Positions 1 to 64,000 of a stretch of DNA of 64,000 nucleotides are shown here, one piece after another. The translations under genes and the position numbers were made by a program. Within the stretch, counting starts at the first letter, position 1, and every line of letters begins with the position of its first letter. Source of the DNA: Runella sp. SP2 (lineage in GTDB: Bacteria > Bacteroidota > Bacteroidia > Cytophagales > Spirosomataceae); contig NZ_CP031030.1 in the NCBI RefSeq assembly GCF_003711225.1, forward strand, positions 2,976,001 to 3,040,000. The letters run 5' to 3'. The notes beneath the pieces were generated by a model that saw only the letters and a program-made list of their open reading frames with translations, ran no database searches and was not told where the DNA came from.

Positions 1-922
1 TGTGCCTGTCATTGACCCCAACAAACACGAATTACTGATTCACGGATTGGTCGAAAAACCGTTGATTTTTAAACTGTCTGACTTAAAACGTTTTCCTTCG
101 GTATCCCGTATTGCTTTTTTGGAATGTTCGGGTAATTACCGCACGGGCAAAGAAACGCTCTCGCCACAAGAAATTTGTGGGCTCACCAGTCAAAGTGAGT
201 GGACGGGGGTCAAACTTTCGACGCTTTTTCGGGAAGTAGGCGTCAAGCCCAACGCATCGTGGTTTTTGGCCGAAGGAGGCGATGCTGCCGTGATGACACG
301 CAGTATTCCCGTCAAAAAAGGCTGGGACGACGCCATCATTGCCTACGCCCAAAACGGCGAAGCTTTACGTCCCGAACAAGGCTACCCCGTTCGGTTATTT
401 TTGCCTGGTTGGGAAGGAAACACCAGCGTGAAGTGGCTACGTCGCCTCGAACTGTCGGACGCGCCTTTTATGACCCGCGAAGAAACGTCCAAATATACCG
501 AAAGTGTCAACGGAAAAATCCGACAATTTAGCTTTGACATTGATGCGCGTTCCATTATTACGTACCCTTCCTATCCCCAACGCATCGAAAAAGGCTGGGT
601 CGAAATCAGGGGTTTGGCGTGGAGTGGGCGCGGCAAAGTAGTCCAAGTGGAGGTCAGCACCAACGCTGGAAAATCGTGGCAACTGGCCCGACTGCAAGAA
701 CCGATTTTGGACAAAGCCCACGTGCAGTTTCGGTACTTGTGGGAATGGAAAGGAGAGTCCACCGAAATTATGAGTCGCGTAACGGACGAAACGGGTTACG
801 TTCAGCCCACTTACCAGCAGCTCATTGCCGCCCGAGGGGCGGACGGAGGCTACCATTTTAACCCTATTGCGTCGTGGCAAATCAAACCCGACGGTGCTGT
901 CCTGCATAAACCAGAAAAATAA
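1..922 (+). CDS. Sulfite dehydrogenase (SoxC-like) molybdopterin oxidoreductase, 5' truncated by window
   Basis: Molybdopterin-binding oxidoreductase of the sulfite oxidase/SoxC family, expected to oxidise sulfite-type sulfur in the periplasm. About 306 residues are visible. The reading frame is open to the left edge, so the N-terminus, including any export signal, lies outside the window; family members are usually longer (about 400 residues). The motif LECSGN carries the cysteine (visible residue 42) that normally ligates molybdenum, and PGWEGNTSVKWLRRLEL is typical of the cofactor domain. The last ~110 residues resemble the Mo-co dimerisation domain (VEVSTNAGKSWQ). It is followed after 16 bases by a porin-like gene in the same direction, so the two are probably co-transcribed. 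The family call is firm; the exact substrate is inference. Confidence 0.85.
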   Translation, partial: VPVIDPNKHELLIHGLVEKPLIFKLSDLKRFPSVSRIAFLECSGNYRTGKETLSPQEICGLTSQSEWTGVKLSTLFREVGVKPNASWFLAEGGDAAVMTRSIPVKKGWDDAIIAYAQNGEALRPEQGYPVRLFLPGWEGNTSVKWLRRLELSDAPFMTREETSKYTESVNGKIRQFSFDIDARSIITYPSYPQRIEKGWVEIRGLAWSGRGKVVQVEVSTNAGKSWQLARLQEPILDKAHVQFRYLWEWKGESTEIMSRVTDETGYVQPTYQQLIAARGADGGYHFNPIASWQIKPDGAVLHKPEK

Positions 923-938
923 CTGTATTATTTCCACG

Positions 939-2186
939 ATGTCTTTTCTTACGCTTGTTACTGTCTTACTGATTTCTCAACAACCCGCAGAAGATTCGGT
1001 CAAAAACGACTTTTCCGTCAACGTAGAAATACGTCCGCGCCTAGAATTTAAAGAAAACTATCGGCTTTCTTCGGAAGAAACGTTTGACCCAACGACCTTC
1101 ATCAGTCAGCGGAACAGGCTTAATATCAACAATCTACGCAAAAACTTTAACCTCCGTGTGTCTTTTCAGGAAATTCATTTATTCCTAAAAGATGGCGTTG
1201 GCTCACAGGTAGGAAGTCTCAATTTCAACGAATTATACATTGAGCCAAAAATAGGTAAGCATTTTTCAGCCCTTATTGGTCGGCAAAATTTTCAGTTAGA
1301 CAACGGGCGGATGTTTTCAGCTGCTCCTTGGTCACAGCAACATCGTTCGCACGAAGGCATTCGTTTGCAATACGTTACCCGTTCGTTTAGAACCGATTTT
1401 GCGGCCTTTTTTACGCGAAATTACGGCAGCCGCTTCGAGGCTAGTTATTCGCCCGTGGCTTCGCACAAGTACCAGTATTTGTTGGTTCATCAGTTAAAAG
1501 GCACCCACCAACAGCTCACTTATACCCTCATCAATTCGGCAGAACTGTTTGATAAAACCTTTTCTAATGCCAAACGCTACGCGACGGGTGGCCGACTGGA
1601 ATACAACCTAAAAGGCATTTATACCACGCTCAGTGCTTTTTACCAATACGGACGAAACCAACAAAATCAACGCGTGAGGGCCTATTATGTTCAACCCGAG
1701 GTCAGCGCTACGCTTAAAAAATTTACGTTGAGGGTGGGAGCTGAACTGCTTAGCGGTAATCCAGATAACGTTAAAAGTGGCTATTCCAATTCGTACGAAA
1801 TAGCCTACGGGGTTGCGTGGAAATTTATGGGTAACATGAATTTTTACGCAAAATTCCCCGCCGACGTAGCCAACAAAGGTTTGTTTAACCCCTATCTTTT
1901 TTTGTTTTACCGCCTCACCAAAAAACTACAGTTACGCCTCGACAACCACTTGTTTTACAGCCAATACACCTTGGCAGCCCAAGCTCAAAAATACCTCGGA
2001 TACGAAATCGATTGCTCCGTCAATTATAAACCAACAACCTACGTTGACCTCAACTATGGACTATCGTTTTACGACCCAACCTCCAGTACGTTGCTACTGA
2101 AAAAAATACGAAACACCACCACGACGCCCGTCTGGAGTTATTTGATGGTTTCGTTCAATCCAACGCTGTTTTCGCGAAAGAAATAA
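939..2186 (+). CDS. Alginate-export-family outer-membrane channel protein
   Basis: A 415-residue protein resembling the alginate export/porin family (Alginate_exp type): a short signal-like N-terminus (MSFLTLVTVLLISQQ), then alternating amphipathic strands with family-like phrases such as RPRLEFKENYRL, FISQRNRLNINN and GRQNFQLDNGRMF, ending in a beta-strand with a penultimate aromatic region. It probably forms a beta-barrel in the outer membrane. The frame extends upstream to 825 inside the preceding gene; the ATG at 939 is preferred because it starts a signal peptide and lies just after the previous stop codon. The solute is unknown. Despite the family name, nothing nearby suggests alginate synthesis, and the pairing with a sulfite dehydrogenase gene may be incidental. 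Confidence 0.72.
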   Translation: MSFLTLVTVLLISQQPAEDSVKNDFSVNVEIRPRLEFKENYRLSSEETFDPTTFISQRNRLNINNLRKNFNLRVSFQEIHLFLKDGVGSQVGSLNFNELYIEPKIGKHFSALIGRQNFQLDNGRMFSAAPWSQQHRSHEGIRLQYVTRSFRTDFAAFFTRNYGSRFEASYSPVASHKYQYLLVHQLKGTHQQLTYTLINSAELFDKTFSNAKRYATGGRLEYNLKGIYTTLSAFYQYGRNQQNQRVRAYYVQPEVSATLKKFTLRVGAELLSGNPDNVKSGYSNSYEIAYGVAWKFMGNMNFYAKFPADVANKGLFNPYLFLFYRLTKKLQLRLDNHLFYSQYTLAAQAQKYLGYEIDCSVNYKPTTYVDLNYGLSFYDPTSSTLLLKKIRNTTTTPVWSYLMVSFNPTLFSRKK

Positions 2187-2228
2187 AATTGGCGTATCAA
2201 AATTCATTTCCAACAACTCTGATACTAA

Positions 2229-3668
2229 ATGCCTCACACAGACTTTGACGCCATCGTAGTAGGTTCGGGACCCAATGGGCTCGCGGCCGCCATTACCCTC
2301 CAACAAGCAGGGCTTTCGGTATTGTTGGTCGAGGCCAAAAGCACCCTCGGGGGAGGTATGCGCACCGCCGAACTTACCTTGCCAGGCTTTCACCACGACA
2401 TCTGCTCGGCCATTCATCCGATGGCGTTGGCTTCGCCTTTTTTTAAATCATTGCCACTTCAAAACTATAGGCTTGAATTTGTGCACGCTCCCATTGCCGC
2501 CGCTCATCCGTTCGACAATGGCACGTCGGCCGTGCTTACTCGGCACTTAGAAGAGACTGCCGCGCTGCTGGGAAGTGATGAAACAACGTACAAAACGTTA
2601 ATCAAACCCCTCAAACAGCAATGGGACACGTTGATACCCGCCATTTTAGGGCCTTTACGCTTTCCCGAAAAACCCATCGAATTGGCTCAATTTGGGCTTT
2701 CGGCCTTGCAACCCGCTACTTGGTTAGCCAAAAAATTTAAGACGCCCTCGACGCAAGCTCTTTGGGCGGGCATGGCTGCCCATTCGATTTTGCCGCTTGA
2801 ACAACCTACCACTTCGGCCATTGGTTTGGTACTGATGACCGCCGCGCACCTCGGCGGTTGGCCCATTCCCAAGGGAGGGAGCCAACAAATTGCCAACGCG
2901 TTGGGGAGTTATTTTGAAGCGTTGGGCGGAAAAGTAGAGAAAAACTTTCAGGTGACCTCTTTGTCGCAATTACCCTCGTCGAAGGCGGTTTTATTTGATA
3001 CTACTCCGTGTCAGCTCCTCCAAATCGCTGGGCATACCTTTTCATCCATCTACCGTTGGCAGCTCGAAAAGTACCGCTACGGCATGGGGGTTTTCAAAGT
3101 AGATTGGGCATTGGATGGGCCTGTGCCATTTACGTCAAGGGATGCGCGATTGGCAGGGACACTTCATTTGGGAAATACAATCCAAGAAATAACCGCTTCT
3201 GAACGAGCCACTTGGAAAGGGGAACACCCCGAAAAACCTTTTGTGTTATTAGCGCAGCAAAGTTTGTTTGACAAAACACGCGCACCCGAGGGAAAACATA
3301 CCCTTTGGGGATATTGCCACGTCCCGAACGGTTCGACCAAAGACATGACCGAGGCGATTGAGAACCAAATTGAACGGTTTGCGCCAGGGTTTCGTGAACG
3401 AATTTTGGCAAAAAATACCTTCCACACTGCCCAATTGGAAGAATATAACGCCAATTACATCGGCGGAGACATCAACGGCGGCGCCGTCACGTTTGACCAA
3501 CTTTTTACGCGCCCTGCTTTACGTTGGTCACCTTATCGTACCTCCACCAAAGGTTTGTATCTTTGTTCTGCCTCTACCCCACCAGGCGGAGGTGTTCACG
3601 GAATGAGCGGATATCACGCCGCTAAACAAGCCCTTAAAGACATTTTTAACCTAACTATCTCCCAATGA
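2229..3668 (+). CDS. Phytoene-dehydrogenase-like FAD-dependent oxidoreductase
   Basis: A 479-residue flavoprotein of the CrtI/phytoene desaturase-like amine-oxidase superfamily (COG1233). The N-terminus has the Rossmann ADP-binding fold DAIVVGSGPNGLAAAITLQQ followed by VEAKSTLGGGMRTAEL, and the C-terminus has the flavin-contact region LYLCSASTPPGGGVHGMSGY. Family members act on hydrophobic polyenes or act as retinol saturase-like enzymes, but no carotenoid biosynthesis genes lie nearby, so the substrate is unknown. The stop codon overlaps the start of the next gene by four bases (ATGA), suggesting translational coupling to the S51 peptidase gene. Confidence 0.85.
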   Translation: MPHTDFDAIVVGSGPNGLAAAITLQQAGLSVLLVEAKSTLGGGMRTAELTLPGFHHDICSAIHPMALASPFFKSLPLQNYRLEFVHAPIAAAHPFDNGTSAVLTRHLEETAALLGSDETTYKTLIKPLKQQWDTLIPAILGPLRFPEKPIELAQFGLSALQPATWLAKKFKTPSTQALWAGMAAHSILPLEQPTTSAIGLVLMTAAHLGGWPIPKGGSQQIANALGSYFEALGGKVEKNFQVTSLSQLPSSKAVLFDTTPCQLLQIAGHTFSSIYRWQLEKYRYGMGVFKVDWALDGPVPFTSRDARLAGTLHLGNTIQEITASERATWKGEHPEKPFVLLAQQSLFDKTRAPEGKHTLWGYCHVPNGSTKDMTEAIENQIERFAPGFRERILAKNTFHTAQLEEYNANYIGGDINGGAVTFDQLFTRPALRWSPYRTSTKGLYLCSASTPPGGGVHGMSGYHAAKQALKDIFNLTISQ

Positions 3669-4585
3669 AACACCTATTACGCGTTCTTTTAGCCATCTGT
3701 TTTCCGTTTGCCCTCATTGCCCAAACGCCCATCACCATCAACGAAAAAACTATCACGCGCCACGGCCCCGAAAAAGGCTCTTTGCTCATCATTGGCGGTG
3801 GCACGATTCCACCCGAAATTTGGGCAAAATTCATTGAATTGGCAGGTGGAAAAGAGAAAGCAAAATTAGTGGTAGTAACTGCGGCAGCGGGAGATTCGGC
3901 GGCCTTGAGTCCGTCGCACGTTGAACTGGTAAAAAAACAAACGGGCGCTTCGCAAGTGACCTTACTCCACACCAAAAACCTCAAAGAGGCCAACAGTGAG
4001 GCGTTTGTGGCCTCGCTTCGTCAGGCGACGGGGGTGTTTTTTGTGGGTGGGCGTCAGTGGCGCATTGCGGATTCGTACCTCAACACGCTTACACACCAAG
4101 CCTTCAACGAGGTATTGGAGCGCGGCGGGGTCATTGCGGGCACGTCGGCGGGGGCGAGCATTCAAGGGTCGTTTTTGTGGCGCGGCGATACCAAAGGCCC
4201 CCATATTTTGGTTGGAGACCATACCCAAGGGCTGGGTTTTCTCAAAAATTCGGCCATTGACCAGCATTTACTTCGTCGAAACCGTCAGTTTGATTTGGTG
4301 GATTTTATTCGTCAATCGCCCGATTTGATTGGCCTTGGCTTGGACGAATCTACTGCCGTTTTGGTACAAAAAGATACCTTCGAAGTCGTTGGAAAATCGT
4401 ACGCTGTAATTTACGACTACAATACCATTATCGGAAAAGGAGAAACCCATGTTGTTGAAAATAGAGAGGAATATACCGCTTCCAACGGGCCTTTTATCTT
4501 TTTAAGTAATGGTCAAAAGTATGACCTCCGAAATCGAAAAGTACTACGAGAAATTCGAAGCAATAGCGCTACATCCAATCGTTAG
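3665..4585 (+). CDS. Cyanophycinase-type serine peptidase (S51)
   Basis: A 306-residue peptidase S51 family protein with an N-terminal signal peptide (MKHLLRVLLAICFPFALIAQ), so probably exported. GTSAGAS contains the predicted nucleophilic serine, VFFVGGRQWR matches the conserved substrate-pocket strand, and LLIIGGGTIPPEIW is the typical N-terminal strand-loop. Cyanophycinases cleave the beta-Asp-Arg dipeptide polymer; in heterotrophs such enzymes scavenge cyanophycin or process other beta-aspartyl peptides. Its start overlaps the previous stop codon (ATGA). The 239 bases downstream, before the next gene, hold no recognisable gene. Confidence 0.88.
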   Translation: MKHLLRVLLAICFPFALIAQTPITINEKTITRHGPEKGSLLIIGGGTIPPEIWAKFIELAGGKEKAKLVVVTAAAGDSAALSPSHVELVKKQTGASQVTLLHTKNLKEANSEAFVASLRQATGVFFVGGRQWRIADSYLNTLTHQAFNEVLERGGVIAGTSAGASIQGSFLWRGDTKGPHILVGDHTQGLGFLKNSAIDQHLLRRNRQFDLVDFIRQSPDLIGLGLDESTAVLVQKDTFEVVGKSYAVIYDYNTIIGKGETHVVENREEYTASNGPFIFLSNGQKYDLRNRKVLREIRSNSATSNR

Positions 4586-4824
4586 CCATCAACTTACACA
4601 ACAATTACCTACCACAATGAAGCTTTTCTACCGAATCTCTTTCCACCAAGGGACAGGGCTTCATTGTGGTGGAGTTGATACGCTTTGTCGAAACAGATGG
4701 GAAGCAGTGTACAAGAATCAATATGGTAACTCTTTGCACGTTTTCACTTTACAAGTATTGACGCAATCAACTGCAATACAAACTACTCAGTCAATACAAC
4801 CATTTGTTAGCAATTCCCCCTAAA

Positions 4825-5637
4825 ATGAACCTAAAAAAGTATCTTGAGCGAATTAAATACACTGACCGTTTGGAAATTACCGACGAAGTATTGTTCAAGC
4901 TCCATCAGCAACACGTGCATCAAGTTCCGTTCGAGAATGTAGATATTTATCTAAAAAGACACTTCAGTTTAGAGCTTGAAAAGGTTTTTCAAAAAATAGT
5001 TAGCCACAAACGAGGTGGATTTTGCTATGAACTCAATTTGCTATTCAATTGGCTTTTGAATGAAGTTGGGTTCTCCAGTCGTATCATTGCTTCCCGTATT
5101 TATAACGAAAATGGCACGCTTGGCCCTCCATTTGACCACATGTCGGGGTACGTTAAAACCAACAAGGCGTTTTTAGTCGATGTGGGTTATGGCGACTTAT
5201 TCGTAATTCCGCTTGAAATTAAAGAAGGAATTCAGTACGATGGAAGGAATTATTTTCGAATTGAAAAACTAAACGAAAATGATTTTTCACTATCCATGTC
5301 GCCCGATGGGCTTGAATTTCAGAAGCGGTACCTGTTTAGTTTAGACACCGTTCATCTCGATGCCTTTACAAGCATCTGTTTTGACAAGCAAACCCATCCG
5401 AACTCCTACTTCGTCAAGAATTTGGTTTGCACCAAGCCAACTCAAAACGGGCGAATCACTATTTTCAACGAAAAACTCATCGAAAAAAACAATCGCCATA
5501 AAACCGAGACACTACTACAAGGAAACGATGTTTTGAAAACGTATTTAAAGGACAAATTTGACATGGAAGTGGACATGGATTTTATTCCATATCATCAACC
5601 TAAAATGGTTGTTCCTGTGGGAATAAATGAAATTTGA
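4825..5637 (+). CDS. nat: Arylamine N-acetyltransferase
   Basis: A 270-residue member of the NAT family, cytosolic enzymes that transfer acetyl from acetyl-CoA to arylamines or hydrazines. The Cys-His-Asp triad is visible at family spacing: Cys67 in RGGFCYEL, His105 in PPFDHMSG and Asp119 in FLVDVGYGD. Length is normal for bacterial NATs. The ATG at 4825 is preferred over an in-frame TTG at 4804 because the domain begins immediately after it (MNLKKYLERI). It stands alone between the S51 peptidase gene and a reductase gene with its own promoter. It is slightly AT-richer than its left neighbours. Confidence 0.92.
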   Translation: MNLKKYLERIKYTDRLEITDEVLFKLHQQHVHQVPFENVDIYLKRHFSLELEKVFQKIVSHKRGGFCYELNLLFNWLLNEVGFSSRIIASRIYNENGTLGPPFDHMSGYVKTNKAFLVDVGYGDLFVIPLEIKEGIQYDGRNYFRIEKLNENDFSLSMSPDGLEFQKRYLFSLDTVHLDAFTSICFDKQTHPNSYFVKNLVCTKPTQNGRITIFNEKLIEKNNRHKTETLLQGNDVLKTYLKDKFDMEVDMDFIPYHQPKMVVPVGINEI

Positions 5638-5673
5638 TACCAATAGGTATTGTTGAAAAAAAGTACCAACAAA

Positions 5674-5721
5674 TTTGCGAAACCAATTAGCTGCATATAT
5701 ATTTGCAATTAATTGGTTTCG
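5674..5721 (+). promoter_or_regulatory. Bacteroidota promoter embedded in a 12-bp inverted repeat (putative operator)
   Basis: A TTTG box at 5674-5677 and TATATTTG at 5698-5705 are 20 bases apart, matching the Bacteroidota housekeeping promoter (TTTG-N19/20-TAnnTTTG). A perfect 12-bp inverted repeat, CGAAACCAATTA at 5678-5689 and its complement at 5710-5721, brackets the -7 box. This geometry would let a dimeric repressor occlude the promoter. The target is the reductase gene at 5772. The repeat could instead be a weak terminator for nat, but it lacks a T-tract. Confidence 0.6.
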
Positions 5722-5771
5722 TATTTTATATACGAACAACTATCTGAACCATTGAAAATCAATAAAAAAAG

Positions 5772-6395
5772 ATGAGCAAAATAATTTTCGATAGCGGAAT
5801 ATCTCTTGATGGATTTTTCGCAGGAGATAACAGAAGCCCTAAAAATCCTATGGGTGGGGTTTCGGGACAAATTCATTCGTGGATGTTTAATCAAAAAGCT
5901 TTTTGGGAATACCTAGGGTTTGAGGGAGGTAAAGAAGATGGCGCTGATGGAAAGTTGATAAGAGAAACTATTGAACGAACGGGTGCATTTATAATGGGTA
6001 AGCGTATGTTTGAGGAAGGCGAAGCTAGTTGGCCAAATGACCTGTACAAAGCGGACGTTTATGTGTTAACAAACGAAAAACGAGCCCCTTGGATTCAAGA
6101 AGGTACAACCACCTTTTACTTTATAAATGATGGGATAGAAAGTGCGCTGGAAAAAGCAAAACAATCAGCAAAAGGAAAAGACATAAGAATACAAGGCGGC
6201 GCAAACACAATTCAGCAATTTCTAAATGCTGGACTTGTGGATGAATTTTTTATTCATATTGCCCCCGTTTTTCTAGGCAGTGGGATTCGACTTTTTGATG
6301 GTATTGATAAAGACAAATATGAACTTCACATCCAAGAAGTAATACCCTCCCATTTTACAACCCATATAAAATACAAACTGGCCCAAAAACCTTAA
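5772..6395 (+). CDS. RibD C-terminal / dihydrofolate reductase family protein
   Basis: A 207-residue stand-alone RibD_C (DHFR-like) reductase. Family features seen are the N-terminal strand IIFDSGISLDGFFAGD, the glycine-rich NADPH-binding segment DIRIQGGANTIQQFLNAGLVDE, and the terminal IHIAPVFLGSGIRLFDG. Such proteins are usually NADPH-dependent reductases of unknown substrate and are not the essential folate enzyme. Its 3' end overlaps the convergent comF gene by four bases. A promoter with a flanking inverted repeat lies 67-98 bases upstream, so expression is probably regulated. Confidence 0.88.
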   Translation: MSKIIFDSGISLDGFFAGDNRSPKNPMGGVSGQIHSWMFNQKAFWEYLGFEGGKEDGADGKLIRETIERTGAFIMGKRMFEEGEASWPNDLYKADVYVLTNEKRAPWIQEGTTTFYFINDGIESALEKAKQSAKGKDIRIQGGANTIQQFLNAGLVDEFFIHIAPVFLGSGIRLFDGIDKDKYELHIQEVIPSHFTTHIKYKLAQKP

Positions 6396-7090
6396 TACGC
6401 CGCCGCCATCGTAATCACCGACACCTCTTTGGCGCCGTTTTCAAGTAAAGTCGCTACGGCCGATTCGAGCGTTGAACCTGTGGTCACTACATCGTCCACA
6501 ATCGCAATTCGTTTTCCTAGTACTTCCTCAGGACGAACTACCTCAAAAATCCCAGATACGTTTTCAAAGCGTTCTAAGCGGGTTTTTCGGGTTTGGGTGG
6601 AGGTAAACTGCGCCCTTGCCAGCACCTCCGCCGACCATGGAACACCCAAGGTTTCGGACAGCCCTTCGGCAAACATATCGCTTTGGTTGTAGCCACGTTG
6701 GGCTTTTTTTCGCGGATGAAGCGGAACGGGCAACAACAAATCAATCCGCTTTTGGACGTCTCCAGTCCGAAGTTCCTCGCCGTAAAGCCGTCCTACCACC
6801 TGCCCCACTTCGGGCCGATTTGTGTACTTCAACTGGTGAAGCAAACGCTGGACTTTGCCTCCTTTTTCAAATTTCAAGAAAGTATAGACGAAAGAAACCA
6901 CCACTTTTCCCGCAAATTTGTTGGTAAGCTCAGGTGTAGAGATTTTGTGTGAGTGTGAGCGAGGTAAAGTCAACCGACAAGAAGTACAAAGACATGCTTC
7001 GTTTCCGACCAACGGCGTTGCACAAGCACAGCAGGTATTGGGGTAAAATAAATCCAGTAAATCGTTCCAGAGTCGAAGCAGCAAGTTCAT
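6392..7090 (-). CDS. comF: ComF family phosphoribosyltransferase-like protein
   Basis: A 232-residue ComF/GntX protein. The N-terminus has a cysteine cluster (CCACATPLV...CLCTSCR) that typically binds zinc. The C-terminus has the PRPP-binding loop IAIVDDVVTTGSTLESA and the upstream LLLPVPLHPRKKAQRGYNQS segment. ComF proteins are needed for DNA uptake in transformable bacteria but are also widespread in species not known to be competent. It overlaps the convergent reductase gene by four bases and has no obvious operon partner. Confidence 0.92.
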   Translation of the reverse strand: MNLLLRLWNDLLDLFYPNTCCACATPLVGNEACLCTSCRLTLPRSHSHKISTPELTNKFAGKVVVSFVYTFLKFEKGGKVQRLLHQLKYTNRPEVGQVVGRLYGEELRTGDVQKRIDLLLPVPLHPRKKAQRGYNQSDMFAEGLSETLGVPWSAEVLARAQFTSTQTRKTRLERFENVSGIFEVVRPEEVLGKRIAIVDDVVTTGSTLESAVATLLENGAKEVSVITMAAAY

Positions 7091-7140
7091 GGTTTGAAGT
7101 CTTTTCCCTTTGACTTCAAAAAAGCCTGAAAGTTACGGCT

Positions 7141-7163
7141 CGTCCCGACTTGAAGTCGGGACG
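7141..7163 (-). terminator. Hairpin downstream of phyH-like gene
   Basis: Perfect 10-bp inverted repeat CGTCCCGACT / AGTCGGGACG with a TGA loop, in the 101-bp gap between the phyH-like gene and comF. It lies just past the end of the phyH-like gene on the minus strand. The T-tract is short, so it may be a dispersed palindrome rather than a true intrinsic terminator. Confidence 0.45.
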
Positions 7164-7191
7164 AACACTGCCTAACCTCACTGACGTTACT

Positions 7192-8010
7192 TTATGAATG
7201 ACTAAACAAAATCGGGTTCAATGGGCTTTCGGGGGTACTACCAACGGGTGCAGACGCCAGCCACGTTTCCCAATCTGCTTTTTGATAACTGTTCTTTGGC
7301 GCCATTATTTGCTGGTCTTTGTCCATGTAAATCATCGTCATCACTTTACGGGCTCGGTCAGAGACGTTGGCACCCGCGCGGTGAAACAACCAACCCGCAT
7401 GGTAACTGACTTCACCCAAATCAAATGGGGTTTCATTGAGCGAAAACTGCGTAAGCGATTGTTGCATAAGGGCTTCGCTTTCATCGCTGATTTCCACATC
7501 ACGCCCGATTTCGACCAACTGACTTTTTTCGGCAAACGCCAACGGCCCCATTTCCAAGGGCGTCGCTTGGAGAGGAATCCAAACCGTGACAGTTTTGGGC
7601 GAAGCCAAAGGCCAGTAAAACTGATCGGCGTGCCAAGGAGTGATACCTCCACTTGGCTCTTTGTAAAGCGCTTGGTCGTGGTACAAACGCACCCCCTCCA
7701 CTTCCATCAAATCGGCGGCGATTTGCGCCAAACGCTTTGAAAACACAAATTCTTTCGCGGTTTCATCTTCCCGCCAAAGGTTCATAATCTGTAGAAAAGC
7801 TTTTTCGTAGGTGGTTCGCTCTTCCATGGGTTTGGTGAGTTTGTTGAGCTTAAACACCAAATCCGTAATGATTTCCCCGTAATACGCAATCGCCTCGGGG
7901 CTGAGCACATTTTTAAGCTTTACGTAACCATTTTCGCGGTAAAATGCCACTGCTTCCGCAGGTACAGCATAGGGAGTTGACAATTCTTCGAGCAAGGCTG
8001 ACTTTTGCAT
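7192..8010 (-). CDS. Phytanoyl-CoA dioxygenase (PhyH) family protein
   Basis: A 272-residue Fe(II)/2-oxoglutarate-dependent oxygenase of the PhyH family. The metal-binding HxD is visible in TPWHADQFYW, and the distal His in WLFHRAGANVSDRARKVMTM is followed by the 2-oxoglutarate-binding Arg. The N-terminal YRENGYVKLKNVLSPEAI is typical of the family. These enzymes hydroxylate small metabolites; the substrate cannot be read here. It is divergent from an AraC regulator across a 143-bp gap, an arrangement suggesting that the regulator controls it. Confidence 0.9.
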   Translation of the reverse strand: MQKSALLEELSTPYAVPAEAVAFYRENGYVKLKNVLSPEAIAYYGEIITDLVFKLNKLTKPMEERTTYEKAFLQIMNLWREDETAKEFVFSKRLAQIAADLMEVEGVRLYHDQALYKEPSGGITPWHADQFYWPLASPKTVTVWIPLQATPLEMGPLAFAEKSQLVEIGRDVEISDESEALMQQSLTQFSLNETPFDLGEVSYHAGWLFHRAGANVSDRARKVMTMIYMDKDQQIMAPKNSYQKADWETWLASAPVGSTPESPLNPILFSHS

Positions 8011-8153
8011 AAATGTTTCGATTGGGTTGTTTGATGATGCAAAGTACCGTATTCGCTGAATTTCAAAAATTCTGTTTTTTAGCCAATTAATGTAGTATTT
8101 TAACTCTTATCATTGCTTATTTTAAAATAAAAAAGCAATATTCTACATTTTAT

Positions 8154-9020
8154 ATGCGACCGCTGCTTGAACAACTGACTTTTGAACATACCTCCTCCTT
8201 TCTTGTACGTGCGTTTGAACGTCCCTATTTCGACGCGCCTTGGCATTATCACCCCGAATTTGAACTTACTTACATCGTTCAGGGCGCTGGGCAGCGTTTC
8301 GTAGCCGATAGCATCGAGGCTTTTGAGGCAGGCGATTTGGTACTGCTAGGCGCCCACGTTCCGCATTTTTGGCGCAACTCCGTCGAATTTTACCAACATA
8401 ACTCTAAGCTGACCGCCCAAGCCGTCGTTGTTCAATTTCCACCGCAGTGGGTTGCCGATTTCATCAACAAAATCCCTGATTTTAAATCCATTAGTTCATT
8501 ACTTCTAAAATCAGAAAGTGGCCTTGTTTTTAGCTCCATCTCCCCCACCCTTCACCAAAAGCTCCTCCAACTTCCTACCCTTACAGAGGGCTTTCGGTTG
8601 GTGGCTTTGCTCGACATTTTATTGCAGCTTGCCACTCAAACGCCCTTTCGGTCGCTGGCAAGCCCTACGTATCGCCTTACCATCGACGACTCAGAAACCG
8701 AACGGATGAAACGTATTTTAGAATTTACGTTGGCCCACTTTCAAGAGGAAATTTCGCTCGAAACCATCGCTGATGTCGCCCATTTGACGGTGCCTGCTTT
8801 TTGTCGTTACTTCAAAAAACGAACAAAAAAAACGTACATCGAATACCTTAATCACCTCAAAATCAACCACGCGTGCAAACTTCTGACGACCTCCGAACTG
8901 AGTGTGGCTCAAGTTGGGTTTGAATGTGGATTCCACAATTTGTCTAATTTTCACCAAACCTTCAGGCGACAAATAGGTCAGTCACCCTTGGCCTTTCGAA
9001 AAACGAACCCCCTCAGGTAG
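8154..9020 (+). CDS. AraC family transcriptional regulator (cupin sensor)
   Basis: A 288-residue AraC/XylS regulator. Residues ~20-100 form a cupin-like ligand pocket (APWHYHPEFELTYIVQGAGQRFVAD), and residues ~185-288 contain the two helix-turn-helix motifs (ETIADVAHLTVPAFCRYFKKRTKKTYIEYL, then SVAQVGFECGFHNLSNFHQTFRRQIGQSP, both read directly). It is divergent from the PhyH-like oxygenase, so it is probably that gene's activator, responding to a sugar or metabolite. No operator was identified with confidence. Confidence 0.9.
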   Translation: MRPLLEQLTFEHTSSFLVRAFERPYFDAPWHYHPEFELTYIVQGAGQRFVADSIEAFEAGDLVLLGAHVPHFWRNSVEFYQHNSKLTAQAVVVQFPPQWVADFINKIPDFKSISSLLLKSESGLVFSSISPTLHQKLLQLPTLTEGFRLVALLDILLQLATQTPFRSLASPTYRLTIDDSETERMKRILEFTLAHFQEEISLETIADVAHLTVPAFCRYFKKRTKKTYIEYLNHLKINHACKLLTTSELSVAQVGFECGFHNLSNFHQTFRRQIGQSPLAFRKTNPLR

Positions 9021-9061
9021 TTTTTGGGCGTGTGGTTCTTTTTTAACTAATTCCACGCGCC

Positions 9062-10204
9062 ATGACCTATCTATCTCGACTTTCATCCTTACTACTTTTC
9101 ATAATTATTTGCTATCTGAGCGATGGCTGTATCGAATCCTATTCGCCACCTGAGGTGAATCAGGCACAAAATTACCTCGTGGTGGAAGGAACGCTCAACC
9201 CGTCTATTACCAGTGAAATACGTCTGAGTCGTACCCAAAAAGTCAAACAAACGGGGGCTACGTTGCTCGAACAACGCGCCCAAGTAAAAGTTGAAAGCGA
9301 CCGAGGCAACAGTTATAACCTCGTCGAAACCCAGCCAGGCGTTTATACTTTAAAAGTATTTTCGGCAGCCGAAAATGAAAAGTTTCGACTACACATTCAA
9401 ACCATTGGCGGCAAAGAATACCTTTCGACCTACGTCCCCCTCATCCAAACGCCTGCCATTGATAGCGTCACTTACCGTGTCAATCAAGCGCGTACCAACG
9501 TGCAAATATTCGTCAATACCCACGACCCGCTGAACAAAACTCGTTTTTACCGTTGGAACTTTGAAGAAACGTGGGAGTACCAAGCGCCCTTGTATTCGGG
9601 TTATGAAATAGTGGCCGGGAAAGTTAGAGCACGTACCGAAGACATCAACACCTGCTGGGGCAACCAAAAATCGGCGCAAATTACGTTGGCAAATACCCTG
9701 CGCCTAAGCCAAGATGTTGTTCAGGATGTTCCCCTCACAACGGTGTTGTCCACCAGCGGGAAATTAGGCAGAAGGTACAGCATTTTGGTACGCCAATACG
9801 GGCTATCGCGGGAAGAGTTTGATTATTGGGCGGCGCTTTCCAAAACCAACGAAATCACGGGCAGCCTCTTTGATGGACAACCCTCACAAATAACGGGCAA
9901 TATCAGCTGCGTCACCTCGCCCGAAGAACCTGTATTTGGATTTTTCAGTGCTTCAACGCCCCAATTCAAACGGTTATTCATCACCGAATACTTAGGCAGG
10001 TTTACGGTACAAGACCAACTCTGCGAGCCCCTCGACACCCTTTCTGAGACCGAAATCATTCGTCAATCGACCAATGCTTCATTTTTGGTACTTATCGAGT
10101 ACCCCGTGCCAGGTTCGGTCATTCCTTTTTACACCATCGGCAGCATCCCGTGCAGCGATTGCCGCACCCAAGGCGGCACGAACAAGCGGCCTGCGTATTG
10201 GTAG
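9062..10204 (+). CDS. DUF4249 domain lipoprotein
   Basis: A 380-residue DUF4249 protein with a hydrophobic N-terminal segment ending in a lipobox-like Cys (YLSDGCIES), then the typical QNYLVVEGTLNPS strand and a late Cys-rich SIPCSDCRTQGGT. DUF4249 proteins in Bacteroidota are usually the outer-membrane partner of a TonB-dependent receptor encoded next door. Here no receptor gene is adjacent, as the gene lies between an AraC regulator and the hsd operon, so it is an orphan. Role unknown. Confidence 0.85.
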   Translation: MTYLSRLSSLLLFIIICYLSDGCIESYSPPEVNQAQNYLVVEGTLNPSITSEIRLSRTQKVKQTGATLLEQRAQVKVESDRGNSYNLVETQPGVYTLKVFSAAENEKFRLHIQTIGGKEYLSTYVPLIQTPAIDSVTYRVNQARTNVQIFVNTHDPLNKTRFYRWNFEETWEYQAPLYSGYEIVAGKVRARTEDINTCWGNQKSAQITLANTLRLSQDVVQDVPLTTVLSTSGKLGRRYSILVRQYGLSREEFDYWAALSKTNEITGSLFDGQPSQITGNISCVTSPEEPVFGFFSASTPQFKRLFITEYLGRFTVQDQLCEPLDTLSETEIIRQSTNASFLVLIEYPVPGSVIPFYTIGSIPCSDCRTQGGTNKRPAYW

Positions 10205-10227
10205 AAGGGGGGGATTTGATAACTTTG
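10197..10227 (+). promoter_or_regulatory. Promoter of the type I restriction-modification operon
   Basis: TAACTTTG at 10220-10227 matches the Bacteroidota -7 consensus TAnnTTTG, with ATTG at 10197-10200 (one mismatch to TTTG) 19 bases upstream. It is 22 bases before the hsdM start codon, the expected position for the operon promoter. Confidence 0.55.
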
Positions 10228-10249
10228 TAAGTTTACTATTAAAAAAACT

Positions 10250-11713
10250 ATGATTACTGGAGACCTAAAATCGCAAATAGACAAAGTATGGGAAGCATTT
10301 TGGACGGGTGGCCTCTCTAACCCCATCACCGTTATTGAACAGATGACCTATTTGCTTTTTATCCGCCGCCTCGACGAGCTGCAAACCCAAAAAGAGTCCA
10401 AAGCCAATTTGCTCAAAAAGCCCATTGAAGACCCCATTTATACCGCCGATGAGGCCGAACTGCGTTGGAGTCATTTCAAAAATATGGACCCCGAGGTGAT
10501 GTACCGCCTTTTTACCAAAGACCAAGGCGTCTTTGACTTCCTGCGCAACGTGGGCAACAAAAGCGCGGCTTTTAGCAAATTTATGAAGGGCGCTACGTTT
10601 ATGATCCCTACGCCGAGGTTGCTGGCGCAGGTGGTGGAAATGATTTCCAACATCAACATGAGCGACCGCGACACCAAGGGCGATGTCTATGAGTACCTCC
10701 TGAGCAAAATTGCCTCCGCAGGCCAAAACGGGCAGTTTCGCACGCCCCGCCACATCATCCGTATGATGGTGGACATGGTGCAGCCTACCCTCGAAGACGT
10801 CATTTGCGACCCCAGTTGTGGCACGGCGGGCTTCCTCACCGTGGCGGGCGAGTACATCCGCGAGCATTTTGAAAAAGACTTATACACCGACAGCGTCAAG
10901 GCGCATTTTCAGCAGAAAATGTTTATAGGCATGGAGTTTGACCCGACCATGATTCGCATCGGTGGCATGAACCTCATGCTGCACGGCATCGAAAACCCGC
11001 AACTGATGGACGTGGACGCCCTCAGCGAAGCCAATACGGGTTTTGCCGACAAAGCCACCCTCGTACTGGCCAATCCTCCCTTCAAAGGCAGCCTCGACCG
11101 CGAGGCCGTGGATGGGAAAATACTGGCGGTGGTGGACAGCAAAAAAACCGAATTGTTGTTTTTGGCCTTGATTTTGAAGGGCCTCAAACTCGGTGGCCGC
11201 TGTGCCGTGATTGTACCCGACGGCGTGCTGTTTGGCAGTAGCAAAGCCCACCTCCAAATCCGCCAAGAACTCATTGACCGCCAGAAACTCCAAGCCGTTA
11301 TTTCGATGCCCAGCGGGGTGTTTAAGCCTTATGCGGGGGTAAGTACGGCCGTATTGGTGTTTACCAAAACCAACAGCGGCGGCACCGACCAAGTGTGGTT
11401 TTATGACATGCAGGCCGATGGTTTTAGCCTCGACGACAAACGCCAGCCCGTAGAGGCCAACGACATTGCCGATATTGTAAACCGCTACCACCACCTCCAA
11501 GCCGAAAGCACCCGCCGCCGCACCGACAAGAGTTTTATGGTGCCGCTCAAAGAAATACAGGACAACAAGTACGACCTGAGCATCAACCGCTACAAAGAAG
11601 TGGTCTATGAAGAAAAAACCTACGAAAAACCCAGCGTGATTATTGGGCAAATCGAAGCCTTGGATGCCGAACGTGCCGAGTTGTTGAGCCAATTAAAAGC
11701 GATGCTGGCATGA
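10250..11713 (+). CDS. hsdM: Type I restriction-modification system DNA methyltransferase subunit
   Basis: A 487-residue HsdM adenine-N6 methyltransferase. The N-terminal helical HsdM_N domain (LKSQIDKVWEAFWTGG...) is followed by the AdoMet-binding motif DPSCGTAGFL near residue 186 and the catalytic NPPF near residue 274. Full length for the family. It works with HsdS to protect host DNA and with HsdR to cut unmodified DNA. Its TGA stop overlaps the next gene's ATG, and the operon order is M - nuclease-like - S - relic - R. Confidence 0.96.
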   Translation: MITGDLKSQIDKVWEAFWTGGLSNPITVIEQMTYLLFIRRLDELQTQKESKANLLKKPIEDPIYTADEAELRWSHFKNMDPEVMYRLFTKDQGVFDFLRNVGNKSAAFSKFMKGATFMIPTPRLLAQVVEMISNINMSDRDTKGDVYEYLLSKIASAGQNGQFRTPRHIIRMMVDMVQPTLEDVICDPSCGTAGFLTVAGEYIREHFEKDLYTDSVKAHFQQKMFIGMEFDPTMIRIGGMNLMLHGIENPQLMDVDALSEANTGFADKATLVLANPPFKGSLDREAVDGKILAVVDSKKTELLFLALILKGLKLGGRCAVIVPDGVLFGSSKAHLQIRQELIDRQKLQAVISMPSGVFKPYAGVSTAVLVFTKTNSGGTDQVWFYDMQADGFSLDDKRQPVEANDIADIVNRYHHLQAESTRRRTDKSFMVPLKEIQDNKYDLSINRYKEVVYEEKTYEKPSVIIGQIEALDAERAELLSQLKAMLA

Positions 11714-12282
11714 AGGATAAATCTATGAATTTTGAAACTTTGGTCTCGATAATTGAGCAAACGCACCTACACTTTCAACAACAGGCGGTAAAAGTCTTTG
11801 AAGACAATAATTTGTATGACTTTTTGGGACTCAGAAGCGATGGTCTAATCGAGGAAAAAAATCTCGAAACCGCTCTGCTCAACCATCTGCAAGATTTTAT
11901 TCAGGAACTTGGACTCGGATTTTGCTTTGAATGTCGACAAAAACGCATTTTGATTGATGATGAATATTTCTTTGCGGATTTGGTGTTTTACCACCGAATT
12001 TTGAAATGCCATGTGATTATTGAACTGAAAGTTGATGCCTTCAAACACGAATACCTTTCGCAACTCAATACCTATGTGGCCTATTATAATGCCGAGGTAA
12101 AGCGCGACGATGACAACCAATCCATTGGCATATTGCTCTGTACCGAAAAAGGAAAAAAATTGGTAGAATACGCCACCGCAGGCATGGACAACCAACTCTT
12201 TGTATCCAAATACCTGCTCGAACTACCCAAAAAAGAACAACTCGAAGCATTTATCTTAAATGAACTCAAAGCATGGAAATAG
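11710..12282 (+). CDS. PD-(D/E)XK nuclease-domain protein, internally deleted DUF1016/YhcG relative
   Basis: A 190-residue protein whose residues ~35-175 match the C-terminal nuclease domain of DUF1016 (YhcG) proteins. FFADLVFYHRILKC supplies the Asp and VIIELKVD the E-x-K of a PD-(D/E)XK site. Its first ~25 residues (MNFETLVSIIEQTHLHFQQQ) look like the extreme N-terminus of the same family, but the intervening DUF1016 N-terminal domain (over 100 residues in relatives as I recall them) is absent. It therefore looks like an in-frame internal deletion joined near 11790-11805. The frame is intact, and it overlaps hsdM by 4 and hsdS by 10 bases, so it is translated within the operon. Function unknown; it could be a stable accessory nuclease or a decaying gene. 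Confidence 0.75.
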   Translation: MKDKSMNFETLVSIIEQTHLHFQQQAVKVFEDNNLYDFLGLRSDGLIEEKNLETALLNHLQDFIQELGLGFCFECRQKRILIDDEYFFADLVFYHRILKCHVIIELKVDAFKHEYLSQLNTYVAYYNAEVKRDDDNQSIGILLCTEKGKKLVEYATAGMDNQLFVSKYLLELPKKEQLEAFILNELKAWK

Positions 12283-13409
12283 AAACAATAAAGAATAATA
12301 GTGGTGTGAAGTGGAAAATGGTGAAGTTGGGGGAGGTTGTTGATATAAAAAATGGAAGGGATCATAAGAAAGTAAATAATGTCAATGGCCAGTATCCTAT
12401 CATTGGAAGTGGTGGAATTATGGGCTATGCTGATGATTTTCTGTGTGAAGGAAATGCGACAATAATTGGCAGAAAAGGCTCTATAAATAACCCGATTTAT
12501 ATTGAGTCCCGATTTTGGAATGTCGATACAGCATTTGCATTATGTCCAAAAAAAGAGATTGAGCCTAAATTCTTCTATTACTTCTGTACTACCTACAATT
12601 TTGCAAAACATAATAAGGCAACTACACTACCCAGTTTAACTAAAACGGATTTATTAGAAATCCAAATCCCTCTCCCACCTCTCCCCGTTCAAAAGCGGAT
12701 TGCGGAGATACTGGATGCTGCCGATGCCTTGCGCCGCAAAGACCAAGAACTCCTCAAAAAATACGACGAACTCGCCCAAGCTATTTTTATTGATATGTTT
12801 GGCGACCCCGTGAAGAATGAAAAGGGGTGGGAGGTGAAACTTTTTGGAGAATTATTTGATACACGGTTAGGCAAAATGTTGGATGCAAAAAAACAGGTAG
12901 GCAATACAAAATATAAATATTTAGGAAACTCAAATGTCCAATGGTTTAGATTTCAACTTGAAGATTTAGCAGAAATGGAGTTTGAAGAAAAAGATTTATC
13001 TACATTTGAATTAAAAGACGGGGACATACTGATATGCGAAGGGGGAGAGGTTGGTCGTTCGGCAATTTGGAGAGGTGAAAAAGAAGATATTTATTTTCAA
13101 AAAGCCATTCACCGAGCACGGGCGAAGTCTCAAAATATAACTTCCGAATATACTGTTATGTTGTTTTGGTTTTATGCAAAATTTGGTGGTTTAAAAGATT
13201 TTGTAACAACATCTACAATTTCACACTTGACTGGGGAAAAACTAAAAACTATTCCTATCCCAGTACCTCCTATTTCATTGCAGGTAAAGTTTGATAATTT
13301 GATTTTAGGTCAAAAGAAACTGGTGGGGCAAAGGTCGTCAAATTTATCCTCTTCCCTCTTCCAAACCCTGCTTCAAAAAGCCTTCAAGGGGGAGTTGGTG
13401 GCGGAGTAG
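12273..13409 (+). CDS. hsdS: Type I restriction-modification system specificity subunit
   Basis: A 378-residue HsdS with two target-recognition domains (residues ~10-130 and ~185-330), each followed by a conserved coiled-coil segment: LPPLPVQKRIAEILDAADAL then FIDMFGDP, and later PVPPISLQVKFDNLI then LLQKAFKGELVAE. The two domains read two half-sites of a bipartite target. The recognition-domain DNA is much richer in A+T than the central conserved region and hsdM/hsdR, as expected if specificity domains are exchanged horizontally. It starts within the last 10 bases of the preceding nuclease-like gene. Confidence 0.93.
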   Translation: MEIETIKNNSGVKWKMVKLGEVVDIKNGRDHKKVNNVNGQYPIIGSGGIMGYADDFLCEGNATIIGRKGSINNPIYIESRFWNVDTAFALCPKKEIEPKFFYYFCTTYNFAKHNKATTLPSLTKTDLLEIQIPLPPLPVQKRIAEILDAADALRRKDQELLKKYDELAQAIFIDMFGDPVKNEKGWEVKLFGELFDTRLGKMLDAKKQVGNTKYKYLGNSNVQWFRFQLEDLAEMEFEEKDLSTFELKDGDILICEGGEVGRSAIWRGEKEDIYFQKAIHRARAKSQNITSEYTVMLFWFYAKFGGLKDFVTTSTISHLTGEKLKTIPIPVPPISLQVKFDNLILGQKKLVGQRSSNLSSSLFQTLLQKAFKGELVAE

Positions 13410-13466
13410 AAGGGCAGTTATTTAAGTTCAACAGCAAAAAGTAAACCCTAAAATAGCATCATACAC

Positions 13467-13759
13467 ATGGTCAATTCTGAATATAAAAATTGGCTTCAAG
13501 AAGTGAAACAACTTTACCAAGGGACAAACTTTTTCCACCAGCTTGGTGGAAAAATTCCTTGGAGGCATCACGTAGAAATTTTCACCCAATCAAAATGATT
13601 TGTAAAAACAAAAACAACGTCATTGCCGACTATGCGCTAAAAAATATCAACCAGCCCATAGGCATTTCAGAATATCAGCTCACCAAGCTGTTTCCCGAAG
13701 AATTTAAAAGCAGCCTCCCCACCATCGAAGAAATTGAAAACGAACTAAAAGGAGAGTAA
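13467..13759 (+). pseudogene. DUF1016/YhcG nuclease gene remnant (deletions plus frameshift)
   Basis: Two fragments of a second DUF1016-family gene. From 13467 a 43-codon frame reads MVNSEYKNWLQEVKQ, the usual family N-terminus, and jumps directly to GKIPWRHHVEIFTQSK, a motif found much further along in intact relatives, before stopping at 13598. From 13595, in another frame (ATGA overlap), it reads MICKNKNNVIADYALKN, then QPIGISEYQLTKLFPEEF and SSLPTIEEIENEL, the normal family C-terminus. The middle, including the PD-(D/E)XK core, is gone. The homology is recognised from memory of the family. It sits between hsdS and hsdR, a position often occupied by accessory genes. Confidence 0.78.
13530..13554 (+). 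repeat. Perfect 11-bp hairpin at the relic's deletion joint
   Basis: TTTTTCCACCA, loop GCT, TGGTGGAAAAA: a perfect 11-bp stem inside the DUF1016 relic, exactly where its N-terminal fragment meets the downstream IPWRHHVEI motif. It may be a product of the deletion event or the structure that provoked it. Confidence 0.6.
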
Positions 13760-13881
13760 AGAGTCTTATATTTTAACTATCTTGCCTCCGTATGAATCTG
13801 TTCAATCAGTGTCATCAGTGTGCTAAAATCGGCGATGATAACACAGATTCGACACAGTTTTATCCACTACTCAATTGACTT

Positions 13882-16800
13882 ATGAGCAACTTCTCCTTCA
13901 TACCCACTTCATGGGCTGATTTGGCCCAATCGCCGCAAGAAGCCGAACGGCAAGTATTGAATGCGCCCTTGGTGGCAGCTTTTCTCTGCCGCAAAAGCCT
14001 GGAAGAATGGGTACGCTGGATGTACGAACGCGACGCCGATTTGGTATTGCCTTATGACACATCGTTGAGTTCGCTCATGCACGCCCAAGGTTTTAAAAAC
14101 TTGGTAGCGCCCATACAGTTCAACCAAATCAACCTCATCCGTAAGCTCGGCAATACCGCCGTGCATACTTCGGCCAAAATCAAACCCGAAGAAGCCCTCT
14201 ATGCCTTGCGGTTGTTGCACGGCTTTATTGGTTGGGCGGTGCAGCTCTACCACGAAGAGCGCGTTTCCGTTCCCCGATTTGACGAAAGCCTCCTCTCAAA
14301 AAACAAAGAAAAAGATTTATACAAGCACGACCTTCAAGTACTAGAACGCAACTACCACGAGTCGCAGAGCAAACTCGCCAAATTGGAAGCCGAGCTGGCA
14401 AGCATCAAGGCCATCAAAGCGCAGAACCAAGCCTTTGTGGTGCCTCCCACCGAACCCAACGAAGCCCTTACCCGCAAACTCTACATTGATACCCTGCTGC
14501 GCGAAGCAGGCTGGGATCCGTATGGGTTCAATGTCCCCGAATACCCCGTTAAAGGAATGCCCCAAGGCCACGGCGATGCCAACGGCCACGGCTTTGCCGA
14601 TTACGTACTTTGGGGCGACGATGGCAAACCTCTGGCCGTCGTAGAAGCCAAACGCACCCAACGCGACCCCCGCGTGGGGCAGCACCAAGCCAAACTGTAT
14701 GCCGACTGCTTGGAAAAAGAATATAATCAACGTCCCGTTATTTTTTATTCCAATGGCTTCCAAACGTTCCTGTGGGACGATGTCAACTATCCCCCCCGCG
14801 AAGTGTTTGGGTTTTATACCAAAGACGAATTGCAGCTAATGGTGCAAAGGCGCAGCTCCCAAAAAACACTGGCCACCCAACCCATCAACAACGCCATCAC
14901 CGACCGCCCCTACCAACACGAGGCCATTCGGCGGGTAGCCGAAGCCTTGGATGGCAAACACCGCGAAGCCCTGCTCATTATGGCCACGGGCACGGGCAAA
15001 ACCAGGGTTGCGGCCTCCATAGTTGACTTACTGAGCAAAGCCAACTGGGCAAAACGCGTCTTGTTTTTGGCCGACAGAAACGCCTTGATTCATCAGGCCA
15101 AAATCAACCTGAACCAGTATTTGCCCCATCTGCCCGCCGTAGATTTGACCAAAGAGAAAGAAGACGAAAGCAGCCGACTTGTGTTTTCGACCTACCAAAC
15201 CATCATCCACATGATAGATGGCGAGGCCGACGGCAACAATCGTTTTTACGGCGTAGGGCACTTCGACGTCATTATTTTCGATGAAATCCACCGCAGCGTC
15301 TATAACCGCTACAAGCATATTTTCAAGTATTTCGACGGCATTCGCATTGGCCTCACCGCCACCCCCAAATCAGAAACCGACCGCGACACCTATGGGTTGT
15401 TTGACATGGAACCCAACAACCCCACTTTTGCCTACGAGCTGGAGCAGGCCGTCAACGATGGTTTTCTGGTACCACCCAAGGCCATTTCAGTCCCTATTAA
15501 ATTTCAGCGAAGCGGCATCAAATATGCCGACCTCAACGAAGAAGAAAAACGCGCCTACGAAGAACAATTCTCCGACCCCGTTACGGGGGCCTTTCCCGAC
15601 GAAATAGACGCCGCCGCTTTAAACAAATGGCTGTTTAATACCGACACGGTGGACAAAGTAATCGGGCATTTGATGGAACACGGCCTCAAAATAGAAGGAG
15701 GCGATAAGCTGGCCAAAACCATTGTGTTTGCCCGTTCGCATACCCATGCCAAGTTTATTGAAGAACGCTTCAACAAACAATACCCCGCCTACAGGGGCGA
15801 TTTTTTAAAAGTAATTGATTATCACGAAGAAAAACGTGACGACTTGCTCAACAAGTTTAAGGACAAAGCCAAAATGCCCCAAATAGCCGCGTCGGTAGAT
15901 ATGCTCGATACGGGCATTGATGTGCCCGAAGTCTGCAATTTGGTGTTTTTCAAACCCGTGCGCAGCAGTGCCAAGTTTTGGCAGATGATAGGCCGAGGCA
16001 CCCGCTTGTGCAAAGACTTGTTTGGGACAGGCCAAGACAAAAAAGAGTTTGTAATTTTCGACTTTTGCGAAAACTTCGAGTTTTTCAACGCCCATCCCAA
16101 AGGCAAAGAAGGGACAAATAGCAAATCGTTGAGCCAGCGATTGTTTGAACTGCGCTTGCGCTTGGCATTGGTACTGTTGGGTCAGGAAGAACCCGAATTG
16201 AAGGAATACGGTCAAACCCTCCTCGGCCAATTAATCAAGCAGACCCAAGCCTTAAACGGCGACAGTTTCGTGGTTCGTCAGCACTGGGCATTTGTCGAGA
16301 AGTACCGCGACCCCAATGCTTGGAACGCCCTCAGCGATTTGGACCACAAAGAACTCCGCGACCACATCGCGCCCTTGATGCTGGAAGCCGAGCAAGACGA
16401 ATTGGCTAAGCGCTTTGATGCCCTCATGCTCGACCTCCAGTTGAGTGTATTGAATGGAGAAAAAAAGCAAGCCACGCTGATTCAAAAAGTAGTGGCCACC
16501 GCAGGTAAGCTCAGCAAGAAAGCCAGCCTACCAGCCGTAGCCAAAAAAATGGACACCCTCCACCAAGTGCAGCAGAAAGTATTTTGGGAAGGAAGCACGA
16601 TTTTGGGAATTGAAAAAGTCCGTATTGAGCTGCGTGACATCATTCAATTTTGGGATTCGGAAAATACCCCCATCTATTTTACGATGTTTGAAGATGAGTT
16701 TACGGGTAAAGCGCACGAACATCAATTGGTGTATCATTTTAACGACTTGGATGCCTACAAACGCAAGGTAGAGCAGTACCTGAAAGAGCAAAGCACCCAT

Positions 16801-17217
16801 TTTGTTATCCATAAACTCCGCAACAACCTCCCTATCACCCAAGCAGAAGTAGAAAGTCTCGACCAACTATTGTTTGAACAAGGCAACTTAGGCACCAAAG
16901 CGGAGTTTACGAAAGCCTACGGCGAGCAACCGTTGGGGAGATTTATCCGCAGCATCGTTGGGTTAGACGTACAAGCGGCCAAGTTGGCTTTTGCCGAAAT
17001 ACTGAGCCATCAAACCTTCAATGCCCAGCAAATCAAGTTCATAGACACCATTATCAACTTCCTGACCGTGAAGGGAATGGTTGAACCCGCTATGCTTTTC
17101 GAGTCACCTTTTACGGATATTAATTCCAACGGAATTGTAGGTTTGTTTGATAATGCCGTAGCTACCAAAATTATCAGTTTACTCGAAACCATCAACCACA
17201 ATGCCGAAGCCGCCTAA
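13882..17217 (+). CDS. hsdR: Type I restriction enzyme, helicase/endonuclease subunit
   Basis: A 1111-residue HsdR. Residues ~5-120 resemble a DUF4145 domain. Residues ~150-300 contain the HsdR_N nuclease with ADYVLWGDDGKPLAVVEAK (Asp...E-x-K). The SF2 motor has Walker A ATGTGKT (~residue 370), DEIH (~467), GLTATPK and the arginine-finger motif QMIGRGTRL (~700). The C-terminal third is the EcoEI-type HsdR_C region. It translocates DNA and cleaves unmodified DNA away from the recognition site. All key motifs are intact, so restriction should be active. It is preceded by a 122-bp gap containing short ATCAGTGT-like repeats. Confidence 0.95.
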   Translation: MSNFSFIPTSWADLAQSPQEAERQVLNAPLVAAFLCRKSLEEWVRWMYERDADLVLPYDTSLSSLMHAQGFKNLVAPIQFNQINLIRKLGNTAVHTSAKIKPEEALYALRLLHGFIGWAVQLYHEERVSVPRFDESLLSKNKEKDLYKHDLQVLERNYHESQSKLAKLEAELASIKAIKAQNQAFVVPPTEPNEALTRKLYIDTLLREAGWDPYGFNVPEYPVKGMPQGHGDANGHGFADYVLWGDDGKPLAVVEAKRTQRDPRVGQHQAKLYADCLEKEYNQRPVIFYSNGFQTFLWDDVNYPPREVFGFYTKDELQLMVQRRSSQKTLATQPINNAITDRPYQHEAIRRVAEALDGKHREALLIMATGTGKTRVAASIVDLLSKANWAKRVLFLADRNALIHQAKINLNQYLPHLPAVDLTKEKEDESSRLVFSTYQTIIHMIDGEADGNNRFYGVGHFDVIIFDEIHRSVYNRYKHIFKYFDGIRIGLTATPKSETDRDTYGLFDMEPNNPTFAYELEQAVNDGFLVPPKAISVPIKFQRSGIKYADLNEEEKRAYEEQFSDPVTGAFPDEIDAAALNKWLFNTDTVDKVIGHLMEHGLKIEGGDKLAKTIVFARSHTHAKFIEERFNKQYPAYRGDFLKVIDYHEEKRDDLLNKFKDKAKMPQIAASVDMLDTGIDVPEVCNLVFFKPVRSSAKFWQMIGRGTRLCKDLFGTGQDKKEFVIFDFCENFEFFNAHPKGKEGTNSKSLSQRLFELRLRLALVLLGQEEPELKEYGQTLLGQLIKQTQALNGDSFVVRQHWAFVEKYRDPNAWNALSDLDHKELRDHIAPLMLEAEQDELAKRFDALMLDLQLSVLNGEKKQATLIQKVVATAGKLSKKASLPAVAKKMDTLHQVQQKVFWEGSTILGIEKVRIELRDIIQFWDSENTPIYFTMFEDEFTGKAHEHQLVYHFNDLDAYKRKVEQYLKEQSTHFVIHKLRNNLPITQAEVESLDQLLFEQGNLGTKAEFTKAYGEQPLGRFIRSIVGLDVQAAKLAFAEILSHQTFNAQQIKFIDTIINFLTVKGMVEPAMLFESPFTDINSNGIVGLFDNAVATKIISLLETINHNAEAA

Positions 17218-17252
17218 CAAAGAGAGAACGTAATTCTGGGCGTTTGGGGTAT

Positions 17253-17292
17253 AAAAAAAGCACTTACAAGTTTTGCTCGTAAGTGCTTTTTT
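17253..17292. terminator. Bidirectional intrinsic terminator between hsdR and the tRNA gene
   Basis: Stem GCACTTAC / GTAAGTGC at 17260-17267 and 17279-17286, extended by flanking A- and T-tracts (AAAAAAA before, TTTTTT after). It can end hsdR transcription on the plus strand and the split tRNA transcript on the minus strand, whose mature end is only two bases away. Confidence 0.85.
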
Positions 17293-17330
17293 GTGGGCCC
17301 AGCAGGGCTCGAACCTGCGACCACCTGATT

Positions 17331-17998
17331 CACTTTCCTCTGGTTTCCCAAAGTAGTAGGACTATCTCACCACCCTTCCCAAATTAATTTAGGAGTCGGG
17401 TGAGGGGCGTTAGTAGAAGCTTATTGGTTGGTTTCCTCACTTCTTAGTCTCTGCACCTTCCAAGTTACTCTTAAACCATTTACTTGGCTTGGCTCAGGAT
17501 TACCATCGGCGCTACCCGTTAAGGCTTCCCTGAATTAACCCCTATTCCATCTAACAATCTCTTGTTAGCGGCACCGTCTAAAATTTTTTGAATATTTTTA
17601 ACACTAAGCTCTGGATTATGCTCTTCTGCATGGCAGTTGGAACACAGCAACAAACATTTTTTTGCTTCTTCTACAATATTCTCCCATTTTTTATTAGAAA
17701 GAATTCTAGCATCTAGTTTGAAGTGCTTCGTTGTAGAATCCAGATGATGAAAATGTAATGCCGCCAGATTTGCGTTATAACCACATTTGCTACATTTTCC
17801 TCCAAACATTTGTACTAATTTCATTTTTCGTGAAATTGATCTAACTGTTTGTGAGTGATATGTATTTGTTTGCTTTTTTACCTTGTAATAGTGGTCTTTT
17901 TGCTTGCATGTATTACTACAGTACTTTTGCTTTTGACCATAAATTTCAGTTTGGCAAACAACACAAACGCGATTCATTAATTCAAAGAACTTTAATTG
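17331..17998 (-). ncRNA. Group I self-splicing intron in the tRNA anticodon loop (668 nt)
   Basis: Defined by tRNA continuity: the 5' exon ends in T and the intron ends in G, both expected for group I. Core pairings are visible (minus strand): P2 CTAACAA/TTGTTAG with GAGA loop (17568-17551), P3 AGGGG (17543-17539)/CCCCT (17407-17403), P4 TCAGG (17533-17529)/CCTGA (17498-17494), P6 CCAAGT/ACTTGG (17487-17460), P7 GACTA (17449-17445)/TAGTC (17364-17360), P7.1 AGAAG/CTTCT, P8 CACCC/GGGTG, and P9 CTTTGG-GAAA-CCAGAG (17353-17338). The conserved strings CCTGAGCCAAGCC, GTGCAGAGACTA and ATAGTCC are typical. A P1 partner GTG at 17574-17572 could pair with the exon's CAT. Confidence 0.93.
17519..17977 (-). 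CDS. Intron-encoded zinc-finger HNH homing endonuclease
   Basis: A 152-residue protein encoded inside the group I intron. Cys5, Cys8, Cys20 and Cys24 form an N-terminal zinc finger. An HNH nuclease domain follows with Cys62/Cys65, ALHFHHLD (His77/His78), LLCSNCHAEEH (Cys112, Asn114, Cys115, His120). It presumably cuts intron-less tRNA alleles to spread the intron. It starts 21 nt into the intron, and its last ~17 codons and TAA stop are read from P2, P3 and the 5' strand of P4, so protein and ribozyme share sequence. The gene is clearly AT-richer than its surroundings. Maturase activity is possible but not shown. Confidence 0.88.
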   Translation of the reverse strand: MNRVCVVCQTEIYGQKQKYCSNTCKQKDHYYKVKKQTNTYHSQTVRSISRKMKLVQMFGGKCSKCGYNANLAALHFHHLDSTTKHFKLDARILSNKKWENIVEEAKKCLLLCSNCHAEEHNPELSVKNIQKILDGAANKRLLDGIGVNSGKP

Positions 17999-18065
17999 AT
18001 GAGTCAGATGCTCTAACCGACTGAGCTATGGGCCCGAAAAATACCTATTCGATATTTTGTGGGTG

Positions 18066-18097
18066 CAAAAGTAGAAAATGAACTTTACATTCGCAAG
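18066..18097 (-). promoter_or_regulatory. Promoter of the split tRNA gene
   Basis: On the minus strand TACTTTTG (18073-18066) matches TAnnTTTG and CTTG (18097-18094, one mismatch to TTTG) lies 20 bases upstream. It is 31 bases ahead of the tRNA 5' end, a reasonable leader for RNase P processing. Confidence 0.6.
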
Positions 18098-18123
18098 CAA
18101 CTGACCTTTTTCCTACCTGTGTT

Positions 18124-20349
18124 TTAGCGTACGGCTTCTTTCAACGTTATTTCATGTTTGCCTGAGCCTAGTTGTAAGGTTTTAAACACCGAGGCTACCT
18201 GCTTCCCATTCACCATTACTTTGTCCTCCGCATTGGTTTTTATCTCTACTTCGGCGGCCATGTTGGCGGGGACGTCAAAAGTAAAGTGCTTCATACCGTC
18301 GCTCGTTCGCTGGTAACTTGCACTTACGTTGCCCATCATAAAAGGCACTTTGATTTCGCTCGACGCTAATTTCCCTAATTGTGGTTTGATGGACACCACG
18401 CTCCCCCCCGCCGTTTTAGGCTGAATCCCCCACAACTGACGCGGAATGATGTTGGCAGGCACTGCACCCCAGGCGTGATTCCAGTCAGAATTGGGTTTGT
18501 ATTTCATGTCCCACGCTTCGAGGGTAATCGTTGCCCCAATCCGAATCATGTTGTACCAACTTCGGTCGCTTTGGTCGGTCAACAATTGCAGCGCGTAGTC
18601 TTGAGCACCCGCTTCGTACAGCGCTTCCATCAGGTACTGCGCCCCATAGACACTGCAAGCCATCCCGCGCGATTGAATAAACTGAGCCACCGATTTTTTG
18701 TACGCATCAGGAACAACCCCAAACGCCAAGGCCGTCATATTGGCATGAACCGAGGCGTGGTCGGTGCCTTCACCGTCCACGTAATGGCCTTTGGTTTTAT
18801 CAAACAACTTCTCGTTGAGCGCCGTTTTTACTTTCGCTGCCCGTAGTTCAAAATCAAGTTGGTCGCTTGTTTTTCTTAAAATTTTGGCAAATTCGGCCAT
18901 AATCACCATGTTTTTGTAGTAAAAACTATTGATCATGGTATTAATCGGGCGAAACACAAAGCCGTCGCGTTCCCCTTCGGCCGTCGCCAATTTCCAGCCC
19001 GTATCTTTTTGCGCGGGGGGCCAGTCGGTGATGTCGCTCAATTTTTCTTTGGGGTCGGTAAAGCCCAGTTTTTTCATAAACTCAGGGGTATTTTTGGGCG
19101 ACTGCGAACAGATAAGCCCATCCTCACGGTCGAGTTCCATGAGTGTTTTGTACTTCAACGGTTCGTAGTATTTTTCAATCAATTCCGTGTTCCCCGTGTA
19201 CATATAATCGGCATAAAACATCATGGCTACGTGCAGTTGCCATTCCGTAGGCCAAGTAGGATGTTGCATAAAATACTCAATCGTACGGCGCGCAATGGCG
19301 TATTCGCGGTCGGTGTTGTAGTGACTCAATTGGTTCAAGTACGCATCCGCTTCGTACGGAATCCGTTCGCGATCCCCGTCCACGTACAAGCCCGCAAACG
19401 TGGTGGCTTTGATGGAATACTTACACATTTCCCAAATGGCATTCAACACCGAATCCGAACTGTTGAAGTAGCTTTGGTTATTCTCCCAATAATTGTAATA
19501 GACCACTTGCGTCAGGTCTTTGGCTTCCAGCGGACTGCTGGCTTTTTCGATTTCGCAGTAACGAAAGGGCAACAAGACAGGAAAAGAATCGGGTAAAACC
19601 ACCGCCTTTGGCCCCGTGTTTCGTTGGTCAGGTTTTAATCGAAGGGTATATTTTGTTTGGTTTGGCGACACGCCCAATCGCACCTCTTGGTAGCGAATTG
19701 TCCCTGTGGGTTTGCGATTGACTTGTCCGTTTTCCAATTGTTCGCCCAAGTGAAAAACCAACGTATCGGGTTTATTTGTGACGTAGTTGATTTCCAAATT
19801 GGCAAAAGCATCTTTACCAAAATCGACAAAATACGAGTTGTTGACTTTTTTGGTAAAAACGCGCGGCTTTATGCGGTCAATTTGAAAAATATTTCCCGTC
19901 GTTAGTTCACCGTCACTTTTTCCCATCGTAAACGCCTGTGCTTTTGAATACTGACTCGGGCGCCCCGCCGCATCCCAAATCCTTACTTTCCAATGGTAGG
20001 TTTTTCCCGTTTGTAAGGTTGTCCCTTGGTAGGTTACGTTGGTTGAGCTATTTTTAGGTACAAATCCGCTGTCCCAGGCATCCCCTTCGTTTTTGTCAAT
20101 AAGTGCTTTAGAAGAAGCTACAAGTACTTGAAAACCTGTTTGTGTAACGGCTGAAGTGGGTACTTGCCAGCCAAATTCAGGTTGTGCATCTTTGATACCT
20201 ACTTGGGCAGGCTCACGGATATATTCTACGGTCAAGCCCGTTGGCAACGCACTTACTTGCTGAACACGCGACTTGTTGGCAGGGTTGTTTTGGGCAAAAA
20301 CGGCCGTTGTTCCCAGCAGTAAATACAATAAAAGGGGTAGTTTTTTCAT
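18124..20349 (-). CDS. Secreted GH78-type alpha-L-rhamnosidase-like protein
   Basis: A 741-residue exported glycoside hydrolase. A signal peptide (MKKLPLLLYLLLGTTAVFAQ) fixes the start at 20349, although the frame extends upstream to 20424. Residues ~45-150 are the Ig-like rhamnosidase N-terminal domain (PEFGWQVP... TYHWKVRIWDAAGRPS). The (alpha/alpha)6 catalytic domain contains GLYVDGDRERIPYEADAY near residue 320, equivalent to the acidic general-acid region of GH78. A C-terminal beta-domain follows. It probably cleaves terminal rhamnose from plant or algal polysaccharides. Monocistronic. Confidence 0.85.
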   Translation of the reverse strand: MKKLPLLLYLLLGTTAVFAQNNPANKSRVQQVSALPTGLTVEYIREPAQVGIKDAQPEFGWQVPTSAVTQTGFQVLVASSKALIDKNEGDAWDSGFVPKNSSTNVTYQGTTLQTGKTYHWKVRIWDAAGRPSQYSKAQAFTMGKSDGELTTGNIFQIDRIKPRVFTKKVNNSYFVDFGKDAFANLEINYVTNKPDTLVFHLGEQLENGQVNRKPTGTIRYQEVRLGVSPNQTKYTLRLKPDQRNTGPKAVVLPDSFPVLLPFRYCEIEKASSPLEAKDLTQVVYYNYWENNQSYFNSSDSVLNAIWEMCKYSIKATTFAGLYVDGDRERIPYEADAYLNQLSHYNTDREYAIARRTIEYFMQHPTWPTEWQLHVAMMFYADYMYTGNTELIEKYYEPLKYKTLMELDREDGLICSQSPKNTPEFMKKLGFTDPKEKLSDITDWPPAQKDTGWKLATAEGERDGFVFRPINTMINSFYYKNMVIMAEFAKILRKTSDQLDFELRAAKVKTALNEKLFDKTKGHYVDGEGTDHASVHANMTALAFGVVPDAYKKSVAQFIQSRGMACSVYGAQYLMEALYEAGAQDYALQLLTDQSDRSWYNMIRIGATITLEAWDMKYKPNSDWNHAWGAVPANIIPRQLWGIQPKTAGGSVVSIKPQLGKLASSEIKVPFMMGNVSASYQRTSDGMKHFTFDVPANMAAEVEIKTNAEDKVMVNGKQVASVFKTLQLGSGKHEITLKEAVR

Positions 20350-20454
20350 AAAATCACGCATAAATGAGCAAATTATTGCCAACATAAAAAGGCAAAAAGT
20401 GGGTTTTATACCCGTGTACACCATGTCCGTGCGACGCGGTTTCTCGTGTGAAGA

Positions 20455-20575
20455 GGTTTCTCAAAACCGCCCTACTCGTGCGAGGTGGTTTCTCAAAACC
20501 ACCCTACCCGTGCAAGTGGTTTCTCAAAACCACCACACATATTTCGACGAATTCAGCAGGTTTTGAGAAACCTGC
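20455..20575. repeat. Cluster of four palindromes with CTCA/TGAG tetraloops
   Basis: Four perfect stem-loops in 121 bp: GGTTT-CTCA-AAACC (20455-20468), GGTGGTTT-CTCA-AAACCACC (20484-20503), GTGGTTT-CTCA-AAACCAC (20516-20533) and GCAGGTTT-TGAG-AAACCTGC (20556-20575), followed by a half copy at 20584-20596. Stems vary by matched changes on both arms while the loop stays the same. They fill most of the 305-bp gap between the rhamnosidase and phosphorylase genes, which holds no gene. The same loop recurs in the larger elements at 52-59 kb. Confidence 0.85.
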
Positions 20576-20654
20576 TACACAAAAGAGAAACCTGCCACAC
20601 ATTTAGGTATTTTTTCTTAGCTTAGCAGCCTTAAACCTATGATGATTTACTTTT

Positions 20655-22301
20655 ATGGCAAAAAAACTTCCTGCGGTGTACGCACATCCGTACGCTTTCG
20701 ACGCTCGTTTTAAAAAATCTGCGGTCTATTTTTCAATGGAATTTGCCATTGACCAAGCCCTAAAAACGTATTCGGGTGGCTTGGGCTTTTTGGCGGGTTC
20801 TCACATGAAAAGTGCCCACGATTTAAAACAAAATCTTATTGGAGTCGGAATGTTGTGGAAATTTGGGTATTACGACCAAATGCGCAATTCTGACAATAGC
20901 ATGATGCCTCAGTTTCGGGAAAAAATGTACAGTTTTCTGAAAGATACAGGCATCCGCTTCCAAATTACGATTGCCAATAAGCCCGTGTGGGTAGCGGCCT
21001 ACTTTCTCGACCCAACAACTTTTGGGACGGTTCCGATGTTTTTCTTGACTACCGATACCGACGGCAACGACACTTGGGCGCGTCAAATTTCGTATCGGTT
21101 GTACGACTCCGACCCAGCCATCAAAGTAATGCAGTGCATGGTATTGGGAATTGGAGGGGCAAAGTTCTTGGATGAACTTGGCTACGACCCCGACATTTAC
21201 CACCTGAACGAAGCCCACGCGGTATCGTCGGTTTTTTATATGTACCAAAAGTTGCGCAAAAAAGAAGCCGTTCAAAAGAAGTTTGTGTTCACTACGCACA
21301 CGCCCGAGGAAGCAGGTAATGAAAAACATGACATTCACTTTTTGAACGACCTTAGCTTTTTTGCAGGTCTTAAATTGGACGAAGTTCGCAAGATTACGGG
21401 TATTACCGACAATGTATTTAATCACTCTTTGGCCGCACTTCGGCTGAGCCACCAAGCCAATGCCGTATCAAAACTTCACGGGAAAGTGTCGCGGCAGATG
21501 TGGGGATGGGCCAAAGATATTTGTGACATTACCCACGTAACCAACTCCCAACACAAAGCCTCTTGGGCGGATGCTGACTTGGAAAAAGCCCGTGAAAAAG
21601 GTGATTTAAAAGCCCTCGAAAAGCGTAAAAAAGCGCTAAAAGCTCAACTCTTTAAAACTGTCGCCGACCAAGCGGGGAAACTTTTTGACCCGAATGTGCT
21701 TACTATCGTTTGGGCGAGACGCTTTGCAGGGTATAAACGTCCCGATTTACTCACCCGCGACCAAGAACGCTTTGACCGAATTATGCGTAATAAAGACCTC
21801 CCGATTCAGTTTATCTGGGCAGGGAAGCCTTACCCTAAAGACGAAGGCGCTATTCAGACGTTTAACCATTTGTATTACCTCAGTCACCTCTACCCCAACA
21901 TGGCGGTGCTGACGGGCTACGAATTGGCCTTGTCGAAGCAACTCAAGGAAGGCTCAGACGTGTGGCTCAATACGCCCGTGGTGACGCGCGAAGCTTCGGG
22001 TACGAGCGGAATGACAGCAGCGATGAACGCCAGTCTCAACTTTTCAACCTACGACGGCTGGGTGTGTGAATTTTCTCGCCACGGCGAAAATTCATTTATC
22101 GTTCCCGTGGCATCTGACCATAACCGCGATGGAGAAGATATTTCTAACATGCTTGATATGCTCGAAAACGAGATTTTGCCGCTTTATTACCAACGCCCCA
22201 AAGATTGGTACAAAACCGTCCTGACAAGCATGAATGAAGTAGGCGACTTCTTTAACTCTGACCGCATGGCAGCGGAGTATTACGAGAAGGTTTATAAATA
22301 A
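20655..22301 (+). CDS. Alpha-glucan family phosphorylase (GT35), PLP lysine replaced
   Basis: A 548-residue short-form GT35 phosphorylase: PAVYAHPYAFDARFKKSAVYFSMEFAIDQ at the N-terminus (read directly), LNEAHAVSS, WARRFAGYKRPDLL, and EASGTSGMTAAMNASLNF near the C-terminus. Phosphorylases split alpha-1,4-glucans with phosphate using pyridoxal phosphate bound to a lysine in SGMK(A/F). Here that position is Thr454 (codon ACA at 22014-22016). The protein may therefore be inactive as a phosphorylase, or belong to a subfamily with another mechanism or role. The rest of the domain is intact. Monocistronic, with a hairpin terminator. Confidence 0.87.
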   Translation: MAKKLPAVYAHPYAFDARFKKSAVYFSMEFAIDQALKTYSGGLGFLAGSHMKSAHDLKQNLIGVGMLWKFGYYDQMRNSDNSMMPQFREKMYSFLKDTGIRFQITIANKPVWVAAYFLDPTTFGTVPMFFLTTDTDGNDTWARQISYRLYDSDPAIKVMQCMVLGIGGAKFLDELGYDPDIYHLNEAHAVSSVFYMYQKLRKKEAVQKKFVFTTHTPEEAGNEKHDIHFLNDLSFFAGLKLDEVRKITGITDNVFNHSLAALRLSHQANAVSKLHGKVSRQMWGWAKDICDITHVTNSQHKASWADADLEKAREKGDLKALEKRKKALKAQLFKTVADQAGKLFDPNVLTIVWARRFAGYKRPDLLTRDQERFDRIMRNKDLPIQFIWAGKPYPKDEGAIQTFNHLYYLSHLYPNMAVLTGYELALSKQLKEGSDVWLNTPVVTREASGTSGMTAAMNASLNFSTYDGWVCEFSRHGENSFIVPVASDHNRDGEDISNMLDMLENEILPLYYQRPKDWYKTVLTSMNEVGDFFNSDRMAAEYYEKVYK

Positions 22302-22351
22302 TTGGGAATTACGAGTTTAGAATTACGAATTTTCTGGCTCTCTAAACAACA

Positions 22352-22381
22352 AACGGGCTGTTTCTTGCGAAACAGCCCGTT
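22352..22381. terminator. Hairpin terminator shared by convergent phosphorylase and GH16 genes
   Basis: AACGGGCTGTTT / AAACAGCCCGTT with loop CTTGCG, a perfect 12-bp stem midway between the two convergent stop codons (22301 and 22402). It can serve both strands. Confidence 0.8.
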
Positions 22382-22401
22382 GTCATTGGTGCAAACTGCT
22401 A

Positions 22402-25400
22402 TTAATCTACTTTTACTACTTTCAGGGTTGCTTGTTTCGCTGGGGTTGTGACTTGCAAGAAGTACATTCCGCTGGCAAGATTTCCAACTTCAAACTCTTC
22501 GTGGTGGGTGTTGGTTTCGGGCGTAAATTGTCGGTGCAAAATTTTCCGACCCGATGCGTCCGTTAAGAAAGTTTGTACTATTTGCCCCTTGCTATCTTGT
22601 ACTTTCAAGCGGAGGAGATTGGTGACGGGGTTGGGGAGAATTGTGGCGAAAGACCCGTTATCGGTTATCTGTTTTCCGTCATCCGACCCTTGCCCTTTGC
22701 CATTTGCCTCTTGCCCTTCGCCCATTGCCATTTCCCGCGCTGCGCCTACTCCAACTCCGTCTTTTGACTGGATACGGAACCAATATTCTTGGTACACCAA
22801 CACGTTTCCTTGAGGTTTACGGGTGGCAGGATAGACACTTCCCCAGCCTTTTTGATCCCAATAGCGAACGCTCAGTTTGTACAATCCTTTGGGTAAGCCC
22901 GCGTCATAAACATTCGTTCCCGCACCATTGTCTTCGTAAAAACCATACGCAGGGTGGTTTTGTGCGTACAATTCCGTAAAACCATCGCGGTTGCCGTACA
23001 TAAAGTAAGGGGCATTGTTTTCGTGGGTATTGTACGAACGTACCACGCCCGTCTCTGGGGTAGCTCTCATATCAAATGTCAATGAACCATTTGTACCGAG
23101 GGCACAAGCATCGGCATGAATAGTCCAGTACCGTGGTGCCATTTTGTTCACATTTTCTGCAAAATACAAGGTTGGGTTTTGCTGGGTACTTTCCTCCAAA
23201 GATGGCCCGCCATCTGACGTAATAAATTGGCTTTCCCACTCACTACGGCTATTTGAAGTTTTAACTGCCGATTTACTTTGACCAATGTTGATAAAAGTCA
23301 AGTCAAACGCTTTCCATCTCACCGTTTTAGCAGCACTTTCGCCACTTTCGCAGCCTCCTGCAAATACGCATTTTGCTTTAAAGGTCTGTTGGGTTACGTT
23401 ATTGAAAGCTACTTGGAAACTGTTTTCATTAACACCCGTATTCCAAAAGGCTTTACTACCCGCAGGGCAGTTGGCCGAAACAGTCACGGTTGTTCCTGTA
23501 CAAACAGTTGCTTGTGAAACCTTAATTGTTGGCGTCGCAACTTGTGATACAACGGTAAAGGTAATCACCTCACTCTTATCGCTTAACTTATCGTCGGCCG
23601 ACTTACAACGAGCGTAGTAAGAAGTAGTCGCTGTAGGCGTTTTGGCGGGCAAATTAGGCAATGCCTCGTTGGTAGTGGCATTGTACCACACCACTGCAGA
23701 ACTTCCACAATTGGCAGTACCTGAAAAATCAACAGGAGTACCGCAATTGCCCATCGGCGAAAGGCTTACTATTGGGGCTGGTGCCGTATTACGGTAAAAA
23801 TAAACGTTGTCAATCCATACGGTTTTACCTCCACCTTCACCCACAAATATTACCTGAGCAACGTGGGCTTTTGAAGTCATACCAGCGAAGTTGCTCAAAG
23901 GCACGTCAATGGAGAACCATGAGTTTAAAGTCGGATTAAAGGATAGCTCGTGCTCGGTATCATCCCCGCCACCATATATTCCATTGGTGCCAAAATCCAC
24001 CAGTTTTACCTTAAATGTGCTCGCATTGGCCGTCCATACATCCACATGGAAACGCTCCATCGTTGTGGCATTCACCACGGGGCCTGGGCTATGAAACTCT
24101 ACCCCTGCAAAAGTCAGGTTGCTGTATTTCTTGGTCGCATCTCCCGCAATCATCACATCTGCCACATCTGCCATATCCCACGGAGCTGACCACGTATCCA
24201 CGGCGACATTGGTGTAAGCGTTGCTGAACAGCGAAATCACGTTCGACGACGGTTGGGTTGGCGTCGGAGCAGCCACCATTGGTTCTACTGGAGGTAATTT
24301 GTAAAAATAGACGTTGTCAATCCATGCCGTTTTACCATCCGCAACAAAAAGTAATTGGGCTACGTGCGAACGAGAAGTCATACCCGTGAAACTACTCAAT
24401 GGTACATCAATCGAATACCAAGCGCCAAGTGTGGGCGTAAACGCCAATTCATGCTCGGTATCATCGCCGCCACCATACATACCATTGGCACCAAAATCCA
24501 CCAGTTTCACCTTGAATGTTCTTGCTGTAGCCGTCCACACATCGGCATGAAAACGCTCCATCGTAGTAGCATTCACCACGGGGCCTGGGGTATGAAACTC
24601 CACCCCTGCAAAGGTCAAGTTGCTGTATTTCTTGGTCGCATCGCCCGCGACCATCACATCCGACACATCTGCCATGTCCCACGAAGCCGACCAAGTATCC
24701 ACGGCAACGTTGGTATAAGCATTACTAAATAACGAAATTACGTTCGATGATGGCTGTGTAGGCGCAGGGGCGGCTTCTGTAGGCTCGCTTGCAATGGGCG
24801 TAGTTTTGTAAAAATAGATGTTGTCCACCCATACGGTTTTACTACCACCCTCACCCACTAAAATCAATTGAGCTACGTGGGCTTTTGAAGTCATGCTCGT
24901 GAAGTTGCTTAAAGGTACGTCAATTGAAAACCACGAGTTTAAGGTCGGATTAAATGATAACTCGTGTTCGGTATCATCCCCACCCCCATACACACCATTG
25001 GCACCAAAATCCACCAATTTCAGCTTGACTGTACTTGCATTGGCCGTCCACACATCTGCGTGAAAACGCTCCATCGTGGTGGCATTCACTACGGGACCTG
25101 GGGTATGGAATTCCACGCCAGCAAAGGTCAAGTTGCTGTATTTTTTCGTCGCATTTCCTACCACCATTACATCCTCTACATCTGCCATATCCCACGGAGC
25201 CGACCATGTATCTACGGCGACATTGGTGTAAGCGTTACTGAACAACGAAATCACGTTCGACGACGGTTGCGTCGGTGTTGGAGCGGCGACCATTGGTTCA
25301 CTTGGTGCTTCACTTGTTCGGTAAAAATAAATATTATCTAGCCAAACCGTTTTACCTCCGCCGCCCACCAAAATTAATTGGGCAAGATGTGAACGTGAGG

Positions 25401-27138
25401 TCATGTTAACAAAATCAGTTAAAGGGACGTCAATTGACAACCATTCTCCTAAAGTTGGGGTAAACGATAACTCATGCTCAGTGTCATCTCCTCCTCCAAA
25501 CGTCCCATTTGCGCCAAAATCCACCAACTTAACTTTGACAGTACTCGCATTTGAAGTCCAAACATCCATGTGAAAACGCTCCATGATACTAGCATCGACC
25601 ACGGGACCTGGGGTATGAAATTCGACACCTGCATAATTTAGATTTGAATATTTTTTGGTCGAATTTCCCGCTACCATTACATCTTCGATGTCTGCTTGAT
25701 CCCATGAGGCCGACCAAGTATCTACGGGCGAATTGGTATAGACATTACTAAACAACGACCTCACATTAGCAGCAGGATGAGTTGGGGTCGGTGCTGCTAC
25801 AGTAGGCTCAGTGGGAGGTAATTTATAGAAATAAACGTTGTCAACCCATACCGATTTATTCCCTCCATCACCCACAATGACTAACTGTGCCAAGTGAGCT
25901 CGTGAAGCCAAGCCAGTGAAATTACTAAGAGGCACATCAATCGAATACCAGTTCCCCAATGTAGGCGAAAAAGTCAATTCATGTTCGGTATCATCACCCC
26001 CACCATAAGCGCCATTGGCCCCAAAATCGACCAGTTTAAGCTTAAAAGTACTGGCGTCTGGCGTCCAAATATCGGCATGAAAGCGCTCCATCGAACTGGC
26101 ATCAATGACTGGTCCAGGTGTGTGAAACTCCACGCCAGCGTAGGTAAGATTGGTATATTTTTTTGTTGCATTACCCGCCACTGCTACATCTTCTACATCG
26201 GCCACATCCCAAGATGCCGACCACGTATCCACAGCGGTATTTGTGTAAACATTGCTAAACAGCGAAATCACGCGAGAAGCAGGCTCCGTTGGTGAGGGAG
26301 CCGCCACCGTTGGCCCAGCCAAGCTGGTTTCTTGTTGGAATACCCGAACATAGTCCACGTACATTCGTTGAGGGAAAGTCGTTGTTTCATCGGGATTTCC
26401 AGGCCAATTCCCTCCAACTGCAATGTTAAAAATGAGAAAAAATGGGTCATTAAAGGGATAATTTCCAGTGATGTTTGCCCTAGTCACCGTTGTAATCAAG
26501 TGCTCATCTACGTAAAACTTGATAATGTCTCTTTCCCAAACCATTGCAAAGACGTGAAAATCATCCGTAAAATCTCCCGAAGGCAGTACATAATTCGCGG
26601 GCAAGTTGGTTGACCCACCACCTGGGGGAGCCCAGTGAACGGTACTGTACATTTTATTAGGTTCGTGCCCAAGCAACTCCATGATGTCCATTTCTCCGCA
26701 AGCAGGCCAACTTACTTGATCGATGTTTTTTCCAAGTGACCAAAGTGCTGGCCAGACCCCTTGCCCTTTGGGTAGTTTTGCCCGAATTTCGATGCGGCCA
26801 AACAAAAAGTCGCGTTTGCCTTTGGTCAACAAACGTGCGGAGGTATAATCGCGGCCCTCATAACTTTCCTTTCTGGCTTCAATGACAAGATTTCCATTGG
26901 TCAAAAAAGCGTTTTCGGGGCGATTGGTGTAGTACTGCAATTCGTTGTTTCCCCAACCCGAGCCACCAATATCAAATCCCCAGTTGGTAGGGTCGATAGT
27001 AGCTCCGTTAAATTCGTCACTCCAGATCAATCGGTACCCAGGAGGCGCTTGACTCCAAGCCCTTCCCGTAGAAAAACATCCTAGCATCCCAATGAGCATC
27101 GCACTGAGACAAAGGACACGGCGTACATTGTTTTTCAT
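22402..27138 (-). CDS. GH16 endoglucanase with five tandem modules and T9SS sorting signal
   Basis: A 1578-residue secreted enzyme. A signal peptide is followed by a GH16 laminarinase-like domain (residues ~30-270: LIWSDEFNG, then the catalytic GEMDIMELLGH near residue 148 and YVDYVRVFQQ). Five repeats of ~169 residues follow (~272-1122), each running from an AAP-x-PT-x-P linker through DTWSASWD, GVEFHTPGPV and ERFH to VW(I/V)DN-(I/V)-YFY; they resemble beta-sandwich carbohydrate-binding modules. Two Ig-like domains, a ~190-residue module shared with the 3703-residue protein, and a type A T9SS C-terminal domain (ILPNPV...TLKVVKVD) complete it. Probably a cell-surface or released beta-1,3-glucan degrader. 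Confidence 0.9.
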   Translation of the reverse strand: MKNNVRRVLCLSAMLIGMLGCFSTGRAWSQAPPGYRLIWSDEFNGATIDPTNWGFDIGGSGWGNNELQYYTNRPENAFLTNGNLVIEARKESYEGRDYTSARLLTKGKRDFLFGRIEIRAKLPKGQGVWPALWSLGKNIDQVSWPACGEMDIMELLGHEPNKMYSTVHWAPPGGGSTNLPANYVLPSGDFTDDFHVFAMVWERDIIKFYVDEHLITTVTRANITGNYPFNDPFFLIFNIAVGGNWPGNPDETTTFPQRMYVDYVRVFQQETSLAGPTVAAPSPTEPASRVISLFSNVYTNTAVDTWSASWDVADVEDVAVAGNATKKYTNLTYAGVEFHTPGPVIDASSMERFHADIWTPDASTFKLKLVDFGANGAYGGGDDTEHELTFSPTLGNWYSIDVPLSNFTGLASRAHLAQLVIVGDGGNKSVWVDNVYFYKLPPTEPTVAAPTPTHPAANVRSLFSNVYTNSPVDTWSASWDQADIEDVMVAGNSTKKYSNLNYAGVEFHTPGPVVDASIMERFHMDVWTSNASTVKVKLVDFGANGTFGGGDDTEHELSFTPTLGEWLSIDVPLTDFVNMTSRSHLAQLILVGGGGKTVWLDNIYFYRTSEAPSEPMVAAPTPTQPSSNVISLFSNAYTNVAVDTWSAPWDMADVEDVMVVGNATKKYSNLTFAGVEFHTPGPVVNATTMERFHADVWTANASTVKLKLVDFGANGVYGGGDDTEHELSFNPTLNSWFSIDVPLSNFTSMTSKAHVAQLILVGEGGSKTVWVDNIYFYKTTPIASEPTEAAPAPTQPSSNVISLFSNAYTNVAVDTWSASWDMADVSDVMVAGDATKKYSNLTFAGVEFHTPGPVVNATTMERFHADVWTATARTFKVKLVDFGANGMYGGGDDTEHELAFTPTLGAWYSIDVPLSSFTGMTSRSHVAQLLFVADGKTAWIDNVYFYKLPPVEPMVAAPTPTQPSSNVISLFSNAYTNVAVDTWSAPWDMADVADVMIAGDATKKYSNLTFAGVEFHSPGPVVNATTMERFHVDVWTANASTFKVKLVDFGTNGIYGGGDDTEHELSFNPTLNSWFSIDVPLSNFAGMTSKAHVAQVIFVGEGGGKTVWIDNVYFYRNTAPAPIVSLSPMGNCGTPVDFSGTANCGSSAVVWYNATTNEALPNLPAKTPTATTSYYARCKSADDKLSDKSEVITFTVVSQVATPTIKVSQATVCTGTTVTVSANCPAGSKAFWNTGVNENSFQVAFNNVTQQTFKAKCVFAGGCESGESAAKTVRWKAFDLTFINIGQSKSAVKTSNSRSEWESQFITSDGGPSLEESTQQNPTLYFAENVNKMAPRYWTIHADACALGTNGSLTFDMRATPETGVVRSYNTHENNAPYFMYGNRDGFTELYAQNHPAYGFYEDNGAGTNVYDAGLPKGLYKLSVRYWDQKGWGSVYPATRKPQGNVLVYQEYWFRIQSKDGVGVGAAREMAMGEGQEANGKGQGSDDGKQITDNGSFATILPNPVTNLLRLKVQDSKGQIVQTFLTDASGRKILHRQFTPETNTHHEEFEVGNLASGMYFLQVTTPAKQATLKVVKVD
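23770..26310. repeat. Five tandem ~507-bp coding repeats within the GH16 gene
   Basis: The segment encoding the VDN-YFYK motif recurs at about 23811, 24317, 24826, 25335 and 25838, a period of 504-509 bp. Copies nearest the gene's 3' end are the most alike at DNA level, while the two nearest the catalytic domain have diverged more. This pattern suggests recent expansion or gene conversion from the 3' side and makes copy number potentially unstable. Confidence 0.85.
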
Positions 27139-27308
27139 TTTACAAGTAACAGTTAAAGTTAAGAAAATAAGAAATCATAGGTTAGATGCGAGAGAGCGTC
27201 GCTAATTGCTCGCAAACATTCAATTTTTTCTTATTTTATTACCAAAAAGCACTTGGACATTAACTGGACAGGGCAAAAATTGGGTTCAAAAACCAGTTTT
27301 TTGAGCTG

Positions 27309-30300
27309 TTAGAACCCTCTCAAGTAAGCTGCTAGGTCGTCTTTAGGAGTCAAGTCTAACCGTTTTTTTAGTCGGTAGCGGCTTTTTTCCACCCCAGTTA
27401 CCGAAATGTTCAGGATAGCCGCCAACTCCTTATTTGTCATATTTAGGCGCGTAAGAGCGCACATTCGGAGGTCGTTCTGAGTAAGCGATGGGTGTTTTTT
27501 AAGAAGTTCAGTGGTAAAGTTTTGATTAACTTCATCGAAATACAAAGTAAACTGCTCCCAACTTCGTTCTCCTTCAATTTCGGTTTCAATCGTCTTTTTA
27601 AGACTTTTGAGTCGTTTAAGCTTTTCTGTTTCTTCGACATTCCTAATGTCTTCCAGTTGCTCAACGATGCTGATAAGGATTTCATTTTTATGCGCCATTT
27701 GCACCGCTGTTGCCATTAGTTCTGTGTTTTTTGACTGGATTTCGGTTTCTAATTTTTCATTTTGCAGGTGCAAAATGGCTTGTTCGGCTGCTAAATTTTC
27801 GTTGGTCAGCGTTAAAATGGCACGATCAGATTCCAGTACTTTTTGTTTTAATGCCATTTCGCGGCGCGAGGTATATATTTGTAAAATCAACCTAGCCAAG
27901 GCCAACGTCAGAAGCCCCATCACCAACTTAAACCACCACGTTTGCCAAAAAGGAGGACTAATGACAATGGTGAGCGTTTTTTCTTTACTCCAAACGCCAT
28001 TATTATTGGCTCCTTTCACCCTAAACACGTAAGTGTCTGGTTCTAAGTTTGTATAGGTAACGAGTCGTTGGTCACTGTTCGCCATTCGCCACTCACGGTC
28101 GAAACCCTCCATTTGAAAAGCATACTGATTTTTGAGCGGGTCGGTAAAATCTAGGGCGGCGAACCCCATCGAAAATACGTTATCGGCATACGACAATTGT
28201 ACTTCGGAGGCATGCTCCAACGGCATATTCAATACGGTGCGTCCATCTGGCAGTTTTCCAGTTGGAACGGATTGGTTAAAAAGTTTAAAATCCGTCAATA
28301 CTAATTCGGGTGCTTTTTTGAGGTAGCGCACTTCTTCGGGACGAATCAATGTCAGTCCGTTGATACCTCCAAAATAGAGAACCCCATTGTCGCTTCGTAA
28401 ACCCGTTGCTTGGTTAAATTGATTAGAAGTCAGGTAAGAGTTTTTAGTAAAGTCAAAGTTAAGCCACTGGTTCGATTCAACCTCAAAACGGCTTACGCCC
28501 CGAAACGTACTTACCCATAAATAACCTTCTTTGTCTTCCACGATTCCCATGACGGCATTCGAAATCAAGCCCTGTTGCTCGGTAAAATGTCGAAATTGAC
28601 CATTGCCAAGCCAAAGATTTAATCCACCGCTTTCGGTACCCACCCAAAGCCGTCCTTTAGAATCCTGAAAAATACACCGAATATCGTTGGCAGATAAGCT
28701 TTTAGGATTCTCTCTTTCGTACTGAAACCGTTGGCATTTTGCCGTTTTTGAATCAAAAATATTTAATCCTTTGGTGTCAGTCCCTACCCAAATTTGGTCA
28801 TTTTTACCCGCAAAAATTACCATGACATCATCGCTCGAAAGACTATGAGGGTCATTGGGATGATGGTTGAAACGAACAAACTTCCCCTGTTCAATATCAT
28901 CTAATCTAGCCAGACCTCCTCCCAAAACTCCCACCCACAGCTGCCCCGAGCGGTCTTCCGTCATTGTCCATACGTTATTTCCTCCGATGGTAGTGCGCTC
29001 AGCTGGGTTAAACCGAAAATGTTTAAAACGTTGCGTTTTGGGTTCAAAGTAGCTCAAACCATTCTCAAAATACCCCAACCATAAACGTTGCCGAGAGTCT
29101 TCAAAAATGGTTTTAACTACGCTTCCATAGCCGACGGGCTGGTTGGGGATGGGTGTAAAAGTCTTTAGGCGATTGTCAAACCTATTAAGGCCACCGCCGT
29201 CGGTACCGATGTATATTTGGCCATTTTTAGCCTCGCAAATACTCAAAACCGATCGATGGCTCAATTCACCCTTTTTGCTACCCGTTTGGGTAAATGTTTC
29301 AAAACGCGTTTTGTGTGCTTTATAAACATTAATGCCACCATTAAACGTACCAATCCATACGTTTGCATCGCGGTCAATCAAGATGTTTAACAGGGCGTTT
29401 GAGTTTAATTTTCCCAGCGTTTTTCCGTACTGAACCGAAGAAATTGTCTCGGTTTTGGGGTCAAAAATATTTAAACCTCCGCCATCCGTCGCCAAAAGCA
29501 GTTCGCCGTTGGTAGCCTGAGCAATACCCATGACGTTGTTAGAAGAAAGCCCCTCTGGCATAGCGTATCGACGAATCTCTAAGGTTGCTTTGGCAATTTT
29601 GTACAAACCAGACCCCTGAGTTCCCACCCACAAATTACCTTGTTTATCGTTGAAAAACACTTTTCCAAAACTCTCAAAATCAGTATCGTTTTTAGCATTT
29701 GCATGGAGTAAATGAATACGTTTTTCGTCAAAATAATAGATACCTTTTCCGCTGGTAGCTATCCAAATACGGCCTTGGCTGTCTTGGCAAATGTTAGATA
29801 CTTCGTTGAAATCCAGCAGCGAATTTGACGCATCAAAATGCCTCATTTTCTTTGCTTTTGGCTCATAGCACCATACGCCCGCCCCAATTGTGCCAATCCA
29901 AATGCGGCCTTGTCGGTCTTCAAATAGGTGCTTAATCCATTTTTTTGCCAAAGGTTTAAATGGCAACTCATTGCTCAAATTTCTGAACTCACCCGTATTG
30001 GCTTCCCGTAAATTAAGCCCTTCCGTTTGCGTCCCTACCCAGATATTCCCCTTGGAGTCTTCCAGAATGGCATGAACACTTTTTCCTTGAAATAAAGACG
30101 TACCACTCCCAGATTGCCGAAAAACCCGACACTCATATCCATCAAACCGTACCAAGCCATCTTTGGTCCCCGCCCAAATAAAACCTTGCTGGTCTTGGGT
30201 TAGGCAAAATACGGTATTGTGCGGCAATCCCTCAGTGATGGTCAGGTAGTCGAACTGTTCAAAATTTGTTTGCGCTAACGCCGTTTGTAGGAAACCTACT

Positions 30301-30329
30301 AATAAAAGACAGATTAAACTTCGGAGCAT
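27309..30329 (-). CDS. Membrane-bound propeller / Y_Y_Y / LuxR-HTH regulator (SusR-like, no kinase)
   Basis: A 1006-residue regulator. The signal peptide (MLRSLICLLLVGFLQTALAQ) fixes the ATG at 30329. Residues ~30-690 are two-component-regulator propeller repeats (GLPHNTVFCLTQDQQGFIW, many x-G-x-I/L-W(I/V)GT blades). Residues ~725-790 form the Y_Y_Y domain (YTNLEPDTYVFRVKGANNNG). A transmembrane helix near residue 800 leads into a ~70-residue coiled coil and a C-terminal LuxR-type HTH (LTQNDLRMCALTRLNMTNKE then GVEKSRYRLKKRL). There is no histidine kinase or receiver. It probably senses a glycan fragment in the periplasm and regulates the GH16 gene 171 bp downstream. Confidence 0.88.
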   Translation of the reverse strand: MLRSLICLLLVGFLQTALAQTNFEQFDYLTITEGLPHNTVFCLTQDQQGFIWAGTKDGLVRFDGYECRVFRQSGSGTSLFQGKSVHAILEDSKGNIWVGTQTEGLNLREANTGEFRNLSNELPFKPLAKKWIKHLFEDRQGRIWIGTIGAGVWCYEPKAKKMRHFDASNSLLDFNEVSNICQDSQGRIWIATSGKGIYYFDEKRIHLLHANAKNDTDFESFGKVFFNDKQGNLWVGTQGSGLYKIAKATLEIRRYAMPEGLSSNNVMGIAQATNGELLLATDGGGLNIFDPKTETISSVQYGKTLGKLNSNALLNILIDRDANVWIGTFNGGINVYKAHKTRFETFTQTGSKKGELSHRSVLSICEAKNGQIYIGTDGGGLNRFDNRLKTFTPIPNQPVGYGSVVKTIFEDSRQRLWLGYFENGLSYFEPKTQRFKHFRFNPAERTTIGGNNVWTMTEDRSGQLWVGVLGGGLARLDDIEQGKFVRFNHHPNDPHSLSSDDVMVIFAGKNDQIWVGTDTKGLNIFDSKTAKCQRFQYERENPKSLSANDIRCIFQDSKGRLWVGTESGGLNLWLGNGQFRHFTEQQGLISNAVMGIVEDKEGYLWVSTFRGVSRFEVESNQWLNFDFTKNSYLTSNQFNQATGLRSDNGVLYFGGINGLTLIRPEEVRYLKKAPELVLTDFKLFNQSVPTGKLPDGRTVLNMPLEHASEVQLSYADNVFSMGFAALDFTDPLKNQYAFQMEGFDREWRMANSDQRLVTYTNLEPDTYVFRVKGANNNGVWSKEKTLTIVISPPFWQTWWFKLVMGLLTLALARLILQIYTSRREMALKQKVLESDRAILTLTNENLAAEQAILHLQNEKLETEIQSKNTELMATAVQMAHKNEILISIVEQLEDIRNVEETEKLKRLKSLKKTIETEIEGERSWEQFTLYFDEVNQNFTTELLKKHPSLTQNDLRMCALTRLNMTNKELAAILNISVTGVEKSRYRLKKRLDLTPKDDLAAYLRGF

Positions 30330-30376
30330 TGGGTCAAGAATCAAAAGCGAAAGGTACTACGAACATCCGTAAACGA

Positions 30377-30411
30377 CAAAAGGCTGCCTCCGAAATGGAA
30401 ACAGCCTTTTG
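30377..30411 (-). terminator. Terminator after the 3703-residue protein gene
   Basis: CAAAAGGCTG / CAGCCTTTTG with a 15-base loop lies 21 bases past the stop codon of the giant gene and before the regulator gene. It suggests that the two minus-strand genes are not one simple transcript. Confidence 0.75.
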
Positions 30412-30431
30412 AAAAAATTGTTTCAATGCGA

Positions 30432-33400
30432 TTATTCTACTTTTACCACTTTCAAAGTGGCTTGTTTTTCTGTGGTTGCTACGTGTAAAAGATAGGTTCC
30501 GCTTGGCAAGTCATTTACGTCAAACTCCTCTTGATGTGCATTGGTTTCTGCCACAAATAATCGGTTTTGTACCGTACGGCCAGCAACATCCATCAACGTT
30601 GCCTTCACCTCTTTGCCTTTGCTATTGGCTACTTTGAGACGGAGGATTTTTGAAACTGGGTTTGGCATAACCGTAGCAAAAGAGGCGTTATCGGTAATCT
30701 GTTGTCCGTTTTCCGAACCAGCCGTCCTCACTCCTCCGACACCTACTCCATCTCTCGATTGGATTCTGAACCAGTACTCTTGGTAGGTAAGTACATTTCC
30801 TTGGGGTTTACGGGTTGATGGATAAATACTTCCCCAGCCCTTCATATCCCAATAACGTACCCCTAATTTATATAAACCTTTTGGTAACCCTGTGTCATAC
30901 GTATTTCCACCAGCACCATTGTCTTCATAAAAACCGTAAGCAGGGTGGTTTTGGGCGTACAACTCCGTCCAACCTTCACGGTTGGCATACATAAAATAAG
31001 GAGCGTTGTTCTCGTGGGTATTAAATGAACGAGGCACGCCTACCTCAGGAGTAGCCAACATGTCGAACGTCAACGAGCCTTCGGTTCCCAAATCACATAC
31101 GTCTGCATGAATGGTCCAAAAACGTGGTGCAGTCTTGTTCACATTTTCCACGTAGTAAAGCGTTGGGTTGGTTTGAGTACTAAATTCCAACTCTGGGCCA
31201 CCATCACGGGTGATAAATTGACTCGTCCAAAGTGATTTATCGTTGGCGGCTTTTATGCCTGATTTGGATTGACCAATATTAATGAGGGTTAACTCAAAAG
31301 CTTTCCAAATTACTGTCATACGAATACTTTCAGCACTTTGGCAACCGTCGGTGAAAATACACTTTGCCCAATAGCTTTGTTGTGTTGCATTGCTAAACGC
31401 CACTTGGAAACTATTTTCGTTCACTCCAGTATTCCAAAATGCCTTACTACCTGCTGGACAATTGGCAGAAACCGTCACTGATGTACCCGTACAAACGATG
31501 GTATTTGAAACCGACACCGCTGGGGCTGTGTTCACTGGCGCTACCGTGAAAGTCACGACATTACTCTTCTCACTCAAACAACCTGCGTCTGTCTGACAAC
31601 GCGCATAATAAGATGTCGTTGTTGTAGGACTCATCGCAGGCAAACTTCCCAAAGCAGCGTTGGTCGTTGCATTGAACCATATTGTTGTGGTTCCAACACA
31701 GCTCGATATGCTCGTCATCGGTACAGAACCACCGCAGCTACTGGTTGGATTTAGGCTCACAACAGGCGTTGCTAAGGTTGTTACAGTTCTCAAACTCATC
31801 GGAGCCGATTCCGTTTCAATACACGACGGCGTTCCGTCGGCTTTACGACAACGTACTCGATAATTGTGCACAAGTCCATCGACCAGCTGCGTTGGTGCGA
31901 TTGTAGTATAATCGCCTCCATCAACCGAATACAAAATAATTTCTCCAGCAGCACAAGTGGCATTGAAGGTAATGGTTGTTCCAGGCAAGTCACAAAGTAC
32001 CTTCGACTCACCCGCCGCCACTGTAACACCATCAGCAACTAATGATACATTTTGTGGAATCGATGCTCGGTAATTGATTGTCAATGTAATAATTCCTGTA
32101 TATGTTGTTGGGCAACTCGCATCGCAAGCCGCTTGATAGCGGTAGAGTTGGTTATCAGACGGCTGAGAAGCGGGTGCACTGCTTGACCACGCGCCCCATG
32201 CGCCATTCCCCACTTTTACCCGCCAAACGGGATTCCCTACCACACACAGACCCGTAACGTTGAACTGTAAACCATTCACTGGGTTACTATCAATGTCGCA
32301 AAGCGTACGCGTATTTCCTTCATTGAGTGTTTGTTGTTGGGCATTGAGGGTAATTTCTGGTTTTCCCTGTACCGTTACCGTCACCGAACTTCCAATAGTC
32401 GAACTACATCCGTTGGCGTCGCTAACACTCACTAATGTATAGATGTAAATGCCCGGAACGCTCGTTGGCGCTGTCGTCGTTGAAGTATTACCCGTTGAAA
32501 CCAATGACGTTTGAGGTGTACCGTTGATTTGGTAACTGAAAGTATAAGGTGAAGTACCATTTGCCCCCGTAAAAGTCACCGTTGGTGCTGCTCCCGCGAG
32601 ACATACCGTCGTTGCCCCCGCTATCGTCGCCGTTGGCAAAGGTGTATTTACGATAGTACCTGTACCGTCTAAAGTAGCTCCGCCGCCGCTCAAACTTACG
32701 TTGCGTCCGTTGGCAGTGAGACTGCTCAAACGAAGTAGAAGGGTTTCGTTAACTTCGTCTTTACAATCTCCGTTTATTATGACCGTTACTGTTTTTGAGG
32801 TTTCTCCTGCGGCAAATGTTAGCGTACCCGACGTACTTACGTAATCGTTATCGGCTGTGGTAGCAGTACCGTCCACTGTTGCATAATTTACGACTACTGC
32901 GGCATCGGAAGGATTAGAAAGGTTCAAGTTAAACGTCATGGTCGTTGTTCCCGTACTTCCTTCAAATACCGATGGGCTTGAAACAGGCAGAACACTAGCA
33001 TCGTCGTTGGTAATGGTACCCGTACCAGAGCCATCTAAAATCGCCGCATTTATTGGGTCACTCAACGTCATTAAGATAGTTTCATCTAGCTCAACCGTAT
33101 TGTCGCCGTTCAAGACTACAGTGATGGTTTGAAAAAATGCCCCATCTGCCGTAAACGAAACCGTTCCATCCGCAAACGTTTGATAGTCTGTACCTGACGT
33201 AGCAGTACCTCCCGTAATACCATATTTCACGGAACAAGCATTGGCATTGACCGTTCGAGATATGGTGAAGGTTAGGTTTGTCGTGCCACTATTTCCTTCT
33301 GTGATGGTTACGTCATTGATTGAGAATTGGGTATTTACAATTTGAATGGCATAATCTTCTACTTCTCCGTCGGTGGCCAAACCTTCGGGACTTAGGCCAC

Positions 33401-36400
33401 CAGCGGAACTGATACGGAAACGGGCAAAGCTATTGCTTGGCGTAGCTCCTGAAGGTACGGAGAAGGTCAAGACGTTATCTCCCGAATTTACGGCAATATT
33501 ATTAAACACTTTTTCTCCACTATCAAACGTGCCATTGTTATCAAAATCCACCCAAGCATCAAGTTTACCTGCTGCTGAGGCATTGACAGTCACGCTGGCT
33601 GTGGTGTTTAATACCAATACGGAAGGCAACGTAACGCCATCATCGTCAGCGCCATCGCCCGTCGCAGTTGGGTTGGGTTGACCGTCTAAATCTGCATCTA
33701 CCGTCAGTCCCAGATGAATACCTCCAGGGGCATTGGCGTGGCTAGGGCCATTGCTGGCCGACAACGTTTTGTAAGTATCTGGTGCATCACCCCAATCCAA
33801 TTCGTCGTTTTCGATTGTCCCCGTTTGCGCAGTACCTGCCACGGTTACGCCCGTTGGCGCTCCCGTGATTGCACCTAATGCAACCGTAAAGTTTTCGTTA
33901 TTTTCAATTTTCAAATCACCTTTGGCCTGAACAGTAATCGTTTTGGTCTCGTTTGCCGTTCCCGTAAATGTTAAACTACCGTCGTTGTCAGTATAGTCAT
34001 TATCAGCAATCGTCGCTGTGCCGTCGCTGGTCGTATAAGCCACCGTAAAGCCGCCTTGAACTGGATTCGTTAGGGTAGCCGTAAAGGTATAATCTACCGT
34101 TCCTGTATTGCCTTCTGGTTTTGCGATTGTCCCTGTCAAAGTTACCGTCGAGGCATCGTCATTGTTAATGGTTCCTGTACCCGTTGAAGTACCCAAAATT
34201 ACATTTCGACTTGGCGCCGATAAACTGCTCAACGTCACGTTATAATTCTCGTTGGCTTCTACTTTATTATCATTCGTAATGGCTACGTCCACGGTTTGTG
34301 CGGTAGTAGTGCCCGCAAGGAAGGTCACCGTTTGATTCACGGCGGTATAGTCATTGTCGGCAATGGTTGCAGCGCCATTCGAGGTTGCAAAATTTACCGT
34401 TACATCTATATCCACAGGATTGCTCAAATTGACCGTAAATACTTGTGGCGTGGTTGCTTCGCTTTGGCTTACATTTCCTGCCAACGACACCGTGGCCTGG
34501 TCATCGTTACTGATGGTGGCCGTTTGAGGACTACCACTCAGGGAAATGGCTGCCAATTGAATAGCGCTCGTCGAAGTAATTGCACCCAACGCCGCTTCAA
34601 ATGTTTCGTTGGCTTCTACCAAATTATCCCCTAGTACATCTACCGTCCATGTTTTAGTTTCGCCAGCGGTTCCAGTAAACGTCAAGCTACCATCATTGTC
34701 GGTATAGTCTGTCCCCACTGTTGCCGTACCATTTCCAGTAGTATAAGCTACTTGGAAACCTCCTTGAACTGGCGCCGATAAGGTAGCCGTAAAGGTATAT
34801 GCCGTATTCCCACTGTTTCCTTCGTTTTTGGCTACTCCTCCCGACAACGTAAGCGTTGCTGCGTCATCGTTATTGATAGTTCCCGTTCCAGTTCCCGTGC
34901 TTATGGCTCCGTTGATTGGGTTTGAAAGCGTAATAACCACAGTCTCATTATTTTCCACCACAATATCCCCGTTCACTACAACAGTAATTTCTTGTGTCAG
35001 TGGACCGTCAGCATCAAAACTAACAGTTCCTAATGCTAGAGGTACATAATCACTTCCTGAGGTAGCTGTTCCGCCCGTAATCTCATAGGTTACTGAAGAT
35101 GCTGTTGAGTTGGTGGTTCGGCTAATGGTGTACGTTAAGTTTGAAGTACTAGTATTCCCTTCCGTCACGGAAGGGCTTGTGATTGCAAACTGGTTATTCA
35201 AGATACTTACTTGATAATCTTCTACTTCTCCGTCGTTAGCCTCTCCAGTGGGCGACAAACCACCAGCGGTACTCACGCGGAAACGAGCGTAGGATGTCCC
35301 TAAACTAGCTGCTGGTATAATGACAGGGACAGTGTTATTGCCCACTACCAAGTCAAACCCATTAGCCACTTTCTCATTCGCATCATCCCAATCACCATCA
35401 CGGTTGAAGTCAATCCACGCGTCTAATTTAGAAACTGCCGAGGCCGTCACGGTCACACTTCCTGTGGTATTGATAATAAAGGCACTTGGGAGAGTGACGC
35501 CGTCGTCGCCAGTGACATCTCCGTTGGCCGTCAATGTAGGCTGTCCGTCCAAATCTCCACTTACTGTAGCTCCCAAAAATACGCCTCCTGGTGCTAATTT
35601 GTGGCGTGCGCCGTTGTTAGCAAGAGTAGTTGGGTACGAACTTGCAAAGCCACTTTGAGCGGCGGTAGGTGCGTCACCCCAGTCTAATTCATCGTTGTTG
35701 ATAGTACCTGTTTGAGGGCTATCTGTTAACACAAACGCACTAGAAGAAATTGGAGTGGCTGTAACGGAGTTAATCGTAGTGGTAAAATCCTCATTGTTTT
35801 CGATTTTTAAATCCCCATTCACCAGTACCGTAAATTGATGACTTTCCCCCGCAGTTCCCGTAAAAATCAATGTCCCATCGTTGTCTGTATAATCATTATC
35901 GGCAAGGGTGGCTGTACCATCATTGGTAGTGTAGTTGACGCTAAAACCTCCTTGTACAGCATTGGTTGATGATACCGTAAATAGATAGGAGGTTGTTCCT
36001 GTATTCCCTTCACTCTGAGCAATGCCACCGCTTAGGGTAATCGTGGTGTTGTCATTATTAATAATTGTTCCTGTACCCGTTGTTTTAGGGCCGAACGTTA
36101 CATCTCGGCTCGACGCCGATAAAGCACTCAAAGTAACGTTGTAATCCTCATCGATTTCTACTATGTTATCGTTTGAAATGGCCACATCTACCGTTTGGGC
36201 TGTTGTCGTACCCGCTGGGAATGTTACCGTTTGGTTGACTGACGTATAGTCACCAGTTGTTGCGGTCCCATTCGTTGTTGCAAAATTTAACGTCACATCC
36301 ACATCCACTGGGTTACTCAGGTTTACAGTAAATACTTGCGGCGTAGTTGCCTCGCTTTGGCTTACGTTTCCTGCCAGCGACACCGTGGCATTGTCATCAT

Positions 36401-39400
36401 TGGTGATGGTGGCCGTTTGAGGACTACCACTTGTAGAAACAGAGGAAGCAAATGTACCCGTCACCGTGCCAAGCGCTACCGTAAAGTTTTCATTTAGTTC
36501 TACTTTGGTATCGCCGTTTACTTTCACCGTAATTGTATGTACCTCTCCAACTGTTCCAACAAAGTTCAATGAGCCGTCATTATCTTGGTAGTCATTATCA
36601 GTCGTAGTTGCGGTGCCATCGTTGGTTGTGTAAGCTACCGTAAATCCACCAACCACTTCTTTATCCAAGGTTACGTTAAAGGTATAGTCCACTGTCCCCG
36701 AAGCACCTTCGCTCTGTGACAATGCCGTAACGCTACTCAAAGTGAGTGTAGCTGCATCATCGTTGGTGATTGTTCCCAGTCCTTGCCCATCAGAAATAGC
36801 CCCATTGCTTGGCGCTGTAAGATTGACAAAGAATGTTTCATTCCCTTCCACTTTAGCATCTCCGTTGACCGTCACTGTAATGGTTTTATTGGCCTCGCCA
36901 GCCGCAAAACTCAATGTACCGCTTGTACTTGTGTAGTCATTATCGGCGGTAGTTGCAGTATTATCCGCCGTTGCGTAGTTAATCGTTTCGGCCGTTGCTG
37001 TACTGGTTCGGGAAACCGTAAAGGTAAAGTTTGTTAAACCCGTATTACCCTCATCGACAGTTACGTCATTAATGGAAAACTGTAGGTCATCGTCCAGAAT
37101 AGTACCAAGTCCTTGGGCATCCGTAATGCTTACTGAACTTAACAACCCACCACTTACGGCCAAGTTAGAAAGATTCACAAAGAAGGTTTCGTTGGCTTCA
37201 CCAATGGCATCTCCTACTACGGGTACAACCATGGTTTTAGAGGTTTCACCAGGATTAAAAGTGAGCGTACCGCTAGTTGAGATATAGTCCGTTCCTGCGG
37301 TAGCCGTTCCAGCAGCGGTGGCATAATCGACAGTAACAGTAGTACTCACAGGGTTGTTCAATGTAACCGTAAATTCAAAATTGGTATTTCCACCATTTCC
37401 TTCATTAAGTGATACGTCGTTGATGGTCACCTGGGAATTATCATCGTTGGTGATGGTACCAGTACCTGTACTTTCAGTAGAAACGCCTGAAACAACCACA
37501 TTACGTCCTGAAGCCGAAACAATACCTAAAGGTACATTAAAGGTTTCGTTGGACTCTACCAATACATCGCCATTGACTTGCACCGTAAATGTTTTTGATT
37601 CTGGTGTCGTACCGTCAAAATTCAAGGTTGTGGAGTTTGCGATGTAGTCATTTCCTCCCGTTGTGGCTGTGCCATCTGCCGTTGCAACATTAACCGTAAA
37701 TGGAACATCCACGGCTTTGCTGGAAGTAATAGTAAAGGTATAAGTTTTTTGACCCGTATTTCCTTCAGAATTTGAGACACTATTAATACTCAGCACCGCT
37801 TGGTCATCGTTGGTAATCGTTCCTAGCCCAGTTGCTTTAGTAAGTATTATTCCATAAGGTGCGCCCGAAAGCATAACCTCAAAGGTTTCATTCAATTCTA
37901 CAATATCATCCGCATTAACAGTAACCGAAACCGTAGCAGTGGTACTTACTCCCGCCGCAAAGCTCACTGTCCCGCCCGAAATTGGTGTGTAGTCACTACT
38001 GTTGGCCGTCACATTGTTAGTATTTACGGCCAAGCTAAAGGCTTCATCGGTATTGTCCCTCGTTACGGTAAAAGTGAACGTAGTGGTGCCACCGCCGTTA
38101 CCTTCATTGGGTGTTATATCACTGATTGAAACAAGTGTCGGGGTTCTAAAGCCAAAATCAAGCGTGGTATTGTTTTCTACGGTACTTACGTCATACGCTA
38201 ATGTAATGGCTTGACTGGCAATTGAACCATTGATGGCATCTTGGCCATTGTCGTCGTTATCCGTATTATTGTCGGGATCAGGGGCAACTCCACCTAGGCT
38301 AGAAATTAGGCCATTCAGTGGTTTTCCTGAGTTAAATTCTGTGGAGGGAATTTGAACAATGTAATCTCCCGAACACAATTGGGAAAACGCATACAACCCA
38401 CTTCCAGCAGTAGTGGTAGTGGTTACGAAAACATCATTCGCGTCAAGGGTTCCAGCAACTGTACCGTTGTCGCGGTAGAGGTTTACCACTACGCCATTAA
38501 TTCCTGCATCACCTATATCATAAATGCCATTTTTGTTGTTATCTCTAAACACTACATTTCCCAACGAATGTTTCATCAACTGGATTACAGTTGGGCTAAT
38601 GGGATTGCCTGCTACATCGTCGGTTAAAATAGTGCTAAAATTGTTTCCCGTCACCGTACCTTGGTTTGATATTTGGCATACTCCTGCAGGCAGAGGAGTA
38701 TTAATTGTGACGTTGAACTTGATGGTAAACACTCGGTCTGCTGGCAATAAAAAGCCACTTGGATCGCCGACAGTTACAGTTTCACCCGCCAAAACTACCC
38801 CCTTGCGCGCTGCTTCGTCGAGGGCTTCTTGGATATTTTCGGCCGTGGCAGCCGTAGCTTGGTTATCAATTTCTTGTTTTGGCGCTTCAACCACTTTTAC
38901 CACTTCTACAACCTCCTGTTTGGGCTCTTCCTTTGCAAGAATTTCTGCCGCGATGCGAGCGGTAGGGTGAGATGGGGCAGTACAGGTAGAAGTACTAACA
39001 AAATAGGTCGGAGTACCCGTTTCGGTTTGCAACATACCAGCTGAGTTAGTGTTTCCCCTAGCCGTCCAATAGGTAGGAACATCAGGCCCATTGCTTCCCT
39101 GTAAAATCAAATCTCCCGAGATTGGATCCAGGTCCCTAACTCGAATGGCTCGCGTGCCAGATGGACCATTTACATTGTTAGCTAGTACATCACTACAAAG
39201 GGTAATAATTTCGTCATTGGCCGCCCCTGTCCCCCCCATTCTAAGTTCAACACCTTCTAAACTGATGGCATCTCTGGTAAGGGTATTGCCTTCAACAAAA
39301 AAATCGAGGCGACTGGCTAAGGTTGTACCAACACGGGCAATCCCTTGAATGGTTCCTTCACCATTGACAAGACCAATGTTAGCATTGTTCTTTATTTCGT

Positions 39401-41543
39401 ATTTGGCCAAACCATTTTGTTCATGCAACATCCGAATGGTACTAAATATAGTAGCAGCCGTATGGTTGTGAGTTATATTGGTATTATTATTCAAACGGCC
39501 ATTTAACCTAGAAGTATTGAAAGTAGAACTTAACACTGCTACTTCATTAGCCGCCTCAATATCGGTACAGTTGACAATGTTGTAATTAATAGTTGCAGTA
39601 CCTACCGACCCCACTTCAATCCCTGCCATGGGGGTTCCAAAACGTTCAACTTTGCAATTGTTAATATTGGCGCTAAGATTGGAACTACCTTCGGCAATAA
39701 TTTGAATCCCTTTTGTTCCTGCCCTTTGGAAACGGCTATTTGTAAGGTTAATGGTAGCAGCAGCCGATCCTTGCGTACGGGCTTCAAAACAGTCTGCTCC
39801 GCTTGGGTCATTGAAGATACAATTATTGACCGTCAAATTAAGCGTCCCAGTGTTGTTGATGAGGTGAAAATTACGAACGGCGGATGTTTGAAAAGTAGAA
39901 CCCGTAATGGAGCAAGTACCACTTAGGTTACGGAACTTCAGGGCACTCTCATCTTCGGAAGGAGCATCTCCGTTGCCCGTGGCAGTACAATTTTCCATGG
40001 TAAGGTTGCTCACACTCAAGCCCATAATACCGTGCTCTTTAGTGGCTCCAATGTCAATATTATTGAGGGTTACATTGCTGGCCACATTCATATAAATGGC
40101 TGCAAAACAAGACGAAACATCATCTTCATCACATGAGGTATCAAAACCTCCATCGCTGGATGAATTGGCAGAAGGGAGATTCATATTTTTTAACGTAACG
40201 TTTGTTGCATTACGTATTTCAATGCCTCGACCAGAAATATTGGTTAATGTTCCACCTGAGGCATCTGTTGTACTGGTACCTGTAATCTGAAAACTACCCG
40301 TTGTGTTTTGTAAGAAAATACCGTTGGAAGCATTAGTGACCGATACACTCTGAAGGATAACATCGAGCGATCCACTGTCAAAGCTAACCCCAACGCCTCC
40401 CGTATTGGTAACACTCACATCACGTACCAAAGCAGTGCTAAAACTACTACCTTGCAAAGAGGTGCCACCTGTATTGCTGATATTAACACCGTAAACTCTG
40501 TTCTGCGACTGCATATTCACGGTGTTAGCATTCTGATTGATCGTTGGACGCGTACCTCCAGTAGAAGGGATGGGATTGCCAACTGGCGGGTGAACTGAAA
40601 AAGTGACCCCAGCTAATGCGGCCAGCGTACCAGTTGTTGCCCCTTGACCAATCAACTTTTGTTGTCCCAACAGTAGGGTATTGGAATTGTTATTATAAGA
40701 TCCCGAGTAAACAAAAATATTATCGCCCGCTCCATCCAACGACGAGTCATTGAAAGCATTTATCGTATTATAAGGGGAGTTAAGGCGTCCATCACCGTTA
40801 GTACTTGCACTTGCATTGACAAACCAAATCATCCCCGTTACGGTTATTCGTACCGTACCCGTTGAACTAAATGTGTTATCCGTAACTGTATATTTGAAAC
40901 TAGTAGTGCCCTCATATCCTGGGTTGGGATTAAAGGTAAAACTCCCGTTAGGATTAAAAGTTACGGTTCCTTCGGTGCCTGTATCGTCAATCCCACTAAC
41001 AGTAATGACATCGCCATCAAGGTTTACGTCATTCGCTAATAGCCCACTAGCTACTGGCACGTCGATAGATACGTTCCCTACGGTAGAATAGGCATCGTTT
41101 ACGGCAATAGGCGCTGTTTTGACCGAACCAGGTACTAATGTAGTATTGGGGTCAATGGTATCGGTAAATTTTACGCCCGTGGCATCATCCACCGTAGAGG
41201 CGTTGGTTATTGTAATGGTATATTCTAGCACATCCCCTGGCGTTGGTCCAGGAGTGCCGTTGTCGGTGCCTACTTGCGCTACCGTTTTTAAAGCAGAAAC
41301 AGAAGGTGCCAACCACCACGTTTTCACTTGGGTAGCTAGGTTGGTTTCATTCGGAGGTGGTGCCAAAGGACTGAGCGGCAACACCTTTCGCTTTGCATTG
41401 GCGTTCGCAACTGGGTTCCCTTTGACCACTTTTTCATTAGGAGACGCAACAGGATTTAGCTGATATTTGTCTTCTGGAAGCGAAAAAAGTTGAATGAGTA
41501 CACTGAGCACTAGGCTCACCGAAATGGGGGTAGAGATTTTCAT
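30432..41543 (-). CDS. Giant Calx-beta / GEVED / beta-helix surface protein with T9SS sorting signal
   Basis: About 3703 residues from the ATG at 41543 (MKISTPISVSLVLSVLIQLF signal). In order: a DUF11-like repeat (GDVLEYTITITN, ~100-145), a cadherin-like domain (~150-240), a right-handed parallel beta-helix (~245-850), an SdrD-type B domain (GNVVFRDNNKNGIYDIGD, ~1000-1130), then 13 Calx-beta domains (motifs like xxEGNTG and GTITNDD) interrupted by two GEVED domains near residues 1957 and 2587 (LDWGDAP...DGEVEDY), Ig-like domains (~3000-3430), a module shared with the GH16 enzyme, and a T9SS type A domain ending TLKVVKVE. Probably a calcium-binding adhesin on the cell surface. Copies 6 and 10 of the Calx-beta set are nearly identical. 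Confidence 0.88.
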   Translation of the reverse strand: MKISTPISVSLVLSVLIQLFSLPEDKYQLNPVASPNEKVVKGNPVANANAKRKVLPLSPLAPPPNETNLATQVKTWWLAPSVSALKTVAQVGTDNGTPGPTPGDVLEYTITITNASTVDDATGVKFTDTIDPNTTLVPGSVKTAPIAVNDAYSTVGNVSIDVPVASGLLANDVNLDGDVITVSGIDDTGTEGTVTFNPNGSFTFNPNPGYEGTTSFKYTVTDNTFSSTGTVRITVTGMIWFVNASASTNGDGRLNSPYNTINAFNDSSLDGAGDNIFVYSGSYNNNSNTLLLGQQKLIGQGATTGTLAALAGVTFSVHPPVGNPIPSTGGTRPTINQNANTVNMQSQNRVYGVNISNTGGTSLQGSSFSTALVRDVSVTNTGGVGVSFDSGSLDVILQSVSVTNASNGIFLQNTTGSFQITGTSTTDASGGTLTNISGRGIEIRNATNVTLKNMNLPSANSSSDGGFDTSCDEDDVSSCFAAIYMNVASNVTLNNIDIGATKEHGIMGLSVSNLTMENCTATGNGDAPSEDESALKFRNLSGTCSITGSTFQTSAVRNFHLINNTGTLNLTVNNCIFNDPSGADCFEARTQGSAAATINLTNSRFQRAGTKGIQIIAEGSSNLSANINNCKVERFGTPMAGIEVGSVGTATINYNIVNCTDIEAANEVAVLSSTFNTSRLNGRLNNNTNITHNHTAATIFSTIRMLHEQNGLAKYEIKNNANIGLVNGEGTIQGIARVGTTLASRLDFFVEGNTLTRDAISLEGVELRMGGTGAANDEIITLCSDVLANNVNGPSGTRAIRVRDLDPISGDLILQGSNGPDVPTYWTARGNTNSAGMLQTETGTPTYFVSTSTCTAPSHPTARIAAEILAKEEPKQEVVEVVKVVEAPKQEIDNQATAATAENIQEALDEAARKGVVLAGETVTVGDPSGFLLPADRVFTIKFNVTINTPLPAGVCQISNQGTVTGNNFSTILTDDVAGNPISPTVIQLMKHSLGNVVFRDNNKNGIYDIGDAGINGVVVNLYRDNGTVAGTLDANDVFVTTTTTAGSGLYAFSQLCSGDYIVQIPSTEFNSGKPLNGLISSLGGVAPDPDNNTDNDDNGQDAINGSIASQAITLAYDVSTVENNTTLDFGFRTPTLVSISDITPNEGNGGGTTTFTFTVTRDNTDEAFSLAVNTNNVTANSSDYTPISGGTVSFAAGVSTTATVSVTVNADDIVELNETFEVMLSGAPYGIILTKATGLGTITNDDQAVLSINSVSNSEGNTGQKTYTFTITSSKAVDVPFTVNVATADGTATTGGNDYIANSTTLNFDGTTPESKTFTVQVNGDVLVESNETFNVPLGIVSASGRNVVVSGVSTESTGTGTITNDDNSQVTINDVSLNEGNGGNTNFEFTVTLNNPVSTTVTVDYATAAGTATAGTDYISTSGTLTFNPGETSKTMVVPVVGDAIGEANETFFVNLSNLAVSGGLLSSVSITDAQGLGTILDDDLQFSINDVTVDEGNTGLTNFTFTVSRTSTATAETINYATADNTATTADNDYTSTSGTLSFAAGEANKTITVTVNGDAKVEGNETFFVNLTAPSNGAISDGQGLGTITNDDAATLTLSSVTALSQSEGASGTVDYTFNVTLDKEVVGGFTVAYTTNDGTATTTDNDYQDNDGSLNFVGTVGEVHTITVKVNGDTKVELNENFTVALGTVTGTFASSVSTSGSPQTATITNDDNATVSLAGNVSQSEATTPQVFTVNLSNPVDVDVTLNFATTNGTATTGDYTSVNQTVTFPAGTTTAQTVDVAISNDNIVEIDEDYNVTLSALSASSRDVTFGPKTTGTGTIINNDNTTITLSGGIAQSEGNTGTTSYLFTVSSTNAVQGGFSVNYTTNDGTATLADNDYTDNDGTLIFTGTAGESHQFTVLVNGDLKIENNEDFTTTINSVTATPISSSAFVLTDSPQTGTINNDELDWGDAPTAAQSGFASSYPTTLANNGARHKLAPGGVFLGATVSGDLDGQPTLTANGDVTGDDGVTLPSAFIINTTGSVTVTASAVSKLDAWIDFNRDGDWDDANEKVANGFDLVVGNNTVPVIIPAASLGTSYARFRVSTAGGLSPTGEANDGEVEDYQVSILNNQFAITSPSVTEGNTSTSNLTYTISRTTNSTASSVTYEITGGTATSGSDYVPLALGTVSFDADGPLTQEITVVVNGDIVVENNETVVITLSNPINGAISTGTGTGTINNDDAATLTLSGGVAKNEGNSGNTAYTFTATLSAPVQGGFQVAYTTGNGTATVGTDYTDNDGSLTFTGTAGETKTWTVDVLGDNLVEANETFEAALGAITSTSAIQLAAISLSGSPQTATISNDDQATVSLAGNVSQSEATTPQVFTVNLSNPVDIDVTVNFATSNGAATIADNDYTAVNQTVTFLAGTTTAQTVDVAITNDNKVEANENYNVTLSSLSAPSRNVILGTSTGTGTINNDDASTVTLTGTIAKPEGNTGTVDYTFTATLTNPVQGGFTVAYTTSDGTATIADNDYTDNDGSLTFTGTANETKTITVQAKGDLKIENNENFTVALGAITGAPTGVTVAGTAQTGTIENDELDWGDAPDTYKTLSASNGPSHANAPGGIHLGLTVDADLDGQPNPTATGDGADDDGVTLPSVLVLNTTASVTVNASAAGKLDAWVDFDNNGTFDSGEKVFNNIAVNSGDNVLTFSVPSGATPSNSFARFRISSAGGLSPEGLATDGEVEDYAIQIVNTQFSINDVTITEGNSGTTNLTFTISRTVNANACSVKYGITGGTATSGTDYQTFADGTVSFTADGAFFQTITVVLNGDNTVELDETILMTLSDPINAAILDGSGTGTITNDDASVLPVSSPSVFEGSTGTTTMTFNLNLSNPSDAAVVVNYATVDGTATTADNDYVSTSGTLTFAAGETSKTVTVIINGDCKDEVNETLLLRLSSLTANGRNVSLSGGGATLDGTGTIVNTPLPTATIAGATTVCLAGAAPTVTFTGANGTSPYTFSYQINGTPQTSLVSTGNTSTTTAPTSVPGIYIYTLVSVSDANGCSSTIGSSVTVTVQGKPEITLNAQQQTLNEGNTRTLCDIDSNPVNGLQFNVTGLCVVGNPVWRVKVGNGAWGAWSSSAPASQPSDNQLYRYQAACDASCPTTYTGIITLTINYRASIPQNVSLVADGVTVAAGESKVLCDLPGTTITFNATCAAGEIILYSVDGGDYTTIAPTQLVDGLVHNYRVRCRKADGTPSCIETESAPMSLRTVTTLATPVVSLNPTSSCGGSVPMTSISSCVGTTTIWFNATTNAALGSLPAMSPTTTTSYYARCQTDAGCLSEKSNVVTFTVAPVNTAPAVSVSNTIVCTGTSVTVSANCPAGSKAFWNTGVNENSFQVAFSNATQQSYWAKCIFTDGCQSAESIRMTVIWKAFELTLINIGQSKSGIKAANDKSLWTSQFITRDGGPELEFSTQTNPTLYYVENVNKTAPRFWTIHADVCDLGTEGSLTFDMLATPEVGVPRSFNTHENNAPYFMYANREGWTELYAQNHPAYGFYEDNGAGGNTYDTGLPKGLYKLGVRYWDMKGWGSIYPSTRKPQGNVLTYQEYWFRIQSRDGVGVGGVRTAGSENGQQITDNASFATVMPNPVSKILRLKVANSKGKEVKATLMDVAGRTVQNRLFVAETNAHQEEFDVNDLPSGTYLLHVATTEKQATLKVVKVE

Positions 41544-41589
41544 GACGTAGTAGTTTTTCAAAACTGAGTAAAACGTGTAATAAATTATT

Positions 41590-41597
41590 CAAAAGTA
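41590..41597 (-). promoter_or_regulatory. -7 box upstream of the giant surface-protein gene
   Basis: On the minus strand TACTTTTG matches TAnnTTTG and lies 46 bases before the ATG at 41543. No clear TTTG -33 box is seen. It is back to back with the tail-collar operon promoter. Confidence 0.45.
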
Positions 41598-41642
41598 GTC
41601 GAAAAAAATTCAATAAAAATAATTTTAATGTACTATTTTTTA

Positions 41643-41650
41643 TATCTTTG
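41643..41650 (+). promoter_or_regulatory. -7 box upstream of the Tat-protein/tail-collar operon
   Basis: TATCTTTG matches TAnnTTTG in an AT-rich tract, about 100 bases before the ATG at 41750. The -33 element is not evident. It is the only candidate seen for the six-gene operon. Confidence 0.5.
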
Positions 41651-41749
41651 TTCGTGGAGCTGTAAAAAAACTATACCAATAAAGCATATTTGGCAAGTAG
41701 TTATTATGTATCTCCGTCAACGTTGAAAAAACTCTATTTTTACTCAGTT

Positions 41750-42334
41750 ATGCAAAGACGGCCGTTTATAAAGCTATTAGGTACTTCCTTGGGCAGCCTT
41801 CCGTTTTTATCGGGTTATGCTCAATTGCCTATTTCTTCTCCCCCAACATGGTCTCAATGGTTGTCGCAACTTGTTAGTGTTTGTCCCATTGAATCCGTTT
41901 CGGTTGCTTCCGCTGGCACTTTACCAGTACCCCTACCTGCCGTTCTATCAGGAGAATTTACGCAAGCAGAAAATCGGGTTTACTTTTATGAACAACAGCA
42001 GTACTGTTTTCAGGTGTTTGAAAAAACGCACCCAACGTTAGGCACCCTAGATTTGATGATTCCGTTTTGGCAACGCCAAGCAGCAGGAAACTGGGAAAAA
42101 ATTGCGTGCTGGTCATTGTTTGAATTACAAACCATCGCCGAAGCTTCTGCTCAATTAGAAACTACTACCTTTGCCACCCTTTTTCCTTTTAAAGCCAGTA
42201 CGACGGGGCGCTATCTTAGTGCCAAAGGTGAAGTACATCTTCAAACGTATCTTCACGCGAGCAACCACATTACTACAAATATTCTCCTCAAAAAGAACAC
42301 ATATACCCTCTGGGAATCAAGACCTTTATCTTAA
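41750..42334 (+). CDS. Tat-signal protein of unknown function, first gene of tail-collar operon
   Basis: A 194-residue protein beginning MQRRPFIKLLGTSLGSLPFL, a good twin-arginine signal (RRPFIK), so probably exported folded. The remainder has an aromatic-rich mid-region (VYFYEQQQYCFQVFEKTHP) with no domain I recognise. The ATG at 41750 is preferred over an in-frame TTG at 41690 because the Tat motif begins there. It is 31 bases upstream of the first tail-collar gene in the same direction and is probably part of that operon. It could be the export-linked partner of the collar proteins, but that is inference. Confidence 0.65.
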   Translation: MQRRPFIKLLGTSLGSLPFLSGYAQLPISSPPTWSQWLSQLVSVCPIESVSVASAGTLPVPLPAVLSGEFTQAENRVYFYEQQQYCFQVFEKTHPTLGTLDLMIPFWQRQAAGNWEKIACWSLFELQTIAEASAQLETTTFATLFPFKASTTGRYLSAKGEVHLQTYLHASNHITTNILLKKNTYTLWESRPLS

Positions 42335-42365
42335 TTTTTATTGTTTTACTAAACCCTCAAATGTT

Positions 42366-42869
42366 ATGGCAGAACCTTTTTTGTCCGAAATTCGGATCAT
42401 GAGTTTTGTGTTTGCTCCCAGAGGTTGGGCGCTATGTAATGGGCAACTCCTTCCCATCAACCAAAACCAAGGACTATTTTCACTCTTAGGTACTACCTTT
42501 GGCGGTGACGGACGCGTCAATTTTGGATTACCTGACCTGCGTGGCCGAACCCCTATTCACGTAGGCAGTGGTCATACGCTAGGCGAGCGTGGAGGCGAGC
42601 AGGCTCATACGTTAAGTATTGCGGAGTTACCTACTCACACGCACGTAGCCACTGCTACTCCAGCTTCCCAAAATTCTATTGCGCCAACTACCAGTAGTTA
42701 TTTTGCCAATTCGTCTCCTTCTGAATTCTATTCTGGAACGGCCAACGTAGCTATGAACCCAGGAATGATTACTAATACGGGTGGGAGTCAGGCACACCTT
42801 AACATGCAGCCTTTCCTGACGCTGAGTTTTGCAATAGCATTACAGGGCATCTTCCCAAGCCCCACTTAA
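42366..42869 (+). CDS. Phage tail collar (Mdp-type) protein 1
   Basis: A 167-residue protein of the phage tail collar/microcystin-dependent-protein (MdpB) family: FLSEIRIMSFVFAPRGWALC, NGQLLPINQNQGLFSLLGTT, FGGDGRVNFGLPDLRGRTPI and a late QAHLNMQPFLTLSFAIALQG. The collar fold forms trimeric fibre tips. The start at 42366 places the conserved EIR strand at the N-terminus. First of three tandem paralogues. No signal peptide is visible and no other phage structural gene is nearby. Confidence 0.88.
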   Translation: MAEPFLSEIRIMSFVFAPRGWALCNGQLLPINQNQGLFSLLGTTFGGDGRVNFGLPDLRGRTPIHVGSGHTLGERGGEQAHTLSIAELPTHTHVATATPASQNSIAPTTSSYFANSSPSEFYSGTANVAMNPGMITNTGGSQAHLNMQPFLTLSFAIALQGIFPSPT

Positions 42870-42929
42870 CAGGCTACCCTACAATTTGATTGTATTTACC
42901 TTTTCTTTAACCCTTAAACTTCAACGATT

Positions 42930-43439
42930 ATGGCTCAACCTTATGTTGGCGAAATACGAATGTTTGCAGGTAATTTTGCCCCCTCGGGATGGATGTTTTG
43001 CGAAGGGCAGCTTGTCCCTATTTCGGAATACGAAACCCTTTTTAACCTCATTGGAACGACCTACGGCGGGGATGGCCAATCAACCTTTGCCCTTCCCGAT
43101 TTGCGTGGACGCCTTCCTATTCACCAAGGGAGTGGATTTATTTTGGCCGAAACTGGTGGTGCCGAAGAAATTACCTTGACAGTTAATCAAATTCCAGCCC
43201 ATTCCCATCCATTTTTGGGCAATGACTCTCCTGGAACTGGAAGCACCCCTGCGGGGGCTACATTTGCCCGAAATGCGTCCGCTGATGGTTATTCCACGGA
43301 TTCTTCAGGTGGGGTAGTAAATTTTCCACCGCAGACGGTGAGCTCTACTGGAGGATCCCAACCACATACTAATTTTCAACCGTATTTGTGTGTAGATTTT
43401 ATTATATCCCTATTTGGCATTTTTCCTTCACCTACCTAA
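42930..43439 (+). CDS. Phage tail collar (Mdp-type) protein 2
   Basis: A 169-residue paralogue: PYVGEIRMFAGNFAPSGWMF, CEGQLVPISEYETLFNLIGT, TYGGDGQSTFALPDLRGRLPIHQGSG (read directly) and SQPHTNFQPYLCVDFIISLFG. It differs from its neighbours mostly in the central variable segment after the HSHP motif, the part expected to face ligand. Sixty bases after collar gene 1. Confidence 0.88.
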   Translation: MAQPYVGEIRMFAGNFAPSGWMFCEGQLVPISEYETLFNLIGTTYGGDGQSTFALPDLRGRLPIHQGSGFILAETGGAEEITLTVNQIPAHSHPFLGNDSPGTGSTPAGATFARNASADGYSTDSSGGVVNFPPQTVSSTGGSQPHTNFQPYLCVDFIISLFGIFPSPT

Positions 43440-43452
43440 AACCAACATTATC

Positions 43453-43965
43453 ATGGATCCATTTGTAGCAGAAATCCGCATATTCCCTTTTAATTTCGCC
43501 CCAAGAGGCTGGGCATGGTGCGACGGTCAGTTATTACCCTTGTCTCAAAATACTGCCTTATTTTCACTGTTAGGCACTACTTATGGGGGCAATGGAAAAA
43601 GTAATTTTGCCCTCCCTGATCTGCAAGGCCGAGCCCCTATGCACCCTGGGCAAGGGCCTGGGTTGTCATTACACGATTTGGGTGAAACTGGAGGCAGTGA
43701 AACCGTCTCTCTATTAGAAAGTGAGATTCCGTCCCATAGCCACACTTTGCGTGTGGTCAATGACGGAGGGTTACAGTCTAATCCTGGGGGTGCTTATGTC
43801 GCACGTGCAGGCGTCTATAATTCATCACCTGGGGGCAATTTTGCTTCAATGTCAGTGAATGCAATGGCACCCGCAGGCGGCGATCAGCCTCATAATAACA
43901 TGATGCCTTATCTGACGTTTTATTTTAATATTGCATTGCAAGGAGTCTTTCCTCCTCGCACGTAA
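43453..43965 (+). CDS. Phage tail collar (Mdp-type) protein 3
   Basis: A 170-residue paralogue: PFVAEIRIFPFNFAPRGWAW, CDGQLLPLSQNTALFSLLGT, TYGGNGKSNFALPDLQGRAP and DQPHNNMMPYLTFYFNIALQ. The ATG at 43453 is chosen because the conserved VAEIRI strand follows it directly. It is separated by 13 bases from collar gene 2 and by 4 bases from the acetyltransferase gene, supporting co-transcription. Confidence 0.88.
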   Translation: MDPFVAEIRIFPFNFAPRGWAWCDGQLLPLSQNTALFSLLGTTYGGNGKSNFALPDLQGRAPMHPGQGPGLSLHDLGETGGSETVSLLESEIPSHSHTLRVVNDGGLQSNPGGAYVARAGVYNSSPGGNFASMSVNAMAPAGGDQPHNNMMPYLTFYFNIALQGVFPPRT

Positions 43966-43969
43966 TCGA

Positions 43970-44470
43970 ATGAGTGAAATGTTTTTTAGCGCAAGACCCA
44001 TTAATGAGGCAGATTTGCCTGCTTTATTAGAAATTTATGCCAGTACTAGGGCCGAGGAATTGGCCCTAGTACCTGACTGGACCGAAGCGCAAAAGCGCAC
44101 TTTTGTGACCCAGCAGTTTATGGCCCAGCACCAGTATTACCAAGAATTGTACAAAGGCGCAGACTTACAAATCATCGAAACAGAACAGCAGCAGGCAATC
44201 GGACGGCTTTATGTGCATTGGCAGTACAGCCCCACCGAAGTACGTATTATGGACATTGCTATCCTGCCACCCTACCGAGGCCAAGGTTTGGGCAGCAAGC
44301 TCCTAGAGGCAGTGCTTCGCCAAGGAGCTGATCTTAGTAAATCGGTGACAATTCATGTGGAATACAACAACCCCGCCCTGCATTTGTACGAGCGTTTGGG
44401 CTTTAAAAAAATCGGAGAATTTAATACGGTGTACCATTTGTACGAATGGAAACCTGATCCTACCTCTTAA
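43970..44470 (+). CDS. GNAT family N-acetyltransferase in the tail-collar operon
   Basis: A 166-residue GNAT enzyme. The acetyl-CoA pyrophosphate-binding loop is visible in ILPPYRGQGLGSKLLEAVL and the C-terminal strand in HLYERLGFKKIGEF. It starts at the ATG at 43970, four bases after collar gene 3. GNAT genes next to collar and DUF6916 genes recur in bacteria as far as I recall, suggesting modification of the collar proteins or their partner; this is inference. Confidence 0.86.
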   Translation: MSEMFFSARPINEADLPALLEIYASTRAEELALVPDWTEAQKRTFVTQQFMAQHQYYQELYKGADLQIIETEQQQAIGRLYVHWQYSPTEVRIMDIAILPPYRGQGLGSKLLEAVLRQGADLSKSVTIHVEYNNPALHLYERLGFKKIGEFNTVYHLYEWKPDPTS

Positions 44471-44482
44471 CTTTTGTAGAAA

Positions 44483-44779
44483 ATGATTGATACCTTACAA
44501 ATCACTGATTTTCAACCCTATCTAAATCAGGACTTTACCATCCATTTTGCGTCGGAAACAAGTCACCCTGCTCAACTCACCCGCGTTTCTGCGTGGAGCA
44601 CTGGTGTCGGCAATTACCGTCAACCTTTTACACTAGAGTTTGAGACAGACATGACGCGTCAGTACTACTTGCAGGGTACTTTTACCTTAACGCACCCCAC
44701 TGCGGGGGATGTACAACTTTTTATGGTGCCCATCGGCCCTGGTGCCAAAGGGATGCGTTATGAGGTTGTATTTAGCTAA
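44483..44779 (+). CDS. DUF6916-like small protein
   Basis: A 98-residue protein resembling DUF6916: an N-terminal FQPYLNQDFTIHF strand, a central FTLEFETD, and a terminal LFMVPIGPGAKGMRYEVVFS in which the PxGP turn is typical. It is the last gene of the collar operon, 12 bases after the acetyltransferase, and overlaps convergent dnaB by four bases. Function unknown; genomic linkage suggests a joint role with the collar proteins. Confidence 0.7.
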   Translation: MIDTLQITDFQPYLNQDFTIHFASETSHPAQLTRVSAWSTGVGNYRQPFTLEFETDMTRQYYLQGTFTLTHPTAGDVQLFMVPIGPGAKGMRYEVVFS

Positions 44780-46392
44780 AACGGAGGCTCATCTAGCGGA
44801 TTTGGGGGTGGAAAGTTCATCCCCATATCGCCCAAATCGTTGGCTTTACTTTTAAAAGTTCCGCCAGTCGAAGCAGGTGGGTTGTCAAACGAACTCGCCG
44901 CTTGTGCCCTAGCTTCTGGATTAAACGATGGCGTAGGTGAGGAAGCTGCGCCATAAAAACCATCCAAATCGGCAAATTTGGTGTATTTACCAATAAACCG
45001 CAACTGAATGGTATCCAACGAGCCACTACGGTTTTTGGCGACAATCACTTCTCCTACTCCTTGTACTGAATTACCCGCTTCATCTTGCGTAAATCCATAA
45101 TACTCAGGACGGTACAAGAACGCAACCATGTCCGCGTCCTGCTCGATTGAGCCCGATTCACGTAAGTCAGACAGCTGCGGACGCTTGTCACCACCACGGG
45201 TTTCGACGGCACGACTCAACTGCGACAAGGCAATCACAGGGACATTAAGTTCTTTAGCTAAGTTTTTCAACGCCCGCGAAATCGACGCAATTTCTTGTTC
45301 GCGGTTTCCTGCCCCCTTGCTGCTATCACCTTGCATGAGCTGCAAGTAGTCAATCACGACCATTTGAATGTCGTGTTGTTGTTTCAAACGGCGGCATTTG
45401 GCACGTAATTCCAAAATCGACAAGGCTGGCGTGTCATCAATGTAGATAGGCGCCCGCATCAGTCGGTCGATGCGTTGGTGGAGTTGTGTCCACTCGTGCG
45501 GGGCTAAGTTTCCTTTCTTTAATTTTTCACTGTCAATCTCGGCTTCGGCCGAAATCATACGATTGACCAGCTGCACCGCCGACATCTCCAAAGAGAAAAT
45601 CGCCACGGGCATTCCAAAATCCACGGCAGCATTTCGTAGGCTTGAAACTACAAACGCAGTTTTACCCATCGCTGGCCGAGCGGCAAGAATCACCAATTCG
45701 GTAGGTTGCCAACCCGACGTGAGGCGGTCGAGTTGCGTAAAACCTGAGGGGACGCCCGTCAGACCGTCTTTTTGTTCGCGACGGCGCTCCAACTCGCGTA
45801 ATGCCTCGGTCATGAGCGCGCTCATGTCGGCGTAATTCTTACGGATATTGGATTCGGAAATTTTAAAAAGCGATTGTTCTACGGTATCAAGCAAGGTAAA
45901 AACGTCGGTCGTATCCTCAAATGCGTCTTGCAAAATCTTTGACGCGACCGAAATCATTTCTCGCTTCATCGACGCTTGCGCAATCACCCGAGCGTGGTAT
46001 TCGATGTTCGCTGCGGAGTTTACTTTGGTGGTTAGGGCCGTAATGTACTGTGCTCCACCCACTACTTCTAGCTCGCCCAATTGACGCAGCTGAGTCGTAA
46101 CCGTCAACAAGTCAATAGGTTCAGAGTTTGTAAAGAGCGTAATAATCGCATTATAGATGCGTTGGTGCGCTTCTTTATAAAAACTGTCCGACTTTAAAAT
46201 ATCAATAACCGCGTTGAGCGCGTCTTTTTCAATCATCAAAGCCCCCAGCACTGCCTCTTCCAGCTCAAGTGCTTGAGGTGGAAGTTTTCCTGCACCCGCT
46301 CCCGACTCCAACCAGCGGTTATTATTTGCCGCTCGCGAGCCATATCCTGACGTGCCTTTTCGAAGAAAATTATGGGACTTATCGTTTTCCAT
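44776..46392 (-). CDS. dnaB: Replicative DNA helicase DnaB
   Basis: A 538-residue DnaB. The N-terminal helical domain (PPQALELEEAVLGALMIEKD) binds primase, and the RecA-like C-terminal domain has Walker A ARPAMGKTAF, DYLQLMQ (Walker B) and DLRESGSIEQDADMV. It unwinds the replication fork as a hexamer. The ATG at 46392 is used rather than an in-frame TTG at 46401. The ~70-residue C-terminal tail after KYTKFADLDG is variable and low-complexity, as in many Bacteroidota. No intein is present. Confidence 0.96.
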   Translation of the reverse strand: MENDKSHNFLRKGTSGYGSRAANNNRWLESGAGAGKLPPQALELEEAVLGALMIEKDALNAVIDILKSDSFYKEAHQRIYNAIITLFTNSEPIDLLTVTTQLRQLGELEVVGGAQYITALTTKVNSAANIEYHARVIAQASMKREMISVASKILQDAFEDTTDVFTLLDTVEQSLFKISESNIRKNYADMSALMTEALRELERRREQKDGLTGVPSGFTQLDRLTSGWQPTELVILAARPAMGKTAFVVSSLRNAAVDFGMPVAIFSLEMSAVQLVNRMISAEAEIDSEKLKKGNLAPHEWTQLHQRIDRLMRAPIYIDDTPALSILELRAKCRRLKQQHDIQMVVIDYLQLMQGDSSKGAGNREQEIASISRALKNLAKELNVPVIALSQLSRAVETRGGDKRPQLSDLRESGSIEQDADMVAFLYRPEYYGFTQDEAGNSVQGVGEVIVAKNRSGSLDTIQLRFIGKYTKFADLDGFYGAASSPTPSFNPEARAQAASSFDNPPASTGGTFKSKANDLGDMGMNFPPPNPLDEPPF

Positions 46393-46424
46393 TTGTGTCA
46401 AAATAAACTACTTGATTGCTTCGC

Positions 46425-46675
46425 ACAGTTAATTGTTAACCGTTATTTGTACTGATTACTAACTACTTACTAAAATTTTATACTCGCTTAATTCTATTTT
46501 AACCCCACGCCTTTAGGCTGGGGATACAATATGAGAGCTTTACGCGGGCTTTTTTTTCCACCCCAGCCTGAAGGCGTGGGGTTAAAGGAGTTATATGATT
46601 GATAGTATCCATTTTAATTTTGCACAATTACTTAGCCTACACGGTTAACGATTAACTGATAACGGTTAACTGTGC
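46425..46675. repeat. Diverged inverted GCACAGTTAA-type repeats flanking a palindrome
   Basis: GCACAGTTAATTGTTAACCG near 46425 on the plus strand reappears in diverged form on the minus strand near 46675 (GCACAGTTAACCGTTATCAG). The pair brackets the larger palindrome at 46497-46586 in the 259-bp gap between dnaB and the glycosyltransferase gene. It could be the worn ends of a small non-autonomous element, but the match is imperfect. Confidence 0.35.
46497..46586. repeat. Long imperfect palindrome between dnaB and the GT9 gene
   Basis: Arms of ~26 bp, TTAACCCCACGCCTTTAGGC with its extension TGGGG (to 46523) and CCCCAGCCTGAAGGCGTGGG with its extension GTTAAA (46561-46586), differ at one position and enclose 37 bp including a T-tract. 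Such CCCACGCC-type foldbacks are a familiar class of dispersed bacterial palindromes; no transposase is nearby. It could also terminate transcription from either side. Confidence 0.7.
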
Positions 46676-47707
46676 TTTATAACTTTTTGCCAAAATTACC
46701 TCTATTTCTCCCCGAACCCATTGGTATTCAAGCGCTGCGCACGTTTTACCCGTTTGCCACAACAAACGAGCATTGCGGCCATTTTGATAGTCACCTGAGT
46801 ATGGCATGTACGTATCGAAGTTATTTAATTTACCAAAAAGCAATATACCATACGTACCTACAGCATTTGCCAAATGAGCAGGCCCGCTGTCTATCCCGAT
46901 AAAATACTGTGCTCTCCGAATGATTTCCGCCGTTTGTAATAACGAATACTTTCCGCAGGCGTCAATGTACTTGGTACTCCTCACCGAATTTTTGCTTTTT
47001 AGCCCAATTTCCACCACCGTATAGCCCAAGTCTTCAATCAACCAATGAATCAACTTTTCCCAATTGGGAACAGACCAATCTTTGGCTGGATAATTGGAAC
47101 TGCAATGAATCACAATTAGTTTCTGGGGCAAGTTTAAATTCGCAATTATTTGTGTGTCCGCCGCTGGAATATACAATTGGGGGGCGTCATCTTTCATGGG
47201 TAAATCAGCACACAATTGAAAGACAGTCAGCAAATTACCTTTTTCAAAGTAATTAAATACAGTTATACCTTTTGCAGCTGCCACTTCATTTTTGTGAACC
47301 CTTCCGCTGATGGCGTCCAAATTACTTTGCCAAAATTCAAGGTTATATACTTTATCAAAAACGCCCGAATTAAAAACCAACAAACGGCGTAACACCGTAG
47401 GCTGTGCCCACGCTTCATTGATGGCAGGATGCGTAGCGACCAACTCTTTAAAAGCAGGCTTTACAACCCACACTATATAATCGTTTGGGTGTGCTTCTCG
47501 TACCTGACGGGCAAGGGGTTCGGCCGCCACAATGTCGCCAAAGTGTTCCGTCCGAATGATAGCCACCAGTTTTTTACGGCCCAAAAATGACAATTTTAAC
47601 CCCAAAAAACGTACGATTGTGACAAATGCGAGTACGTATTCTTGGGCTATGTAGGTATATTTTCGGTAGCGATGTTTCCAAAGTGTAACAAAATCTGGTA
47701 AGCTCAT
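46652..47707 (-). CDS. Glycosyltransferase family 9 (heptosyltransferase-like) protein
   Basis: A 351-residue GT9 protein from the ATG at 47707 (a TTG lies in frame at 47722). Family landmarks: KLVAIIRTEHFGDIVAAEPL at the N-terminus, LIVIHCSSNYPAKDWSVPNW in the nucleotide-sugar domain and QYFIGIDSGPAHLANAVGT. GT9 enzymes add heptose or related sugars to LPS core. The gene stands alone, so the acceptor is not known. Confidence 0.88.
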   Translation of the reverse strand: MSLPDFVTLWKHRYRKYTYIAQEYVLAFVTIVRFLGLKLSFLGRKKLVAIIRTEHFGDIVAAEPLARQVREAHPNDYIVWVVKPAFKELVATHPAINEAWAQPTVLRRLLVFNSGVFDKVYNLEFWQSNLDAISGRVHKNEVAAAKGITVFNYFEKGNLLTVFQLCADLPMKDDAPQLYIPAADTQIIANLNLPQKLIVIHCSSNYPAKDWSVPNWEKLIHWLIEDLGYTVVEIGLKSKNSVRSTKYIDACGKYSLLQTAEIIRRAQYFIGIDSGPAHLANAVGTYGILLFGKLNNFDTYMPYSGDYQNGRNARLLWQTGKTCAALEYQWVRGEIEVILAKSYKAQLTVIS

Positions 47708-47785
47708 GCCGTTGGAAGTCAAAATCCTATGGTAAGTTTCTAATTACAAAGTTAGCCTAAAAACGGATTTATAAAGAAAGTAATC

Positions 47786-47793
47786 TATTTTTG
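47786..47793 (+). promoter_or_regulatory. -7 box upstream of the DUF423 gene
   Basis: TATTTTTG matches TAnnTTTG and lies 25 bases before the ATG at 47819. The -33 element is weak. Confidence 0.45.
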
Positions 47794-47818
47794 GTTCAAA
47801 AACGTTTTTTCAATTCGT

Positions 47819-48202
47819 ATGAATGATAAATTTTTCATCCAAGCAGGTGCTTTATTAGGAGCACTTGCCGTGGCGCTAGGAGCTTTTGGCGCCCATGCGC
47901 TCAAAGCCATGCTCGAAACCAGCGGCCGAGCCGATACCTTTGAAACGGCCGTAAAATACCAGTTTTACCACGCCATTGGCCTCGTTTTGATTGGTATTTT
48001 ACTCCAAAACTGCGCCGTCAGTGCTGAGCGCTTTTACAACTGGTCGGGCTATGCCTTTTTGGTGGGCGTTGTTATTTTTTCGGGCTCGCTGTACACCATT
48101 TGTTTTACAGGAATTCGCGCCTTTGGCGCTGTCGCGCCCATTGGTGGTACGCTGATGATTATTGGCTGGGTGCTTCTGCTGCTCGCCGCTGGTAAAAAGT
48201 AA
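47819..48202 (+). CDS. DUF423 family membrane protein
   Basis: A 127-residue inner-membrane protein with four predicted transmembrane helices. The DUF423 signature GALAVALGAFGAHALKAML is near the N-terminus, followed by ETAVKYQFYHAIGLVLIGIL and FSGSLYTICFTGIRAFGAVA. Function unknown across the family. It ends in a strong hairpin terminator. Confidence 0.92.
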   Translation: MNDKFFIQAGALLGALAVALGAFGAHALKAMLETSGRADTFETAVKYQFYHAIGLVLIGILLQNCAVSAERFYNWSGYAFLVGVVIFSGSLYTICFTGIRAFGAVAPIGGTLMIIGWVLLLLAAGKK

Positions 48203-48217
48203 GCACACCTTTCCATC

Positions 48218-48250
48218 AAAAAAGGCTGCCCAATAAGGCAGCCTTTTTTT
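48218..48250. terminator. Bidirectional terminator between DUF423 and DUF2723 genes
   Basis: AAAAAAGGCTGCC, loop CAATAA, GGCAGCC then seven T. A GC-rich 7-bp stem extended by A and T tracts lies between the convergent stops at 48202 and 48266. Confidence 0.88.
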
Positions 48251-48265
48251 TATTGTATTCACAGA

Positions 48266-51217
48266 CTAGCCACCGAGTGCTGTCATGTATTGTTGCAACA
48301 ACGCCTCGTATTTCTTGGCAGCGGCATCCTGTTTTCCTTCACGACACGCATTTGCAAGCGTTTGAAGGATGTACAATTGGATATTACTGTCTTGGTTGGT
48401 ATGGTGCTGAATGTTGTATTTCAATACCGATTCTGCCCGCGTCGCCATTGTATTGGCAATTTCAAGTCCTTTTTTGGTTTCGCCCAAGTTCAACAAGAAC
48501 CCTACGTAGTTGGCCGAAATTTGGTCGTAAGGAATGGTCTTGTCTGGCATTTTGGCCAAAATAAAGTTCATGGCCGCCTTGGCTTTGTCATTTTTACCTT
48601 CGCGAATCAACTGATCCACCAAACGCATGAACGCGATACGCGCCGAGAAAGCTGGCGAACCTTTGAACGTACCATCGTAGTAGGTATTGGCATTGTCAAG
48701 CTCACGCCAGAAGGTCTTCTTCATCAAGTTTTCGCTCATGATGTCGGTATTTACGTAACCGTCTGATGCACCTGGAACACGCACAGGCAACAAGCGATAC
48801 GCATACCCTTCCAACTGCATGTACTCTTTCAAGTTGAGGTAGTTTTCGTTGGTCAACGTTCCCGAGAAATAAATCGGACGCTTCCAGTCGTTGGTCGCGA
48901 TGATGTCGAGCATAATAAGGTCAGACTTGTACAAATCACGCTTACCGATGTTCCACTGCATGGTATCTTTTACAAACGACGACAACTCCGATTTAAGGAT
49001 GTTCATCTTTTGCACTTGTTCTGGATTAATACCCAACACCAACACCGACGATGGCAAAATGCTCGTCATTTCTCCGCTCGTCAATGGCACCTGAATCGCC
49101 GCGTTATTTTGTTTTACCAACGACATGTATTCTTTCAAATTGATACCATTTTTCACGGCTGGCATTTCGTAGAAAGGCACAATGTCGTTTTTACCTGCCG
49201 CAAAGTTGTCGTACTCCAATGAAATAGGAAGTGGTTGCGACTCGTACGTTTTACGCTTCATTTGGCTAATGTACCAGTCAGTACCCAACAAGCTCAAGTT
49301 ACAAACGCGCACGTCGGTACGGAAGCCTTCTACTTCTTGCACGTACCAAAGCGGGAAAGTGTCGTTGTCGCCTCCCGTAAACAAGATGGCGTTTGGCGCG
49401 CAAGAATTTAACAAGTTCTTGGCAAAATCAACCGAATGATAACGGTGGCTGCGGTCGTGGTTGTCCCAACCTTTAGCCCCCATCAACAACGGCGCCGTCA
49501 ATCCCAAAGCCGTAGCAATCCCCGCACGCGTAGCGGCCGATGGCAAAAACTTGGTCAAGAAATCGTAAATAAACAAGACACCGAGCCCAATCCAGAACGC
49601 AAAAATGTAGAACGACCCTACGTAAATATAATCACGTTCGCGCGGCTCAACTGGTGGAGAGTTGAGGTAAACCACGAGGGCAATGCCCATCATCAAAAAC
49701 AACAAGCCCGTTACCAAGAAATCGGTACGACGGCGGAAAGCTTGAATGACAATTCCCAAAAGGCCCAAAATAAACGGAATCATGTAGAAATTATCACGAG
49801 CTCGGTTGTTGGCCATTACATCGGGCAAACCTTCGTTAGTATCCCACGGACGAAGTCCGCCCGCGCCTTCTTCGTCGCTCTCACGACCTACGAAGTTCCA
49901 CAAGAAATAACGCCAGTACATGTGCCCCAACTGGTGCGAGAAGAAAAACGACAGGTTGTCGCCCATGCTTGGTTTTTGACCTTCGGCCAAATTAAGCTTG
50001 TCGCGGTACAACTGCGGGTGATTCCCTTGGTTGCTGTGTACGCGAGGGAACAACATTTGTTGGTTTTTCTCATAAACATACTCTGGACGGTAATCGGCAA
50101 TGACATAACGACCGTTTGATTTACGGTAAATTGGTTCGCCGCGCTCCGAATTGATAGGACGTGCCGTAAACACAGGCCCGAACAACAACGGACGGCTACC
50201 GTACTGCTCGCGTTTTAGGTACGAAACGTAGCTGATAACGTCGCTAGGGTCGTTTTCGTTGATTGGAGGATTGAAGTTAGAGCGAACCAACACCAAGAAA
50301 TACGAAGCGTAGCCAATCAAAACAAACGCAAATGACAACAAGGCCACGTTCCAAATTTCTTTTTCTTTTTTGGCTGTGTAGCGAATTCCCCAAATCAAGG
50401 CGCCCACAAATAATAACAAAAACACCACGATACCCACCGAGTAAGGCGTACCCAAGGTGTTGACAAAGAAAATTTCAAATTTACCCGCAATCGATGGTAA
50501 CCATACGATTACGCCTGAATTGATAATCAAAAGTACAACCAAGCCCCCAACAAACGCGGCGATTCCCCCCCACAAAGTAGGTTTGTATTTTTTGAAATAA
50601 TACACCAACGCCAACGCAGGCAAGGTCACCAAGTTGAGCAAGTGAACGCCGATTGACAACCCTACTAAGTAGAAAGTAAAAATCAACCAACGGTTGGCAG
50701 CGGCTTCATCTTCGATGCGTTCCCATTTCAACACCGCCCAAATAACGATGGCTGTAAAAAACGACGAAAGACCATACACCTCGGCTTCGACCGCCGAAAA
50801 CCAGAAAGAATCAGAGTACGTGTAAGCCAATGAGCCCACAAGCCCTGAACCTACCACGGCGATGATTTCGCCCATTGAAAGCTCGTCGTCTTGTTTACCC
50901 AAAATTTTGCGGGCCAACAATGTGATGCTCCAGAATAAAAATAAGATGGTAAAAGCACTTGATACCACCGACACCATGTTAATCCAGTACGCTACTTGGG
51001 TGACATCGCCCATGGCCAACATCGAAAACAGACGGCCAATCAGCAAAAATAGTGGTGCTCCTGGAGGGTGTGGTACTTGGAGTTTGTACGAACAGGCGAT
51101 AAACTCGCCGCAGTCCCAAAAGCTTGCTGTACGCTCTACGGTAAGTACATAAGTGACTAGCGCTATGGCAAATACGAGCCAGCCAGAGAGGGTGTTTATT
51201 CGGTTAAATTTAGACAT
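48266..51217 (-). CDS. DUF2723 multi-pass membrane protein (PMT-like)
   Basis: A 983-residue polytopic inner-membrane protein. The DUF2723 signature is at the N-terminus: YVLTVERTASFWDCGEFIAC and LQVPHPPGAPLFLLIGRLFS, with the early acidic Asp-Glu typical of GT-C glycosyltransferases. About ten to twelve transmembrane helices are followed by a large soluble C-terminal half with TPR-like helices (LIREGKNDKAKAAMNFILAK). In Bacteroidota such proteins have been proposed as O-mannosyltransferase-like enzymes; the activity of this one is inferred only from fold. Monocistronic. Confidence 0.88.
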   Translation of the reverse strand: MSKFNRINTLSGWLVFAIALVTYVLTVERTASFWDCGEFIACSYKLQVPHPPGAPLFLLIGRLFSMLAMGDVTQVAYWINMVSVVSSAFTILFLFWSITLLARKILGKQDDELSMGEIIAVVGSGLVGSLAYTYSDSFWFSAVEAEVYGLSSFFTAIVIWAVLKWERIEDEAAANRWLIFTFYLVGLSIGVHLLNLVTLPALALVYYFKKYKPTLWGGIAAFVGGLVVLLIINSGVIVWLPSIAGKFEIFFVNTLGTPYSVGIVVFLLLFVGALIWGIRYTAKKEKEIWNVALLSFAFVLIGYASYFLVLVRSNFNPPINENDPSDVISYVSYLKREQYGSRPLLFGPVFTARPINSERGEPIYRKSNGRYVIADYRPEYVYEKNQQMLFPRVHSNQGNHPQLYRDKLNLAEGQKPSMGDNLSFFFSHQLGHMYWRYFLWNFVGRESDEEGAGGLRPWDTNEGLPDVMANNRARDNFYMIPFILGLLGIVIQAFRRRTDFLVTGLLFLMMGIALVVYLNSPPVEPRERDYIYVGSFYIFAFWIGLGVLFIYDFLTKFLPSAATRAGIATALGLTAPLLMGAKGWDNHDRSHRYHSVDFAKNLLNSCAPNAILFTGGDNDTFPLWYVQEVEGFRTDVRVCNLSLLGTDWYISQMKRKTYESQPLPISLEYDNFAAGKNDIVPFYEMPAVKNGINLKEYMSLVKQNNAAIQVPLTSGEMTSILPSSVLVLGINPEQVQKMNILKSELSSFVKDTMQWNIGKRDLYKSDLIMLDIIATNDWKRPIYFSGTLTNENYLNLKEYMQLEGYAYRLLPVRVPGASDGYVNTDIMSENLMKKTFWRELDNANTYYDGTFKGSPAFSARIAFMRLVDQLIREGKNDKAKAAMNFILAKMPDKTIPYDQISANYVGFLLNLGETKKGLEIANTMATRAESVLKYNIQHHTNQDSNIQLYILQTLANACREGKQDAAAKKYEALLQQYMTALGG

Positions 51218-51381
51218 GAATAATTAGTAGAAATGTGAAAAGTCTTGAGTTTACAATCAGTACATTGGGACACCAATTGGGTTGCTACTTTGGCATTCTT
51301 CTACGAAAGCCGTGCCAAAATTAGCAAATTCGGTAGAAAGCCGACGAAACGTCGGTCTTAAAAGTTGTTAAAAGAAGGATA

Positions 51382-51999
51382 TTATCCAAGAAGCGTCGTC
51401 AACTCGCTTATCATCATGGCGGTAGCACCCCACACTTTATGCCCCTGAATATCGTAAAAAGGGGTTTCGATGGTAACCCCGCGCACTTCGAGCTGCGTAC
51501 GGCCTATCACCCCTTCGTCGAGCAGCTCATCGAGGCTCACTTCGAGAACAGCCTCTACTTCGCGAGGGTCGGGGTAAAAGTCGGGTTTGTAGGGGAGTTT
51601 GCCCACCACGGGCAGCACAAAGAAGTTGCTGGGAGGGATAAATAATTCCGTCAGTTTACCCAGCACTTTCACGTCGGCGGCTTTGATGCCAATTTCTTCT
51701 TGGGCTTCGCGAAGTGCGGTACGTATCAAGTTTTCGTCCGTTTTTTCATAACGTCCTCCTGGAAAAGCCATTTGGCCTGCGTGTACTCCGTCGTATTTGG
51801 GGCGGAGAATGAGGGGGGCAAAGATTTTATCGCGGTAAGGATAAAACAAAATCAAGACGGCCGAGCGGCGCGTTTTTTCGTTGGGCTGAGCTTTCAACCG
51901 CAGCCGATTGGCCGAGGCCATTTTAAGATGCGCGTCTTGCCCCGGCAGTGGCAACTGCAGTTGTTGTTCGAGGTGATGTATAAAATCGTGAAACGGCAT
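51382..51999 (-). CDS. NUDIX hydrolase, CoA pyrophosphatase-like
   Basis: A 205-residue NUDIX protein from the ATG at 51999 (the frame extends to 52032). The Nudix box reads FPGGRYEKTDENLIRTALRE then AQEEIGI, and LTELFIPPSNFFVLPVVGKL matches the CoA pyrophosphatase (NudL/YeaB) subgroup. It would hydrolyse CoA or related pyrophosphates to nucleotide and phosphopantetheine. All metal-binding glutamates are present. Confidence 0.9.
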   Translation of the reverse strand: MPFHDFIHHLEQQLQLPLPGQDAHLKMASANRLRLKAQPNEKTRRSAVLILFYPYRDKIFAPLILRPKYDGVHAGQMAFPGGRYEKTDENLIRTALREAQEEIGIKAADVKVLGKLTELFIPPSNFFVLPVVGKLPYKPDFYPDPREVEAVLEVSLDELLDEGVIGRTQLEVRGVTIETPFYDIQGHKVWGATAMMISELTTLLG

Positions 52000-52230
52000 C
52001 GTTACTTTACTAATACTTTTACGAAAGCGCAATTTAGCGGTATTATGCTTTTATTAATCTTTTTTTTACAAAAAACTAATGATTTTCTTGCACAATTTTC
52101 AAAATAATTGCCTACCGCAGCCCCCGTGTAACTGCCCGTCGCACCGTTTTGTTTGGAAGCACTAGACGCTATGTTGCTAATTTCTATTGATTTCTAGGGG
52201 AGATCGTGGAAGAGGGGTGACTCGTAGGGG

Positions 52231-52321
52231 CTTGTGGGCGGGGATTCTCAAATCCCCGCCCACAAGCTAAGACAATCGGGGTTGTGAGCAATCCCTTCGT
52301 TGGGATTTGAGAATCCCAACG
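52231..52321. repeat. Three-hairpin CTCA/TGAG element, copy A
   Basis: Hairpin 1 spans 52231-52266, with a perfect 16-bp stem CTTGTGGGCGGGGATT around loop CTCA. Hairpin 2 is GGGGTTG-TGAG-CAATCCC (52278-52295, one G-T pair). Hairpin 3 is CGTTGGGATT-TGAG-AATCCCAACG (52298-52321). Every loop is CTCA or its complement TGAG. First of three tandem units in the 614-bp gene-free stretch between the NUDIX and lipoprotein genes. Confidence 0.88.
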
Positions 52322-52392
52322 CACGATTAAACATACTTTTAAAGAACATACGTTCCGAACGCACCATCGGGAAGAATACTTCCTAGCCGTGG

Positions 52393-52479
52393 GCGGGGAT
52401 TCTCAAATCCCCGCGAGGCCACAAGTAAAGACAATCAGGGTTGTGAGCAACCCCTTCGTTGGGATTTGAGAATCCCAAC
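52393..52479. repeat. Three-hairpin CTCA/TGAG element, copy B
   Basis: GCGGGGATT-CTCA-AATCCCCGC (52393-52414), GGGTTG-TGAG-CAACCC (52438-52453) and GTTGGGATT-TGAG-AATCCCAAC (52458-52479). The ~70 bp separating it from copy C (GATTAAACATACTTTTAAA through ATCGGGAAGAATACTTCCTA) are almost the same as those between A and B, so the whole unit is tandemly duplicated with a period of about 155-159 bp. Confidence 0.88.
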
Positions 52480-52551
52480 CCACGATTAAACATACTTTTA
52501 AAAAACACACTTTCCGCACGCACCATCGGGAAGAATACTTCCTAGCCGTGG

Positions 52552-52613
52552 GCGGGGATTCTCAAATCCCCGCGAGGCCACAAGCGAAGGCAATCGGGGT
52601 TGTGAGCAACCCC
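52552..52613. repeat. Three-hairpin CTCA/TGAG element, copy C (truncated at a stop codon)
   Basis: GCGGGGATT-CTCA-AATCCCCGC (52552-52573) and GGGGTTG-TGAG-CAACCCC (52596-52613). The third hairpin is missing: the element ends where the minus-strand lipoprotein gene's stop codon begins (52614). This shows the element abutting, or having replaced sequence up to, a coding region. Confidence 0.85.
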
Positions 52614-53000
52614 TTATTTGGTGAGCTCGACGGTGTAAAGCCCGAACACATCGAGGACTATTTTGGTACAGGTGTTTTCTTTGACTTTGAAGGTAAACGA
52701 CACCGAAGAAACGGAAGTACCACTGGTAGCAAATGTGGTTTCTACATCCCCACCTATTACCTTCCAAGTGGACTTGGTAACGGGACTGCCCAAAAATAAA
52801 TTGCCTGGGTCGTTGATGGTACCATCGGCATTGAAAGTGAGCGTACCTGTACCCGACTCCTCACTATCCTCGATGACGACGGCTTTCCACGTACCTACCA
52901 GATTTTTATCAATGGCAGGGGCGACGCACTCCTCGGTTTTGGACTTACAACCGACCAATAAAACAACAATAACAAAAAAGGAAGCAAGACTTTTGAACAT
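52614..53000 (-). CDS. Small putative lipoprotein (lipocalin-like)
   Basis: A 128-residue protein with a lipoprotein signal (FFVIVVLLVGCKSK, Cys18) and a compact beta-rich remainder: LVGTWKAVVIEDSEESGTGT, LTFNADGTI and a final LDVFGLYTVELTK, reminiscent of Bacteroidota lipocalin-like lipoproteins. Function unknown. Its 3' end touches repeat copy C. It is the most downstream of a set of minus-strand genes (53.0-55.7 kb) but probably not functionally linked to them. Confidence 0.65.
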   Translation of the reverse strand: MFKSLASFFVIVVLLVGCKSKTEECVAPAIDKNLVGTWKAVVIEDSEESGTGTLTFNADGTINDPGNLFLGSPVTKSTWKVIGGDVETTFATSGTSVSSVSFTFKVKENTCTKIVLDVFGLYTVELTK

Positions 53001-53024
53001 AAATGGATGGTTAAATGAAAAGAA

Positions 53025-53510
53025 TTATTGAATGTGTTTGAAAAGCGTTTGGGCAAAATCACTGCGTAAGGTTTTATCTACTAAGTCGTTGTGGAGGTCG
53101 GAGTACAGAATATGTTGGTTATCAGTGGTTTTTAGGACAAAATTGAGGTTGTGCAAATCATTAGTGGCTGCACCTCGGCTGGCTTGGGAGGTTTCGCGGT
53201 AATCGGCAATGGTGACCAAAAGGTAGCTTCCATCTGCAAGAGTTTGGGCGTGTTGCATCACAAAATCTCCCAGCCGTGTTTGTTGCCCTTCTAAGTAAGG
53301 TTGGAGGGTTTGTGGCCAATTGGGGTTAGAAACGGCTTGTTTGGCCACGGTGATAGAAAGCTCCTCGGCAAAAGCCTCGCCTACGGCTGGGTCTTTTTTT
53401 AACTGCTTGATTAAGCTTTGCGTACCCGATTTGGTACGGTAGTTTTGGAATAAGCGGTAGCCTACATACACAGCAGCAGCTCCTGTTAAAAGTAAAATTC
53501 GGGTTTTCAT
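53025..53510 (-). CDS. Hypothetical membrane-anchored protein
   Basis: A 161-residue protein with a short N-terminal hydrophobic anchor (ILLLTGAAAVYVGYRLF). The rest is helical then beta-rich (GSYLLVTIADYRETSQAS, NFVLKTTDNQHILYSDLHND) with no family I recognise. It lies four bases downstream of the immunity-candidate gene on the same strand, so it may be a third gene of the toxin locus or an unrelated passenger. Confidence 0.55.
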   Translation of the reverse strand: MKTRILLLTGAAAVYVGYRLFQNYRTKSGTQSLIKQLKKDPAVGEAFAEELSITVAKQAVSNPNWPQTLQPYLEGQQTRLGDFVMQHAQTLADGSYLLVTIADYRETSQASRGAATNDLHNLNFVLKTTDNQHILYSDLHNDLVDKTLRSDFAQTLFKHIQ

Positions 53511-53514
53511 AAAA

Positions 53515-54243
53515 TTAGGGGTTTAGAAATGTAATGGTACGTGGGCTAATGTCTTCAAATTTCCAGCCCTCAGTAAGTCCTGCGGCTTCTAATGCTTCTT
53601 TGAGCGGCTCGCTCACTACTTTGAATAATTCCCGACTGATAAAATAATCGTGGTATTTGTCTAATACAAAATCATGAATATCTAATACAGAACCCTTATC
53701 AAAAAATGTTCCCCTTTTATCTAAGTAGTCATTTTTACTATGAATGCCAAGTTCGACCGCTGTTTGTATGATGCCACTTTTCCTATCAGCATAAGCGCAT
53801 TTTTCAAAAGCTATTTTGGTTTCTTCGCCCAACTGAAAAATGTAATAATCTAATTTTTCGCCTTTGTACATCAGTTTAGCAGGGTAAAACTTATGCCGAG
53901 GAAGATAGAAAGCAGTGATAGTTTCTTTGAACTGTTCTGATACTAAAAAGCAAGAACTTATTGTGTAATGACCGACAACAAAATCATAGGCATTGAGTTT
54001 TATCCAATCGAATTTTTTTTTTCTTTTGCCATACAATTCCTTCAATACAAAAAAATCAAAAACAGGTACATCGTCAATAAGAGATGTATTATTGATAGAT
54101 TTTTCGATGGGTTGCTTAAAAAAATTCTTTGTATCACCTCCATCAGGGATGAACTCAGCCCCCTTCATTTCGGGGGATAAATAGGCAGAAGGATAAATTT
54201 TTTGCCCAGGTCTTATTTCAATTTTTAATTGGTAAAATTTCAT
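53515..54243 (-). CDS. Candidate immunity protein (Imm11/DUF1629-like) for the AHH toxin
   Basis: A 242-residue soluble protein. The late segment ISRELFKVVSEPLKEALEAAGLTEGWKFEDI resembles the DUF1629/Imm11 immunity group (helix before a G-W-x-F strand), and there is no signal peptide. Its ATG (54243) overlaps the toxin gene's TGA by four bases, so the two are translationally coupled, the usual arrangement for toxin and immunity pairs. The family match is from memory and moderate; the context is the stronger evidence. Confidence 0.6.
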   Translation of the reverse strand: MKFYQLKIEIRPGQKIYPSAYLSPEMKGAEFIPDGGDTKNFFKQPIEKSINNTSLIDDVPVFDFFVLKELYGKRKKKFDWIKLNAYDFVVGHYTISSCFLVSEQFKETITAFYLPRHKFYPAKLMYKGEKLDYYIFQLGEETKIAFEKCAYADRKSGIIQTAVELGIHSKNDYLDKRGTFFDKGSVLDIHDFVLDKYHDYFISRELFKVVSEPLKEALEAAGLTEGWKFEDISPRTITFLNP

Positions 54244-55667
54244 TGGCAATTGATAGTTAATGAATTGAGAGGATTACCATTTACGCCAGTGGCAGGTGTT
54301 GCTGTTGCACAAACGCCTACTACTTGGCTTTTAAGGCAACTAATATACCTCTTTATGCTTTTGATAGCGTCAATTTTATCTTGTGGACTCCACGAAGGCG
54401 AATAACTACCTAATATACTCGCCAGAAATGTTCTAACTTGGTTGTCATACTTTGGGGCGTTACCATGGTGCCCTTCTTTTACAACAGAGCCATTAGGAAG
54501 TGTCATGTTTTTATAAGCTAACATCATTACCCCGTTTTCTTCACCTGCAAAATCAAAGTTATGATTATTCTGAAAACCCCAATGTAACAATTCTTGCAAC
54601 TTTGTATTTTCGCTTAGTATATTATGAGATAACACATGGTGGGCTTGGAAGTTATAGCCTGTTAAAAATATGTTTTGAAAAAAATCATCAAAACTACTAA
54701 CACCTTGAAAAGCAGGATGGTTGGGATACAAATGGCGGTTATTCCAATATTGAGAAGCCAATTGATAACTCTTTGCTGTTGTTGCTAATCGTTGCCTGAA
54801 AACGGTTTTATCCAGCACATAATTTTTCCAATCAGCAAAACCACTAAGGTCTTTGAATACTTTTTTTAGTAACTTACACTCATCGCCAGCCGCCACACGT
54901 TTATTAGGGTTAGGCGAGGTAACACAGCTTCCCTCATACACCTCCACATCGACTTTACGTCGAGTTGGAACACCATTTACGATTTCTTCTACTTCTACAT
55001 CATAGAGGGTTTCTTTCTTTGTCCAGCCCGCTGGGATAACTTTATCGGTAAACTTGATGGCTTTGTCTTTGAATGTAGCAATGACCTTGCCGCCTGCATC
55101 CAAGATTTGTTTGTTTTTATGGTCAATTTTGGCACCGATGCTTGATAGACCACTCACCACTGTACTCAATGACCCCTTAATTACTTTTCCATAATTGGGG
55201 AGGAGTTTAGGCGAAAGGCTGTTTTTGTGGCTCGTCATTTGAGCTAACCAGCCCGTTTGTGTCCGCAAGGTATTGAGTTTAGTGCGAGCCGCTTGCGTAA
55301 ATGTTCCCCAACTGGGTTTGAATTTATTGACCAAGTTTTTGAACACAGGCCCTGCTGCTTCGGCAAAATCAAAGCTACTCAAGGCCAAATTGATGGCTAA
55401 CTCCGACTTAAACTTGGATAAATCACCATTGCTTTCTTCGAGGGCCGAGATAAACGCATCGGCTACGTTTGTAACAACCACTTCGGACACCGAGGCACCT
55501 CCGCCCGTAGCAATCATTACTCCCACATCAAAGACCAATTTAGAGCCTGCATCGGCGAAAGCATCACCTGCCGTTTGGCCTCTTTTTGGATAAAAGACCT
55601 TGTATTCGCTTCCACCATAAGGCACGTAGTAGTACACCTCTTGGTAGAGATTTTCGTAGGTTCGCAT
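54240..55667 (-). CDS. AHH-nuclease polymorphic toxin, likely 5'-shortened
   Basis: A 475-residue protein from the first ATG (55667). The C-terminal ~140 residues contain NFQAHHVLSHNILSE (~residue 340) with later His residues (HWGFQNNHNFDF, VVKEGHHGNAPKYDNQVRTF), matching the AHH family of HNH/Endo VII-fold nucleases found as C-terminal toxin tips. The central part is a linker including a Val-rich segment with Hint-like flavour (YDVEVEEIVNGVPTRRKVDV). No signal peptide, Rhs repeats or secretion domain remain, and the frame stays open and protein-like upstream of the ATG, so the N-terminal delivery part seems lost. Confidence 0.7.
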   Translation of the reverse strand: MRTYENLYQEVYYYVPYGGSEYKVFYPKRGQTAGDAFADAGSKLVFDVGVMIATGGGASVSEVVVTNVADAFISALEESNGDLSKFKSELAINLALSSFDFAEAAGPVFKNLVNKFKPSWGTFTQAARTKLNTLRTQTGWLAQMTSHKNSLSPKLLPNYGKVIKGSLSTVVSGLSSIGAKIDHKNKQILDAGGKVIATFKDKAIKFTDKVIPAGWTKKETLYDVEVEEIVNGVPTRRKVDVEVYEGSCVTSPNPNKRVAAGDECKLLKKVFKDLSGFADWKNYVLDKTVFRQRLATTAKSYQLASQYWNNRHLYPNHPAFQGVSSFDDFFQNIFLTGYNFQAHHVLSHNILSENTKLQELLHWGFQNNHNFDFAGEENGVMMLAYKNMTLPNGSVVKEGHHGNAPKYDNQVRTFLASILGSYSPSWSPQDKIDAIKSIKRYISCLKSQVVGVCATATPATGVNGNPLNSLTINCQ

Positions 55668-55778
55668 GACATAGTACTTTTTGCCATTGCTAAAGACCGA
55701 CCAAAAATCGTAGCTGGGGCCATGTACTTGTCCCCAAAAGCGGCGTACAGAATCTACCTTGTTGTCACATTTGCTTTT
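55668..55778 (-). pseudogene. In-frame upstream extension of the toxin gene without a start codon
   Basis: The toxin frame continues upstream of its first ATG for 37 codons to a TAG at 55779-55781 and reads sensibly (VRRFWGQVHGPSYDFW, SVFSNGKKYYVMRTYENLY). No ATG, GTG or TTG start lies in this stretch. It looks like the residue of a longer coding sequence that was cut back. Repeat copy D begins about 50 bp further upstream, so the element may mark the break. Confidence 0.55.
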
Positions 55779-55831
55779 CTAGAGGTATGGCTCGTGGGTG
55801 TAGTAGCTCAAATTACCTGTGGCTCGTAGAA

Positions 55832-55917
55832 GGGGATTCTCAAATCCCCGCGAGGCCGCAGGTGAAGACAATCGGGGTTGTGAGCAACCCCTTCGTTGGG
55901 ATTTGAGAATCCCAACG
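55832..55917. repeat. Three-hairpin CTCA/TGAG element, copy D
   Basis: GGGGATT-CTCA-AATCCCC (55832-55849), GGGGTTG-TGAG-CAACCCC (55874-55891) and CGTTGGGATT-TGAG-AATCCCAACG (55894-55917), followed by a partial echo (AATTCCAACGCACGATTAAA) whose TTA is the stop codon of the next minus-strand gene. The 274-bp gap between the toxin and outer-membrane-protein genes holds only this and the toxin extension. Confidence 0.88.
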
Positions 55918-55941
55918 CACAAAGAGAATTCCAACGCACGA

Positions 55942-57063
55942 TTAAATCCCAATCTGTAATCGTAAACCAGGTTGGACGCTTTTGAAGAAGCCGTTAAAAT
56001 AGATTTCGGGCTGTATCTTAAACATGCCATAGGTCGTGACCGTCATTGAAAAATTCCAGGTGTTTTTGTCAAAAATAGGCCCATTTCTGGTCACCGAATG
56101 CCCCAAATACGCACCAAACAGTACTTTTTCGGTATTTATGCGTTTCGATGAGGGGCGTCTAAAATCATAAAAAGTAACGCCCACCTGCACAAAACCATTG
56201 CTATGGGTCGTAAAACGCCTGGTTTGGTCGTTGCGCTCGGTAAAAAACATACTCCGCCAACCCAAAGTATAGCCTATCATTTTGTATTTGTTGGGAACAA
56301 ACGTAAAGTCCACTTGCGAGTTGGGCACCAATTCATTCCGAAATACACCAACCCCAAACGAAGGGTGAACGGCAATAAAATCTTCTTTTTTATTTTGGAC
56401 TTTTCTGAACATCCTTCCCGACAAAGGCGTGTCGGTGTATTCAAACGAGAAACGCTCGTCGGTCAGGTCGTGCCCCGTGTATTTTTTCACATCCTCCAGC
56501 GCCTTCCGTATGTGCGCATTGGCCGTCGAAGTTTCAACAAGTCCCTCGACATCTTCTAAGTTGTTTAAGACAAAACAAAAATACACCGACTCATTTTCAA
56601 CCCAACTTTTGGCGTTCGGACTTCCTACTTTAATTTGAATGGGAGCAGTGGCATTTTGCACAATGAGCAGGGTATCTTGGGAGGTTTTCAGCAACAAAGG
56701 CTCTGGACTTTGCGGCCTAAGTTGGAAGCGTTGTTGGGTCGAAGTATGTTCTTTCAAATCCAGTTGGTACTGCCCGTTGCTGAGGGGTTTGTAGATGACC
56801 GTACGCGCATTGGTCGTTTCTTCCAGCCCCGTTTTTATTTTCTTAAAATCCCTGACAAACAACGCAAGGGTAGAGTCGATGTTTTGAAACTGTTGTAAAC
56901 TGCGCACGTTGGGGGCATACACAATAAGCTTGTTCCCTTTTTCCAAGTCAAATTGGTAACGACTGTGCTTTTCGAGTACCCAAAGTTTTGTTCCTGGCAA
57001 ATTTTGGGCAAAAGCGTGGCTAAGGATGCTCGCTACGAGCATCGTTGTGATGAGGGTTTTCAT
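55942..57063 (-). CDS. Exported beta-rich protein, probable outer-membrane effector of the sigma operon
   Basis: A 373-residue protein with a clear signal peptide (MKTLITTMLVASILSHAFAQ). The N-terminal half is mixed (LWVLEKHSRYQFDLEKGNKL, FCFVLNNLEDVEGLVETS). The C-terminal half has alternating amphipathic strands (FTFVPNKYKMIGYTLGWRSM, NGFVQVGVTFYDFRRPSSKR) and ends in hydrophobic LRLQIGI, suggesting a small barrel or barrel-associated protein. No family recognised. It is 24 bases downstream of the anti-sigma gene, and all three genes are probably one operon. Confidence 0.65.
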   Translation of the reverse strand: MKTLITTMLVASILSHAFAQNLPGTKLWVLEKHSRYQFDLEKGNKLIVYAPNVRSLQQFQNIDSTLALFVRDFKKIKTGLEETTNARTVIYKPLSNGQYQLDLKEHTSTQQRFQLRPQSPEPLLLKTSQDTLLIVQNATAPIQIKVGSPNAKSWVENESVYFCFVLNNLEDVEGLVETSTANAHIRKALEDVKKYTGHDLTDERFSFEYTDTPLSGRMFRKVQNKKEDFIAVHPSFGVGVFRNELVPNSQVDFTFVPNKYKMIGYTLGWRSMFFTERNDQTRRFTTHSNGFVQVGVTFYDFRRPSSKRINTEKVLFGAYLGHSVTRNGPIFDKNTWNFSMTVTTYGMFKIQPEIYFNGFFKSVQPGLRLQIGI

Positions 57064-57087
57064 GGTAATTACGGGGTTTTGAGTGTT

Positions 57088-57861
57088 TTAATCTTTTCTT
57101 CTGAGGTACGTCATGATGCTACTTGCCGACTGATTACTGCTGTTGGTTTGCCAGTTAATCACCACAAACCCTTTGGCTTTGGCCTCTTTTTCGCGGGCTT
57201 CGGCCATTTCTACTTTCTGATAATCAACCAATTCATTGGCATGGACGATTTTAAACGAAGGCTTGGTTTTGTTTTTGGTAATAGAAAAACGGGATGGTTT
57301 TACCGCAGCTGTCTGACTCGCTTCGGGCATTGACGCCGCAGCTACTTCGGGAGTTGTGGGAACAGCCTCCGCCTTGGCGACCACCAGAGGTTCAGGTTCA
57401 ATGGCTGGAAGTGTTGCTTCGTGGTTTGGCTCGGTTTCGGAAAGGGTCGGAGCAGGCGCAAAGTGGGGCGCAGGCGACGATGCCACCGCTAATTTTTTGC
57501 GAACAATCAACCGTTCGGGTGTCACTTTTGGGCTAGTCTTTTCCTTCGTTACTGTGATTAGAGGCTGGTTAGACAGCACCTCAACACGCTGGTTTGCTAC
57601 TTGATTATCCGTTCTTTTACCAACAAACCACTGCATTCTCCAGCCCACTCCTCCTACCAACAGCAGTAGCCCTACCGCTGCGGCAATGCGGTAACGAATG
57701 TCCTTTTTTTGACGGACAAACAACGGTTTTTCTTTTGCAACAGGATGGAGTTCGGCCTGTAATTGCTGCCAAACCATCCCCGACCGAAAATTTTCGGGTG
57801 GACTATCGAGGCTGTCCAGTTCTCCCCTCACCCATTCGTCAAATCGTTCCGTATTGCTCAT
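57088..57861 (-). CDS. Probable anti-sigma factor, single-pass membrane protein
   Basis: A 257-residue protein: a short cytosolic N-terminal region (FDEWVRGELDSLDSPPENF), one transmembrane helix near residues 75-95 (IAAAVGLLLLVGGVGWRMQW) and a long periplasmic part rich in Pro, Ala and Glu (APHFAPAPTLSETEPNHEA). Its start overlaps the end of the ECF sigma gene by 23 bases. Topology and linkage are those of an anti-sigma factor; no canonical zinc-binding HxxxCxxC is present. Confidence 0.72.
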   Translation of the reverse strand: MSNTERFDEWVRGELDSLDSPPENFRSGMVWQQLQAELHPVAKEKPLFVRQKKDIRYRIAAAVGLLLLVGGVGWRMQWFVGKRTDNQVANQRVEVLSNQPLITVTKEKTSPKVTPERLIVRKKLAVASSPAPHFAPAPTLSETEPNHEATLPAIEPEPLVVAKAEAVPTTPEVAAASMPEASQTAAVKPSRFSITKNKTKPSFKIVHANELVDYQKVEMAEAREKEAKAKGFVVINWQTNSSNQSASSIMTYLRRKD

Positions 57862-58393
57862 AGCCTCTTTGTTTTAAAAGTTGTTGTAACATGGCCCTTG
57901 CTTTGCTCAACTGGGACTTGGAAGTGCCGACGTTGATGTTCAATTGTTGGGCGATTTCTTCGTGTTTAAATCCTTCAACGACGTACAAATTGAACACCAT
58001 TCGGTAACCTGAGGGCAATTCGAGCAGTGTAGCATAGATGGCTTCCGCATCAATCGACGCATCGGGAGGTTCTATTTGATAGGCGTTATCCGCTTCGTCG
58101 GTATCCGTAAACACGGGCAATGCCTTTTGTTGACGAAGATGCATGAGGGCTTCGTTGACCATGATACGTTTGAGCCAGGCTTCTAGGCTGGGGTCATCGC
58201 GGTATTCAAAATCGGGTAAGCCTCTAAAAAACTTCAAAAAACCATTCATCAGCACTTCTTCCGCGTCTTGGCTGTGCCGAACGTAACGCATACAAAGCCG
58301 AAACAATCGCGCGGCAAAGCCCTCGTACAGCCTATTCTGCGCGAATCGGTTGTTTTCTTTGCACATTTCAACAACTTTATGCCAGCGATACAC
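57839..58393 (-). CDS. ECF-type RNA polymerase sigma factor
   Basis: A 184-residue sigma-70 family ECF factor. Region 2 reads LFRLCMRYVRHSQDAEEVLM then GFLKFF, and region 4 reads LPSGYRMVFNLYVVEGFKHEEIAQQLNINVGTSKSQLSKAR with its HTH (read directly). A GTG start at 58393 is kept because the segment VVEMCKENNRFAQNRLYEGF is the usual N-terminal helix; an ATG at 58366 is the alternative. Overlapping with the anti-sigma gene, it probably drives its own operon in response to an envelope signal. Confidence 0.92.
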   Translation of the reverse strand: MYRWHKVVEMCKENNRFAQNRLYEGFAARLFRLCMRYVRHSQDAEEVLMNGFLKFFRGLPDFEYRDDPSLEAWLKRIMVNEALMHLRQQKALPVFTDTDEADNAYQIEPPDASIDAEAIYATLLELPSGYRMVFNLYVVEGFKHEEIAQQLNINVGTSKSQLSKARAMLQQLLKQRGYEQYGTI

Positions 58394-58488
58394 GGGTTTG
58401 CTTCGTTTGGTTTCAATGATAGAAATGCAGAAATAACCCCATGGGTTGCCTGAAGAGTAAAAAAAATTTAATGCTGCTTATGGTGAGC

Positions 58489-58571
58489 GGGGATTCTCAA
58501 ATCCCCGCGAGACAACAAATGAAGATAATCGGGGTTGTGAGCAACCCCTTCGGTGGGATTTGAGAATCCCA
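58489..58571. repeat. Three-hairpin CTCA/TGAG element, copy E
   Basis: GGGGATT-CTCA-AATCCCC (58489-58506), GGGGTTG-TGAG-CAACCCC (58531-58548) and TGGGATT-TGAG-AATCCCA (58554-58571). Copies E and F lie head to tail in the 343-bp gap between the sigma and FAD-dehydrogenase genes and are its only visible content. Confidence 0.88.
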
Positions 58572-58606
58572 ACGCACGATTCAGCCAATACTTTCTAGCC
58601 GTGAGC

Positions 58607-58691
58607 GGGGATTCTCAAATCCCCGCGAGGCCAAAAGCGAAGACAATCGGGGTTGTGAGCAACCCCTTCGTTGGGATTTGAGAATCCCAAC
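58607..58691. repeat. Three-hairpin CTCA/TGAG element, copy F
   Basis: GGGGATT-CTCA-AATCCCC (58607-58624), GGGGTTG-TGAG-CAACCCC (58649-58666) and GTTGGGATT-TGAG-AATCCCAAC (58670-58691), followed by a partial third-hairpin echo (AAGAATCCCAACGCAC) near 58700. Same orientation as copies A-E on the plus strand. Confidence 0.88.
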
Positions 58692-58736
58692 GCACACCTT
58701 AAGAATCCCAACGCACATGCCACACTTGCCCTTTCC

Positions 58737-60314
58737 CTACTTCCCATAAAGCTTCACCAAGCACTCCGCCACAAACGTACCGTCTAAGGCCGCTGACATG
58801 ATGCCGCCCGCGTAGCCTGCCCCTTCACCACACGGGAAGAGGCGCTTGGTTTGAATATGTTCTGCCGTTTCGCGGTCGCGGGGGATGCGCACGGGTGACG
58901 ACGTCCGACTTTCGGCCCCAATCAACTGTGCCTCGTTTGAGACATACCCCTTCATTTTTTTCCCAAAATCTTGCAAACCCAACCGCAGCGGCTCGGCAAT
59001 GTGCGGCGGCAAATACTCGCGCAAATCCAGCGACTGTAACCCAGGTTGGTAGGAAGTTTCCAACAAACTGCCTGACGTGCGCTGTTTGATAAAATCCTGC
59101 ACCCGTTGCGCAGGCGCTACTTGCCCGCCCCCCGTGATGGCACAGGCTTTTTGTTCTATTTTCTTTTGAAGTTCTAGTCCCGCCAACGGTCCAAACTTGG
59201 CAAACGGCTTTAAATCGGCTTCTTCGATGCTCACCACCATGCCCGAATTGGCAAAACGTGAGTCGCGCCGTGAAGGCGACATGCCATTCACCACCAACTC
59301 ACCTGGCGCCGTGGCCGCTGGGACAATAAACCCACCTGGACACATACAAAACGAAAATACGCCCCGCTGCACGCCATTGACGCGGGTTTGGGTCACCAAA
59401 CTGTACGAAGCCGCGGGCAAATACGCCCCCCTGTCGGCACAATGGTACTGTACCGAATCAATCAGGCTTTGGGCGTGTTCAATCCTCACCCCTACGGCAA
59501 AAGGTTTACTTTCAATGTAAACGCCTCGTTGATGGCACAATTCAAAAATATCGCGGGCCGAGTGTCCCGTCGCCAAAATCACCCCCAATCCTACGTATTC
59601 TTTACCGTCGGACGTGATGACACCGCGCATTGTTTCAGACTGGTTATCCAGTATAAAATCCGCCACTCGAGTGTTAAAATGCACTTCTCCGCCTGCTTGC
59701 AGAATGCTTTCGCGCATGTCGGCAATCAGCGGTGGGAGTTTGTTGGTGCCAATGTGCGGATGGGCATCGTATAAAATTTGTTCGGTAGCCCCGTGCGCCA
59801 CCAAGATTTCCAAAATTCGTCGTACATCGCCCCTTTTGTTGGAACGAGTATATAATTTACCGTCGGAATAAGTCCCCGCTCCGCCTTCGCCAAAGCAATA
59901 ATTGGAATCGGGGTCCACAATGTGTTCTTTGTTAATTGCTGCCAAATCGCGCCGACGCGCTCGCACGTCTTTGCCGCGCTCCAGCACAATGGGTTTGTAG
60001 CCCAATTCAATCAGGCGCAAGGCGGCAAACATCCCCGCAGGCCCGCAACCCACAATCACCACTGTAGGCTTTTGGGATACGTCGGGGTAGCTTTTTTGGT
60101 AGGCAATCGCTGGCGGAGCCACTTCATCGGCATACACCTCCAACGTCACGTTGACTTTCACTTGCCGTGAGCGGGCGTCAATCGACTGCTTTAGTTTGCG
60201 AATTGTGAGGGTTTCGGCTTGTTGTAGCCCCAAATGACGAACCACGTGTTGTTGAAAAGCAGCGTCGTCGAGTGCCACGTCGGGTGGCAGCGTAAGTTGA
60301 AATGATTGATACAT
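58737..60314 (-). CDS. FAD-dependent dehydrogenase (COG2509-like)
   Basis: A 525-residue flavoprotein with an N-terminal ~90-residue cap and the Rossmann motif VVIVGCGPAGMFAALRLIEL near residue 85. YCFGEGGAGTYSDGKLYTR is characteristic of the COG2509 group, and the C-terminal LFPCGEGAGYAGGIMSAALD closes the FAD site. Such proteins are common in Bacteroidota and plants' plastids but have no assigned reaction. Full length and intact. Confidence 0.88.
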   Translation of the reverse strand: MYQSFQLTLPPDVALDDAAFQQHVVRHLGLQQAETLTIRKLKQSIDARSRQVKVNVTLEVYADEVAPPAIAYQKSYPDVSQKPTVVIVGCGPAGMFAALRLIELGYKPIVLERGKDVRARRRDLAAINKEHIVDPDSNYCFGEGGAGTYSDGKLYTRSNKRGDVRRILEILVAHGATEQILYDAHPHIGTNKLPPLIADMRESILQAGGEVHFNTRVADFILDNQSETMRGVITSDGKEYVGLGVILATGHSARDIFELCHQRGVYIESKPFAVGVRIEHAQSLIDSVQYHCADRGAYLPAASYSLVTQTRVNGVQRGVFSFCMCPGGFIVPAATAPGELVVNGMSPSRRDSRFANSGMVVSIEEADLKPFAKFGPLAGLELQKKIEQKACAITGGGQVAPAQRVQDFIKQRTSGSLLETSYQPGLQSLDLREYLPPHIAEPLRLGLQDFGKKMKGYVSNEAQLIGAESRTSSPVRIPRDRETAEHIQTKRLFPCGEGAGYAGGIMSAALDGTFVAECLVKLYGK

Positions 60315-60342
60315 TTGAAAGGGATTTAGCCTTTAAAAAGCG

Positions 60343-60350
60343 CAAAGGTA
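60343..60350 (-). promoter_or_regulatory. -7 box upstream of the FAD dehydrogenase gene
   Basis: On the minus strand TACCTTTG matches TAnnTTTG, 29 bases ahead of the ATG at 60314. It lies in the 38-bp gap after the upstream gene. No good -33 box is seen. Confidence 0.4.
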
Positions 60351-60352
60351 CG

Positions 60353-61984
60353 TCAAATCCCTAAAATTGCGAGTAGCTCGGCCTTTTTCGTACGTGATAC
60401 GCTCACTTCACTTTCGTCGGTCATCACCACACTTCCGCCCTCTCCTTTGATGTAACGCGCTACCTGACCAACATTGATAAGGTGCGACTTATGAATACGC
60501 ACAAACCCATTTTCTACCAAAAAAGGCTCAAAGTCAGCCAGCGGTTTGGAGGCCATCACCTTTTTATGTTGGGTCAAAAAAATGGTGCAATAACTTCCCA
60601 TTGCTTGTAAACGAATAATATCCGATAACGGCAAAAAAAGCACGCCGTTCATTGATGGCACCGATAGGCGCTTGAGCGGTTGGGGGGCATCTTGGAGAAT
60701 AACCTGGGAATCTTTCGCTTGCAATTGACGGTTTTGCTCCTGAACTCGCTGGTATTCAGCCAATAGTTTTTCGTTTTCTTCCAAACGTTTCAGCGACAAT
60801 GAGCGCGCATCGTCGGCTTCTTGCCGAAAAATACGAAAGCGGTCGGCCAGGGCAAACGAAAAAAGCGCCGCTTCTAACATTGTCCCAATAGGGAAAGCAT
60901 TATATACCAAAAAATGAGTACTCGTAATAATTCCCATTTTCCACAACGTAATAACGACCACCGAGCCAAGAAATACCGTCCACCCCAACAAATAAAACCG
61001 AGCTTGTCGTAGTCCCTTCCAAAAAACGGTGGTGGCCGTTGTCATCAGCAAAGCACAACTTATCAAAAATGAGAGCATTGTAAGGTTGTTAGACAACGGA
61101 CGAACATTAAAAAATTCAAGCATCGGCAAGCAAGATACCATCCCCAAATATACTTGCAGAATACGATGCAAGCGCGGCACAATGGCCTTGGTTTGAAGAA
61201 ACTGCATCGCAAACAAAATGACCAACCACGTATTAATCACCGACGGGGTGTCTATCCAACGATTAAAAGATGGATACTCGGGCCAAAGTAAGTCAAAACC
61301 AATCCCTTCGAGTCGAATCACCACAAACGTACACGTAATCACATAAACGCAATAGGTAAGATAAAGGCGCTCGCGTAATTGTACGAAAATGAATAAATTA
61401 TACAAAAACACCAGTAACATCCATCCCAAAAAGGCACCTTCAAAAGTATCGTTCCAGTGTTGCCAACTCGCCAGCGCTTTCTCCGACGCCACGTACATCG
61501 ACGCCAGCAAAGTAGCATCGCCACTTATGCCAATATAAAGTGTTTGGGGATATGTTCCCAGCGGTACTGTCAGCTGATTATTTTGAAAAAATCGGCTGTT
61601 GTATTTTTCTAAAAAGCCTGTCTTGTAGTAGTTTACTTCACCTTTTTGATTAATTACGTACACCTCGACTTTGAAAATATTTTCTTCATCGCAAAGCAGA
61701 TAAAGAGCCTCAGCCGTTTGGTTTTCGACCAATACCTTCAACCATACTTTTGAGCTGCGGACGCCAAAATTAGGAGCCGTTTTAGTATTTTTTTGAAACG
61801 CTTTTGGCGGAAGTTTTTGAAGTTTTTCTATACCAAACAGTTGACTTTTATCTTCATAAAACTCAATATGGTTTCCCAGCGAAATCACCTTCGTTTCCCT
61901 GTATTGAAGTACGGAGTGTGGCTGACTCTTTCCCGAAAAGGTGCTTAATAAGCATCCTAACAAAAACAATATATAATATCTCAC
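60353..61984 (-). CDS. 7TM-DISM sensor fused to LytTR DNA-binding domain
   Basis: A 543-residue regulator. It has a signal peptide, an extracellular DISMED2 beta-domain (residues ~30-160: NFGVRSSKVWLKVLVENQTA), seven transmembrane helices (~175-385: GAFLGWMLLVFLYNLFIFVQ onward), a coiled coil (~390-430) and a C-terminal LytTR domain (~440-543: DIIRLQAMGSYCTIFLTQHK, FVRIHKSHLINVGQVARYI). It would sense an external ligand and bind DNA from the membrane, bypassing a histidine kinase. A GTG start at 61984 is used because an in-frame stop lies two codons upstream. Its target is unknown. Confidence 0.88.
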   Translation of the reverse strand: MRYYILFLLGCLLSTFSGKSQPHSVLQYRETKVISLGNHIEFYEDKSQLFGIEKLQKLPPKAFQKNTKTAPNFGVRSSKVWLKVLVENQTAEALYLLCDEENIFKVEVYVINQKGEVNYYKTGFLEKYNSRFFQNNQLTVPLGTYPQTLYIGISGDATLLASMYVASEKALASWQHWNDTFEGAFLGWMLLVFLYNLFIFVQLRERLYLTYCVYVITCTFVVIRLEGIGFDLLWPEYPSFNRWIDTPSVINTWLVILFAMQFLQTKAIVPRLHRILQVYLGMVSCLPMLEFFNVRPLSNNLTMLSFLISCALLMTTATTVFWKGLRQARFYLLGWTVFLGSVVVITLWKMGIITSTHFLVYNAFPIGTMLEAALFSFALADRFRIFRQEADDARSLSLKRLEENEKLLAEYQRVQEQNRQLQAKDSQVILQDAPQPLKRLSVPSMNGVLFLPLSDIIRLQAMGSYCTIFLTQHKKVMASKPLADFEPFLVENGFVRIHKSHLINVGQVARYIKGEGGSVVMTDESEVSVSRTKKAELLAILGI

Positions 61985-62545
61985 AGGTCAAAGAAAGTAT
62001 GTCTTATAATGTGATTTGTGTATTACAAAAGTTGGAATTCTTCAGAGTATATATACGTAAGTATATTTTTCTTCTAAAATTGATACAACAATAAGCTTTT
62101 TATATCTATCTTATTTTACCAAACTGTATTGATGTATATTTTTTAAACCCTATTTTTTTTACTTAAGTATCATTTTCAATACATTCACATCAACATACGC
62201 GATTTATGGGACTACTTTGTATGCTTTTCAAGGCTAGACGCCATCAGAGCTAACTGTTACAGCAATGATTCCGCAAAATTTATGAATGTAGCCAAAACTA
62301 CTTTGCAAACAATTTGTTCATTGGTTTAATGTGTTTCGAGCAAAACATAAATGGAATGTCGCTGTGAATGGACAGAAAATAGGCCATTTTTGGTATTTGC
62401 TTTTTTATCTACACCCAAGTGCTTACGCACAGTCAATCGTTATTTTTAATCATCAAGTACATTGATTATCAAATATTTAACCCAATTTAAACCTATTTGG
62501 TTTCCTCTTTTATTTATCATCCTCTTTCTCTTAAACAATTGTAAA
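61985..62545. other. 561-bp AT-rich stretch without a convincing gene
   Basis: Strongly AT-rich sequence between the divergent LytTR-regulator and AraC-type genes, with T-runs and alternating TA tracts near 62050-62160. A 33-codon frame near 62351 and a TTG-initiated upstream extension of the AraC-type frame from 62462 (with a hydrophobic stretch, WFPLLFIILFLL) are the only coding possibilities; neither resembles a known protein. It probably holds two divergent promoters. Confidence 0.5.
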
Positions 62546-63109
62546 ATGAATACCGTAACCATTACAACTACTCCCTTGCCTTCCTCAGAAAGTGAACTGA
62601 TCAATATCGTCATATCTGAAAGCGATTCAAGTCAAGTACTCAGTCTCCTTATTGAACATCGAATTCCGTTTAGTTGTATTCACTCTGAAATCAAACTTTT
62701 TCCCAATTCAATCAATACCTTATCGCCCAAAAACCTACCTAGTTCTACTGACGAAACGCATCTCTTCAAAGATGAATTTATCGAAAAAATCCAGCAATTA
62801 CACGAACAAATTGTTTCTGATTTTTCGTTTAGAATCCCCCCCATTGACGAAGTCTCAAGTTCGTTTAAAGTAAGTCCAAGCAAGTTTAAAAGTGTGTTTA
62901 AAAGCTTGTATCAAACACCTTACCATCAATACTTTATGGAGCACAAAATGCAACAAGCGCGCGAGCTCCTTGAAAGTGGTCAATATTCGGTAAAACAAGT
63001 ATCTGACCTTTTGGGCTACACTACTCCGATTAAGTTTGTGATTGTGTTCAAAAAATACCAAAAGGTTACGCCAGGCAGAATTAAAGTCAACGCCCGATTC
63101 CGAAAGTAA
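62546..63109 (+). CDS. AraC-type HTH regulator with short N-terminal domain
   Basis: A 187-residue regulator from the ATG at 62546. Residues ~5-75 form a small alpha/beta domain (ELINIVISESDSSQVLSLLI); residues ~95-187 carry a degenerate first HTH (IDEVSSSFKVSPSKFKSVFK) and the second AraC HTH (SVKQVSDLLGYTTPIKFVIV then YQKVTPGRIK). An in-frame TTG at 62462 would add a hydrophobic N-terminus and is less likely. Its 3' end overlaps the convergent TonB-dependent receptor gene by 23 bases. Confidence 0.78.
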   Translation: MNTVTITTTPLPSSESELINIVISESDSSQVLSLLIEHRIPFSCIHSEIKLFPNSINTLSPKNLPSSTDETHLFKDEFIEKIQQLHEQIVSDFSFRIPPIDEVSSSFKVSPSKFKSVFKSLYQTPYHQYFMEHKMQQARELLESGQYSVKQVSDLLGYTTPIKFVIVFKKYQKVTPGRIKVNARFRK

Positions 63110-64000
63110 ACGCCAAATAATAAAATCCGCCTACTTGCGGTCCGCCTAAAATCGAATAGTAATATCGGTTAAAAAGATTGGTTCCTCCCAGCTTTACATC
63201 TATTTTTTGGTTAGCAAACGCATACGTCAGCTGACCATCAAACACGTGAATGGCTGGGACATCACCATTCACCAAAAACGATTGATAGTAAAAACGACTT
63301 TGGTAACGGTAACTAAGCCCTGCCCCCCAACGTTTGAACAATCGGTCGTGGCTTATCGACACATTGGTCATCCATTTGGGGGTATTAAAACCATCTTCCA
63401 AGCCATCGTTTGCTTCTTTTCGGTCAAGTTGGGCAAAAGAGACATTTCCTGCCATTACCAGCCCATTTCCTGTTCGATACCGCAGCCCAACGCTCGTCCC
63501 GAAATTACGTACAATGGTTTTTGAGTTTGTCCACAAACGGTAACGCTGCTGCTTCGTACGGTCGAGCATAATGTAGCCCAACGAATCGGCGCGTGTCGAG
63601 TTCGGGATATTGGCTTCTACTTGCGCCATAAAATCGCGGTAACGATTGTAGTAAAAATCGACATCGACAAACAGTCGCCGTCTTAGCCACAACCCTTTGT
63701 AGCCTATTTCAAAAGATTGAATAAATTCAGGCCGCAAATAGGTGTATGAGTTTTTTTGTAAAAGACCCAGATTGCTCTTTATCAGGCTGTCCCGTTTTGA
63801 CGTCCCCAATTTATTGACTCCTGCCGTCACGGCCGCCTGAAAAGCATCGATGGACGTACGAATGTAGGAGTTCTCAAAAATTCCTTGCGACATTACGGGC
63901 AAGCCCCCTACCCTTTTTACCCCACCGCTGTTGATGTTGGAAAAACCTTCAAAAATGCTTGGAAAACGGTAGCCACTTTGGTACGAAGCCCGCACGTGTT
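63087..64000 (-). CDS. TonB-dependent receptor, C-terminal part (5' end beyond window)
   Basis: About 304 residues of the C-terminal beta-barrel of a TonB-dependent receptor, open to the right edge. Barrel features: HVRASYQSGYRFPSIFEGFS, RPEFIQSFEIGYKGLWLRRR, LFVDVDFYYNRYRDFMAQVE, LGGTNLFNRYYYSILGGPQV and a terminal strand ending in Phe-rich YYLAFTFGIGR. These resemble CarboxypepD_reg-like plug receptors of Bacteroidota. Ligand unknown; the plug domain is outside the window. Confidence 0.88.
   Translation of the reverse strand, partial: HVRASYQSGYRFPSIFEGFSNINSGGVKRVGGLPVMSQGIFENSYIRTSIDAFQAAVTAGVNKLGTSKRDSLIKSNLGLLQKNSYTYLRPEFIQSFEIGYKGLWLRRRLFVDVDFYYNRYRDFMAQVEANIPNSTRADSLGYIMLDRTKQQRYRLWTNSKTIVRNFGTSVGLRYRTGNGLVMAGNVSFAQLDRKEANDGLEDGFNTPKWMTNVSISHDRLFKRWGAGLSYRYQSRFYYQSFLVNGDVPAIHVFDGQLTYAFANQKIDVKLGGTNLFNRYYYSILGGPQVGGFYYLAFTFGIGR

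Follow-up and report, generated by a model that had tools for sequence, protein, structure and literature searches.

Introduction

The group I intron of Azoarcus reportedly lies in a tRNA-Ile gene with the anticodon CAU, is inserted after the anticodon, uses the guide GUG, carries no open reading frame (ORF) and is about 205 nt long. In a second known system, the cyanobacterial tRNA-fMet intron is associated with the endonuclease I-Ssp6803I, a PD-(D/E)XK enzyme that we take to be the protein deposited as PDB entry 2ost ('Putative endonuclease'). Crystal structures of the Azoarcus pre-tRNA-Ile group I intron are mentioned in a 2014 review of bacterial group I introns (PMC3984707), in which endonuclease ORFs overlapping the group I core also appear as a known arrangement. 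In collaborative homing, described for phages in that review and in PMC10448857, a free-standing endonuclease targets an intron site. Endonucleases are also known from phage tRNA arrays: the SegB enzymes of T4 and T6 make their cuts inside tRNA genes of phages (PMC13096335), and HNH genes are found in mycobacteriophage tRNA clusters (PMC6409571). The union of an endonuclease gene with a self-splicing intron is a long-standing question.

The locus considered here lies in a 64-kb stretch of Runella DNA, referred to below as the window. Its intron, which we presume to be akin to that of Azoarcus and to subgroup IC3, shares with it a tRNA-Ile with CAU, insertion after the anticodon and the guide; it differs in holding an HNH gene in an extended P1, in a P7.1-like insert that we take to be unlike Azoarcus, and in its Bacteroidota host. 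The I-Ssp6803I case, too, is a group I intron that carries an endonuclease and splits a tRNA gene with the anticodon CAU, and a close homologue of 2ost (E 7.1e-59) is encoded by a Bacteroidota tRNA-fMet intron (L149:1101-1550); that enzyme, however, is of PD-(D/E)XK type and tied to an initiator tRNA, whereas the enzyme of the window is of HNH type and tied to tRNA-Ile2. A free-standing HNH gene beside a tRNA-Ile2 gene with an ORF-less intron (L105, below) recalls collaborative homing, but it concerns a bacterial chromosome and a tRNA gene, while the cases described in the available text of PMC3984707 and PMC10448857 are phage genes. SegB and the mycobacteriophage HNH proteins are similar in being homing endonucleases of phage tRNA arrays; SegB, however, is a GIY-YIG enzyme, and the available text of PMC13096335 and PMC6409571 mentions no anticodon-specific link and no intron.

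Results and Discussion

The intron and its ribozyme core

On sequence grounds, positions 17331-17998(-) of the window are a group I intron that splits a tRNA-Ile(CAU) gene after its anticodon (Table 1). The joined exons, 17999-18035 and 17294-17330, form a 74-nt cloverleaf with the anticodon loop CU-CAU-AA. A U precedes the 5' splice site and the last intron base is a G, as is usual for group I introns, and in duplex prediction the internal guide GGUG pairs with CAU/C across the 5' splice site (marked by the slash). A preliminary description of the window had proposed a group I intron with these coordinates and splice sites in a CAT-anticodon tRNA; the cloverleaf, the bases at the two splice sites and the guide pairing bear out the boundaries, and the comparison with Rfam that it had suggested agrees as to the class. 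RF00028 matched 17337-17590(-) with 67 bits, above its cut-off of 50, over model positions 1-253 of 253 (E 8.3e-15), and this was the sole Rfam match above a family cut-off in the window.

Table 1 Features of the split tRNA gene, its intron and the intron-encoded ORF (window coordinates).
Feature	Position	Strand	Basis
tRNA-Ile2 5' exon, 37 nt, ends ...GACTCAT	17999..18035	-	ARAGORN with introns; intact orthologues in 4/13 Runella genomes
Group I intron, 668 nt	17331..17998	-	RF00028, 67 bits; aligned with 11 other tRNA-Ile2 introns
Predicted extended P1, 5' strand, intron nt 1-19; pairing also takes exon CAU	17980..17998	-	Duplex prediction with controls
Probable HNH endonuclease gene, 152 aa, P1 loop	17519..17977	-	PHROGs HNH families; dN/dS
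Predicted extended P1, 3' strand; includes guide GGUG 17572-17575	17572..17593	-	Duplex prediction, alignment
Ribozyme core, IGS to intron 3' end	17331..17575	-	RF00028 match, folding, covariation
P2 hairpin	17551..17568	-	Compensatory change at 7/7 pairs
tRNA-Ile2 3' exon, 37 nt, begins AATCAGG	17294..17330	-	ARAGORN with introns; intact orthologues

The P2-P9 core makes up the last 245 nt of the intron; the preceding 423 nt consist of P1 and of its loop, in which the HNH gene lies, and the guide (17575-17572) starts at intron nt 424. Compensatory changes were found at 23 of the 42 predicted nested core pairs among 14 sequences; P7 crosses P3 and is outside the nested prediction. A chance fold is ruled out by this covariation together with the E-value of RF00028. 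The exon sequence at the junction, the core and the guide are conserved in 12/12 aligned tRNA-Ile2 introns.

The HNH gene within P1

At its 3' end the HNH gene overlaps the 3' strand of P1, the IGS, P2 and the 5' strands of P3 and P4. Its stop codon falls in the P5 region, as it does in L049 and L103, while in L051, L055 and L102 the stop is at about P2 and in L065 it lies between the two. With the HNH frame running into the core, translation of the protein and splicing probably compete for one transcript. Five of the 12 tRNA-Ile2 introns (L048, L054, L057, L058, L060) are ORF-less and have a short P1 hairpin in this position, and two hold damaged ORFs, with a stop in L047 and a deletion in L050.

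A long P1 is predicted to close the HNH ORF in all eight ORF-bearing or ORF-damaged introns that were folded (L103 was not among them). In ORF-bearing introns, roughly the first 19 intron nt can form a helix with some 22 nt that precede and include the guide. The predicted energies of this duplex in seven introns were -11.4 to -24.1 kcal/mol (mean -16.7), as against a mean of -11.6 and a best value of -21.6 kcal/mol when strands were swapped between introns, and the observed energy was reached by 0-15 of 500 base shuffles in each of the seven; the eighth intron, L050, folded at -18.3 kcal/mol and was outside these controls.

The encoded protein is probably a DNA-cutting enzyme. Its best match among the HNH families of PHROGs had an E-value of 1.1e-19, in agreement with the HNH gene that the preliminary description had placed in the intron; the Pfam family HNH (PF01844) scored 10.3 bits, below its cut-off of 21.4, so that the assignment rests on PHROGs and the motif. 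NCBIfam offered no family for the protein, and sequence searches of solved structures (PDB) gave no match to it. In nine related sequences the HNH signature and the zinc-binding cysteines are conserved, with FHH and NCHAExHN invariant, as are the eight paired cysteines at positions 5, 8, 20, 24, 62, 65, 112 and 115. An AlphaFold model (mean pLDDT 82.7) is confident over residues ~51-130. None of its 58 Foldseek matches in the PDB reached E<=0.001; those ranked highest are nucleases of HNH or His-Me type, namely T4 endonuclease VII, the Cas9 HNH domain, Cap5 and an HNH nickase, all with E>0.1. The closest named relatives are those of Runella limosa (86%) and R. zeae (82%); the nearest named ones belong to Runella and Emticicia, at this type of locus, which identifies the host as Bacteroidota. 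Six other open HNH ORFs have 58-86% protein identity to that of the window. As judged from dN/dS, which is 0.08-0.21 in 14 of the 21 pairs of these seven open ORFs (dS is saturated in the other 7), the HNH relatives are under purifying selection.

Alleles at the Runella locus

The tRNA-Ile2 gene is split in nine of 13 Runella genomes and intact in four, the latter with five copies, two of them in G164; G169 has one further partial match (C188:540-590). Among the split genomes, the ORF is open in G000, G163 and G172, has an internal deletion in G171 and is absent from the introns of G161, G162, G167, G168 and G170. A 551-aa gene (window 20646-22298) is found near the split genes L048, L050, L051, L055, L057, L058 and L060 and near the intact genes L107, L108, L109 and L119; it is not near L110, the second G164 copy, and L054 has in common with the window's own genome the two direct neighbours instead of this gene. 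Empty orthologous sites, as are looked for in the case of a mobile intron, are thus present in Runella. In a tree of rpoB from 12 of the 13 genomes (none was matched in G168, and the match in G167 was partial), species with and without the intron are intermixed within one clade, in the order G165 empty, G170 intron, G164 empty, G166 empty and G161 intron (support 100/100, inner forks 83-100).

By eye, G161 and G170 have the upstream flank and 5' exon of the empties G164 and G166, and a 3' exon of the intron-bearing type, with five differences in 37 nt from the empties. The downstream flank of G170 resembles those of G166 and of the second G164 copy, and that of G161 is unlike its empty relatives. 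This looks like a short co-conversion tract, which would be bounded on both sides only in G170 and on the 5' side only in G161. All five intron-free Runella copies (L107, L108, L109, L110, L119) have the T-loop ATCGT instead of TTCGA. As intronless tRNA-Ile2 genes of other genera have TTCGA or TTCAA, like the intron-bearing Runella genes (24 of 26 fetched loci were readable), the 3' exon of the Runella empties appears to be the derived one. It should be considered that the replacement of alleles may have been either gain by homing or conversion with intron loss. The ATCGT T-loop might, hypothetically, block the HNH enzyme.

Comparison of single genomes adds to this picture. Between G000 and G163, a neighbouring gene has 98% protein identity over 196 aa, as against 86% for the HNH protein (dS 0.71), and the intron cores are 88% identical; the cores of G000 and G162 are 98% identical and their ORF states are opposite. 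The insert thus turns over faster than its surroundings.

We consider it likely that the single tRNA-Ile2(CAU) gene carries a mobile group I intron that splices, and that its HNH protein, a member of a family of phage tRNA arrays, cuts intronless tRNA-Ile2 genes, whereupon repair copies the intron and a short stretch of the 3' exon. The precursor would fold so that P1 sets CAU/C against GGUG; guanosine would attack after the U, ligation of the exons would follow, and TilS would modify the mature tRNA, which would then read AUA. The HNH protein would be made from the unspliced precursor.

It is rather unlikely that the intron splices but moves no more, with HNH as a relic and the Runella scatter as ordinary recombination and loss at a tRNA locus. 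Such an account draws on the frequency of ORF-less, shortened and stop-containing versions among the 12 introns, on the near-identical cores of G000 and G162 despite their opposite ORF states, and on the possibility that the derived 3' exon common to the empties spread on its own. It is opposed by the seven ORFs that stay open with low dN/dS at their degree of divergence, and by the HNH proteins of G000 and G163, which differ more than the neighbouring gene does.

Identity of the tRNA and AUA decoding

The preliminary description did not say which CAT tRNA is split; we read the gene as being of the tRNA-Ile2 (lysidine) type, given its CAU anticodon, its elongator type and the presence of a gene for TilS (lysidine synthetase) in the genome. 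The choice of Ile2 rather than Met follows the sequence type and a separate CAT gene that we read as elongator Met. For the host genome and ESSENTIALITY (7.6 Mb, 4 contigs, rated 99.98% complete), a search with the joined exons returned the two halves and weaker partial matches, of which tRNA-Asn was the best (90% over positions 7-67). No second intact tRNA-Ile2 copy was found in this search, and so the other intact copy that the preliminary description had named as an objection did not appear. The single-copy statement is based on the joined-exon search, as an RF00005 search, in which 150 of 452 candidates were scored, falls short of a complete inventory. In the six-frame ORFs of the window with a length of at least 300 aa, possibly including shadow ORFs, 99 of the 825 Ile codons are AUA. 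Since the split gene is the only copy found, TilS is encoded and AUA is used, splicing should be needed for AUA decoding.

It is very improbable that the locus is a dead tRNA gene and that another tRNA reads AUA, making splicing irrelevant. The genome does hold other, separate CAT tRNAs, from which such a reader might come; by our reading three are of Met type (an elongator and two initiators) and one is an odd gene (C1:951589-951660). None of them, however, was recovered as an Ile2 gene by similarity, the exon junction, core and guide are kept in every one of the introns aligned, and TilS is there.

Run without introns, ARAGORN found no tRNA in the window and overlooks the split gene; run with introns, a search that the preliminary description had proposed, it returned the same 668-nt intron with a boundary shifted by 2 nt and a wrong name, Gln(CTG). 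It is highly improbable that ARAGORN is right and that the gene is a tRNA-Gln(CUG) with an intron 2 nt earlier. The name Gln(ctg), which the program also gives to all 12 Ile2 introns of the family survey, speaks for this reading, but the shifted 5' site would follow a C and lose its pairing with the guide, four Runella genomes carry intact CAT tRNAs as orthologues at this locus, and only the boundary with U before the 5' site, G at the intron end and a closed anticodon stem gives CAT. The reading was rejected as a boundary slip.

Other observations concern tRNAs of the same genome and the neighbourhood. An unusual additional CAT-anticodon tRNA is found at L030:40-112 (AGTGGTGTAGGGAAG...). Two odd copies of tRNA-Val(TAC) with an insert in the T-arm (L032:634-725 and 777-868) lie downstream of three normal copies. 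A gene for a type I restriction R-like helicase (window 13882-17217), for which all NCBIfam matches were below cut-off, adjoins the tRNA.

Introns and HNH genes in related genomes

RF00028 matched 43 of 222 genomes of the family (33 above cut-off) and 30 of 395 genomes of a phylum sample (24 above cut-off), the latter including four genomes of the family set. The 54 matches in the family were assigned, by ARAGORN and the rule of U before the 5' site and G at the intron end, with naming by reading, to tRNA-Ile2 (12), tRNA-fMet (14; initiator, after U33), tRNA-Leu(UAA) (22) and tRNA-Arg(UCU) (5), with one (L098, 26.5 bits) left unassigned. Many members of the family would thus depend on ribozyme splicing for a tRNA, and G212 has three RF00028 introns. 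In the phylum sample, introns were also found, by reading, in tRNA-Asn(GUU) (L134, L136), with some loci left unassigned. The window's own genome has a second intron of 742 nt in tRNA-Leu(UAA) (L034:1069-1897; C1 ~199468-200296), the HNH ORF of which belongs to another family and, in comparison with L087, stops early, at a TGA. ORFs of LAGLIDADG-like type, as judged by eye from the motif, were seen at L138:1767-2216 and L156:1527-1946, RF00028 loci for which ARAGORN called no tRNA and which are possibly rRNA introns.

The HNH family of the window was found at E<=1e-8 in 11 of the 222 family genomes. Seven of these genes belong to tRNA-Ile2 introns, where one is deleted and another has a stop; three are in Arg(UCU) introns, in antisense orientation, and one lies in an array of intact tRNAs. 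The tRNA-Arg(UCU) introns of L084, L095 and L096 hold an antisense HNH gene of this family. Among named genomes, all eight confirmed HNH loci adjoin an intron-bearing CAU tRNA (boundaries by reading). P1 holds the gene in sense orientation in the genomes of two Runella, an Emticicia, a member of the Saprospiraceae and a member of the Bacteroidia; in a Peregrinibacterium (L104) the gene is antisense and its intron follows U33. In two Gammaproteobacteria (L105, L106) it stands outside the tRNA, upstream and divergent, the tRNA intron being ORF-less. The L105 gene (2050-2893) has an open frame about 110 nt from tRNA-Ile2, that of L106 is a 25-aa remnant, and both adjoin, by eye, the apparent end of a sigma-factor gene.

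The preliminary description had suggested that the case may be undescribed. It is no lone case, being common in the family; as to the literature, titles and beginnings of abstracts of open-licence PMC papers (subscription papers are mostly outside) revealed no paper on such Bacteroidota tRNA introns, 'Bacteroid', 'Cytophag' and 'HNH' are absent from the main text of the 2014 review (PMC3984707), and neither 'Bacteroid' nor 'HNH' occurs in the available text of a 2025 group I intron database paper (PMC11835236). As far as this search reaches, the novelty lies in the group of hosts and the frequency of the introns, in the position of the HNH gene within P1, in the range of allele states found in a single genus and in the anticodon-matched link between the endonucleases of phages and introns. 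The intron itself is of a known kind, and its tRNA site is presumably that of Azoarcus.

The HNH family in phages and the anticodon match

Matches to the HNH protein were found in 295 phage records; among the 40 records listed, 10 had an annotated tRNA under the match. The HNH gene overlaps tRNA-Asn(GTT) in phage S-WAM2 and a tRNA-Ile in phage Felix O1, while phage S-SRM01, a counter-example, has no annotated tRNA within 800 nt. A viral set was made of the best 80 of 294, with 66 distinct loci, of which 60 contain intact tRNAs; 49 have a tRNA within 150 nt of, or overlapping, the HNH gene, and 17 have none within 150 nt. It should be noted that random placement in these loci puts 13% within 150 nt and a further 33% in overlap, so that adjacency inside the arrays is only moderately above chance. 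Location in arrays contrasts with an HK97-type HNH control, in which 0 of 67 distinct loci have any tRNA, a weak control because its members are 89-100% identical relatives of one phage protein. The HNH family of the Leu(UAA) introns, initially meant as the negative control, had proved positive for another tRNA and was replaced by the HK97 type.

An HNH tree was built from 64 viral and 13 bacterial proteins (L261 and L289 were dropped beforehand). This tree has few columns and long branches, and its CAU label lumps Met, fMet and Ile2, which should be considered when referring to the results below. With 16 rows without a near tRNA dropped, 61 rows with 15 types of anticodon label were left, and the labels change 21 times on the tree, as against a mean of 38.1 and a minimum of 33 in 500 shuffles. 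Phage rows alone likewise show 21 changes, versus 30.4 shuffled (minimum 26), a signal that could come in part from related phages sharing arrays. The bacterial rows are the stronger test: adding all 13 costs 0 extra changes, and when the three intron labels were redrawn 2000 times, 11 draws did as well.

The Arg(UCU) group consists of three intron rows and three phage rows beside Arg(UCU) and no others (SH-aLRT 97). A CAU group of 23 (SH-aLRT 85) holds all CAU-associated bacterial rows with phage rows beside CAU tRNAs, as well as five phage rows next to tRNAs of other kinds (two Lys, and one each of Gly, Arg and Ile) and some with none. The Asn-intron row groups with L277, beside Asn(GUU), and with L258, without a near tRNA (92), within a mixed cluster of 43 rows. 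For the HNH family of the Leu(UAA) introns, 35 of 65 distinct viral loci (best 80 of at least 506) have a tRNA at <=150 nt, which is Leu(UAA) in 30, as against 40% for any tRNA and 19% for Leu(UAA) by random placement; the tree-label test gave 5 changes versus 4.97 shuffled and is uninformative because nearly all labels are TAA. The HNH proteins of tRNA(CAU), Arg(UCU) and Asn(GUU) introns thus appear to group, with exceptions, with phage HNH proteins beside tRNAs of the same anticodon, and a second HNH family seems to do likewise for Leu(UAA).

This pattern suggests that the HNH enzyme started out as a free homing endonuclease of tRNA genes and was later taken up by an intron located at its target, probably because enzyme and intron were by then using one and the same site. 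A step of this kind has been proposed for collaborative homing (PMC3984707, PMC10448857), the latter source giving the reverse order as an alternative, and at tRNA-Ile2 either the enzyme or the intron may have arrived first. Within this one enzyme family, some members are free-standing next to tRNAs, some adjoin an intron-bearing tRNA and others are intron-internal; the tRNA types of phages and bacteria tend to match. More tentatively, with somewhat less than even confidence, we propose that HNH lineages are dedicated to single tRNA isoacceptors and are common to phage arrays, where they are free-standing, and tRNA introns, where they lie in the P1 loop, antisense or just outside; phages would be the reservoir of the mobility enzyme, and the Runella ATCGT alleles may resist cutting. 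The anticodon-matched link between phage and intron endonucleases, which concerns four tRNA genes, is the part most worth testing.

Fifteen viral HNH genes that ARAGORN called within intron-split tRNAs were left uncounted; of L310, L311, L317, L335 and L344, only L344 scored above the RF00028 cut-off. RF00028 matches in tRNA regions of viral contigs are found at L344:1224-1470 and 2926-3128 and at L221:2110-2326(-).
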